Assembly: GCA_002290555.1 (NCBI GenBank)
Contig: NEUK01000067.1
Location: 1-43,171, forward strand
DNA length: 43,171 nucleotides
Direction of reading: 5' to 3'
Origin: Spartobacteria bacterium AMD-G4
Lineage (GTDB): Bacteria > Verrucomicrobiota > Verrucomicrobiia > Chthoniobacterales > Terrimicrobiaceae
The notes under the pieces were generated by a model. It saw only the letters and a list, made by a program, of their open reading frames with translations. It made no database searches and had not been told where the DNA came from. The position numbers were made by a program, and so were the translations under genes. Below are positions 1 to 43,171 of this stretch, one piece after another (positions within the stretch are counted from its first letter, which is position 1; every line of letters begins with the position of its first letter).

Positions 1-1214
1 GGAGCGAGGAGCTGGTCGAGCTGATCGGCGGGGTTGCGGAGGATCGCGGTCTTCCAGTCGATGAGCTTCTCTTTCACCATGTCCATCGAGAACTTGAGCG
101 CGGCCATGGCGGTGCGCTTGCCGTTGCGGGTTTGGAGCATGAACAGTTTGCCTTCCTGCACGGTGAACTCCACATCCTGCACATCCTTGTAGTGCTTCTC
201 GAGGACGGCGCGCACTTTCATGAGTTCGGCATACGATTTCGGCATGACTTTCTGGAGCTTGCTAACTGGCTCCGGTGTGCGCACGCCGGCGACGACATCT
301 TCACCTTGGGCGTTGATGAGGAACTCGCCGTAGAATTCGTTGGCGCCATTGGCCGGGTTGCGGGTGAATGCCACGCCGGAGCCGGAGGTTTCGCCAGTGT
401 TGCCGAACACCATGGCCTGCACATTAACAGCGGTGCCCCATGCGGCTGGGATGTTGTATTTGCGGCGATAGACGATCGCGCGATCGTTCATCCAGGAACT
501 AAAGACGGCTCCGACTGCACCCTTGAGCTGATCCCAGGGATTGGCCGGGAAGGTTTTTCCAGTGCGGGTTTTGACGAGTTCTTTGAAGAGTTTGACGAGT
601 TCCTTTTGGTCTTCGGCAGTGAGGTCGCTGTCCACTATGTCCTCATGATATTTCGCGTGTTTGAATTCGTGGATGACGGTTTCGAATGGCTCGTGGTCTT
701 CGCCTTCGCGCTTTTGCACGCCGAGCACGACATCACCATACATCTGGACGAAGCGGCGGTAGCAATCCCATGCGAACCGCTCGTTTTTGGTGGCTGCGGC
801 AAGAGCCTTAACGGTCTCGTCGTTGAGGCCGAGGTTGAGGATCGTATCCATCATGCCTGGCATCGAGTCACGAGCTCCGGAGCGCACGGCCACGAGAAGG
901 GGGAAGCCCTTCGCATCGCCGAATTTTGTGCCCATGATTTTTTCCATGTTGCGCACGCCGGCTTCCATCTGGGCCTGAAGCTCCTTCGGGTAGGTCTTTT
1001 TGTGATCGTAGAAATAGGTGCAGACTTCTGTGGTAATCGTGAACCCGGGAGGCACTGGGAGGCCAATACGAGTCATCTCGGCGAGGTTGGCACCCTTGCC
1101 GCCGAGGAGAGGCTTCATTTTTCCGTCGCCGTCGGCTTTTGCGGCTCCGAATGAGTAAACGTATTTGCCCTTTTTCGGGGCTGCGCTGGTAGTGGACTTG
1201 GTGGTTTTTGCCAT
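1..1214 (-). CDS. ppdK: Pyruvate, phosphate dikinase, N-terminal part (cut by window edge)
   Basis: Reading leftward from an ATG at 1214-1212, the frame is open for 404 codons to the window edge and begins [20 protein letters not shown]. It contains the N-terminal nucleotide-binding (ATP-grasp) half of PPDK: the [10 protein letters not shown] loop near residue 40, [31 protein letters not shown], and [17 protein letters not shown] followed by [15 protein letters not shown]. The enzyme interconverts pyruvate, ATP and phosphate with PEP, AMP and pyrophosphate in the cytoplasm. The phosphohistidine and PEP/pyruvate domains lie outside the window. The family is about 870-900 residues, so roughly half is missing here. 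The gene diverges from the ROK kinase at 1354. The identification is secure from sequence motifs; whether it works glycolytically or gluconeogenically cannot be told. Confidence 0.95.
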
Positions 1215-1228
1215 AAAATGGGAGTTGA

Positions 1229-1256
1229 GATTTAGCAAAAGCTTTCATGGTGTCAA
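1229..1256 (-). promoter_or_regulatory. Candidate sigma-70-like promoter of ppdK
   Basis: On the minus strand a perfect TTGACA (1256-1251) is followed after 16 bases by TAAATC (1234-1229), about 15 bases before the ppdK ATG. The -35 is consensus and the -10 is weak. This would give a very short leader with no clear Shine-Dalgarno sequence. It is inferred from sequence only. Confidence 0.45.
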
Positions 1257-1289
1257 CGCGATGCGTGTCGAGCACTTGGAATTTGTGAA

Positions 1290-1304
1290 CGATTTCAAAA
1301 ATCG
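1290..1304. promoter_or_regulatory. Small inverted repeat between divergent ppdK and ROK kinase genes
   Basis: CGATTT-CAA-AAATCG is a perfect 6-bp inverted repeat with a 3-base centre, lying between the two divergent starts. It could be a regulator site for either gene, but arms this short also arise by chance. Confidence 0.2.
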
Positions 1305-1353
1305 AATTTCTTTTGGCGAAGCATACGTTAAAAAGCCATCGACCCCTTATGAC

Positions 1354-2391
1354 ATGAAAACTATCTTTATCGGTACGGACAGCGGTGCAACCACCTCGAA
1401 GACCTGCGGGGTTTACGAGGATGGGACGCCTGTCACCTTGAATCTCGCCCAGAGTTCCACAAACGCACAGCTCGGCACCAAGGCGGTGGTCGATGGATGG
1501 ATTCAAGGCGTGGAAAAATTCCTGCGCGAAAACAAGCTCGCTTGGGATCAGGTCGAAGGCATTGGCCTGGCGATTCCCGGCCCTTATCTTTCTTACGGCA
1601 TTCTGGACCGCACGGCCAACCTGCCTGCCAATTTCGAGGGCTGGAATTTTGTTTCCGATTACTCGGCGGCCATCGAGACCTGTGCCGGAAGAAAAATCCC
1701 GCTCGTGGCGGGAAACGATGGCAACTATGGCGGAGTCGGAGAAGCCGCGAAAGTGCGCGGCGATAAAAAGGCGGGGGTCATCATGCTCGCTCCAGGCTCT
1801 GGTTTGGGAGCCGCCTACATCAGCCCCGAGGGATTGCCACTCGAGGGCGACACGCTGGCCGGCATGGAGGCAGGGCACATGCCAGCGCCGTTGCAATTGC
1901 TCGGTCTGCCCGTTTTCAAATGTGGCTGCGGCCGTGATTGGGGCTGTGTGGAGGCTTACGCCAGCATTTCCGGTTTGGGTCAATACTTGGAATATCTTCT
2001 ACCAAAGTATCCCGATCACGAACTTCACAAATCCAACAAGCCGCTGAAGGAAAAAACGCTTTCGCTGCGGACGCTCGCGCAAAATGGAGATGCCCTCGCG
2101 CTCGAGATTTTTGATTTTCAGGCCAAGGCGCTGGGCATTCATGTGGCGAATCTTTCCATGGCGCTGGATGCCGAATTCGTTGTCATTGGCGGCGGTCTCA
2201 TCGATCCGGATTCGACAACCGAGGCGTTTCGAGCTCGCTATCTGGGCGGAATCCGCGCGGCTGCCGAACCATGGCTTTTCCCAGTCCAGAGGCGCACCAT
2301 GCAAATCGTTCCGGCCACCATGGGTGAACTTTCCCAATCCGTCGGAGCCGCCCTCGTTGCCCTCTACACCTCGCGAAAGCAAGCATCTTGA
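1354..2391 (+). CDS. ROK-family sugar kinase (glucokinase-like)
   Basis: This is a 345-residue cytoplasmic protein when started at the ATG that gives MKTIFIGTDSGATTSK, the ROK phosphate-binding start; the longer open frame upstream has no family similarity. Further motifs are AIPGPYL, a catalytic-type Asp in VAGNDGNYGGVGEA, APGSGLGAAYI near residue 150, and the ROK zinc signature CGCGRDWGCVEAYAS. The C-terminus has the second ATP-site strand, EFVVIGGGL. ROK kinases phosphorylate glucose, N-acetylhexosamines or similar sugars with ATP, so glucokinase is the likeliest role, but the substrate cannot be fixed from sequence. leuB follows 59 bp downstream on the same strand and may be cotranscribed, although the pathways are unrelated. 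No Shine-Dalgarno sequence precedes the start. Confidence 0.85.
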   Translation: MKTIFIGTDSGATTSKTCGVYEDGTPVTLNLAQSSTNAQLGTKAVVDGWIQGVEKFLRENKLAWDQVEGIGLAIPGPYLSYGILDRTANLPANFEGWNFVSDYSAAIETCAGRKIPLVAGNDGNYGGVGEAAKVRGDKKAGVIMLAPGSGLGAAYISPEGLPLEGDTLAGMEAGHMPAPLQLLGLPVFKCGCGRDWGCVEAYASISGLGQYLEYLLPKYPDHELHKSNKPLKEKTLSLRTLAQNGDALALEIFDFQAKALGIHVANLSMALDAEFVVIGGGLIDPDSTTEAFRARYLGGIRAAAEPWLFPVQRRTMQIVPATMGELSQSVGAALVALYTSRKQAS

Positions 2392-2417
2392 TGGAATCAG
2401 AGAGTCGCCGCGCTTGA

Positions 2418-3554
<1,137 letters not shown>

Positions 3555-3709
3555 CCTCCTTTTTCGACTCGTCTAAAAGTAAATCTTGACCTTGCACTTG
3601 ATCGAAATGAATCATTCCCCCCTTAACAACATTTCAGCACACCACCCATTCCAAGAAGCTTTCTGCGCATTCCGAGTGGGCTGCACCTCTAACTTTTCCA
3701 TAACATTCG

Positions 3710-4747
3710 ATGTTTGATAATCTTCTGGGACTCTTTTCAAGCGACATAGGCATTGATCTGGGGACCGCTAACACTTTGGTCTATGTCAAAGACCAAGGTA
3801 TCGTCCTGCGTGAACCTTCCGTTGTTGCCGTGCAGCAGGGAACAAATCGTGTTCTTGCTGTAGGCAACGAGGCCAAGCGAATGCTCGGACGCACGCCCGG
3901 CAACATTGTGGCCATCCGCCCGCTCAAAGACGGCGTCATTGCTGACTTCGAGATCACCGAGGCCATGCTTCGTCATTTCATCAGCAAGGTCCACAATCGC
4001 CGCCGTATGGTTCGGCCCCGTGTCGTTGTTGCTGTGCCAAGCGGCATCACCGAAGTCGAAAAACGCGCGGTCAAAGACTCTGCAACCCATGCCGGCGCGC
4101 GGGAGGTTTACCTCATCGAAGAGCCCATGGCCGCCGCCATCGGCGTGGGCCTGCCTGTGCAAGATGCTGCAGGTAACATGATCGTGGATATTGGCGGTGG
4201 GACTACCGAGGTGGCACTTATCTCACTCTCTGGAATCGTCTTCAGTCGTAGCGTCCGCGTGGCGGGCGACGAGTTGGACGAGGCGATCACGAATTACATG
4301 AAACGCGCCTACAACCTGATGATTGGTGAGCGCACGGCCGAGGAAATCAAAATTAAGATCGGCTCGGCCTACAAATTAGAAAAAGAAGTCAGTCTGGAGG
4401 TCAAGGGCCGTGACCTCGTGGCCGGCTTGCCCAAAACAATCTCGATCTGCTCCCAAGAAATTCGCGAGGCGCTCATGGAGCCGCTCTCGACTATCGTTGA
4501 CTCCGTTCGCATCACGCTCGAGCGTTGCCCTCCCGAGCTCTCCGCCGATCTTGTTGATCGAGGGCTTGTCCTTGCCGGTGGTGGCGCCCTCTTGCGTGGG
4601 CTCGACCGACTTATTGCAGATGCCACGGGCCTGCCTGTGCATGTCGCCGAGGATCCGCTCAGTGCCGTGGCTGAAGGCACCGGGCGGGCTCTATCGGAGT
4701 TGAAATTCCTCAAGGCCGTCTCTGCGGAGCGTCCCCACGGGCGTTGA
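3710..4747 (+). CDS. mreB: Rod-shape-determining actin-like protein MreB
   Basis: This 345-residue bacterial actin has the standard elements: phosphate-1 loop [45 protein letters not shown], phosphate-2 loop [16 protein letters not shown] and adenosine motif [15 protein letters not shown]. Membrane-associated filaments of MreB direct the wall-elongation machinery along the cell side wall. It leads an apparent operon with mreC (40 bp downstream), mreD and mrdA. The amphipathic N-terminus [12 protein letters not shown] could help membrane association. The 155-bp upstream region probably carries the promoter; a TTGACC at 3589-3594 is a possible -35 with no convincing -10. The start has no Shine-Dalgarno sequence. 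Confidence 0.97.
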
Positions 4748-4787
4748 CCGCACTCAACTGGGCGGGAGTTGAACTCCCCCTCTGCCG

Positions 4788-5597
4788 ATGAACAAACTCA
4801 ACATTGCGCTCGTGGTGGCAATACTGGCTGTGGCGATTTATTTTTCCACCATTTCGCCCAGTGCCATGCAAGCGATGCAATCCGGTTTCATGTCCATGCT
4901 CTCACCTTTTCTGCGAACGGGCAGTGCGATGCAGGAAAATCTCGGATCGGTTGGCCGCCGCTTGCAAACGCTCGATGAGCTCGAAGTCGAAAATAAAAAA
5001 CTACTGGTCGAAAACAGGGAACTTCGCGCTGAAAACAACCTCCTGAATGAATTGGAAACCGAGAACAGTCGCCTGCGCATGGCCTTGGATTTTCGGGACC
5101 GTTCCAGCTTCAAACTCATGCCAGCCCGCATTATCTCCCGGAACGCCTCCACATGGTGGAACACCCTCCGAATCAATCGCGGGTTCGAGGACGGTGTGGA
5201 GGCGGATATGCCTGTGGTCACCGAACTCGGGGTCGTGGGAAAAACCACCACCGTTTCCAAAAATGAAGCGATTGTTGTGCTCGTGACTGATGAAACATGT
5301 CGTATCGGCTGCAAGATCGATGGAACGCGGGAGCAAGGCATTATTAGCGGCCTCCGTATTCAAGAAAAAGCCGCTGAGGGTTTGCTCCAAATGAATTTTC
5401 TCTCGAAAAATGCCAAGATCGAGCCGGGTCAGCGAGTGCTCACAGCCGGAGTCGCTCACGGAGCCTTTCCTCCCGGCCTTGTCATTGGCCGAGTCAAGGA
5501 ATTCCGCCTTCGCGCCCTTGACGGCCAGGCCGTCGTCGAACCAGCCGTCCAACTTGATTCGATTGAGGATGTCTTTGTGCTCATCGGAAAAAAATGA
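4788..5597 (+). CDS. mreC: Rod-shape-determining protein MreC
   Basis: This is a 269-residue bitopic inner-membrane protein. A hydrophobic N-terminal segment (about residues 5-25, IALVVAILAVAIYFSTI) is followed by a charged coiled coil around residues 60-100 rich in ELEVENKKLL-type heptads, then the periplasmic beta-barrel MreC domain (RIISRNASTWWNTLRINRG, EADMPVVTELGVVGK, VLTAGVAHGAFPPGLVIGRV). MreC links the MreB filaments to the periplasmic synthases of the elongasome. It overlaps mreD by four bases (ATGA), indicating translational coupling. Length and domain order are normal. Confidence 0.93.
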   Translation: MNKLNIALVVAILAVAIYFSTISPSAMQAMQSGFMSMLSPFLRTGSAMQENLGSVGRRLQTLDELEVENKKLLVENRELRAENNLLNELETENSRLRMALDFRDRSSFKLMPARIISRNASTWWNTLRINRGFEDGVEADMPVVTELGVVGKTTTVSKNEAIVVLVTDETCRIGCKIDGTREQGIISGLRIQEKAAEGLLQMNFLSKNAKIEPGQRVLTAGVAHGAFPPGLVIGRVKEFRLRALDGQAVVEPAVQLDSIEDVFVLIGKK

Positions 5598-6148
5598 GCA
5601 AAATTCTGATCGACCTCGCAGCCTTGTTCGCCGGAGTCGTCTTGGCATTCATCATTCAAGATGCCCTCCCGCCCATGTCGGATTTTCACTCTGCCCATGT
5701 GCTGCTGGTGCCGATGGTCTTCTGTCTTGCTGCCGTGGTTCTGCCTTTCCCAGCCATGCTTGCAGGGGCCTTTTACACCGGTTTTTTGAGCGACCTGATG
5801 TATATGCATGTTGTTGGCGGAAAAGTTGAAATTCCCCTTGGCATGTCTATTGTTTTTTTTGTGATCCTCGGAAGTATTGCCAATGGCTTCCAGCCAGCCA
5901 TGAAGAGCCGAAATGTCCTGCCATTCGTTGTCTTGAGTGGCGTCGGCACCTCTGGCTATCTCCTTGTCCAATTCCTAACCATCACGCTGCAGCGCGGCGG
6001 CTTCATCTGGGACGATGCCGTGTTGTGGCGCATTCTTGCGCCCGGTCTCATGGCTGTGCTTATTGCACCCTTGTTCTACTGGACTCTGTCGCAAATAGAC
6101 CGGCTCATACCTGATGGCTCGCGCAAATTGAGATCCATCACCAGATGA
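5594..6148 (+). CDS. mreD: Rod-shape-determining membrane protein MreD
   Basis: This 184-residue, strongly hydrophobic protein has about five predicted membrane helices, including LAALFAGVVLAFIIQDALP, VLLVPMVFCLAAVVLPFP and ILAPGLMAVLIAPLFYWTL. MreD sequences are poorly conserved. The call rests on size, hydrophobic profile, the GFLSDLMYM segment typical of the family, and position between mreC and mrdA with ATGA overlaps on both sides. It is the integral membrane partner of MreC in the elongasome. Confidence 0.88.
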   Translation: MSKILIDLAALFAGVVLAFIIQDALPPMSDFHSAHVLLVPMVFCLAAVVLPFPAMLAGAFYTGFLSDLMYMHVVGGKVEIPLGMSIVFFVILGSIANGFQPAMKSRNVLPFVVLSGVGTSGYLLVQFLTITLQRGGFIWDDAVLWRILAPGLMAVLIAPLFYWTLSQIDRLIPDGSRKLRSITR

Positions 6149-8424
6149 AGCGCACCCGACCTGGCTCCCGTATTCTTTTTCTCGGGTTGCTGATCCTGAT
6201 TGGTTTCGCCGGCATCCTGATCAGACTATGGGACGTGCAAGTCGTGCGCGGGACCGAATACGCATCCAAGATCAATACCAGCTCCCAAGTCACAGTCCGA
6301 CTGCCAGCCGTGCGAGGTGAGATCCTCGATAGAAATGGCATCAAGCTCGTGGAAAACCGCGCGAGTTTCGAAGTCGATTTCTATCTTCCAGACATGGTGC
6401 GCGCCTACCGCGAAATGAAGGGGAGCGTGCCCATCACCACATACCGCGGCCGCGTTCACAACATGCCCAGAGATTTGAAAGAGGCCGATGTCGTGAAGAT
6501 CGTTTCCGAAACCGTCATACCCCGCATGGAGGAGCTTGGCGTGGCGAAGGATTACAATGCCAACGCCCTTCAGATCCATTACCGCACGAATCGTGAGGTG
6601 CCTTATAACTATCGCCAGGATCTCGACTTTGACGAGATGGCGATTTTCTCTGAAAAAAATTTGGGGCTCGCCGGCGTGAATGTAAGCGTCAAGCCCGTCC
6701 GCTGGTATATCTACGGATCCATGGCGGCCCATCTCCTCGGCTATGTCGGCTCTCCCCATGAGCTTGATAAACTCCCCGACCTCCGAGATTTCAATTTTTA
6801 CGAACCCGATATCGAGGGTAAAACACAGCTCGAACTCTTTCTCGACGAGGAGCTGAAAGGCAAACCTGGGGCTCGTATTCTTCAGCGAAATGCGAAGGGT
6901 GTCATCGAAGGGGAGGTTGGCCGCCGCGAGCCGACCCAAGGCAACAATGCCTACCTCACCATCGATGCGAAAATCCAATACATCACCGAGCAAGCCCTGC
7001 GCGTCGTCGGCCGGGGAGCCGCTGTGGTGGTCGATCCCCGGAATGGCGACATCCTCGCCATGGCATCTGTCCCCTCGTATGATCCGAATGTTTTCATCCC
7101 TTCGATTTCCGCTTCAGAGTGGACCGACATTAACAAGGACGAGACAAATCCCCTCGTCAATCGCGCTATCAGTGCCTACGCGCCGGGATCGACCTACAAG
7201 ATTCCGATCGCGCTCGCCGGACTGCGCGCTGGAGTGGGAGAGAAATCCTTCAGCTGTTACGGCGGCGTTCAATATGGCAACAAATATATGAGGTGCTGGA
7301 TCGCTGAGAAAAAACGCACTCACGGCCAACTCTCCCTCGAGGATGCCATTAAAGTTTCCTGCAATGCCTTTTTTTATCAATTCGGCAATGCCGCCGGGAT
7401 CGAGCAGATCGTCGCCGTAGGCAATATGCTCGGCCTTGGCCAAAAATCCGGCATCCCTGTGTCGGGGGAATCCCCAGGTGTGCTTCCCGGACCCGAGTGG
7501 CTTTCCGCAGTCAATCCCCGCTCACGCTGGTCAAACGGACTCACGGCAAACACCGCCATAGGCCAAGGTGATGTTCTTGCATCGCCGCTCCAGATGGCCA
7601 TGGCCACAGCCGCCGTTGCCAATGGCGGCATTGTCTATTATCCCCGCCTTGTCGACAGGATCACCGATCAAAGCGGCAAAATCGTCTCCCAAGACCCACC
7701 CCGTGTGCGCGCGAACCTTGTCACCGATGGGGGCCTTTCCGAGGAGCAAATTTCCAAAGTGCGCAAGGGAATGTGGAGTGTGGTGAACGAGGGCGGGGGC
7801 ACTGCGGGCCGTGCACTCAACTCCAAGATGCCAACCGCCGGCAAAACAGGAACCGCACAGTTCTGGCGCTCGGGGAAAAAAGACAACCACACATGGTTCA
7901 TTTCCTTCGCTCCTTACGAAAATCCTGAATATGTTGTCGTCGTGTTCGTTCAAGGTGCAAAGTCAGGGGGCGGTGTCTCCGCTCCGATCGCGGCTAAAAT
8001 CCTCGAGGGAATCCGTAAATACAAATCTGGTGAGGACGGTGTTCAACTTGCTGCCCTGGAGCCCAGCAAAGGAAACTTTCTTTTTACCGAAAGCGTGAAT
8101 TTCGACCGGGAAGTCGCCGCATCCACCAAGCTGTTTGATGACGGTGAGACCGCTGAGACTCCCTCCGCCTCTGGTCAAGAGAACCGTCCCAATGCCTCTC
8201 CAAATGTGAGAGCGGATGCCGACGCCGCAGGCCGAGTCAAAAATAAAACCAAAATCCCTAACCGCGTTACGGAATCCCCAGCCTCCGCCGTCCCCCCCCC
8301 TGTTCCCATTTCCACCCCCAGACCGAACCCCATCCAGAACATCTTTAATTTCATCGGAGGCAAACGGGATAATTCCAGCGGCTCTGACCAAAGGAAAAAA
8401 GCCGACAAGCCACCGGCCCGATGA
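6145..8424 (+). CDS. mrdA: Penicillin-binding protein 2 (elongasome transpeptidase)
   Basis: This is a 759-residue class B PBP that cross-links peptidoglycan during elongation. It has an N-terminal membrane anchor (ILFLGLLILIGFAGILIRLW), a dimerisation/pedestal region with RGEILDRNG, and a transpeptidase domain with the catalytic S-x-x-K in APGSTYKIP (near residue 350), S-x-N in VSCNAFF and K-T-G in AGKTGTAQFW. After the catalytic domain comes a tail of about 110 residues rich in Pro, Ser, Asn and charged residues; this is low-complexity and unusual for PBP2. The start overlaps the mreD stop (ATGA). rodA, the usual glycosyltransferase partner, is not adjacent, and the RNase E/G gene occupies the next position. 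Confidence 0.95.
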   Translation: MKRTRPGSRILFLGLLILIGFAGILIRLWDVQVVRGTEYASKINTSSQVTVRLPAVRGEILDRNGIKLVENRASFEVDFYLPDMVRAYREMKGSVPITTYRGRVHNMPRDLKEADVVKIVSETVIPRMEELGVAKDYNANALQIHYRTNREVPYNYRQDLDFDEMAIFSEKNLGLAGVNVSVKPVRWYIYGSMAAHLLGYVGSPHELDKLPDLRDFNFYEPDIEGKTQLELFLDEELKGKPGARILQRNAKGVIEGEVGRREPTQGNNAYLTIDAKIQYITEQALRVVGRGAAVVVDPRNGDILAMASVPSYDPNVFIPSISASEWTDINKDETNPLVNRAISAYAPGSTYKIPIALAGLRAGVGEKSFSCYGGVQYGNKYMRCWIAEKKRTHGQLSLEDAIKVSCNAFFYQFGNAAGIEQIVAVGNMLGLGQKSGIPVSGESPGVLPGPEWLSAVNPRSRWSNGLTANTAIGQGDVLASPLQMAMATAAVANGGIVYYPRLVDRITDQSGKIVSQDPPRVRANLVTDGGLSEEQISKVRKGMWSVVNEGGGTAGRALNSKMPTAGKTGTAQFWRSGKKDNHTWFISFAPYENPEYVVVVFVQGAKSGGGVSAPIAAKILEGIRKYKSGEDGVQLAALEPSKGNFLFTESVNFDREVAASTKLFDDGETAETPSASGQENRPNASPNVRADADAAGRVKNKTKIPNRVTESPASAVPPPVPISTPRPNPIQNIFNFIGGKRDNSSGSDQRKKADKPPAR

Positions 8425-8472
8425 ACCTTCTCAACCATGCTCCTCTTGGAGCGCCCCAAATAAAAACCACAA

Positions 8473-10053
8473 ATGTTAGAAACCGTGAAAAGACTTTTAG
8501 GAATCGGAAAAAAAGCCACCGGCATCAAGCTGGTCATCAGCTGTGAAAAGCTCGAGAAACGCGTTGCGCTTCTCGAAAATAACCGGCTGGAGGAATACAC
8601 CATAGAGCGCGAAACCGACCGCAACATCGTCGGAAGCATTTTCAAAGGCAAAGTCCGCAACATCGAGCCTGGCATCAAAGCCATGTTCGTTGATATCGGA
8701 TTCGAGAAAAATGCCTTCCTGCAATTTTGGGATGCCATTCCTGCCGCCCTTGACAGCGGGATTGAAACCATCAACCGCAGTAACGCCAACGCCAAGAAAA
8801 AGGCCCCCCGTATTACCCACAAGGATGTTCCAAATATCTACCCCGTGGGCTCGGATGTCCTCGTGCAGGTCAAAAAAGGCCCCATCAGCAACAAAGGGCC
8901 GCGCATTACAACCGATATCAGCATGCCCGGCCGCTACTTGGTTCTCATGCCCTTCAACGACCAGTTCGGCATCTCACGGAAGATCGAGGATCCCAAGGAG
9001 CGCGAGCGCCTGCGCAAGATTCTGCGCGAACTCGAAGTCCCCGAGGGCATGGGAGTGATCATTCGCACGGTCGGCGCCGGCCAGCGCTCCCGCTACTTTG
9101 TGCGCGACTTGAGCATCCTCCTCGAGCAATGGGAGCAGGTCCAAAAAGGCCTCCAGGAAAAACCCTCCCCGGCATGCCTCTTCGAGGAGCCCGACCTCAT
9201 TGAACGCTCCGTGCGCGACTTCCTCACCGACGAGGTGGATGCCGTCATTATCGACGACGCCAAGTCTGCCGAGCGCATGCAGGAGCTTGTCGGTCAGATT
9301 TCCAAACGCGCCAAAAAATCCATCCAGCACTACACCGGTCTTCAACCCATCTTCGAATGCTTTGGTGTGAAGGCCCAGATCGACGCTGCCTTTCACCGAC
9401 AAGTCTGGCTGCCCTGCGGCGGCTACATTGTTATCGATGAGACCGAGGCCATGATCGCAGTGGATGTGAACACCGGACGCAACAAAGGTGCGAAGGACAT
9501 GGAAAAAACCATTCTCCAGACCAACCTCGAAGCCGCCGAGGAAATCGCCCGCCAGCTCCGCCTTCGCAATATCGGTGGACTGATCGTTGCCGACTTCATC
9601 GACATGAAGAACCGCAAGGATCAACAAGCCGTCTACACACGCATCAAGGATCGCCTCAAGCGTGACAAGGCCCGCACCCATGTGCTCCCGATATCCCAGC
9701 TTGGTCTCATGGAAATGACCCGTCAGCGCGCCAATGAGAGCCTTGCGAGCGCCGTCTTCATCCCCTGCCCGCATTGCAGCGGCAAGGGCGTTATCAAAAG
9801 CCCCATGACCATGAGCGTGGAGCTCCAGCGTGCCCTCCACTCCGTCATGCGCAAGCACCAGGAACTCGTCCACGAGGTGCGTGTCAGTGTGCATCCTGAC
9901 CTCCTCAATCGCCTCCGGACCGACGACGAAGAGCACCTCATCGATATCGAGCGCCGCTACGCTGGGCGCCTTATCTTCCGCGCCGATCCCACCTTCCATC
10001 AGGAAAAATTTGTCATCGCCGACGCCAAAACCGGAGAGGAACTCAAAGGCTGA
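8473..10053 (+). CDS. rng: Ribonuclease E/G family endoribonuclease
   Basis: This 526-residue enzyme cleaves single-stranded RNA in rRNA maturation and mRNA decay. It has an N-terminal S1 RNA-binding domain (GSIFKGKVRNIEPGIKAMFVDIGFEKNAFL, here broken by a short Lys-rich insertion near residues 105-118), a 5'-sensor region (GPRITTDISMPGRYLVLMP) and the DNase-I-like catalytic core. Metal-ligand aspartates are in IAVDVNTGRN and LIVADFIDM, and the Zn-link cysteines are in CPHCSGKG. There is no long disordered C-terminal scaffold, so it is RNase G-like in size. It begins 48 bp after mrdA and is probably cotranscribed with the mre operon. A strong terminator candidate follows at 10123. Confidence 0.93.
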   Translation: MLETVKRLLGIGKKATGIKLVISCEKLEKRVALLENNRLEEYTIERETDRNIVGSIFKGKVRNIEPGIKAMFVDIGFEKNAFLQFWDAIPAALDSGIETINRSNANAKKKAPRITHKDVPNIYPVGSDVLVQVKKGPISNKGPRITTDISMPGRYLVLMPFNDQFGISRKIEDPKERERLRKILRELEVPEGMGVIIRTVGAGQRSRYFVRDLSILLEQWEQVQKGLQEKPSPACLFEEPDLIERSVRDFLTDEVDAVIIDDAKSAERMQELVGQISKRAKKSIQHYTGLQPIFECFGVKAQIDAAFHRQVWLPCGGYIVIDETEAMIAVDVNTGRNKGAKDMEKTILQTNLEAAEEIARQLRLRNIGGLIVADFIDMKNRKDQQAVYTRIKDRLKRDKARTHVLPISQLGLMEMTRQRANESLASAVFIPCPHCSGKGVIKSPMTMSVELQRALHSVMRKHQELVHEVRVSVHPDLLNRLRTDDEEHLIDIERRYAGRLIFRADPTFHQEKFVIADAKTGEELKG

Positions 10054-10122
10054 CGCTATGCTTCTTTGGGAAAAACACCCTGTTGGAGTCTTGCTCTCTT
10101 CCGTTTCGGCTCAAAGGGAAAT

Positions 10123-10145
10123 GCACCGCTTGGGCGGTGCCTTTT
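10123..10145 (+). terminator. Intrinsic terminator after the mre-rng operon
   Basis: A perfect 7-bp GC-rich stem, GCACCGC-TTGG-GCGGTGC, is followed by CTTTTCC. It lies 70 bp after the rng stop and before the second PBP2 gene. The T-tract is short, so read-through into the PBP gene is possible. Confidence 0.7.
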
Positions 10146-10222
10146 CCTGATAACCTGGTGAGAACTCTTCACCGTCCGCTTTTTCCATTCGAGTGCGCTT
10201 GGGCTTTTGCTATCGTTGCCAG

Positions 10223-12124
10223 ATGAAATTTTTCCGGTTCGCCGCTGTCTTTCTTTTTCCCACGATCCTCATGGCTCGCGAGACGATGATCGACAACACA
10301 GGCGTGGTGGAAAATCCCAAGCCGACATGGGAGACGCAAAACAAGGCCCGCACATTCTCGCTCCTCATCCCAGCTCCTCGAGGGCAGATCACCGATCGCA
10401 ATGGCGAGCCACTCGCGCAGAGCAGAGTCAGCTACAATCTGGCCATCAATTTTCCAACCCCGCTTGACTGGCCAGACTCAAAAATCATCTCCTTTGCGCG
10501 GCAGCAGACCGCTCTGGCCTCCACCCTCATCAATCGCGACATCCGCCTCTCGGATGCCGCAGTGTTGAACCACTATAAAAACAGGGGAGTGCTGCCCCTG
10601 GATATGGCAACCGACCTCCAACCTCGCGAACTCTCCGCTGTGCAACGCAGCATGCCGCCAGATCAGGTGCTCCGCCAAACCTATGTGCGCTTTTATCCAA
10701 ATGGCCCGCTCGCCGGACACATCATCGGATACACGGGGTTCGAGGCCCCGCTCTCGGCGCGTCCCATAGAGAATAACGACCTCATTTTTCCTGAGAGCGA
10801 GGGACGCGAGGGCCTCGAACTGGTTTTTGATCGCGAGCTCCGCGGACAACCCGGTCTCCTCCAGATCACATTCGGGTCGGATGGCAAAAAGGTCTCCGAA
10901 CGCGTCGCTCGCCAGCCGGTGCCGGGCTACAACTTGATCACCACCCTCGATTTCACCCTCCAGCAGGAGGCCGAAAAAGTCCTCTCCAAAAACACAAATC
11001 GGGGCGCCCTCGTTGTTATGGATCCGAACAATGGTGAGATTCTCACCATGGCCTCCTACCCCTCGTTCAATCCGAACGATTTTGTTCCAACTGTCCGGCA
11101 GGATGTCTTCGCCCGCTATTCAAAAGATCCCTCCGATCCGCTTGTCCCGCGCGCGTTCCGCTCGGCCTACCCGCCCGGGTCCACATTCAAGACCTTCGTG
11201 GGCTTTGCCGGCCTGGAATCCGGTCGCATCAATACGAAGGAGACTTTCCCCTGCCCGACATCATTCACCGTAGGTGACCACACTTTTCGAAACTGGAAAA
11301 AAGTTGATGCTGGCCGACTCACCTTCAAGCAGGCGCTCACTCAGTCCTGCAATACCTGGTTCTATCAGGCTGGCTTGAAAATAGGCCCCACGCCGATTAT
11401 CGACTACTCCAAGCGCCTCGGCCTCGGCCGCCGCACCGGCATTCCCCTGCGCTCCGAGTCCTCCGGAAATATCCCTGACGACGACTACATGCTCCGCGTG
11501 CACAAGCGCACACTCAAGGGTGGCGATGTCGCGAATCTCTCGATCGGGCAGGGCGATATCCTCATCAGCCCGCTCCAAATGGCCCAGGCCATGAGCGTGA
11601 TCGCCAATGGCGGATTCCTCCACCAGGCGCGCCTCGTCCTCCAAGTCCAATCCATCGACAACAAAGTGGTAGCGGCCTATCCCGACCGCATCCGCGATCA
11701 AATTCCCGTGGCTCCGGAGGTGCGGGATGAACTTCGCAAGGCACTTGTGGGCGTCACAAGCGACGGGCTGGGAACGGCCCATCAAGCGGCTGTGAAGGGA
11801 ATCGAAGTCGCCGGGAAAACAGGGACCGCCCAGTGGGGGCCGACCGACCGGCAGCGCATCGCGGCTTGGTTCGCCGGGTTTCTGCCTGCGGACAATCCCA
11901 AGTATTCCTTCGCGGCACTCTATGAGGGAGAACCGGGAGTCAAGACAGGCGGAGGTTCCCACGCGGCACCGCTTGTTGGAAAATTGTTTAGAGAGATCTA
12001 TAAAACCTCCGCCTCCAAGAAAAGTGTCCCTGCATTGCCCGATCCGCAACCAACTCCCACTTCCGAAAGCGAACCTGTGATTCCTGTCGGCCCAGACGCG
12101 CTGCCAGTGGATGAGTCAAACTGA
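10223..12124 (+). CDS. Second PBP2-like class B penicillin-binding protein
   Basis: This 633-residue protein is homologous to mrdA at 6145 but clearly diverged. The ATG giving MKFFRFAAVFLFPTILMA was chosen because it puts a signal-peptide-like hydrophobic segment at the N-terminus; an upstream in-frame start only adds an unrelated 10 residues. It has the dimerisation motif PRGQITDRNGEPLAQSR and transpeptidase motifs S-x-x-K (PPGSTFKTF), S-x-N (QSCNTWFYQ) and K-T-G (AGKTGTAQWG). All catalytic elements are present, so it should be an active D,D-transpeptidase in the periplasm. The hydrophobic segment is short and ends in ARE, so it might be cleaved rather than serve as an anchor. A Pro/Ser-rich 35-residue tail ends the protein. 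Confidence 0.88.
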   Translation: MKFFRFAAVFLFPTILMARETMIDNTGVVENPKPTWETQNKARTFSLLIPAPRGQITDRNGEPLAQSRVSYNLAINFPTPLDWPDSKIISFARQQTALASTLINRDIRLSDAAVLNHYKNRGVLPLDMATDLQPRELSAVQRSMPPDQVLRQTYVRFYPNGPLAGHIIGYTGFEAPLSARPIENNDLIFPESEGREGLELVFDRELRGQPGLLQITFGSDGKKVSERVARQPVPGYNLITTLDFTLQQEAEKVLSKNTNRGALVVMDPNNGEILTMASYPSFNPNDFVPTVRQDVFARYSKDPSDPLVPRAFRSAYPPGSTFKTFVGFAGLESGRINTKETFPCPTSFTVGDHTFRNWKKVDAGRLTFKQALTQSCNTWFYQAGLKIGPTPIIDYSKRLGLGRRTGIPLRSESSGNIPDDDYMLRVHKRTLKGGDVANLSIGQGDILISPLQMAQAMSVIANGGFLHQARLVLQVQSIDNKVVAAYPDRIRDQIPVAPEVRDELRKALVGVTSDGLGTAHQAAVKGIEVAGKTGTAQWGPTDRQRIAAWFAGFLPADNPKYSFAALYEGEPGVKTGGGSHAAPLVGKLFREIYKTSASKKSVPALPDPQPTPTSESEPVIPVGPDALPVDESN

Positions 12125-12151
12125 AAAAAAATTAAAAATCAGCCGCTCCGC

Positions 12152-12195
12152 TTGACAGAGAGCGCTTCATTTGTTGCTCTTCGCAGTGCTAGTCT
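12152..12195 (+). promoter_or_regulatory. Candidate promoter region of the HU gene
   Basis: A consensus TTGACA lies at 12152-12157, about 75 bp before the HU start. No good -10 occurs at 16-18 bases (TGCTCT is at 17). TAGTCT at 12190 is too far for a canonical sigma-70 site. The -35 match is striking; the rest is uncertain. Confidence 0.3.
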
Positions 12196-12229
12196 ACTTC
12201 AAATACAACTCCAACAACACCACCCAACC

Positions 12230-12499
12230 ATGAATAAAGTTGAACTCACCGTAGCCGTCCAAAAAACCCTCGACTCCACCAAAGCTGATGCAGAGCGCGC
12301 TGTGAACGCCGTCATCGACGCGATCAAGCTTGGTGTTAAAAAAACAAAAACCGTGCAGCTCATCGGTTTCGGAACTTTCAAGATTAGCAATCGCAAAGCC
12401 CGCACGGGAGTAAATCCAAAGACTGGGGCCAAGATCAAAATCAAAGCCTCCAAGACGGTCCGTTTTGTCCCAGGAAAAGCTTTCAAAGCAGCGATCTAA
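12230..12499 (+). CDS. HU-family histone-like DNA-binding protein
   Basis: This 89-residue nucleoid protein starts MNKVELTVAVQKTLDSTKAD. The longer open frame upstream is rejected because HU proteins start exactly here. It has the HU helical dimer core, then GFGTFKISNRKARTGVNPKTG, the beta-arm signature, and KASKTVRFVPGKAFK. It bends and compacts DNA as a dimer; HU versus IHF-type specialisation cannot be decided. The gene is monocistronic, with a TTGACA upstream and a strong terminator directly downstream. The leader has no Shine-Dalgarno sequence and reads AACAACACCACCCAACC before the ATG. Confidence 0.93.
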   Translation: MNKVELTVAVQKTLDSTKADAERAVNAVIDAIKLGVKKTKTVQLIGFGTFKISNRKARTGVNPKTGAKIKIKASKTVRFVPGKAFKAAI

Positions 12500-12517
12500 A
12501 TTTCCCCTCCGTAGTGG

Positions 12518-12554
12518 AAAAGACCCGTTTGGCCATTGGCTGGGCGGGTCTTTT
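12518..12554 (+). terminator. Intrinsic terminator after HU
   Basis: A perfect 10-bp stem, AAAAGACCCG paired with CGGGTCTTTT, encloses a 17-base loop and ends in its own T-run, 19 bp after the HU stop. The A-run on the other side means it could also act on the minus strand for the fur transcript arriving from the right. Confidence 0.85.
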
Positions 12555-12623
12555 CATTGAGTGGTTTCGCGCAGTGCCACTCTGTTCGCACGAGCGGGAA
12601 CGGTCGCAGCGGGTGCGCGGTCT

Positions 12624-13070
12624 CTATGGACACGCACCACAGACGCCGAAAAATTCCAGCGAGTGGCTCAGATTCCGGAACCCATATTGCTGCGCGATTT
12701 TTTTCTCCGCGTCACCGATGGGGCAGGGGATGTCGATGAGCACGACCTGACCACACCCGCGACAGACAAGATGATCGTAGTGTTTCCGGGGGTCACTGAT
12801 CTCGTAGTAGCTGCAGGATCGCTGCAAATTCACTCTGTGCACGAGGTGGAGTTTTTCCAAGAGAAGGATCATTCGGAAGACCGTGGCATAATCCGGCTGC
12901 GCCCCCTCATGGGCCGATGCCGCCGTCTGGATTTCCTGCAAAGTCATCGGCCTGCCGGAATCAAAAAGCGCTTGGACGATGCCTCGCCTGGTGCGGGTGA
13001 TTCTCAAGCCCTCCTCTCGGAGTGCGGCAGTGATGGTCTCCGGAGTGAAAGGGGACTCTATTCTGTTCAT
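12624..13070 (-). CDS. Fur-family metal- or peroxide-responsive repressor
   Basis: This is a 148-residue protein from the ATG at 13070; a TTG start at 13106 is also possible but would abut the hisF stop. The N-terminal winged helix (ITAALREEGLRITRTRRGIVQALFDSG, then ATVFRMILLLEKLHLVHRV) is followed by the metal/dimerisation domain HYDHLVCRGCGQVVLID and a C-terminal CGAC. The two CxxC pairs form the structural zinc site of the family. Members include Fur, Zur and PerR, and the sequence alone does not say which. It sits 33 bp after hisF on the same strand, probably cotranscribed though functionally unrelated. Confidence 0.88.
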   Translation of the reverse strand: MNRIESPFTPETITAALREEGLRITRTRRGIVQALFDSGRPMTLQEIQTAASAHEGAQPDYATVFRMILLLEKLHLVHRVNLQRSCSYYEISDPRKHYDHLVCRGCGQVVLIDIPCPIGDAEKKIAQQYGFRNLSHSLEFFGVCGACP

Positions 13071-13102
13071 CGCGACAAAAAGTAACCCCTTTTCCGTCTG
13101 GA

Positions 13103-13873
13103 TCAATGGTGCATTGCCCTTCGCACCGGCAGGCCTTGGGAAGCCAAATGTTCCTTGGCTTCGCCAACCGTGTGTTTGCCAAAGTGGAAGATGCTTGCGG
13201 CCAGCACAGCATCAGCCTTTCCCGAGCGAAGGACATCGGCGAGGTGCTGAAGTTCGCCTGCGCCGCCGCTTGCTATGACGGGGATTCCCACCGCCTCCGA
13301 AACTGCGCGCGTCAGCTCGAGATCATATCCTCCACAGGTGCCATCCGCATCCATGCTTGTGAGGAGGATTTCTCCCGCACCTCGGAGTGCCGCTTCGACA
13401 ATCCATTCGATGGCATCTCTCTCAGTGGGCTTTCGGCCTCCATGGGTGTAGACCCGCCATTTTCCTGGGGCGTCACGCTTGGCATCCACAGCGACAACCA
13501 CACACTGCGAACCAAATGCCTCGGCCGCTTCGCTGATGAGTTCCGGTCGCTGAAGAGCGGAGGTGTTTATGCTGACTTTGTCGGCCCCCGCGCGAAGCAT
13601 CGTGCGAAAATCCTCCACGGACCGAATGCCCCCGCCAACAGTCAGTGGCATGAAACACTGCTCGGCCGTTCTTTCGACCACCGAAAGCATCGTCGCCCGG
13701 CCATCGCTCGAGGCCGTGATATCCAGAAAGACAAGCTCATCGGCTCCCTGCATGTCATACAACTTGGCACACTCAACAGGGTCGCCTGCATCGCGGAGGT
13801 TCAGGAACTTTGTCCCTTTCACCACACGACCATTAGTCACATCCAGACACGGAATCACTCGTTTTGCCAACAT
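13103..13873 (-). CDS. hisF: Imidazole glycerol phosphate synthase, cyclase subunit
   Basis: This 256-residue (beta/alpha)8-barrel subunit closes the imidazole ring in histidine biosynthesis using ammonia from HisH. The start [20 protein letters not shown] carries the catalytic Asp of the CLDV motif; [10 protein letters not shown] carries the second one. Phosphate-binding loops are visible in [11 protein letters not shown] and in [13 protein letters not shown]. The Met at 13873 fits the family start, and the 21 extra upstream residues do not. No hisH or other his gene is nearby. Confidence 0.96.
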
Positions 13874-13990
13874 GAGCCCAACAATCTTCGCCTCGTTTTT
13901 GAAATCGAGACTAAAATGATTGCGCCAGCCGCACATCGGTTTCTATTGTCCTGCGTCTCCTGAGTGTTTCGGCAAGGTGGGAAGATTTTC

Positions 13991-14668
13991 ATGGAAAAAG
14001 TCAGCAAACACACACGCATCCCTTCGTTTTTCTGCATCGTCCTTTGCGCGGTGGCGGCCTTCTTTCTCTCAGGCTGTCAGACCTCGCAATCCTTCCGCTC
14101 CCCAAGCGGCCTGCGACCTGCGGGACACTTCGACACTGTTATCGTCGATGCCGGGCATGGCGGCCATGATTCGGGAGCGAGAGCGATCTCTGGTTCTTCA
14201 GAAAAACACCTCGCGCTCGATACGGCGCGCCGCTTATCCCGCATACTGCGTGCCTCGGGACTGCGTGTGGTGGAAACGCGCCATGCGGATTATTTCGTCC
14301 CATTGGACAAACGAGTCGCTATGTCGAATCGCTCGCGGAATGTGGTATTCGTGAGTATTCACTATAATTGGGTGAGACGCTCGAAGCCCTCTGGTATTGA
14401 AACCTTTTACTACAGCCAGCACAGTTCTCGGCTTGCAGCCAACATCCAGCGCGAAGTCTTGAAAACCTCCAGCGCCCTCAACCGAGGCATCAAGTGGAGA
14501 GGTTTCTATGTGTTAAAAAACAACAAGCGACCTGCTGTGCTTTGTGAATTGGGTTTTGTCTCGAACCCCTCCGAAAACCGTAAGGTTCAAAGCGCGGCGA
14601 CCCGCCAACGCCTTGCAGAGGCAGTCGCGCGTGGCATCCTAGCCGAAAAAGCCGGGCGCAACCCGTAA
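13991..14668 (+). CDS. N-acetylmuramoyl-L-alanine amidase lipoprotein (Amidase_3)
   Basis: This 225-residue protein has a lipoprotein signal peptide ending in the lipobox LSGC (Cys29), so it should be lipid-anchored at the periplasmic face. The Amidase_3 domain shows the zinc ligands and catalytic Glu: His in VIVDAGHGGHDSGA, Glu in SSEKHLALD, His in VSIHYNW and Glu in CELGFVSNPSE. It cleaves the amide between muramic acid and the stem peptide during wall turnover or cell separation. It is short, with no LysM, SPOR or AMIN domain. It diverges from hisF and converges on bioA with only 6 bp between stops. Confidence 0.9.
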   Translation: MEKVSKHTRIPSFFCIVLCAVAAFFLSGCQTSQSFRSPSGLRPAGHFDTVIVDAGHGGHDSGARAISGSSEKHLALDTARRLSRILRASGLRVVETRHADYFVPLDKRVAMSNRSRNVVFVSIHYNWVRRSKPSGIETFYYSQHSSRLAANIQREVLKTSSALNRGIKWRGFYVLKNNKRPAVLCELGFVSNPSENRKVQSAATRQRLAEAVARGILAEKAGRNP

Positions 14669-14674
14669 TAAAAT

Positions 14675-15944
14675 TCAGGACTCCACCAGATTCAAAACCT
14701 CCCTGGTGGCCGCGCGAATGGCCATGATACCAAGTTCGATTTCTTGGTCTGTCACGCACAGAGGTGGCATAAAGACGATGGTATCCAGCACCGGTCTGGT
14801 CAAGAGGCCATACCGGCGGGCTGCGAGACAGATTTTAGCTCCGATCCGCTGTGCCCATGGAAATGCCTCCCCATTTCTGCGTCGCACCTCGATGCCGGCG
14901 ATCAATCCGCACTGGCGGGTGTCATAAATCCCGGGTTCCTCTTTTTTGAGCTCAGCCAGCAGGCCATGCAGACGCGCAATTTTCGGTTTCAGATTTTCCA
15001 GCACCTGCTCATCACGAAAAATGTCCAAGTTCGCCAGTGCCGCCGCGCAGCCGATCGGGTTCCCCGAGTAGCTATGCCCATAGTAGAATGTTTTCCCCTC
15101 TTCAACTTCTCCCAGGAAGGCATTGAACACCCTCTCGGTTGTGAGAGTCGCGGCCAGCGGCACATAGCCTCCCGTGAGGCCTTTGGCCAGACAGAGAAAA
15201 TCAGGAATCACATCCTCCTGCTGGCACGCAAACATTGTTCCTGTCCTGCCGAAGCCAGTCATGACCTCATCTAGAATCAAAAACACTCCGGCCTCATCGC
15301 ATTTCCTCCGCAGCTCCCTCAACATTCCTACAGGCCATGTTCTCATGCCCGCAGCGCCTTGGATCAAAGGCTCGATAACAACCGCCGCCACATCTCCGTC
15401 ATGAAAACCAGGGAGTGAGTCCAGTTCCTTGGGATCCGTAATGCGTGTTATGGGAAACTCGTGGCCCGCCACGCGCCTGTGGAAGGCTCCTATTCCTCCG
15501 AGGCTGGCCGCGCCCAGCGTGTCTCCGTGGTAGGCATTTTCAAAGGCGATGAATCTTGAGCGCTCCGGCTGGCCTTCCATTTGCCAAAACTGGACAGCCA
15601 TTCTCATAGCCGCCTCCACTGCGGTGGACCCATCGTCACTCCGCCAACTCGATGGCCGCCGGATTTGTTGTGCCAAGAAATGAGACATGTGCCACGCGCT
15701 CGAGTTGTGCGGTGATGGCCTTGTTGATCGTTGGATGCGCATGCCCGTGGATATTTGTCCAAATGGAGGAGTTGCCATCCAGATAGCGCTGCCCGTTGCT
15801 GTCCTCCAACCAAGCCCCCTCGCCGCGAACGAGGACGAGCGGTGTGTGTTCCTCGGCGCACCATTCGCGCATGGGTGTGAAGGGGTGCCAGAGATGCGTC
15901 TTGTCGACATCCGCCAGCGCACGCGTATTCCAAACATCTCGCAT
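14675..15944 (-). pseudogene. bioA: bioA (adenosylmethionine-8-amino-7-oxononanoate aminotransferase) with internal deletion and frameshift
   Basis: Two frames together make a BioA. The first 102 residues (ATG at 15944, MRDVWNTRALADVDKTHLWH to NPAAIELAE) end at a TGA at 15638-15636. The rest continues one frame over from DDGSTAVEAAMRMAVQFWQ near 15640 to the stop at 14675. The second part includes NAYHGDTLGAASLGG, LILDEVMTGFGRTG and the PLP-lysine region CLAKGLTGGYVPLAATLTT. In family members about 15 residues lie between the IELAE helix and the SDDGSTAVE loop; here they are absent and the frame is shifted, so about 47 bp seem to be missing (a length inferred from memory of homologues). As written it cannot make a functional enzyme for biotin synthesis. 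It is either a recent pseudogene or a consensus error. Confidence 0.88.
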
Positions 15945-15976
15945 GTTGCGAGTCTTTACCGCATAGAAACCTCCGC

Positions 15977-16906
15977 GTGAATCCGAATCCGGCCGGTCTT
16001 CAAACCCTTTTTCGCCTGCTTGCCTACTTTGGCGGGGTGGTTCTCCTCGCCTGTCTTCTTTCGCCTCCCCTCTACTGGGTGGGCACTTGGCTGGCGGAGA
16101 AAGGCACCCTTCCCATCGTGCAGGGATTCCCCTTCCACCGATACTTCAGCCGAAGTGTCCAGATTTCGGCCATCCTCCTCCTCTGGCCTGCGTTTCGAGG
16201 CATTGGAATTCGCCGACTCGCCGACCTCGGCCTCCATCCCAATCGAAATTGGAGAGCCGATCTCTCACTGGGATTTCTCCTGGCTTTCCTGCCGGTCGCG
16301 CTTCTGGGAGCCGGCTATCTCTTGACTGGTGTGTTCTCTCTTAAGGATGGCTTTCAAATTTCTGGATTCCTTCGCGTCTGTGGCACGGCGGGCGTTGTTT
16401 CCCTCATCGAGGAATTTCTTTTTCGCGGCGTCCTGCTTGGCATTGCGACTTCAGTGATGTCACGCCATGCCGCTGCATTGCTCTCCGCTGCGGCGTTCGC
16501 AGTGGTCCACTTTATGCGGACAGCGCGGCAGCCTCTGGAGGAGGCTGTGAGCTGGTTGAGCGGATTCCAACAGGTGCCGCTGGCATTTTCCAGTGCTCCG
16601 CCGTGGCCTCTTCTTGGCTGGGGCCTCCTATCCCTTTTTATCGCGGGGCTTCTCCTCGCTTATTCCACACAGTGCACGCGATCGCTCTTCCTTCCGATTG
16701 GTCTCCATGCCGGCTGGATTCTGGGCCAGCAATCGCTCCAGATCATCGCCCGCTTCTGCCCGAAGCCGCCGGATGCTCTCTTGCCATGGGTTGGTCCCAA
16801 TGTGGTCAGTGGGGCGGTGCCGACGGGCCTCATTCCGGCTTTTGTTCTTCTTTCAACATGCCTCCTTATCTGGATTTACCTCCGCCGTGTCCCACGCCCT
16901 TCTTGA
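15977..16906 (+). CDS. CPBP-family (CAAX/Abi) intramembrane glutamic metalloprotease
   Basis: This 309-residue polytopic membrane protein begins at a GTG. It has about eight hydrophobic segments and the Abi/CPBP active-site motif EExxxR as EEFLFRG (Glu145, Glu146, Arg150). His178 in FAVVHFM and LPIGLHAGW near residue 240 supply further metal-type ligands. Such proteins are membrane endopeptidases or scaffolds; substrates are rarely known. It diverges from bioA (32 bp gap) and overlaps the start of comF by 20 bp, so the two are probably translationally linked. Confidence 0.85.
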   Translation: MNPNPAGLQTLFRLLAYFGGVVLLACLLSPPLYWVGTWLAEKGTLPIVQGFPFHRYFSRSVQISAILLLWPAFRGIGIRRLADLGLHPNRNWRADLSLGFLLAFLPVALLGAGYLLTGVFSLKDGFQISGFLRVCGTAGVVSLIEEFLFRGVLLGIATSVMSRHAAALLSAAAFAVVHFMRTARQPLEEAVSWLSGFQQVPLAFSSAPPWPLLGWGLLSLFIAGLLLAYSTQCTRSLFLPIGLHAGWILGQQSLQIIARFCPKPPDALLPWVGPNVVSGAVPTGLIPAFVLLSTCLLIWIYLRRVPRPS

Positions 16907-17600
16907 GTCTTTCGTTTCGCTCTTTTTTCCACCGCACTGCACAAGTTGCTCGACGCGGGTCGATGCGGGGCTGGATTTTTGTTTGGACTGTGGGGATTCC
17001 ATCGAGTTTATCCACCCACCGCGCTGCCAAGTGTGTTCCCAGCCCTTCGATGGCATGGCGGGTGAATTTGAGTGTCCGAATTGCCGTGGGGCTGCGTTTC
17101 ACTTTGAGTGCGCCGTGTCGGTTGTGCGCAGTCGCCGTGTCATACGCGAGTTGATTCACCGTGTGAAGTACAGCCGCGAAATCTGGATCACAAAAACTCT
17201 GGGTAGGATTCTTGCCAAGGGACTCGCCGACTCTCGGTTCTCAGGCCAGCAGTTCGATGCTCTTGTGCCAGTCCCACTTCATCCAAAGCGCCTGCGTGAG
17301 CGTGAGTTCAATCAAGCCGCTGTGCTTGCCGCCCACCTCTCGAAATACTCGGGAATCCCGGTGCGCGATGTTCTCTTGCGCCACCGCTACACTGGCACGC
17401 AGACGGCGCTCGATCGCGCCGAGCGCAGGCAAAACTTGCGAAATGCTTTTTCGCTGCGCAAGAATACCCCAGTGACAGACCAGAACCTACTGCTCATTGA
17501 CGATGTCCTCACCACCGGATCGACCCTCGATGCCTGTGCAGCTGTCCTTCTGGAGAAGGGGGCGGAATCCGTCCGTGCCCTCACACTCGCGCGCGGCTAA
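16887..17600 (+). CDS. comF: ComF family phosphoribosyltransferase-like protein
   Basis: This 237-residue protein from a GTG at 16887 is the only start that keeps the short N-terminus typical of the family; the longer open frame upstream is the CPBP gene read in another frame. Four CxxC-type pairs form a double zinc ribbon (Cys18, 21, 32, 35 and Cys47, 50, 63, 66). A type I PRTase fold follows, with DALVPVPLHPKRLREREFNQA and the PRPP loop LLLIDDVLTTGSTLDAC. ComF is needed for DNA uptake in naturally competent species, but homologues are also widespread where competence is unknown. No other com gene is in view. It lies 15 bp before accD. Confidence 0.9.
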   Translation: MSHALLESFVSLFFPPHCTSCSTRVDAGLDFCLDCGDSIEFIHPPRCQVCSQPFDGMAGEFECPNCRGAAFHFECAVSVVRSRRVIRELIHRVKYSREIWITKTLGRILAKGLADSRFSGQQFDALVPVPLHPKRLREREFNQAAVLAAHLSKYSGIPVRDVLLRHRYTGTQTALDRAERRQNLRNAFSLRKNTPVTDQNLLLIDDVLTTGSTLDACAAVLLEKGAESVRALTLARG

Positions 17601-17615
17601 AAAGTCATTCACACC

Positions 17616-18458
17616 ATGGCCATCTTTAAAACACCCATCCTTCGAGCACTCGGCAACAAAACCCGTGAGATGCCGAGCGGTCTCTGGACCAAGTGCCCAT
17701 CCTGCGGCGAAGTCATTCACAACTTCGCGCTCTCCGAAAATCTGCAGGTTTGCCCCAAGTGCGACCACCACTTCAACCTCGGCTCCCGCGAGCGCATCGA
17801 GAGTCTCGTAGATCCGGATTCTTTTGAAGAGCACGATGCCTCGATGTCCTCGGTCGATCCCCTCGGGTTCAAAGGTGTCACCACCTATGCCGAGCGCCTG
17901 CAGAGTTACAAACAGAAGACCGGTCTCGTGGACGCAGTCACCACCGGAGCCGGAATGATCGATGGCCGCAAGATCGGCCTCGGCGTTATGGATTTCAACT
18001 TCCTCGCCGCCACCATGGGCTCCGTAGTGGGAGAAAAAATCACACGCGTCATTGAATTTTCCACCAAGAACAAGCTTCCCATCATCCTCGTCTGCGCCTC
18101 GGGGGGCGCCCGCATGTATGAGGGAATGCTCAGCCTCATGCAGATGGCCAAGACCAGTGGAGCACTTGCCCTCCACGCCGAAGCCAAGTTGCCATATATC
18201 ACCGTTCTCACAAATCCCACCACGGCCGGCGTCATGGCCAGTTATGCCTCGTTGGGCGATATTATCATTGCCGAACCGAAGGCCATGATCGGTTTTGCCG
18301 GTCCACGCGTCATCCGCGAGACCACGCACCAGACGCTGCCGCCTGATTTCCAGACTGCCGAGTTCCTTGAAAAACATGGACTCGTGGATCTCATCGTGAC
18401 CCGGCAGAAAATGCGCCAGACACTTGGCGATCTGCTGGCCTACCTCGGCACGAAGTGA
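17616..18458 (+). CDS. accD: Acetyl-CoA carboxylase carboxyltransferase subunit beta
   Basis: This 280-residue subunit is of standard length. The N-terminal zinc ribbon has Cys27, Cys30, Cys46 and Cys49 (KCPSCG ... CPKCDHHF). The crotonase-fold core shows VMDFNFLAATMGSVVGEKI, CASGGARMYEGMLSLMQMAK, TNPTTAGVMASYASLGDI and GFAGPRVI. With AccA it transfers the carboxyl group from biotin to acetyl-CoA to form malonyl-CoA, the first step of fatty-acid synthesis. The stop overlaps the folC start as GTGA, a conserved accD-folC pairing seen in many bacteria. Confidence 0.97.
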   Translation: MAIFKTPILRALGNKTREMPSGLWTKCPSCGEVIHNFALSENLQVCPKCDHHFNLGSRERIESLVDPDSFEEHDASMSSVDPLGFKGVTTYAERLQSYKQKTGLVDAVTTGAGMIDGRKIGLGVMDFNFLAATMGSVVGEKITRVIEFSTKNKLPIILVCASGGARMYEGMLSLMQMAKTSGALALHAEAKLPYITVLTNPTTAGVMASYASLGDIIIAEPKAMIGFAGPRVIRETTHQTLPPDFQTAEFLEKHGLVDLIVTRQKMRQTLGDLLAYLGTK

Positions 18459-19648
18459 CTTATCAACAAGCGCTGGACTGGTTGAACGGCACCCAGTTCA
18501 CAGGAATCAAGCTGGGCCTCGAGAATACTCGCCTTCTCTTGGCTGGGGTCGGAAATCCCGAGCGCCACTTGCGCTTTATCCATGTCGCGGGAACAAATGG
18601 CAAAGGCTCTGTCTGTGCGATGCTCGCTGCCTGTCTGCAAGCCTCGGGCTACAAGACGGGGCTCTACACTTCCCCCCATCTCATCGATTTCCGCGAACGC
18701 ATCCGTGTGGATGGGATCATGATTTCGCAGGTGGAAACCGCCGCCGGGCTCACCCGCTTGAGGGATGCCACTGCGGAGTGGGACCACCAGCCGACATTCT
18801 TCGAGTTGAGCACGGCGTTGGCATTGGATCATTTCGAGCTCTCGGGCTGCGATGTGGTGGTCCTCGAGACCGGTATGGGTGGACGCCTGGACTCCACGAA
18901 TGTCGTTACGCCGCTTGTTTCAGTCATCACTCCCATAGCCATGGATCACATGCTCTGGCTTGGTGACGACATCGCCAAGATCGCCGCCGAAAAAGCCGGT
19001 ATCATCAAGCCGGGAATACCGGTTGTTTCCTCTCCGCAGCGCCCCCCCGCCGAGCAAGTCCTGCGGGCGAGGGCGGATGAGTGCGGCAGCAGCATTCGCT
19101 TCGTCGATGAACCCTATCCGGCCGAGGTCGCTTTGGACGGGGGTCATCAATTACTCAACGCCACCTTGGCGGTTGCCGCCTTGAAGGACTCGGGATTGAG
19201 TTGCGACGCCGATGCCATTGCAAAAGGCCTCGCCGCCGTCAAATGGCCCGCGCGTTTTCAAAGGCTGGGGGATCGCATCATTATCGATGGAGCCCATAAC
19301 GAACACTCGGTGGATGCTCTCGTCTCGACATGGAACGAAGTTTTTGGAGATGAACGGGCGTGCATTGTCTTCGGCGCACTCAAGGACAAAAACTATACCT
19401 CCATGCTCCAAACTCTTGAAAAAATCGGCCATCGGTTTTTCTTTGTCCCGGTGCGCAGCGAGAGGAGCGAAACCCCCGCCGCATTGGGTGCCCTTGCCTC
19501 GCTGCCTTCGGATGAGTTCCACGATCTGCGCGCCGCTTTGACCGCTGCGCTCGCCGACACTCCCAGAGTGCTGATTGCCGGATCGCTTTTTCTCTGCGGA
19601 GAGGCGTTGGGAATCCTCGACGAGCGAGGCCAACTCCGGCCGCTCTGA
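18455..19648 (+). CDS. folC: Folylpolyglutamate synthase / dihydrofolate synthase
   Basis: This 397-residue Mur-ligase-like enzyme begins at the GTG that overlaps the accD stop. The ATP P-loop is HVAGTNGKGSVCAML, followed by TSPHLIDFRERIRVDG, the metal-binding VLETGMGGRLDSTNVV, and ITPIAMDHMLWLGDDIAKIAAEKAGIIK. The C-terminal domain begins with FQRLGDRIIIDGAHNEHSV. It adds glutamate to dihydropteroate and/or folates. Its stop is immediately adjacent to the hflX stop (the six bases TGATCA hold both). Confidence 0.95.
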   Translation: MTYQQALDWLNGTQFTGIKLGLENTRLLLAGVGNPERHLRFIHVAGTNGKGSVCAMLAACLQASGYKTGLYTSPHLIDFRERIRVDGIMISQVETAAGLTRLRDATAEWDHQPTFFELSTALALDHFELSGCDVVVLETGMGGRLDSTNVVTPLVSVITPIAMDHMLWLGDDIAKIAAEKAGIIKPGIPVVSSPQRPPAEQVLRARADECGSSIRFVDEPYPAEVALDGGHQLLNATLAVAALKDSGLSCDADAIAKGLAAVKWPARFQRLGDRIIIDGAHNEHSVDALVSTWNEVFGDERACIVFGALKDKNYTSMLQTLEKIGHRFFFVPVRSERSETPAALGALASLPSDEFHDLRAALTAALADTPRVLIAGSLFLCGEALGILDERGQLRPL

Positions 19649-20926
19649 TCAGCGGCCAATTTGGAATGCCGTGTAGGCGGCAGCGGCCTTGGGCGCGAGA
19701 CGCACGCGCATCTGGATATCGTTGTCGAGATACTCGGAATGGCGGATGTCTCCCTCGCGGTGCAAGCGCGCAATCAAATCTGCACGGGATTGCGGAATCC
19801 GCAATTCAAGCGTCTGGAGGTCGTCGGCAACGAATTCCCCTATGCGGCTGACGAGTTCCTCGAGTCCTGCACCGGTCTTCACAGAAACAAATACCGCCTC
19901 AGGAAATCGCGCTCGCATTTCAGCGACGACCGAGTCGTCGGCAACGGCGTCGATTTTATTGAAGACGACCAGTGTCCGGCGCGAGTCGGCTCCGAGTTCA
20001 TGAAGAACGCTCCGGGTGGTCTCATAAAACTCCATCACCTCCGATTGGCTGATGTCGAGCACATGGATCAAGAAGTCGGACATGACCGCCTCCTCAAGCG
20101 TGGCGTTGAAAGCCTGAACGAGGCCGTGCGGAAGTTTTCGCACAAAGCCAACGGTGTCGGTGAGAAGCAGCGGCTGGTTATTTGGCAGTGCGATCTTGCG
20201 GGTGGTCGTGTCGAGCGTTGCGAAGAGCTTGTCCTCCACCAGCACCTGGGCGCCTGTGAGGGAGCGCAGCAGCGAGGACTTGCCGGCATTTGTGTAGCCC
20301 ACGATCGCCGCATTGGGCACGGGGGCGCGCTTGCGATCCTTGCGCTGGGTCGCCCGCCTCCGCTTCACAGCTTCCAATTCACTTTTGAGTCGATCAATTT
20401 GGCCTCGAATTTTCCGTTTGTCCTGCTCGAGTTGGGATTCCCCTTCGCCCTTGGAGCCGATGCCTCCACCCTGCTTTCCAAGGTGCGACCAGGCGCGAAC
20501 CAGCCGTGGCAACGAATACTCCATGCGAGCCAGATCGACTTGCAAGCGAGCCTCCCGGGTCTGGGCCCGCTTGGCAAAAATATCCAGAATCACTTCCTGC
20601 CGGTCGATCACAAGCATGCCTGTGAGTTTTTCCCAGTTTCTTTGTTGAGAGGGAGTCAGCTCGTTGTCGAAAATCAACACATCTGCTGCGGCCTCCTTGG
20701 CGAGAGCGGCAATTTCCTCTGCTTTGCCAGAACCCATCAGGTAGCGGGCGTGGGGCTCTCGGTGGTGCACAAGTTGCCTGCTCACAATCGGAATACCGAG
20801 CGTGTTGACGAGTTCCACAAGCTCATCCAGCAAGCTGGAGGCATCGCTTTCACTCCCCGTGCCACAGTAGGCGCCAATGAGCGCCGCCTTTTCTACCATT
20901 TTTGGTTTTTCTTTGATTTCGAACAT
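19649..20926 (-). CDS. hflX: Ribosome-associated GTPase HflX
   Basis: This 425-residue GTPase has the HflX N-terminal domain (SRQLVHHREPHARYLMGSGK, LIFDNELTPSQQRNWEKLTG, DRQEVILDIFAKRAQTREAR), a coiled linker with the signature GGIGSKGEGESQLEQDKR, and a G domain with G1 GYTNAGKSSLLRSLTG, G3 DTVGFVRKLPHGLVQAF and G4 NKID. HflX splits stalled 70S ribosomes under stress. Length and motifs are normal. It runs convergent to folC with no spacer and diverges from cheD. Confidence 0.95.
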   Translation of the reverse strand: MFEIKEKPKMVEKAALIGAYCGTGSESDASSLLDELVELVNTLGIPIVSRQLVHHREPHARYLMGSGKAEEIAALAKEAAADVLIFDNELTPSQQRNWEKLTGMLVIDRQEVILDIFAKRAQTREARLQVDLARMEYSLPRLVRAWSHLGKQGGGIGSKGEGESQLEQDKRKIRGQIDRLKSELEAVKRRRATQRKDRKRAPVPNAAIVGYTNAGKSSLLRSLTGAQVLVEDKLFATLDTTTRKIALPNNQPLLLTDTVGFVRKLPHGLVQAFNATLEEAVMSDFLIHVLDISQSEVMEFYETTRSVLHELGADSRRTLVVFNKIDAVADDSVVAEMRARFPEAVFVSVKTGAGLEELVSRIGEFVADDLQTLELRIPQSRADLIARLHREGDIRHSEYLDNDIQMRVRLAPKAAAAYTAFQIGR

Positions 20927-21096
20927 TCGGCGAACACCAGTTTACATCTCACCTGACACCCCGCAAGGCAACGCCCTGCAAAATAAGGCTTCAGCGCGTG
21001 AGGCGCTTCCTCAAAAATACGCTTTCTTCCGAAAAGCGATCGCCTAAAGTCCTTTGGTCCCCCATGGTTCCTTCTTACAACCCCGCAACCGCCCAA

Positions 21097-21576
21097 ATGC
21101 CGACCATTATTGTGGGAGTCGCGGATTTAAAAATCAGCACCGAACCGGCCACCTACATTGCCACCCACGCCTTGGGCTCATGCTTGGGAATTACTTTCCA
21201 CGACGCCAAGAGGCGAATCGGTGGAATGCTCCACGCCATGCTCCCCACTTCAAAAATCACCCAGGGTGAAAAGATTCGTGAAGCCATGTTCTTGGACACC
21301 GGTATACCCAAGTTGCTCACGGCCCTTATTCGAGCGGGAGCGAAAAAGGCGGATATATGCTGCAAGGTTTTTGGTGGCGCCCAACTCATGGCCACCGACA
21401 ACTTTTTTCGAATTGGGTCCAAGAACATCGACATGTTCTACCGGCTCAGTCAGGAAATGGACCTCGATGTCGTTTCCTGGGAAGTCAGCGGCAGGGTTAA
21501 CCGCACCATCCGTCTTAACAATTTAACAGGTGATGTGATTGTGAAAATTCCCTCCAAACCCGAATTCATTCGTTAA
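21097..21576 (+). CDS. cheD: CheD chemoreceptor glutamine deamidase
   Basis: This is a 159-residue protein if started at MPTIIVGVADLKIS; an ATG 33 bases upstream (21064) is also in frame. With the chosen start, the catalytic Cys29 (ALGSCLGI) and His46 (GGMLHAMLP) fall almost exactly where they sit in known CheD proteins. CheD deamidates glutamines in chemoreceptors and can interact with CheC. No receptor, CheA, CheW, CheY or CheC gene is in the window. Its TAA overlaps the ATG of the HDOD gene (TAATG), which implies a coupled pair. Confidence 0.88.
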   Translation: MPTIIVGVADLKISTEPATYIATHALGSCLGITFHDAKRRIGGMLHAMLPTSKITQGEKIREAMFLDTGIPKLLTALIRAGAKKADICCKVFGGAQLMATDNFFRIGSKNIDMFYRLSQEMDLDVVSWEVSGRVNRTIRLNNLTGDVIVKIPSKPEFIR

Positions 21577-22445
21577 TGAAATCCGCAACTGACCTCCAGA
21601 CAGTGGTCGAAATGACGCGCTCGATTCCGTGTGCGCCGGCCATTCTTCCCAAATTGCTCAAGCTCGCCGAAGGTGGCTCCGCCGACCTTGGAGAGATGGA
21701 GATGCTCATCAACCTGGACACCGGACTTGCGACCGATGTGCTCCGGACAGCGAACTCCGCTTATTTTTCCAGCAACCAGCGCTGTGAAAACATATCCGAT
21801 GCGATCCTTCGCCTCGGCAGCAAGGTTCTTTACCGCATTGCGGCATCCACCCTCACCGGCCGATGGCTCGTGCACCCTGTGCGCGGATATGGATGGGAAC
21901 CCGGGGATCTTTGCCGTCACTCCCTCTGCGTTGCGATCTGTGCGGAGACCTTTTCAAAAAAGATGAATCTGGCCGACGCCTCCACGGCCTACACGGCTGG
22001 CCTCATCCATGATCTTGGAAAATTCGCACTCGCTTACGCCAACTTCACCTCTTTGGACGATATTTCCGATCGTGTGCCTGCTGAATTTTCCACCTGGCGC
22101 GAAGCGGAGAAGGTCGTGCTCGGGTTTGAATCCAGCGAAGTCACCAAGGCTTTGCTTGAGAACTGGGGCTTCCCATCGACATTTGTGTCGGTAGGGCATT
22201 TTTATCAGACCCCCTCCGAATCTCCTGAAGCAGATCGGCCCTTGGTGACATTGATTCACGCGGCGAAGCATGTCGCTACTCAATTGGGATATGGTGTGGG
22301 AGTAGATGGCTTTTACTACGAACCCGATGTGGAGGCTCTCCAAGCCGCCGGTTTCAAAGACGAAGAGATGGATGCCGCCATCCCGGAGATTCTGACAACG
22401 ATCCAGCGTTTTATCAGCCCTGCGGGTGATATCAGATTCACCTGA
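21576..22445 (+). CDS. HDOD-domain signalling protein
   Basis: This 289-residue protein begins at the ATG overlapping the cheD stop. The HDOD core is visible from residue 10 to about 210: IPCAPAILPKLLKLAEGGSADLGEMEMLINLD, TDVLRTANSAYFS, DAILRLGSKVLYRIAAS, and AYTAGLIHDLGKFALAY with its His-Asp pair. In HDOD proteins the metal-binding His/Asp set of true HD phosphodiesterases is incomplete, so it is probably a regulatory rather than catalytic domain. No second output domain is present. Coupling to cheD points to motility or taxis signalling, but the partner is unknown. Confidence 0.85.
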   Translation: MKSATDLQTVVEMTRSIPCAPAILPKLLKLAEGGSADLGEMEMLINLDTGLATDVLRTANSAYFSSNQRCENISDAILRLGSKVLYRIAASTLTGRWLVHPVRGYGWEPGDLCRHSLCVAICAETFSKKMNLADASTAYTAGLIHDLGKFALAYANFTSLDDISDRVPAEFSTWREAEKVVLGFESSEVTKALLENWGFPSTFVSVGHFYQTPSESPEADRPLVTLIHAAKHVATQLGYGVGVDGFYYEPDVEALQAAGFKDEEMDAAIPEILTTIQRFISPAGDIRFT

Positions 22446-22472
22446 CACACTCTTGGGAGGTGCTTTGGGCCA

Positions 22473-23450
22473 TCAATCCACGACCAGCATGCAGTCGCCG
22501 TATGAGTAGAATCGGTATCTCTCGCTTATAGCCTCCTGGTAGGCCTTGAAAACGGCCTCGCGACCCGCAAAGGCGCTCACAAGCATGAGGAGTGTGGATT
22601 CGGGGAGATGGAAATTTGTGAGCAATGCCCCGACCCTTTGAAATTCGTAGGGTGGGTAAATAAAAATCCCTGTGCGTCCCTCGCAGGTTTGGAGTGGACC
22701 GGGAGGCTGGGATTCCAGCACGCGCGTTGCGGTGGTTCCGACGGCAATGATGCGCTTGGCATTGTTCAGTGCGGCAGCGGATCGGGCGCTGATGGAGTAG
22801 CTCTCCTCGTGCATTTCATGATCGGCAATTTTTTCGGTTTTTACCGGCAGGAAGGTGCCCGCGCCGACATGGAGGGTGAGGAAAGTATGGTGAATCTGTG
22901 AAAGAATTTCTGGAGTGAAGTGGAGGCCTGCTGTGGGCGCCGCAACCGAGCCGGGCGAATTCGCATAGACGGTCTGGTAGCGGTCATCGTCGAGCTTTTC
23001 GGCCTCCCTTTTGAAATAAGGCGGCAGTGGCATATGGCCGTGCACTTCGAGATCCGGTGCTTCGTCGAATTGCATGATGCGCTCGCCGCCGGGTAGCACC
23101 TCGACGACTTCGGCCACCGTTCCGGCGATCGGCACGCGCGTGCCGGGGCGGAGTTTGCGTCCCGGTTTCACAAGGCATTTCCAGCGGTTGCCGGCAAGGT
23201 TCTCGAGCAGGAATATTTCCACCCCTGGCGGATCGGTGAGGAGCCGGGCCTTGATGACACGCGAGTCGTTGAGGGCGACGATATCCTCCTCGGTGAGAAT
23301 GGATGGAAAATCCTGGAATCTTCGGTGTTCGATTTCTCCGCTTGTGCGGTGGAGAACAAGCATGCGCGATTCGTCTCGCCGGGCGGCGGGTGTTCGCGCG
23401 ATCAGTTCCGGCGGCAGGTCGTAGTGGTAGTCTCTTACTTGGCCCGACAT
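22473..23450 (-). CDS. queA: tRNA preQ1(34) S-adenosylmethionine ribosyltransferase-isomerase
   Basis: This 325-residue enzyme of queuosine synthesis transfers and isomerises the ribosyl group of SAM onto preQ1 at tRNA position 34. Motifs are YDLPPELIARTPAARRDESRM, DIVALNDSRVIKARL, the conserved GSVAAPTAGLHFT, LHVGAGTFLPVKTE, HEMHEESY, and TNFHLPESTLLMLVSAFAG near the C-terminus. It is slightly shorter than the usual 340-355 residues but has all conserved blocks. It is the last gene of the minus-strand run, 8 bp after the GH/GT fusion gene. Confidence 0.95.
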   Translation of the reverse strand: MSGQVRDYHYDLPPELIARTPAARRDESRMLVLHRTSGEIEHRRFQDFPSILTEEDIVALNDSRVIKARLLTDPPGVEIFLLENLAGNRWKCLVKPGRKLRPGTRVPIAGTVAEVVEVLPGGERIMQFDEAPDLEVHGHMPLPPYFKREAEKLDDDRYQTVYANSPGSVAAPTAGLHFTPEILSQIHHTFLTLHVGAGTFLPVKTEKIADHEMHEESYSISARSAAALNNAKRIIAVGTTATRVLESQPPGPLQTCEGRTGIFIYPPYEFQRVGALLTNFHLPESTLLMLVSAFAGREAVFKAYQEAISERYRFYSYGDCMLVVD

Positions 23451-23458
23451 GGAAAGTG

Positions 23459-25951
23459 TCAGGGCTTTTTTGTGATTCGCGTGAATCCACAGCGCGTAGC
23501 CGCATTTTCAACCAGATCGGCAACCCGGCGTTGAAGCCTGTGGGCGCGCCGGAGGAGGATCAGCACAAAAATGCCGTAGGGAACAAAGGGCCACCAGTGC
23601 GCGTCCGGGACGAGCAGCTGATGATATGCCAGCACGGTCAGGAGAATAAAATTCAACAAGAGGGTCGTGGCGACCATACGAAGCTTGAGATGCACACGGG
23701 TGAGGCATTTCGGCCCGCCATGGTATTCCGTGACCGAACGCATTTGGATGCCCCACCAGAAGCTGCCATAGACCTGCGTGTCCCAGTTTTTCCAACCTGT
23801 GTCGATGGAGTAGTTCCAGCCCTCGCTCTCGAGTGCGCTGATCGTTTCCTTGAGCAAGAGTTCGCGCCCGTGCCCGTTTTCACTCCAGAACCGGAGGTTG
23901 CTCTTGCTGCCGCGTGAGCGTTTGAAGTTTTTCTCCTGTGTGGCGATGACGGCTGGCGGGGTGCGCTTGAACTTGAGCCAAGTGAAATACCGGGCCCATC
24001 CCCGCACGAGCGGTTGTGCGAGCGCGAGGAATGCGACGAGCAGGCGGGCGGGCACCGTGTCGTGCTTGGGCTCCAGCCGTGCATGAATCATGTAGGAAAG
24101 AGCGACCAGGAGCGTTCCTCCGAACATCAGGTAGGGAACGATCCGCAGAAAGGGGACCGGTATCGATGCCGCAAAAACCAATGTGGTGAGGGCTACCCAC
24201 TCGATGCTGCTGAGATAGGCGGCGACATCGGACTGCGGGGTCGGGTAGATGGATTGAAAAAGCCCCTCGCCGAAGACGCCATGATAGATGACCGGCTTGT
24301 TGATGAGCCAGGTGAAGCGGGGTGCGCCGTAGATCTGGCCTTTCCACTTTGCCGTGCCGGTGGGGCCGAAGAAGATGAGATGCTGGAAGCGCAACATGGA
24401 CTCCGCCTCGCCATAGCCTTCCTGTTGTTTCCTGAAGGCTTGCAAAGTGAAGCGCCTGTAGTGCCAAACGATGGCCGCAGGGCTGAAGGCGATCACCCCA
24501 CCGCTCTGCTGAAGGCGCCAGCAGAAGTCCACGTCATCGCCTGCCTTGCGGTATTCGGGGTCGAAGCCGCCGACTTGGTTGAATGCCCAGCGGTGGAAGG
24601 CCATGTTACAGCCGGGAATGTGCTCGGCGACGACATCGGTGAGCAGGACATGGCTCGGGCCTCCGGGTGCCGCTGCTACGCAAGCTTGGACCCAATTTTC
24701 CGCAGGGGGCGAAATGTTTGGCCCGCCCACCCCGGCGAAGTCGCCGCTCAGCAGGGTGCCGAGGAGGTAGTAGAGCCAGTCGGGGTCGGCCATGCAGTCG
24801 CTGTCCGTGTAAACAATCACATCCCCCGTCGATTCGTGGGCTCCGACATTGCGCGCGAAGCTGAGGCCCTTGTTTTCCTGACGAATGTTTTTGATCCAGG
24901 GATGCCGTGCCGCAATTTCTTGCGTGTCATCCTTGGAGCCGTCATCGACGAGGACGACTTCGTAGTTTGGATAATTGATATCCCTCAGCGAAGTGAGGCA
25001 GCGGTCGAGTGTCTTGCCGCCGTTGTAGGAGCAGACGATCACTGAGGTTTTCGGATATTCTCGCAGTTTGACGCGCGAGGTCATGGAGCCCTCGCCGAAG
25101 AAAAGGCTCTTTACGGTTTCGAACGCTGGCTTTTTTGTGCGGTCGCGCCGCACCAGTCCGAAGGCCCAGTCCAAAATCTCCTGCCCGCCGCGGAACCACT
25201 CGTCCGTCCATGCATAGACAATGGTGCCTGCGAGGCCGCCGCGAACGACGCTTTCGATGTGCCAGCGCAGCATTTCCGCCTGCTCTTCCTCGGGGTGCCG
25301 GATGGTGTCCATGCCGAATTCGCCAAGGATGAGCGGCTTGTCGTCGGCCAGATTTTGAAGCCTCGCCAGGTAGCGATCGAAGTCATCCTGGCGGTGCAGG
25401 TAGACATTGAATGTCACAAAGTCGCTGTTCTGCGGGAGGAGATACTCGGTCGGAGGATAGCTGGCGTAGGAAAAAAGGGCGCGTGGGTCTTCCGCGCGGC
25501 CGATGTTGATCAGTTGCTCGACAAACTCCGTGACTTCCCGCGCTCCCAGCCAACGCACCATCGTCGTCGGGATTTCATTGCCGACCAGATAGCCGAAGAC
25601 CGCAGGATGGCCTGCGTTTTTTTTAACCCCGTCGCGAACGGCTTTCTTTGCCTCGTTGCGGATTTTCGGGTTGTTGAGAAATTCCAAATGCTCGGCCCAT
25701 GGAATCGAGATGAGCGCCCGAATGCCTCGCGATGCGCACAGGTCCAGAAACCAGCGAGGCGGCACATAGTAGATGCGGACGAGATTCACCCCGGCTTCGA
25801 CCATCATGTCGAAATCCTTGGCCGCCGCCTCGGGAGTCCCGAAGTAGTCGTCTTGGGCGTCGGGCGCGAAAGGGCCGTAGGTCACGCCTTTGATAAAAAA
25901 CTTTTTATCTCCCTCGAAGAAAAACTTGGCGCGCACGCGCACGGGCTGCAT
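23459..25951 (-). CDS. Glycoside hydrolase (clan A TIM barrel) fused to family 2 glycosyltransferase, membrane protein
   Basis: This is an 830-residue protein from the ATG at 25951; a TTG at 25987 would add 12 residues. Residues 1 to about 290 form a clan-A glycosidase-like barrel: FFIKGVTYGPF, GVNLVRIYYVPP, acid/base-type Asn-Glu in YLVGNEIPT, nucleophile-type Glu in LILGEFGMD, and IVYAWTDEWF. Residues about 300-550 are a GT2 domain: SVIVCSYNGGKTLDRCL, VLVDDGSKDDT, the DxD-type YTDSDC, AEHIPGCNMAFHR and a GDDVDFCWRLQQSGG acceptor motif. Membrane helices lie near residues 590-660 and again near 755-800. It probably makes and trims or transglycosylates an exported glycan, but the product is unknown. 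It is 78 bp after dsbD in the same run. Confidence 0.8.
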   Translation of the reverse strand: MQPVRVRAKFFFEGDKKFFIKGVTYGPFAPDAQDDYFGTPEAAAKDFDMMVEAGVNLVRIYYVPPRWFLDLCASRGIRALISIPWAEHLEFLNNPKIRNEAKKAVRDGVKKNAGHPAVFGYLVGNEIPTTMVRWLGAREVTEFVEQLINIGRAEDPRALFSYASYPPTEYLLPQNSDFVTFNVYLHRQDDFDRYLARLQNLADDKPLILGEFGMDTIRHPEEEQAEMLRWHIESVVRGGLAGTIVYAWTDEWFRGGQEILDWAFGLVRRDRTKKPAFETVKSLFFGEGSMTSRVKLREYPKTSVIVCSYNGGKTLDRCLTSLRDINYPNYEVVLVDDGSKDDTQEIAARHPWIKNIRQENKGLSFARNVGAHESTGDVIVYTDSDCMADPDWLYYLLGTLLSGDFAGVGGPNISPPAENWVQACVAAAPGGPSHVLLTDVVAEHIPGCNMAFHRWAFNQVGGFDPEYRKAGDDVDFCWRLQQSGGVIAFSPAAIVWHYRRFTLQAFRKQQEGYGEAESMLRFQHLIFFGPTGTAKWKGQIYGAPRFTWLINKPVIYHGVFGEGLFQSIYPTPQSDVAAYLSSIEWVALTTLVFAASIPVPFLRIVPYLMFGGTLLVALSYMIHARLEPKHDTVPARLLVAFLALAQPLVRGWARYFTWLKFKRTPPAVIATQEKNFKRSRGSKSNLRFWSENGHGRELLLKETISALESEGWNYSIDTGWKNWDTQVYGSFWWGIQMRSVTEYHGGPKCLTRVHLKLRMVATTLLLNFILLTVLAYHQLLVPDAHWWPFVPYGIFVLILLRRAHRLQRRVADLVENAATRCGFTRITKKP

Positions 25952-26029
25952 CTCAGTCACGCGGCTTGGTATAAATTGACCCTCCAAAAAGGCGAGCGTG
26001 TATTTTTTGGGAAGGTTGAGTCGGTGCGA

Positions 26030-28075
26030 TCAGAGCGTTTTCTTCAGGGCCTCGGCAAGGAGGCTCTCAGTGAGGAGTTCAGGAAGAATGATCGGGGCTG
26101 CGGGGTTGGATGCGGGGTAGATGATGTAAAAGGGCACTCCGACGCGGCCGAAACTTTTGAGTGCGGCGGTGATCTCCGGGTTGGCGTTCGTCCAGTCGGC
26201 TTTGACGGGGGTTATGTTTTTTTCCTTCAGAAGGGCGCGGATGGCCGGGGTGTCGATGGCGGTGCGCTCGTTGAATTTGCAGGTGATGCACCAGTCGGCG
26301 GTGAAATCCACAAAGACGGAGCGTCCGGCGGCGAGCTCCGCTTGAATCTTTGCTTCTGAAAAGGGGATCCAGGCCATGCGATCCGGGGATTCGATGCCAA
26401 TTCGCGCGAATTTTTCCCCGAGGAAATACCATCCGCCGCTTGTGAGGGTCGCCAGGATGAGAAGCAGTGTTGCCACGCGCTTTGTGGCGGAGGTGAGCGG
26501 TCCGCAGAAGGAGCCGAGCAGCCAGCAGGCGAAGGCAAGGCAGAGGAGGAAAGCGCAGAACCAGACGATACCCTCCGTGCCGCGCTGCCCGCCGAGGATG
26601 GAGAGGATCCAGACAAGCGTGGCGAGGAGTGGAAAGGCCATGAATTGCTTGAGGCGTTCCATCCATGCGCCCGGGCGCGGGAGAAATTTCAGCCATCCCG
26701 GGCTGGCGCTGAGCAGCAGATAGGGGAGGGCCATGCCGGATGCCACTGCGACGAACATCCCAAGGATCACCGCCGCTGATTGGCTGAAGGCGAATCCCAA
26801 CGCGCTGCCGAGGAACGGCGCCGTGCAGGGAGTAGCCAGAAGAGTCGCGAAGATGCCTTGGAAAAACGACCCTGCGAGGCCGTCAGCGGAACTTGCGCTT
26901 TCCATGGCATTCGAGGCCTTACCGGGAAGCACGAATTCAAAGACGCCGGCCAGATTGAGTGCGAAGACAAACACCACGGAGCCGATGGCCACATTGAACC
27001 ATGGGTTTTGAAACTGAAACGCCCATGTCACCTCGCTGCCGCCGGACTTGAGGGCGATAATCACTGCCGCGAGTCCAAGAAACCACACGAAGATGCCTGC
27101 GCCGAAGGCCAGCCCGTGGAGGAATATGCTGCGCCTCGAGTCCTCCGCCTGCTTCATGAAGCCAAAAATCTTGAGCGAGATGACGGGCAATACACAGGGC
27201 ATGAGATTGAGGATGAGTCCGCCGAGGAATCCGTAAAAAAGAGCGATCCAAAGCGACAAGGTGGCGGTCTGGTTGGTCGCAGCAGGGCTTGCAGAAGCCT
27301 TCTCCGAGACGACCCATCCCCTCCGCGCTGGACCCTCGCCCGTGGAAAGGACTCCTGTAAAAGGACTGGCCGCCTTGATGGAAAGCGTGTCAGGAGGCAG
27401 AAACGAGGGATGTCCCACGATTTGGTTTTCCGCAGGCAGCGGGTAGAGCGCGAGTTGCGTCCCCGCCGGCGCGTTTTTGACTTGGAGCGAAAGGGTCTCG
27501 CCCGTGCGTTTCCAGATCAGATCGAAAGGAGGGGCGTCCTTCGAGGGCAGCTGTGAGCGGAACTCCTCAAAGAGAGTAGTATTTGCAGGAACGGCCGATT
27601 TCGCCACGGGGAGGGTCAGCTCGAGCGAGGCATCTCCGGGCACACACACCTCCTCGCACACGAGCCAAGAGGCATCTGCACGCAGCGTGGCATTTCCAGA
27701 TACATCGGCCGGAGGGGTGATGGTGGCAAGCAGGAGCACCTGCCCGCTGTAGGCGTAGACTTGGATGTCTCCCGGCTCGACTTTGGCCTGTGGCACAGGC
27801 CATTGAATCGGGCCGGTGCTAAAGCCCTCGGGTAGATTCCAGCGGATGGTCGTGGGGAGGCCCGAGTCGCCGCTGTATTGCCAGTAGGTATGCCAGCCGG
27901 GCGCCATTTCCAGCAAGAGGCCGACTTGAAACTTCTGACCTGGAACGATGGCTGTGGTGTCGGCGAGCAGGCTGGCTTTCACCAGTGGCTTCCCGTTGTG
28001 AATCTGCGCGGATGCGGGATTTACCGAGAGGATTAAAAAAGCGAGCCCGAGCGCAAGTCGAAGAGCATTGACCAT
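26030..28075 (-). CDS. dsbD: DsbD-like thiol:disulfide interchange protein
   Basis: This 681-residue protein from the ATG at 28075 has a signal peptide (LALGLAFLILSVNPASAQ). The N-terminal periplasmic domain carries a cysteine pair in WLVCEEVCVPG. The central DsbD/CcdA-type membrane domain of about eight helices has the transmembrane cysteines in NLMPCVLPVISLKI and LATPCTAPFLGSALG. The C-terminal thioredoxin-like domain has the redox motif DWCITCKF and cis-Pro region GVPFYIIYP. It carries electrons from cytoplasmic thioredoxin to periplasmic proteins. All redox cysteines are present. It starts 8 bp after the glycogen synthase stop. Confidence 0.9.
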   Translation of the reverse strand: MVNALRLALGLAFLILSVNPASAQIHNGKPLVKASLLADTTAIVPGQKFQVGLLLEMAPGWHTYWQYSGDSGLPTTIRWNLPEGFSTGPIQWPVPQAKVEPGDIQVYAYSGQVLLLATITPPADVSGNATLRADASWLVCEEVCVPGDASLELTLPVAKSAVPANTTLFEEFRSQLPSKDAPPFDLIWKRTGETLSLQVKNAPAGTQLALYPLPAENQIVGHPSFLPPDTLSIKAASPFTGVLSTGEGPARRGWVVSEKASASPAATNQTATLSLWIALFYGFLGGLILNLMPCVLPVISLKIFGFMKQAEDSRRSIFLHGLAFGAGIFVWFLGLAAVIIALKSGGSEVTWAFQFQNPWFNVAIGSVVFVFALNLAGVFEFVLPGKASNAMESASSADGLAGSFFQGIFATLLATPCTAPFLGSALGFAFSQSAAVILGMFVAVASGMALPYLLLSASPGWLKFLPRPGAWMERLKQFMAFPLLATLVWILSILGGQRGTEGIVWFCAFLLCLAFACWLLGSFCGPLTSATKRVATLLLILATLTSGGWYFLGEKFARIGIESPDRMAWIPFSEAKIQAELAAGRSVFVDFTADWCITCKFNERTAIDTPAIRALLKEKNITPVKADWTNANPEITAALKSFGRVGVPFYIIYPASNPAAPIILPELLTESLLAEALKKTL

Positions 28076-28083
28076 GCATAGTT

Positions 28084-29295
28084 TTAGCACACCGGAGGCA
28101 TGGCGCAATCTGTGGGGACACCAATTTCCTTGGCGATCGAGCCCCAGGAGAATGTGTCGATGGCGCGCTGGCGTCCGGCGTCACCGAAGGCTTTTTGTTT
28201 CGCAGGGTCGGCCATGATTTCATTGATGCGATCGGCGAGGTCGAGGGAGAATTTTTCCGGCTCGACGGGTTCGAACGGGCTTTCGGTCATCTGTTCGACC
28301 GGGACGAGATAGCCGGTCTCACCATGCGCGACGACTTCGGGGATTCCGCCGACGGCGCTGGCGACAACAGCGCGGCCGCAGGCCATGGCTTCGAGGTTGA
28401 TGATGCCGAAGGGCTCGTAGATCGAGGGGCAAACAAAGACGCCAGCGTGGCTGTAGAGCTCGATCTTGGATTTGTTGTCGAGCATTTGATCGATCCAGAT
28501 AATGCCATCGCGCAGGCCTTGGGCTTGGGCCACGGCCGCTTTCATTTCGGCTGCGATCTCAGGTGTGTCGGGGGCTCCGGCGCAGAGGACGATTTGGAAG
28601 CCGGGGTCGAGGTGCTTGATCGCGTTGACGAGGTGGATGATGCCTTTCTGGCGGGTGACACGGCCGAGGAAGAGGGCGTAGGGCTTGGAAGAGTCGATGC
28701 CGAAACGGTCGAGAACGCCGCGCGTGGTGAGGGCTTGGTATTCGGCAGGGTCGATGCCGTTGTAAATGATATGGAGGCGAGCGGGATCGATCTGGAAAAG
28801 CTTCTCCACATCGCGGCGGGTGCCTTCGGAGACGGCGATGACGGCGTCGGCCATTTCCAGCGCGGTGCGTTCGAGCCAGCAGGTGAAATCGTATCCCCCA
28901 CCGAGTTGCTCGCGTTTCCAGGGACGGAGAGGCTCGAGCGAGTGGACAGTGATGACGAGGGGTATGCCGTAATTCAGCTTGGCAAGGATACCGCCGAAGT
29001 GGGCATACCACGTGTGGCAATGCACCACGCCGGCATCGATATTAGTGGTGTTGAAATCCAGGCAGCGCTGGAGTGCGCCGAATACGGATTGAAGTTTTTT
29101 TGGGGATGTCCAATCCGCTGTGTCGACGCCAAAGCCGTGAGCCGCAAGCTGACCTGCTGAGGTGTTTTGGTCTCCAAAGCAGCGGACATCGACCTCCATG
29201 AGCTTGGCGAGTTCGCGGCTGAGGTATTCGACATGCACACCAGCACCGCCATAGATGTGTGGAGGGTATTCGTTGGTGAGGAACAGGGCTTTCAT
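28084..29295 (-). CDS. glgA: Glycogen synthase of GT4 type (GlgA/GlgM-like)
   Basis: This 403-residue GT-B fold enzyme has the donor loop NEYPPHIYGGAGVHVEYLSREL, HCHTWYAHFGG, a central ALFLGRVTRQKGIIHLVNAI, and the E-x7-E retaining motif in PSIYEPFGIINLEAMACGRAVVASAVGGIPEVV. It resembles the actinobacterial-type synthase that uses ADP-glucose (or makes maltose-1-phosphate) rather than the GT5 synthase. The last dozen residues, after FSWGSIAKEI, do not look like the usual helical end of the family, so a small frameshift near the 3' end is possible, though catalytic regions are intact. It lies between sixA and dsbD with gaps of 15 and 8 bp. Confidence 0.85.
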   Translation of the reverse strand: MKALFLTNEYPPHIYGGAGVHVEYLSRELAKLMEVDVRCFGDQNTSAGQLAAHGFGVDTADWTSPKKLQSVFGALQRCLDFNTTNIDAGVVHCHTWYAHFGGILAKLNYGIPLVITVHSLEPLRPWKREQLGGGYDFTCWLERTALEMADAVIAVSEGTRRDVEKLFQIDPARLHIIYNGIDPAEYQALTTRGVLDRFGIDSSKPYALFLGRVTRQKGIIHLVNAIKHLDPGFQIVLCAGAPDTPEIAAEMKAAVAQAQGLRDGIIWIDQMLDNKSKIELYSHAGVFVCPSIYEPFGIINLEAMACGRAVVASAVGGIPEVVAHGETGYLVPVEQMTESPFEPVEPEKFSLDLADRINEIMADPAKQKAFGDAGRQRAIDTFSWGSIAKEIGVPTDCAMPPVC

Positions 29296-29310
29296 AAAAT
29301 AGCGGTCTTG

Positions 29311-29778
29311 TTACATGAGGCTGCAGGGTATCGAGAACTGGAGTTGGCCTGCTCCCAGCTCGAGCCACGACGCCTCAACCGCAGTGAATGAGGCTTTTTT
29401 AACAAGAATGGCGCAAGGTTCGCTGGTTCCCACCAAGTCACCAATGGCTATGCCAAAATCGGGCTCGTGGCCGACGACTAAGACCGAGTCGCTTCCCTTG
29501 TGAGCGGCCAGACTGGAGAGAAGGGTGGAGGTTTCCATCCCACACGCGAGCCAGCCTTGCATGGTGACTTCAAGCCCGAGTATTTCCGCGACGATCTCGG
29601 CCGTCTGCTTGGCACGAGTGACCGGGCTGCTTAGAATAACTGTGGGCATAATCCCATGACTGGCGCAAAATTTTCCGACCTTTGCTGCCTGCTGGAGCCC
29701 TCGCGGTGTGAGCTTGCGGTCGAAGTCCGATTCCGCCAAATCTTCGGCTTCGGCGTGGCGCAGGAAGTAGATGGTCAT
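29311..29778 (-). CDS. sixA: SixA-type phosphohistidine phosphatase
   Basis: This 155-residue histidine-phosphatase-superfamily protein starts MTIYFLRHAEAEDLAESDFD, with the catalytic RHA (in place of RHG) and no cap domain, as in SixA. A second arginine region is in SSPVTRAKQTAEI and the second catalytic His in VLVVGHEPDF. Members dephosphorylate phosphohistidine on HPt or PTS-type proteins. The target here is unknown, and no phosphorelay gene is adjacent. It is 15 bp from both fabG and glgA in the minus-strand run. Confidence 0.87.
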   Translation of the reverse strand: MTIYFLRHAEAEDLAESDFDRKLTPRGLQQAAKVGKFCASHGIMPTVILSSPVTRAKQTAEIVAEILGLEVTMQGWLACGMETSTLLSSLAAHKGSDSVLVVGHEPDFGIAIGDLVGTSEPCAILVKKASFTAVEASWLELGAGQLQFSIPCSLM

Positions 29779-29793
29779 GGAGTGGGGCCTTGT

Positions 29794-30487
29794 TTACATG
29801 CTCATGCCGCCATCCACCGCAAGCACTTGGCCTGTGATGTAAGAGGCTTCGGCGCTGGCAAGAAAGCTCACTGCGGCGGCGATATCGCCCGTTGCTCCAA
29901 AGCGGGCCACTGGTATTTGAGAAAGAGCGCCTTTGCGGACCTCTTCGTTAAGGACAGAAGTCATATCGGTCTCGATAAAGCCCGGGGCGACGACATTGAC
30001 CGTGATGCCACGGCTGGCGATTTCGCGGGCGATGCTTTTGCTCATGCCGATAAGGCCGGCTTTGCTGGCCGCGTAGTTTGCCTGGCCGGCGAGCCCCATG
30101 AGTCCGCTCACGGAGCTGATATTGATGATGCGGCCGGAGCGTTGTTTGACCATGGCGCGCAGGATGGCACGGGTGAAATTGAAGGCGCCTTTGAGATTGG
30201 TCTGCAGGACGATATCCCAGTCGTCGCTCGACATGCGCATGGCGAGTGTGTCGCGGGTGATACCGGCATTGTTCACAAGGATGTCGCAACGGCCGAAGTC
30301 GGTGAGGATTTGGTCGCCTGTTTTTTGGACGGCATCGAAGTCGGCGACATCGACGGCATACGGCTTGGCAGCACCCGGAGTGGTGGCGTTTATGGCTTCC
30401 TGCGAGATGTTTTGCGATGGTTTCACCGATGCCCCGACCTGCTCCGGTGACTACGGCAACCTGATTTTCAAATCGTTTTGTGCTCAT
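29794..30487 (-). pseudogene. fabG: fabG (3-oxoacyl-ACP reductase) with internal deletion and frameshift
   Basis: The N-terminus, from the ATG at 30487, reads MSTKRFENQVAVVTGAGRGI then GETIAKHLA with the Rossmann TGxxxGxG motif. It then goes out of frame at about 30400. The remaining FabG sequence continues one frame over from EAINATTPGAAKPYAVDVAD to the stop at 29794: NNAGITRDTLAMRM, the catalytic Ser and YxxxK in ISSVSG and ANYAASKAG, and VAPGFIETDMT. Homologues have about 20 residues (the second beta strand and cofactor-specificity loop) between these parts; they are missing along with the frame. FabG is normally essential for fatty-acid synthesis, so either another copy exists or this is a consensus error. 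Confidence 0.88.
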
Positions 30488-30537
30488 GCTGGAAGGCACA
30501 GCAGACCACTCGCTTGGTGGAATGGAAACAAAAATTT

Positions 30538-31218
30538 CTATCTACCAACGCTGCGGCCTGAATCTGGCAAGGTGAGGTTCTTGATAACGGTCATGAGATA
30601 GACCGGCTCGGGGTGCTTATCTCTGTATTTGGTGATCTCGCGTTTCTCAACGACGCGGAATCCAAAACGCTCAAAGAGTTTCGCTCCGCGTCTGGACTCG
30701 AACGTCACGACTTGTCCGAAGACCTCCTTCTCTCCATGGGCTCGCAGGAAATCGAAATACATATTCGTCATGACCTGTGTGGTGGCGAGTTTTTGCGCCT
30801 CCGGAAGGACATTGAAATGGAAATGCGCCGTGCGACGTGGCGCTGCGGGAACCTCGCGCCAAGAATTTTTAAGAATCCAGTGGATGAAGCTGCGCGTTGG
30901 TTGGTTGTATCGACGGTAGCGGAGCATTCCTATGCCAAAAAGACGCAGGTTTTGAAAAAATCCATACCATTGATGTCTCAGCGGACGCCGGGATCCCAGT
31001 AGGTATCCTTTCACCGTTCCGCCTTGCTCAAGCACAAATGCCGCTTCCGGCTCCACATCGGTATAATAAGCGGTGAGATAATCCGCAAAAAGTTCCTGAT
31101 CCTCAAAAACTGGATCGATTGGCTTGCCAAGAAACCCCGTCTCGCAACAAAGCCGCCGCACGGCCGCACGGTCACGAGATTGGTAATTGCGAATGACGGT
31201 ATTGATCGGGAGTTCCAC
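30538..31218 (-). CDS. GNAT-family N-acetyltransferase
   Basis: This 226-residue protein starts at a GTG. The N-terminal IRNYQSRDRAAVRRLCCETG is a typical GNAT beginning. AAFVLEQGGTVKGYLLGSR is the central strand pair, HFHFNVLPEAQKLATTQVM the acetyl-CoA-binding strand and helix region, and FESRRGAKLFERFGFRVV the C-terminal GNAT motif. The substrate is unknown. It is the first gene of the minus-strand run that continues through fabG and sixA. Confidence 0.75.
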   Translation of the reverse strand: MELPINTVIRNYQSRDRAAVRRLCCETGFLGKPIDPVFEDQELFADYLTAYYTDVEPEAAFVLEQGGTVKGYLLGSRRPLRHQWYGFFQNLRLFGIGMLRYRRYNQPTRSFIHWILKNSWREVPAAPRRTAHFHFNVLPEAQKLATTQVMTNMYFDFLRAHGEKEVFGQVVTFESRRGAKLFERFGFRVVEKREITKYRDKHPEPVYLMTVIKNLTLPDSGRSVGR

Positions 31219-31383
31219 AGGTAGCTATCCTAAGTGGTGTCCCAAACATAACGAAGAAAATTGAAAGCTCATCGTGTGGGTAATAAAAAAACTCACGCTT
31301 TCTTTTATTATTGCAAACTACTTCAATCTATTTGCTTACATATTCGAAATCAGGAGCTCATTGCTCTCTGTCGAAACCAAGCA

Positions 31384-31414
31384 AAAAAACAAAAGGGGCG
31401 GTCTTGCCGCCCCT
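31384..31414 (-). terminator. Intrinsic terminator of the ribbon-helix-helix gene
   Basis: A perfect 8-bp stem (AGGGGCGG paired with CCGCCCCT, 5-base loop) is followed on the minus strand by TTTGTTTTTTTG. It lies about 24 bp past the gene's stop. A short T-run on the other side could make it bidirectional. Confidence 0.8.
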
Positions 31415-31437
31415 CGTTTTATGAAATTTGTAACAGG

Positions 31438-31662
31438 TCAGAGCGGTTGGCCCTGCACCACTGCGGCATTGTAGCTTGGCTGCTGGCCATAAGATGGTTG
31501 CTGGTCGCTCATGTAAAAACGGGGAGCTTGGCCGTAGCGCTCGACTTCTCTCTCTAACAAGCGCTCCACTAATTCCGAGAGGCTTCGTTGCTGTGTGTCA
31601 GCCAAGACTTGGGCCGCTTTTTTGACTTCAGGGTGCAGTGTTATGTTTGTTTTTTCTCGCAT
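31438..31662 (-). CDS. Small ribbon-helix-helix protein
   Basis: This 74-residue protein begins MREKTNITLHPEVKKAAQVL; residues 1-45 match the ribbon-helix-helix (CopG/ParD-like) DNA-binding fold, with a beta strand TNITLHPEV and two helices up to LLEREVERYG. The remainder is a polar Tyr/Gln/Pro-rich tail with the near-repeat QQPSYG-QQPSYN. RHH proteins are often antitoxins or plasmid/phage regulators, but no toxin gene is adjacent, so it is an orphan regulator here. It has its own terminator and sits in AT-rich DNA (31640-31900), suggesting acquisition. Confidence 0.7.
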   Translation of the reverse strand: MREKTNITLHPEVKKAAQVLADTQQRSLSELVERLLEREVERYGQAPRFYMSDQQPSYGQQPSYNAAVVQGQPL

Positions 31663-31901
31663 GGCAAAGTCATATCATCAATTCAAAAATCGATGCAATA
31701 TTATTCTTTCTAATGGGTTGTATCCCTTATGCAAGTTTCAGCCAGAGTTTTGTAATTATTTGGAAAAAAGAAATTTGCACGAGATGCCATCTTTACAAAA
31801 TTTCAAAAATCTTTGCAAACTTCAAAGAAACTCGGGTCTAAAGGCAAAAAACGCATTATTAGCGAACATGGTGCGAAAAACTCGCATTCCTTGCTGAAGA
31901 T

Positions 31902-32309
31902 TTACCAACCATCCAATTCCTGAGCCGGTTTCAACACGGGCAAACCCAGGATTTCGTCGAAATGGGCATCATCTGTCAGCACAGCAGCCCCGAGTGTTTT
32001 GGCGCAAGCGGCTATCAGGATATCCTGCGCTGGAAGTGTGACGCCGCAACGATCGAGTGTCCATGCGAGCGATGTGGCCTCTTCCCAGATTGTATTCGAG
32101 GTCGGGACATTGATGAGAACATTGAAAAACGCTCCCAACGATCGGCGCGTTTTTTCAACCTTGAGTCCGCGCTCGACCTCGAGTCGCACCATACCGCATG
32201 TGGCGAGGTCTCCCTCTCCGATCCAATCCCCAAGCACCTTCACGGGATCCATGCTGCGACGCAGCAGGCCGATGTAGACATTACTGTCCACGAGAACACT
32301 AACGCCCAT
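31902..32309 (-). CDS. vapC: VapC-type PIN-domain toxin (ribonuclease)
   Basis: This 135-residue PIN-domain protein has the four acidic residues of the active site: Asp8 in LVDSNVYIGLL, Glu44 in VRLEVERGL, Asp96 in LPAQDILIAA, and Asp113/Asp114 in LTDDAHFDEI. PIN toxins cleave specific RNAs and are neutralised by a VapB partner. Its start overlaps the antitoxin gene by 11 bp, the classical antitoxin-first arrangement. Nothing appears truncated. Confidence 0.88.
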   Translation of the reverse strand: MGVSVLVDSNVYIGLLRRSMDPVKVLGDWIGEGDLATCGMVRLEVERGLKVEKTRRSLGAFFNVLINVPTSNTIWEEATSLAWTLDRCGVTLPAQDILIAACAKTLGAAVLTDDAHFDEILGLPVLKPAQELDGW

Positions 32310-32556
32310 GGGATTTATTGGATGAACGGTTGGGGGATTCGGCGACTCTCATGCTCATGACATCGTAGTCGGGGTCCACGGCATTTTTTAACTCTTCAGG
32401 TGTGCACCCCATTCCAGCCTTCACGACCTCCTTGAACCTGGCTTTTCTGTCCATCTCCCTAAGGGCCATTTCCACGGCCTCCGTCTTGCTGGTGCAGCCG
32501 AAATTTTCGACCACCCTGTCGAGCAACTCTTCATCAATATGCATTGTCATCTTCAT
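32299..32556 (-). CDS. vapB: VapB-type antitoxin
   Basis: This is an 85-residue protein from the ATG at 32556 (MKMTMHIDEELLDRVVENFG); further ATGs at 32550 and 32544 are possible starts. The N-terminus resembles the short DNA-binding region of VapB antitoxins of the type followed by TKTEAVEMALREMDRKARFKEV. The C-terminal part, rich in charged and polar residues, should bind the VapC active site. A 27-bp palindrome covers the start codon and is the likely autoregulatory operator. It directly follows the two-polymerase gene on the same strand. Confidence 0.82.
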   Translation of the reverse strand: MKMTMHIDEELLDRVVENFGCTSKTEAVEMALREMDRKARFKEVVKAGMGCTPEELKNAVDPDYDVMSMRVAESPNRSSNKSHGR

Positions 32557-32578
32557 GCCATACTCGGTATGGCATGAA
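32552..32578. promoter_or_regulatory. Operator-like palindrome of vapBC
   Basis: TTCATGCCATAC-TCG-GTATGGCATGAA is a perfect inverted repeat with 12-bp arms. It overlaps the vapB start codon and the presumed -10 region, which is where a VapB-VapC complex would block transcription. Confidence 0.8.
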
Positions 32579-32592
32579 TCGTCCCTTGTCAA
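32564..32592 (-). promoter_or_regulatory. Candidate vapBC promoter
   Basis: On the minus strand a perfect TTGACA (32592-32587) is followed after 17 bases by the weak -10 TACCGA (32569-32564). The -35 overlaps the stop codon of the upstream polymerase gene. Transcription would start about at the vapB ATG, so the message would be nearly leaderless. Confidence 0.45.
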
Positions 32593-35500
32593 GCAGAGGT
32601 TCGTTTTTTTCTTGGCCGATGCACCGTTTCGACCCGCAGAGTGTGTCCTGATGCGCCTTCGAAGGGCACGACCGTGCCTGTGACTTCGAGCACAGGATGC
32701 TGGATCGTTTCCAAACCGAATCGCGCAAACGCGCGGGCGAACATTTCCGTTTCGATGAGCCCAGAGCGGTCACAGAGCGTCATGAATTTCATGAGTTCCC
32801 CGTTGGATTGGTGGTGAGTGCGGTCCGCGACGACAAGACCACAGAGTGTGACGCGTTGGCCGATGCACTTGCCCAAGCGGGACACCGGGCAATAGGTCTC
32901 CCACGCGACTTCCGCCCACAGATCAAGCGGATGGGAGGATACGGTGAAGCCGAGGAGATCGAGTTCGTCGCGGAGGCGTTCGGGCAGCGGAGTGGCGCGT
33001 GTGGATTCGTGTTTTTGTGTCATGGTGAACATGGAGTTCCCGTTCTGAGCGAGTTGACGGATTGTCCATACCGCCTCGGTGCGGGATCCGATGAGCGAAT
33101 CGAGCGCGCCAGCCCGCAGAAGAAGGTGCATAGAGGCTTCGCCCGCCGAGGTCCGCACAAAAAAATCTTCGAGGGATTTGAATGGCCCTTGTTGAAGTTC
33201 GATGGAGATTCGTTTCAAAAGAGCCTCAGGAAAGCCGCTGATCATTTCCAGTGGCACACGGATGAGATTTTTCCTCTCCACAAAAAATCCTCCGCGCGAT
33301 GCGTTGACATCCGGCGAGAGGAATCCGATGCCGAGCCTGCGGCATTCGAGCGAGTAGAGGAGGCGGGAATAGAATCCCTTGCCATGGGTAAGAACGGAGG
33401 CGAGGAACTCGGCCGGATGGTGCCTCTTCAGGCATGCGGCCTGCCAGGCCTCGAGGGCGTAGGCAGTCGAGTGGGCGCGGCAGAAGGCGTAGCCGCGGAA
33501 CATGTGCACGAGCGCCCAGACTGCGGCCGTCTCCGCCTTGCTGCGCCCATTGCAGCGGGCGTATTCTTCAAACTCGAGGCGCATTTTTTCGACTTCGGCG
33601 TCGCGCATTTTCACCAGTGCCCGCCGAAGGATATCCGCCCTTCCCGGCGGCATGGCTGCAAAGGCTTCAGCGATTTGAAGGATGTGTTCCTCGTAGGCGA
33701 TAACGCCATGCGTGCTCCTCAAGACAGGCTCCAGGGAAGGGTGGGGGTATTCGGGCTTTTCGAGCCCCAAGGCCCGGCGGGCAAATGTGGATTTGCGGAG
33801 CGTATTCGCAGCTCCTGGGCGGATCACCGATACAATGGCAACCAATGAGTCGATGTTGCGGCAGTTGCACATTTTCGCCAGATTCGTCATGGCCGGGCTC
33901 TCGATGTGGTGCACGCCCCGGGCGTTGCCAGTGGCGATCATTTCCCATACGGAGTTGTCATTCCAAGGGCCCGCGAAGCTGGATGATATTTCGATGCCGC
34001 GCGAGGCGAGTTCGGCACGGGCGTCTCGGAGAACGGAAAGTCCGCCCTGCGCAAGGATGTCGAGTTTCACCAAGCCGACATCTTCCACGGCGTTCATATC
34101 AAAATGCGTGGTTGGCCAGCCTTTGCTGCTCTGGAAGGTGGGAGTGAAGTCGTGGATCGGACGCCTTGAAAGAACGAGTCCGCACGGATGCATTTTGGCG
34201 TGGCGGGGCAGACCCTCCAAGCGCGCGGCGAGTTTGATCGCAGTGAGGGCGGGCTCCTCATCAAAGAGCCCCTGCGCCTTCGCGGTGGCGGCCGCATTTT
34301 CTGCATCGCCCGCTTTGGCCAGCCAGGGAAAATGCTCCGTCAAGCGCCGCACGAGCCGATCTGGCATGCCAAGGACCTTGCCGATTTCGGCGACAGCGGA
34401 GCGCGCATGGAAGGTATTGAACCCGCCCACCACCGCAACATGGCCTGGCTTGTGCAGACGGAAGACCTTTTCGACAACCGCATCCTTCCTGTCGTGGGGA
34501 AAATCCAAATCGATGTCGGGGAGTTTTTTCAACGCCATGCGGTCTCGGTTCAGGAAGCGCTGGAAATACAGCTCAAAGCGCACTGGGCAGACATCGCTGA
34601 TCCCCAGACAAAAGCAGACCAGCGAGTCGGCGGCGCTCCCGCGTGTGATCCAATCGATGCCGTCGCGGCGACAGTGCTGGAGAAGCTCCCAGACTGTGAG
34701 AAAATATTCCTCATAGCCGACTTCGGCGATCATCTGCAGCTCGGTGTCGAGCTGCGACCGGTGGTGTGCGGCCTGCGCTCCGTAGCGCTCCGTAAGCCCC
34801 TGCACGGCGAGGCGTGCAAGAAACTCGCGGGGCGTGCAAGCCTCGGGAGGATCAAAGCGGGGAAAGGAGAGCTCCCCGAATTCAAACGCGAAGCCGCATT
34901 CCCCGGCGATCCGCTCTTCATCCCTACAGGTATCTGGAATGAAGACGGCATCCTTCGATTTGCCGGGGTGTTCCTCATTCAGCAGAGTGAGGGTGCGTAT
35001 GCTTTCCACAATGCGCAGGTGCAGGAGATCCCCTTCGTTCTCACAACGGATGGGCGGCGCGCCGTTTTCGGATGCGATAAGACCGTCCCGGTGTTGCATC
35101 CAGAAGTCGCGGGTTATTTTCGGCTCCGAGAGCAGGCGGCAGAGATTTTCGTATCCTCTCCGGTCTTTTGCATAGAGGCGGCGTAGACGGCTGTTCACGC
35201 TCAGTTCCGCACCGATGATGGGTTTGAGGCCCATGGCCTTGGCGGCTTGGAAAAACGGCACGGCGGCATGGAGGTTTGGGTCGCAGATTCCTACAGCCTT
35301 GCACCCCGCCTCTGCGGCGATTTCAACAATGCGCCCGGGCGTAAGCAGCGATTCCATGAAGCTGTAGCAGGAGCGGAAATGCAGGATGGCTGTCGGTGCT
35401 TGCACGGCTCGTTTGATCGCAACCGGCGGTGGTTTTTTTGTATCGCCCCGCGCGCTTCGGCTTTCGCGCAGCCAGAGGTCATGCCCGCGCAGGATGGCTT

Positions 35501-36617
35501 CGCTGCCGTGGCGGGATCGGATTTCATCCACCGCTTTGGCCGCCCGGTGGAGCGTGGCGGAATTCTGTGTCGGGGGTATGAGTGCCAATTCCGTGAAGAA
35601 GGCGCCTTTGTAGAGATTCGACAGCTTCAGCGAAACAAGACGCAGGCTCACGCGGCGCTCCCAGGCTTTCTTCAGAAGCGTAGAAATGACGCCATAGGTA
35701 GTCGTCTCCAAGTCGGTCGGTTCATCCAAGCTGAAACTCCGCAGGCACTCCTCGAAATCATTGTATCGCACCCGCACCGAAATAGTCCGCGCCGCCTGCC
35801 CCTCTGCGCGGGCCTTGGCAAAGAGCCGGTCGGCCATCGAGCGCAGCACGGCGAGAACAAATACCTCGTCCGCCGTGTCAGCCTCGAAGGTCTGTTGCTC
35901 TGAGTAGGATTTTGCCGCAGGCGCCTCCGCCACCACCGGGCGCTCGTCTATGCCATTGGCGAACTCCCAAAGCGTGTGCGCGTTTTTGCCTGCAAAAAGC
36001 GAGAGCTGCTCTGGCGGCGTGCGTGCGATCTGGCCGATGAGCGGGAGACCCGCCCGGCTCAGTGTGGCAGCGAGTTCGGGGCCGATGCCGGGAAGCCATT
36101 TGTTTTCGAGGGGGGCAAGAAATTCGGCCTCCCGCCCAGCTGCGATCTGTGTGAGGGCATCCGGTTTTTTCCATTTGCTCGCGACTTGCGAGACCAGTTT
36201 ATTCGAGGCTACCCCCTCGGAGAGCGTGATGCGGAGTGTCTCGCGCACGGCCTTGCGGATGGATTCCGCGATGTCTTGCGGCGTTTTTTTGGTGTTTCCT
36301 TGCAGATCCGCATAGCCTTCATCGATCGATCCCACTTCAACCACCGGCGTGAAATCATAGGCGTAGCTGAACATCATGCGCGAGAAATGCTCGTATTTCT
36401 CGAAATCCCCAGGCACTACGACCAACCTCGGACACAACCTCCTCGCCTGCGCCATCGGCATCGCCGAAGTGATACCATGCCGCCGCGCCTCATACGAAGC
36501 CGATGCCACCACTCCCCGAGCCGAACCTCCCACCGCCACCGCCTTGCCCCGCAGGCGCGCATCGGCAGCTTGTTCGACCGAGGCAAAAAACGCATCGGCA
36601 TCGAGGTGGAGTATCAT
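32589..36617 (-). CDS. Fused Y-family (DinB-like) and C-family (DnaE2/ImuC-like) DNA polymerase
   Basis: This is a 1342-residue protein from the ATG at 36617; a TTG at 36653 is less likely because the Y-family fold starts MILHLDADAFFASVEQ. Residues 1-385 are a full Y-family polymerase: Asp6 and steric-gate Phe11, Asp99-Glu100 in GSIDEGYAD, a helix-hairpin-helix near WLPGIGPELAATLS, and a little-finger domain to about 385. A linker rich in Lys and Pro (386-408) leads to a C-family polymerase: degenerate PHP domain (409-590), palm with Asp701 and Asp703 in LPDIDLDF, third Asp853 in GLVKLDILAQGG, DnaE2-like TFHARSAVAEIGKVLG and GFYSRLLYSLECRRLG, and an OB fold at about 1254-1335. All catalytic acids of both polymerases are visible. 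It is probably a translesion enzyme under SOS control. No imuA, imuB or lexA is in view. Confidence 0.9.
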   Translation of the reverse strand: MILHLDADAFFASVEQAADARLRGKAVAVGGSARGVVASASYEARRHGITSAMPMAQARRLCPRLVVVPGDFEKYEHFSRMMFSYAYDFTPVVEVGSIDEGYADLQGNTKKTPQDIAESIRKAVRETLRITLSEGVASNKLVSQVASKWKKPDALTQIAAGREAEFLAPLENKWLPGIGPELAATLSRAGLPLIGQIARTPPEQLSLFAGKNAHTLWEFANGIDERPVVAEAPAAKSYSEQQTFEADTADEVFVLAVLRSMADRLFAKARAEGQAARTISVRVRYNDFEECLRSFSLDEPTDLETTTYGVISTLLKKAWERRVSLRLVSLKLSNLYKGAFFTELALIPPTQNSATLHRAAKAVDEIRSRHGSEAILRGHDLWLRESRSARGDTKKPPPVAIKRAVQAPTAILHFRSCYSFMESLLTPGRIVEIAAEAGCKAVGICDPNLHAAVPFFQAAKAMGLKPIIGAELSVNSRLRRLYAKDRRGYENLCRLLSEPKITRDFWMQHRDGLIASENGAPPIRCENEGDLLHLRIVESIRTLTLLNEEHPGKSKDAVFIPDTCRDEERIAGECGFAFEFGELSFPRFDPPEACTPREFLARLAVQGLTERYGAQAAHHRSQLDTELQMIAEVGYEEYFLTVWELLQHCRRDGIDWITRGSAADSLVCFCLGISDVCPVRFELYFQRFLNRDRMALKKLPDIDLDFPHDRKDAVVEKVFRLHKPGHVAVVGGFNTFHARSAVAEIGKVLGMPDRLVRRLTEHFPWLAKAGDAENAAATAKAQGLFDEEPALTAIKLAARLEGLPRHAKMHPCGLVLSRRPIHDFTPTFQSSKGWPTTHFDMNAVEDVGLVKLDILAQGGLSVLRDARAELASRGIEISSSFAGPWNDNSVWEMIATGNARGVHHIESPAMTNLAKMCNCRNIDSLVAIVSVIRPGAANTLRKSTFARRALGLEKPEYPHPSLEPVLRSTHGVIAYEEHILQIAEAFAAMPPGRADILRRALVKMRDAEVEKMRLEFEEYARCNGRSKAETAAVWALVHMFRGYAFCRAHSTAYALEAWQAACLKRHHPAEFLASVLTHGKGFYSRLLYSLECRRLGIGFLSPDVNASRGGFFVERKNLIRVPLEMISGFPEALLKRISIELQQGPFKSLEDFFVRTSAGEASMHLLLRAGALDSLIGSRTEAVWTIRQLAQNGNSMFTMTQKHESTRATPLPERLRDELDLLGFTVSSHPLDLWAEVAWETYCPVSRLGKCIGQRVTLCGLVVADRTHHQSNGELMKFMTLCDRSGLIETEMFARAFARFGLETIQHPVLEVTGTVVPFEGASGHTLRVETVHRPRKKRTSA

Positions 36618-36635
36618 GGTGTTCAAATGAACACC
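36618..36635. promoter_or_regulatory. LexA-type (SOS box) operator of the polymerase fusion gene
   Basis: GGTGTTCA-AA-TGAACACC is a perfect 18-bp palindrome ending directly at the start codon. Its core is TGTTC-AAAT-GAACA, the TGTTC-N4-GAACA form I recall being reported as the LexA motif of Verrucomicrobia. Placement on a DNA-damage polymerase gene fits SOS repression. No lexA gene is in the window to confirm the cognate repressor. Confidence 0.72.
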
Positions 36636-36698
36636 TTTTTTGATTGAGCACAACCCGATTGATCGTTATTTGGCTAAACTCGGGAACTTGCGCGCAAA

Positions 36699-36715
36699 GG
36701 CCCGCACGGCGGGCC
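36699..36715. other. GC-rich hairpin in the polymerase gene leader
   Basis: GGCCCGC-ACG-GCGGGCC is a perfect 7-bp stem with a 3-base loop. On the minus strand it is followed by TTTG only, so it is at best a weak terminator. It lies about 80 bp before the polymerase start. Confidence 0.35.
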
Positions 36716-36902
36716 AACGCATAGGAACAAAGTGCCAGAGTTGGCAAAGGGTGCTCGTGGATGGCTTCACACGAGCGAATCAAAACGACGCGCGCGAATT
36801 TTTCATCTGATCCTCACCAAAAATAATTCAGAAAAAATTTTTCATCCCCCAGTGGATGTCCGAGCGGCTTTGTTAAGGTTGCCACGAAATGATCACCCAA
36901 AA

Positions 36903-36995
36903 CTAGGCTTTATCGACGCAGTCATGAATCGCATCCGCCCGCAGAACCGCTTCCAACATTGTTTTGCAAAGCAGGAGGAGTTTGTCTTTATCCAT
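36903..36995 (-). CDS. Possible 30-residue small protein
   Basis: From the ATG at 36995 a 30-codon frame begins MDKDKLLLLCKTMLEAVLRA and ends at TAG. It is preceded by AAAGGAG with 12-13 bases to the ATG, one of the few clear Shine-Dalgarno sequences in the window. The peptide would be helical, with two cysteines. No homologue is known to me. It lies upstream of the polymerase fusion on the same strand and could be a leader peptide, a degraded gene end or chance. Confidence 0.25.
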   Translation of the reverse strand: MDKDKLLLLCKTMLEAVLRADAIHDCVDKA

Positions 36996-37105
36996 GACAA
37001 ATCGAATTCTCCTTTTAGTCGTTAGCGCATGCTGATTTTTTAACACCGTAGTCTCGCCCCTCCACAGTTTCCTTTCTATTGACTGGCTTTTTTAATCCGC
37101 CTCCC

Positions 37106-37277
37106 ATGGGCTTCACATACTGCATATCCGTCAATCTCGGCCCGTTCCGAGTGAATCTGAGTAAGTTTAGCTTGGGTTATTCTGTTGGTGGTCGCGGATT
37201 TTGCGTTGGCACAACCGCACGGGAAAAAAAATATTGCCTCACCCGTTCCCGGCGGGCCTTGCCCATTGGCTGCTTAG
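37106..37277 (+). pseudogene. DUF4236-type small protein, frameshifted at an A8 run
   Basis: From the ATG at 37106 the frame reads MGFTYCISVNLGPFRVNLSK and then SLGYSVGGRGFCVGTTAR, matching the N-terminal pattern of DUF4236 proteins (MGF-x-F-R ... RLNLSKSG ... S-x-GG-x-G). At a run of eight A's (37214-37221) the family pattern is lost. Removing one A gives KNIASPVPGGP and a stop at 37275-37277, which restores the expected short ending with a PG motif. So it is either a 56-residue gene broken by a one-base slip, a sequencing error, or a site of polymerase slippage. The family's function is unknown. Confidence 0.5.
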
Positions 37278-37456
37278 CAGCAGGCTACCAAGTGTGGCCG
37301 CCCAGCCGCCCAGCCGCCCGGTTCCAGCTTCAGCATCCCTTGGTCGGGAGTTGGCTGTCGCAAATCCGGTGCTGGTTGTCTTGTCCTCATAGCTGGCATA
37401 CCCGCCGCGATCGCCATTGATCGCCGGCTTGTCCTTACTTCAATTTTCCCCATACG

Positions 37457-37933
37457 ATGCATGACGAAATTCCGCCCTTGAACGCATTGAGGGAGCGAGC
37501 CTTCCGGTTTAGGAAGGAAGGCGGATATGCTGCCCATCCCATCGAAGCCGCTCTCTCCCGCCTGCCTGGACTCGTTGAAGCCGGAGCCGTCGAGTCCCAA
37601 GGCCGCGGCCGCGGCACCCGATACCACCTCTCGAGAAATTTCTACGCCACCCTCGGCAGAAGCGGAGCCACCACCCGCAAAAAAGGGCTCGACCATGAAA
37701 CAAACAAAGCTCTCCTGGAAAAACACCTCATTGATTCCGGAACCGGTGGCGCCCCCATGGCCGACCTTCTTCAAGTGCTGCCAGCGCTCTCAAGAGCCCA
37801 TTTGAAACGACTGCTGGATGAACTCCGCACCGAAGACAGAGCACATCTCACGGGCGAGAAAAGAGGAGCCCGATGGTCCTTCCCGAAGAACCGCCGATAT
37901 GGCTCAACGAATCAGGTTGGAACTGGAAAATGA
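37457..37933 (+). pseudogene. C-terminal remnant of an AlbA_2/Schlafen-type ATP-binding protein
   Basis: This open frame of 158 codons matches only the C-terminal winged-helix part of AlbA_2-type proteins: LVEAGAVESQGRGRGTRYHL, then RKKGLDHETNKALLEKHL, LLQVLPALSRAHLKRLLDEL and TGEKRGARWSF. Full-length members have the AlbA_2 domain and a histidine-kinase-like ATPase domain before this, none of which is found upstream. The first 35 residues resemble nothing known. It is therefore likely the tail of a deleted gene; translation from the ATG at 37457 is unproven. An intact gene of the same broad family lies 500 bp downstream but has a different C-terminus. Confidence 0.5.
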
Positions 37934-38439
37934 GCCATAAAACTCCATCCATAAACAAAAATTTGCCTGTAAATGAAAGAGTTATATGAATACTGAAATC
38001 GATCTATGTTCCATTCTGGAGCCATTTCCTCCTTCAAATAAATGCGCTCAGATCGCCAAGGAATGGCTTGACAAAGGCCTCGCCAAATGTCACGAAATCG
38101 CCGTGCTCTACCCCTCCAGTCGCAACCCACCAGATTGGATCGGAAAAATCCACGGCATCTCCTTCTTCACCCCCACCGGAACGCCGCCGTCCTCGTCGGC
38201 CCCCAATTCACCCACGAATTCTGACTTCAATCCAGAATCCAAAATCCAACATTTTTTCCTTCATACTTTCCTCCGCCTCTCGCTACGAAAAATCCTGCGA
38301 ACGCGACCACTCCATCGCCTACGGTCTGGAATTTCTCTGCAAAGTCGAGCCCCCGCAGCCGAGGAAGAGAGCAGCCAAAAAACTCGCTGTGGAAAAATCC
38401 AAGGATGAGGAACCCGAATTGATTGAGGAGAGTCGAAAT
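37934..38439 (+). other. Spacer with degraded open frames before the AlbA_2-type gene
   Basis: Two overlapping open frames cross this 506-bp stretch (37986-38408, and an upstream extension of the 38440 gene) but neither shows a recognisable domain. Part of the extension just before 38440 (charged, AAKKLAVEKSKDEEPELIEE) has coding-like composition and may be a gene end. A copy of the AATCCAAAATCC-type repeat and a following pyrimidine-rich stretch occur at about 38228-38275. Confidence 0.4.
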
Positions 38440-39906
38440 ATGACAGACCTGAGTCTTCAAAGCCGCCTCGAGAGCCTTCTCGCCCTGCCACAGGAAACGG
38501 AATGGGTGGAGTTCAAGCACAACTACACAGACCCGGAGCAGATTGGTGAGTATCTCTCCGCATTGTCCAACTCGGCCGCGCTGCATGATCAAACCCGCGC
38601 TTGGCTGATCTGGGGCGTCCGGGACGGGGACCATGCCGTGGTCGGGACAACATTCCGCCCCCGCCACGAAAAAGTTGGCAACCAGAATCTCGAAGGCTGG
38701 TTGACAACCAAGACCTACCCTCGTGTTGACTTCCGAATTCATGAGTTCGAATACCAAGGTGGCCTTCCCCTGGTCATTTTTGAAATCATTCCGTGTTGGC
38801 ACACCCCTGTCCGATTCGGCGATCACGAATTCATTCGCGTGGGTTCGACCAAACGCCGGCTCAAGGACTACCCGGAAAAGGAACGGGAGCTGTGGCAAAG
38901 ATTTCGCCGCACTCCTTTCGAGCGAACGGTGTGCACGGACAGCGCGAACGGTTCACGCGTGTTGGAGCTCATTGATTACCCAGCGCTCTTTGAAGTGTTG
39001 GCACTACCGCTGCCCGAAGGTCGCGCAGGTATTCTGGAGAAGATGGTTCAGGAGAAGTTTATTATGGAAGCGGGGCAGGATTGTTTTCACATCACGAACC
39101 TGGGGGCGATTCTCTTCGCTAAGAAGCTGGCCGATTTTGATTCGCTTTCCCGCAAGGCTGTCCGGATCATTTCCTACAAGGGTCGCAACCGGGTTCAAAC
39201 GATCCGTGAACTGCCCCTGGCGAAATCCAAAGGGTATGCGAATGGATTCGAAGAAGTGATCCGCTACATCAACGAACAACTCCCGGCCAACGAAGTGCTG
39301 GGGCAGGCATTCCGGCGTGAGGTTCGTATGTATCCTGAGGTCGCTATCCGTGAGTTGGTCGCCAATGCGCTGATCCACCAAGATTTTTCCGTCGGTGGAG
39401 ACGGTCCCAAGGTAGAGATTTTCGAGGATCGTGTCGAAATCACCAATCCGGGTCGCCCCCTGATCGATACGCTTCGCTTCTTGGACGAGCCGCCACAGTC
39501 CCGCAACGAGCATCTGGCCGCGATGATGCGGCGCATGAATATTTGCGAGGAGCGAGGCTCCGGAATCGACAAAGTTCTGTTTGCAATAGAATTACACCAG
39601 CTTCCGGCACCGGAATTTCGCGTCACCGATCATCACACCGTTGCCATCCTCTATTCCGCCATGCCGCCGGCACGCATGGATAAACCCGACCGCATCCGCG
39701 CCTGCTACCTGCACGCTTGCTTGCGACGGGTCTCCAACGACACGATGACCAACGAGACCCTACGAACCCGCTTGGGATTGGAGGAAAAGGACTACCCGAA
39801 AGCCTCGAGGATCATCCGTGAGGCGATCGAGGTCGGTTTGGTCAAACCGCACGATCCTGAAAACCGCAGCCGGAAACACGCCAAATACTTGCCTTTCTGG
39901 GCCTGA
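38440..39906 (+). CDS. AlbA_2 (Schlafen-type) domain ATP-binding protein
   Basis: This is a 488-residue protein from the ATG giving MTDLSLQSRLESLLALPQET; an upstream extension of 124 residues is low-complexity and crosses repeat DNA, so it is not used. The AlbA_2 domain lies near residues 15-150 (EWVEFKHNYTDPEQIGEYLSAL, AWLIWGVRDGDHAVVGT, FEIIPCWHTPVRF, FIRVGSTKRRL). A histidine-kinase-like ATPase domain follows near 300-380, with the N-box ELVANALIHQDFS and VEITNPGRP. A C-terminal winged-helix-like segment ends the protein. Proteins of this build are called putative transcriptional regulators and are common in phage-defence and mobile regions; the biochemical role is unsettled. It stands alone on this strand. 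Confidence 0.8.
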   Translation: MTDLSLQSRLESLLALPQETEWVEFKHNYTDPEQIGEYLSALSNSAALHDQTRAWLIWGVRDGDHAVVGTTFRPRHEKVGNQNLEGWLTTKTYPRVDFRIHEFEYQGGLPLVIFEIIPCWHTPVRFGDHEFIRVGSTKRRLKDYPEKERELWQRFRRTPFERTVCTDSANGSRVLELIDYPALFEVLALPLPEGRAGILEKMVQEKFIMEAGQDCFHITNLGAILFAKKLADFDSLSRKAVRIISYKGRNRVQTIRELPLAKSKGYANGFEEVIRYINEQLPANEVLGQAFRREVRMYPEVAIRELVANALIHQDFSVGGDGPKVEIFEDRVEITNPGRPLIDTLRFLDEPPQSRNEHLAAMMRRMNICEERGSGIDKVLFAIELHQLPAPEFRVTDHHTVAILYSAMPPARMDKPDRIRACYLHACLRRVSNDTMTNETLRTRLGLEEKDYPKASRIIREAIEVGLVKPHDPENRSRKHAKYLPFWA

Positions 39907-39910
39907 AATC

Positions 39911-39930
39911 TTATGTGCCGCTCATGTGCA
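39911..39930 (+). repeat. 20-bp direct repeat, copy 1
   Basis: TTATGTGCCGCTCATGTGCA lies 5 bp after the AlbA_2-type stop codon. It matches 19 of 20 bases with the copy at 40041. Confidence 0.7.
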
Positions 39931-40040
39931 ATTTTAGCCCTCGCCCACTCTGCTTACTCGAATGAAGTGGCGGGCCATTTCCGTAAACCCATGAAATTCA
40001 AATTAAATGTTGTTTCGAATGTCCAAACCCAAAACTGGAT

Positions 40041-40060
40041 TTATGTGCCGCTTATGTGCA
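40041..40060 (+). repeat. 20-bp direct repeat, copy 2
   Basis: TTATGTGCCGCTTATGTGCA differs at one base from the copy at 39911, exactly 130 bp upstream. Confidence 0.7.
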
Positions 40061-40258
40061 GCGGCAGCAAAATAGTGATGGAATGTCTACCCAAAATCTA
40101 AAATTTTTCTTCCTTCCTACTTCACACTTTTCCCCGCTTCCCCCCTGTTGCAGTCTTTGCGACAACCCTCGGTTCAGGATTCGTTGAAATGATCTTTTCG
40201 CTATCAGAAATCCAAAATCCACCATCCAAAATCCGCCCCGCTCGTTACCAGTTACCTC

Positions 40259-40290
40259 GTCACGCCGGAAGCGCGAAGCGCGCAGGAGGA
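40259..40290 (+). repeat. GC-rich intergenic repeat, copy 1
   Basis: The element begins TCACGCCGGA and ends CGCAGGAGGA, with a GCGC-GAA-GCGC hairpin in the middle. It is related to two copies at 41608 and 41643. Confidence 0.65.
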
Positions 40291-40371
40291 TCACCACCCT
40301 AATAATCCTGTAATCTTGTCAAAAAAATGCTTTCTGAATCGAAAAATCAATGCACAATAGCCTGCAATTTT

Positions 40372-40415
40372 TATACTCAACATGAGTAGCAGATTATTAA
40401 TTATCAATAATTAAT
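40372..40415 (+). promoter_or_regulatory. Candidate promoter and palindromic operator of the first DUF1016 gene
   Basis: TATACT at 40372-40377 is a good -10 with a poor -35. Downstream, ATTAATTATCAATAATTAAT (40396-40415) is a perfect 20-bp palindrome (9-bp arms, CA centre) whose last two bases are the AT of the start codon. This position fits a repressor site blocking transcription or translation start. Confidence 0.45.
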
Positions 40416-41529
40416 GCCTGACCCCTTTCACACTGAACTCATCCCTTCCGACTATGCGATCTGGCTTACGGAGGTCAAAACCCGCATCCAGTCTGCCCGC
40501 AGTCGCGCCGCTCTGGCCGTGAATTCCGAGGTAGTGCGCCTCTACCACAGCATCGGGCGGGACATTTTGGAGCGCCAAACCCAGCAAGGATGGGGTTCCA
40601 AGGTCATACCTAGGATCGCCGCCGACCTGAAAGACGCATTTCCGGATATCAAGGGCTTCTCTGCCAGCAACATCAAATACATGCGCTTCTTCGCGGAGCA
40701 CTGTCCGGTTCCCGCTATTGCGCAGCAGCTTGGTGAGCCATCGGCCGAGGCACCCAGCCCGCGCTTTGGTCAGCAGCCTGCTGACCAATTGCCCTGGTTC
40801 CACATTGTCATCCTGCTCACCAAGGCAAAACCCACGGATCGCGAGTGGTATGCCGTTCATGCAGTAGCTGGCGGCTGGTCGAGGGATACCCTGAAACGCA
40901 ACATAGAAACCCGCCTTAAGGATCGCCAAGGGGCAGCCATCACCAATTTCGCGGCTCTTCTCCCGCCACCCCATTCCGCTCTTGCTCAGGAAACCCTGAA
41001 AGATCCCTACAACTTCGATTTCCTCGGCCTTGCCGACGATGCCCACGAGCGGGAGATTGAAAACGCCCTCATCCGCCACATCACCCGCTTCCTGCTCGAG
41101 TTGGGCACCGGTTTCGCCTTCGTCGGACGCCAGTTTAGGCTTGAAGTCGGTGGCGACGAGTTCTTCATCGATCTGCTCTTCTACCACACCCGCCTGAAGC
41201 GTTATGTCGTCATCGAACTCAAAGGCTCCGCCTTCAAACCTGAGCATGTCGGCCAACTGAACTTCTACCTCAGCGCCGTAGACTCGCAAATCAAGGGCGA
41301 GGACGACCACCCCACCATTGGACTACTCCTTTGCAAGACCCAGAACCGCATCGTGGCCGAATACGCCCTGCGGGACACCACCAAGCCAATGGGCATTGCC
41401 GAATACCAACTCCTCCAGTCCCTGCCCGAGCCACTTCAAACCAATCTGCCCAGCATCGAAGAACTCGAAGCCGAACTCGCTGCAGATCCTCTCGCCGCCG
41501 TCCCCGTCGGCATCAACTTGCTACCTTAA
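40414..41529 (+). CDS. DUF1016 / YhcG-type PD-(D/E)XK nuclease, first copy
   Basis: This 371-residue protein has the DUF1016 N-terminal helical region (VNSEVVRLYHSIGRDILERQ, GWGSKVIPRIAADLKDAFPD, FSASNIKYMRFFAE) and the C-terminal YhcG-like nuclease domain. GGDEFFIDLLFYHTRLKRYV followed by VIELK carries the Asp and Glu-x-Lys of the PD-(D/E)XK active site. FKPEHVGQLNFYLSAVD and PTIGLLLCKTQN complete the fold. Such proteins are often near restriction-modification and other defence genes, and a nuclease role is inferred from the fold. A second, diverged copy follows at 41902. A palindrome overlaps the start codon. Confidence 0.88.
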   Translation: MPDPFHTELIPSDYAIWLTEVKTRIQSARSRAALAVNSEVVRLYHSIGRDILERQTQQGWGSKVIPRIAADLKDAFPDIKGFSASNIKYMRFFAEHCPVPAIAQQLGEPSAEAPSPRFGQQPADQLPWFHIVILLTKAKPTDREWYAVHAVAGGWSRDTLKRNIETRLKDRQGAAITNFAALLPPPHSALAQETLKDPYNFDFLGLADDAHEREIENALIRHITRFLLELGTGFAFVGRQFRLEVGGDEFFIDLLFYHTRLKRYVVIELKGSAFKPEHVGQLNFYLSAVDSQIKGEDDHPTIGLLLCKTQNRIVAEYALRDTTKPMGIAEYQLLQSLPEPLQTNLPSIEELEAELAADPLAAVPVGINLLP

Positions 41530-41607
41530 AAATCAAGCCTCCTCCTCATCCTGTTAATCCCGTCTTACCTTTGAAAACTTTCCTCCTTCTCACTTCATCC
41601 TTTCCTA

Positions 41608-41638
41608 TCACGCCGGAGCCGCAAAGCGCGTAGGAGGA
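41608..41638 (+). repeat. GC-rich intergenic repeat, copy 2
   Basis: This copy begins TCACGCCGGA and ends GTAGGAGGA. It is separated by 4 bp from copy 3, so the two are nearly tandem. Confidence 0.7.
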
Positions 41639-41642
41639 TGCA

Positions 41643-41673
41643 TCACGCCGGAGTCGCGAAGCGCGTAGGAGGA
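41643..41673 (+). repeat. GC-rich intergenic repeat, copy 3
   Basis: It is nearly identical to copy 2, with two substitutions in the middle (GAGTCGCGAAGCGCG against GAGCCGCAAAGCGCG). Confidence 0.7.
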
Positions 41674-41744
41674 CCGCCACAGCGGCTACACCGCTAATCC
41701 ACCATCCAAAATCCAACATTCAAAATCCAACATTCAAAATCCCC

Positions 41745-41775
41745 AATCGTCGAGAGACCAGAGCCGAGAGTCGAG
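41745..41775 (+). repeat. 31-bp direct repeat left of the second DUF1016 gene
   Basis: The element begins AATCGTCGAGAGACCAGAGC and ends AGAGTCGAG. It is identical over all 31 bases to 43073-43103 and follows an AAAATCC-type tract in both places. Confidence 0.85.
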
Positions 41776-41901
41776 AGTCGAGCGCTACAGCGGTTACGCC
41801 CCTTTCCCACTTCATCCTTCTTCCTTCTTCCTTCTTCCTTCCTACTTCATCTTTTTCTCCACCTGCTGCTATTTGGTGAATAACATGACCGAATCATACC
41901 C

Positions 41902-43011
41902 ATGAGCAAGAAGCCCGCCATTTCCCCCTCAAGCAAGGCGGTAGCCAAGCCCGCGTCCAAAGTTGCGCCACCCGCTGTGCTGTCGACTGGTCCGTTGCTC
42001 ACCGACCTCCGCGACCTCATCGCCGAGGCGCGACAGCAGGTGGCGAGGACGGTGAACACCGGGTTGGTCGTGCTCTACTGGCATGTCGGCAACCGCATCC
42101 GGCGGGATTTGTTGAACGAGAAAAGGGCAGGCTATGGGAAGAAGGTTTTCCAAGATGTCTCCGCTAAATTGGTGGCGGAGTTCGGGCGCGGCTGGGGCCG
42201 GAGGAATCTTGAGCAGATGGTTCGCTTTGCCGAGGTGTTTACGGATTTTGAAATTGCGCAGTCACTGCCTGCGCAATTGAGCTGGACCCACCTCGTTGAA
42301 ATCATCCGAATCGACGATCCTCTCAAGCGCGAGTTCTACACCGAAATGTGCCGGATTGAAAATTGGAGCACGCGCACGCTGGAAGCGAAGATCGCCTCCA
42401 TGCTCTTCGAGCGCACGGCACTCTCGAAAAAGCCGGACCAGCTCATTCGGCAAGAACTTAAAGCGCTGAGGGTTGAAGACAAACTCACCCCCGATCTTGT
42501 TTTCCGCGACCCCTACTTTCTCGATTTTCTCGGGATGAAGGACACCTATGCGGAAAAGGATTTGGAGGCAGCTATCTTGCGCGAGATGGAGGCTTTTATT
42601 CTTGAACTCGGCGTCGGCTTTGCCTTTCTGGAAAGGCAGAAGCGGATCACGGTGGATGGCGTGGATCATTATCTGGATTTACTCTTTTACCATCGGAACC
42701 TGCGGCGGTTGGTGGCGGTGGAACTCAAACTGGGGGACTTCAAACCCGGCGACAAAGGCCAGATGGAACTCTATCTCGGTTGGCTCGACCGATACGAGCG
42801 CAAGGAAGGTGAGGAACCACCCATCGGGCTCATTCTCTGTGCCGGGAAGCGGCAGGAGACAGTGGAACTACTAAACTTAGAGCGCAGCGGCATAAAGGTC
42901 TCAGCGTATTGGACAGAGGCCTTGTCGAAAACCGAGATGGAGCGGAAGCTGCACGAGGCGGTGCTCCACGCCCGCGCCCGCATCAAACTTGACCCGCCCA
43001 AACGCCACTGA
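41902..43011 (+). CDS. DUF1016 / YhcG-type PD-(D/E)XK nuclease, second copy
   Basis: This 369-residue paralogue of the 40414 gene has an extra basic Ser/Ala/Pro-rich N-terminus of about 30 residues. The DUF1016 region reads VNTGLVVLYWHVGNRIRRDL, GKKVFQDVSAKLVAEFGRGW and RRNLEQMVRFAEVF. The nuclease domain shows DGVDHYLDLLFYHRNLRRLV then AVELKLGDFKPGDKGQMELY, with Asp and Glu-x-Lys in place, and PIGLILCAGKRQETVELL. Divergence from the first copy is large, so this is not a recent duplication. The gene is bracketed by 31-bp identical repeats, suggesting it entered or moves as a cassette. No Shine-Dalgarno sequence is seen. Confidence 0.88.
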   Translation: MSKKPAISPSSKAVAKPASKVAPPAVLSTGPLLTDLRDLIAEARQQVARTVNTGLVVLYWHVGNRIRRDLLNEKRAGYGKKVFQDVSAKLVAEFGRGWGRRNLEQMVRFAEVFTDFEIAQSLPAQLSWTHLVEIIRIDDPLKREFYTEMCRIENWSTRTLEAKIASMLFERTALSKKPDQLIRQELKALRVEDKLTPDLVFRDPYFLDFLGMKDTYAEKDLEAAILREMEAFILELGVGFAFLERQKRITVDGVDHYLDLLFYHRNLRRLVAVELKLGDFKPGDKGQMELYLGWLDRYERKEGEEPPIGLILCAGKRQETVELLNLERSGIKVSAYWTEALSKTEMERKLHEAVLHARARIKLDPPKRH

Positions 43012-43072
43012 TCTCGCCTGAAGAAAAATCCTGAATGAATCCAAAATCTACCATTCAAAATCTAAAATCCAA

Positions 43073-43103
43073 AATCGTCGAGAGACCAGAGCCGAGAGTC
43101 GAG
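43073..43103 (+). repeat. 31-bp direct repeat right of the second DUF1016 gene
   Basis: This copy is identical to 41745-41775. It is preceded by AATCCAAAATCT/ATTCAAAATC units (43039-43074) and followed by a pyrimidine-rich tract to the window end, the same module order as on the left side. Confidence 0.85.
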
Positions 43104-43171
43104 GGACCAGCGGCGAGCGCCCTTTCAGTTTTTCCTTCCACCTTTATACTTTTCTTCATCTGCCGCCAATC

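Follow-up and report, generated by a model that had tools for sequence, protein, structure and literature searches.

A single open reading frame of 1342 codons, found in a 43,171-nucleotide stretch of Spartobacteria bacterium AMD-G4 (contig NEUK01000067.1, here called the window), probably encodes a damage-inducible single-chain mutasome in which a Y-family and a DnaE2-type polymerase are tethered to each other. Judged from sequence comparison, it looks like the one-chain form of the DnaE2B-PolY-RecA mutasome, a module predicted to contain an active PolY and to work without ImuA and ImuB (PMC12926913). A Y+C polymerase fusion in which both catalytic centres are kept appears to be undescribed. 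In agreement with the earlier note, which did not know it as a standard architecture, a search of the literature, subscription papers, preprints and supplements excepted, turned up no description of such a fusion.

The ORF lies on the minus strand, with the ATG at 36617 and the stop codon ending at 32589. Searches against Pfam identified, far above the cut-offs, the domains IMS (residues 5-148) and IMS_C (236-335) in the Y part and PHP (412-515), DNA_pol3_alpha (599-856), DNA_pol3_finger (860-1023) and HHH_6 (1096-1181) in the C part. The features of the locus are as follows.

32589..36617, minus strand: whole fusion gene P0001, 1342 aa (Pfam and ORF calls)
36626-36624, minus strand: alternative start, an in-frame TTG three codons upstream of the ATG and inside the palindrome (from sequence)
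35613..36617, minus strand: Y-family polymerase half, residues 1-335, palm/fingers/thumb and little finger (Pfam IMS, IMS_C)
35475..35549, minus strand: RecA-NT-like motif, residues 357-381, HRAAKAVDEIRSRHGSEAILRGHDL (family comparison, profile search)
35403..35456, minus strand: flexible linker rich in Lys/Pro/Arg, residues 388-405 (pLDDT below 50; variable across fusions)
34938..35390, minus strand: PHP domain, residues about 410-560, with degenerate metal-site motif (Pfam PHP)
32592..34937, minus strand: C-family core, fingers, HhH and C-terminal OB region, residues 561-1342 (Pfam, Taq alpha alignment, DnaE2 placement, fold match)
36620..36633, no strand assigned: probable LexA operator (SOS box), TGTTCAAATGAACA, directly upstream of the ATG

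The uninterrupted 1342-codon frame reported earlier is borne out by the ORF and by the Pfam domains of both polymerases. No stop or frameshift was found near residues 385-410, and full-length single ORFs recur in independent assemblies. The proposed order, a complete DinB-like half followed by a C-family half (about 409-1342), is likewise supported by Pfam. The Y polymerase, which had been drawn to residue 385, is indeed complete, but it occupies residues 1-335 only, and residues 357-381 form the RecA-NT-like motif, which had been overlooked. The SOS box at 36620-36633, the LexA cassette of relatives and the split forms had likewise escaped the earlier note. Neither a C-terminal tau-binding domain nor a proofreading site was detected in the C-half.

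The residues D6, D8, D99, E100, D701, D703 and D853 are invariant in all of the 46 distinct fusion proteins compared, and the steric gate F11 is aromatic (F/Y) in every one of them. In an alignment, D701, D703 and D853 correspond to the acidic residues within the motifs PDID and KMD of the Taq alpha subunit; this alignment and the invariance confirm the catalytic residues named in the earlier note. In comparisons with three relatives, dN/dS ranged from 0.04 to 0.14 in the Y-half and from 0.06 to 0.14 in the C polymerase core. Where computable, these values were below those of the tail and linker, and the Y-half was lowest or near-lowest. Both halves are under purifying selection. The predicted fold of the Y-half (residues 1-336) matches that of E. 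coli DinB (4r8u) with a Z score of 23.2 over 327 residues, and the fold of the C-half matches 5lew with a Z score of 42.7 over 774 residues. As pLDDT falls below 50 at residues 388-405 and the whole-model pTM is 0.61, the model is uninformative on how the two active sites are positioned with respect to each other.

In the phylogenetic tree, the C-half falls in the DnaE2 clade together with ImuC-type and other DnaE2 proteins (node support 100), apart from DnaE1, and joins proteins of Bacteroidota and Desulfosarcina with a support of 97. The window's genome has a separate DnaE1 gene, and this gene and the tree rule out that the C-half is the replicative DnaE1. The tree placement thus upholds the DnaE2-type assignment made earlier. 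A non-conserved canonical pattern at the PHP metal site is used as a criterion for DnaE2 (PMC3919608). Key PHP residues are substituted in the window protein, where LHFRS and CDPN replace the usual HxH and DHG, and its relatives are altered likewise.

The motif between the two halves is present in nearly all fusions and is shortened in some families. A search of the PDB with its profile, A1, returns RecA N-termini; the RecA of the window's own genome reads KNLDLALQQIEKDYGSEAIRRLG in the region compared. Since the match to single-copy RecA is weak (E about 0.1), the strong E-values coming from engineered tandem RecA chains, we named the motif RecA-NT-like. Co-variation between the motif and the genome's own RecA, judged by eye in 27 genomes, was unconvincing. 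Only about 24-30 residues, predicted to be disordered, separate the motif from the PHP domain, and the linker varies in length and sequence across the fusions. A RecA-NT motif is missing from most DinB orthologues (PMC12926913). The Y-half shares its fold and catalytic residues with DNA polymerase IV (DinB), but differs from it in being tethered to DnaE2 and in carrying the RecA-NT-like tail.

Among known systems, the ImuA-ImuB-DnaE2 mutasome resembles the fusion in being an SOS-linked cassette that pairs a Y-family member with DnaE2, with LexA genes adjoining in many genomes. However, ImuB is catalytically dead, has ImuB-C and binds ImuA, whereas the Y-half of the fusion is intact and lacks ImuB-C; no additional Pfam domain corresponding to the ImuB-C beta-barrel was found in the fusion protein. 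The intact Y site and the missing ImuB-C rule out an ImuB-ImuC fusion. Of the comparison with the mutasome drawn in the earlier note, the Y+C fusion and the DnaE2-type C-half therefore stand, as do the two intact active sites, but the protein looks like the DnaE2B-PolY type and is not a fused ImuB-ImuC pair. With the putative Bacteroidota DnaE2B-PolY-RecA module (PMC12926913) the fusion shares an intact PolY with a RecA-NT-like motif, the same DnaE2 branch, the gene order and SOS-type neighbours. On Bacteroidota plasmids, dnaE directly follows dinB, the two genes overlapping or lying 13 bp apart, and these pairs adjoin SRAP or LexA-family genes. The one-chain reading is suggested because the C-half is nearest to those Bacteroidota DnaE2 proteins whose genes directly follow a separate dinB. 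The Bacteroidota module consists of two separate proteins, only about 30% identical to the window protein, whereas the Verrucomicrobiota fusion is one chain. The closest unfused relatives of both halves are those of Verrucomicrobiota family f86 and of genome G004, which differ from the fusion in having PolY and DnaE2 as separate genes: in f86 an opposite-strand crcB gene lies between them, and in G004 they are on different contigs. The trees nest f86 among the fusions, but a single clade of fusions was not rejected (p-AU 0.76), and the split in f86 may be either a fission or the ancestral state. The separate halves of f86 imply that covalent linkage is dispensable for function.

The only perfect TGTTC-N4-GAACA in the window is located at 36620-36633, abutting the start codon. 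Five relatives carry an identical palindrome at this position, and in two of them (L037 and L038) the flanks have diverged. TGTTC-N4-GAACA also stands before recA in two fusion-bearing genomes of family f8 (G188 and G652), and 31 of the 46 fusion loci have a LexA/S24 gene upstream in the same orientation. TGTTC-N4-GAACA was reportedly described by Erill et al. in 2016 as the LexA motif of Verrucomicrobia. The window's own assembly, which is 82% complete, yielded no LexA, and recA of the window's genus has no such box upstream. SOS control of the fusion through LexA is strongly indicated by the palindrome at the start codon, the recA boxes and the neighbouring LexA/S24 genes.

The carriers were mapped to about two dozen families of Verrucomicrobiota, from which the 46 distinct full-length fusions were recovered. 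These are single ORFs of about 1340-1610 codons from stop to stop, one of them in a single-contig genome (G548, locus L104). The fusion is present in a substantial minority of the genomes of one Verrucomicrobiota class and is patchy: some near-complete genomes of the window's genus, G125 among them, lack it. Apart from the fusion, Y-family proteins number none in G283 and G284, one in G000 and two in G188, a count in which no ImuB came to light. RecA is present, and two close relatives (95% and 98% complete) encode no IMS protein other than the fusion. A mobile or phage origin was rejected, as the plasmid, phage and viral collections searched yielded no single-chain fusion; the plasmid matches spanning both halves that were opened proved to be separate genes. 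Outside Verrucomicrobiota, sampling was sparse, consisting of one exact-peptide scan of genome contigs and, separately, of the plasmids, so the fusion may also exist in other phyla.

These data suggest the following course of action. LexA would repress the gene by binding to the box abutting the start codon; upon DNA damage, LexA would be cleaved and the fusion protein made. A RecA protomer would dock on the RecA-NT-like segment that lies between the two halves, and the beta clamp may be contacted by an xELxL-type tail. Insertion opposite or beside the lesion would then fall to the Y-half, and the tethered DnaE2-half would extend the distorted primer end after an intramolecular hand-off. RecA-gated, LexA-controlled translesion synthesis is most likely the function, as far as sequence can tell. 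Tandem insertion and extension, as envisaged in the earlier note, is plausible and is favoured by the conservation of both sites. We are evenly divided on whether the Y site inserts and the C site of the same molecule extends, with an intervening RecA-docking segment acting as the switch.

The window's assembly is fragmented (74 contigs), and a chimera, a missed stop or a sequencing error might have merged two adjacent genes. This is extremely improbable, because distinct full-length fusions were recovered 46 times from independent assemblies, including the single-contig genome, and group together; the fusion is therefore not an assembly artefact. The palindrome at 36620-36633 could also be read on the plus strand as an intrinsic terminator rather than a LexA operator, since it then gives a 7-pair stem followed by TTTTTT. 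We regard this as very unlikely: the T-run is lost in L038, and the flanks of L037 and L038 have diverged, yet GGTGTTCATTTGAACACC is identical, and the same motif stands upstream of recA in the f8 genomes.

Another explanation is that the protein is made as one chain but cut in the disordered linker, the halves then acting separately as in Bacteroidota. The disorder and variability of the linker, the separate genes of f86 and the peptidase-type genes (S24, SRAP) adjoining many fusions are in line with such a polyprotein. It is nevertheless improbable, as no conserved cleavage-like motif was found in the linkers of the fusions compared and the fused frame is maintained in about two dozen families. 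S24 and SRAP peptidases are known to cleave themselves and are not known as linker proteases. Alternatively, the Y-half might serve mainly for targeting or regulation through contacts with RecA and the clamp, as an active-looking analogue of ImuB, with DnaE2 doing nearly all of the synthesis. The ImuB of the known mutasome has no activity and serves as a bridge from ImuA to DnaE2, and some PolY partners of DnaE2B are inactivated as well (PMC12926913). The invariance of D6, D8, D99 and E100, the aromatic steric gate in all 46 fusions and the low dN/dS of the Y-half make a mainly targeting role unlikely.

The reading that we prefer remains a single-chain mutasome with two working polymerases. 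That two genes are fused is a classic sign of cooperation between their products, and the fusion therefore supports the predicted functional complex of DnaE2B with an active PolY. It also gives an identity to proteins that would otherwise carry only the annotation DNA polymerase III alpha or DNA polymerase IV. The exchange of translesion polymerases at stalled primer ends is a long-debated question, mostly approached with individual proteins that compete for a clamp. In a natural fusion that retains two intact sites, the polymerases are held at a 1:1 ratio and each site can be inactivated alone, and such a protein would offer a ready test of the hand-off of a damaged strand between two polymerases within one molecule.

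An earlier note had claimed a single-chain fusion of a Y-family polymerase with a DnaE2/ImuC-like polymerase at 32589-36617. The open reading frame was confirmed on the minus strand, and the Pfam domains of its product are as follows.

36617 (ATG) to 32589 (end of stop), minus strand: fusion ORF, 1342 aa
Residues 5-148: IMS
Residues 236-335: IMS_C
Residues 412-515: PHP, after IMS/IMS_C
Residues 599-856: DNA_pol3_alpha
Residues 860-1023: DNA_pol3_finger
Residues 1096-1181: HHH_6

In NCBIfam, the first 380 residues match Pol IV models, and what follows matches models of Pol III alpha or error-prone polymerases. By fold search, residues 1-337 resemble Pol IV structures (4r8u, Z 23.2, 327 aligned) and residues 404-1199 resemble Pol III alpha structures (top match 5lew, Z 42.7, 774 aligned). 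The predicted model of residues 1-1199 (mean pLDDT 81.9, pTM 0.61) contains two folded units, with the linker (388-405) as a low-confidence stretch; it gives the folds of both units and is silent on their relative placement.

Immediately downstream of the fusion is a VapBC-like toxin-antitoxin pair (31902-32560, minus strand): the PIN domain lies at 31902-32309, with a short antitoxin-like ORF immediately ahead of it. Beyond the upstream region, a 612-aa Schlafen AlbA_2 plus HATPase_c_4 protein is encoded at 38068-39906, and two DUF1016/YhcG PDDEXK-nuclease genes in succession (40414-41529, 41902-43011; span 40414-43011) are apparently a tandem pair of one family. In a single frame, an 842-aa minus-strand ORF (23459-25987) encodes a family 2 glycosyltransferase joined to an N-terminal part that resembles a glycoside hydrolase.

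The window's assembly (Verrucomicrobiota, 1.8 Mb, 82%-complete) holds an additional separate DnaE1 and a separate DinB. In a genome_contigs scan, 5 further MAGs of Verrucomicrobiota or Spartobacteria had full-length fusions, and a sixth matched fusion residues 2-912. Strong homologues (E <=1e-120) were found in 19/213 genomes of the window's order, 64 of the 384 sampled genomes of its class and 5/388 genomes sampled across the phylum, counts that take in about 14 genomes of family f86 with the halves as separate genes. Full-length or near-full-length fusions are present in 62 fetched loci; 46 are distinct and span roughly two dozen families. Since these 46 recur, one of them in the single-contig genome G548 (locus L104), an artefact was excluded.

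PDB alignments place D701, D703 and D853, three of the residues pointed out in the earlier note, on the Taq alpha catalytic motifs. Together with D6, D8, D99 and E100 they are unchanged in 46/46 distinct fusions, in which either F or Y serves as the Y-family steric gate. When the window was compared with three homologous loci (L034, L036 and L037), the Y-half had a dN/dS of 0.04-0.14 and the C polymerase core one of 0.06-0.14, whereas the tail and linker gave higher values (0.16-0.25, two closest pairs). As judged from these comparisons, selection is acting on both halves. In the window's fusion, as in relatives, the metal-site motif of the PHP domain is degenerate, which fits DnaE2 proteins in general (PMC3919608).

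A tree built from 57 C-family sequences puts the fusions within a DnaE2 clade (support 100), away from Verrucomicrobiota DnaE1, which bears out the proposed DnaE2-like nature of the C-half. They cluster with proteins from Bacteroidota and Desulfosarcina (support 97), and their sister is the unlinked DnaE2 of genome G004. The Y-half tree, with poorer support and long branches, is compatible with the C-half tree. On Bacteroidota plasmid loci, dinB and dnaE are consecutive, with the following junctions.

Adhaeribacter plasmid locus: dinB/dnaE, 4 bp overlap
Emticicia plasmid locus: dinB/dnaE, 1 bp overlap
Chryseobacterium plasmid locus: dinB/dnaE, 13 bp apart

If the stop at such a junction were lost, the fusion would result. 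The separate PolY and DnaE2 genes of family f86 have crcB between them on the opposite strand (L084:4483-4929). The trees nest this family among the fusions; because a tree with all fusions in one clade was not rejected, fission in f86 and ancestral separation are both possible.

Directly upstream of the fusion ATG, TGTTCAAATGAACA at 36620-36633 is the sole perfect TGTTC-N4-GAACA within the window; the assembled genome contains just one other, which is inside an open reading frame. The palindrome is found at the equivalent place in 5 relatives, in 2 of which the flanking DNA has diverged. TGTTC-N4-GAACA is reportedly the LexA motif of Verrucomicrobia. It also lies upstream of recA and of the S24-fusion operon in both genomes G188 and G652; family f59 carries TACTGAACATTTGAACAGTA about 50 nt upstream of the fusion instead. 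A LexA or S24 gene is located upstream of the fusion on the same strand in 31/46 distinct loci, and three others have it on the opposite strand; the examples tested with Pfam showed LexA_DNA_bind with Peptidase_S24 or, for families f8 and f82, only S24. The S24 peptidase gene preceding the fusion in family f8 (L005:826-1491; L064; L121) is UmuD-like, and no LexA DNA-binding domain was detected in its product; a perfect SOS box stands ahead of it in L005 and L064, and a SRAP gene farther upstream of the fusion in L005 and L121. A DUF72 gene is immediately upstream of the fusion in one f59 locus (L045:672-1421), and the Desulfosarcina plasmid L138 has the order lexA-DUF72-PolY-DnaE2, which suggests that DUF72 may be a member of such SOS cassettes. 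LexA was not found in the window's own 82%-complete assembly, possibly due to incompleteness. The recA of the window's genus (L145 and the window genome) has no TGTTC-N4-GAACA box, in contrast to family f8 recA, which is preceded by one. Because recA is without the box and LexA was not found, the SOS regulon of this genus may be rewired.

In the fusions, a motif of consensus RLAxxVDxLRxxxGxxxILRGHDL follows the Y-half and precedes the linker; in some families it is 2 or 3 residues shorter. When its profile was searched against all PDB sequences, 10 of the 13 matches were RecA, always the N-terminal segment of the RecA unit; single RecA chains gave E-values of about 0.1 or worse, and low values came only from engineered tandem RecA. 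The matched segment is the RecA-NT region of PMC6511836. The window's genome has RecA, and the fusion is the sole IMS protein of two close relatives, whose genomes are 95% and 98% complete. This RecA-NT-like motif, the RecA presence and the sole-IMS pattern agree with the DnaE2B-PolY-RecA module predicted in PMC12926913. DnaE2 with active PolY and RecA is a kind of system already predicted there; the main text of that paper does not mention a fused form. In the literature searched, no description was found of the covalent one-chain form, its Verrucomicrobiota spread or the SOS cassette, consistent with the earlier note, whose author did not know the fusion as a standard architecture.

The main rival explanations are that the chain is cleaved in the linker, so that the halves would part, and that the Y-half serves mainly recruitment. 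The best-supported reading is that the fusion is a LexA-controlled, RecA-gated single-chain mutasome. The Y-half site would be suited to insertion opposite lesions and the C-half site, in which proofreading is not detectable, to extension; a division of labour is argued because both sites are intact and so suited. We infer both the order in which the two sites would act and an intramolecular hand-off between them.
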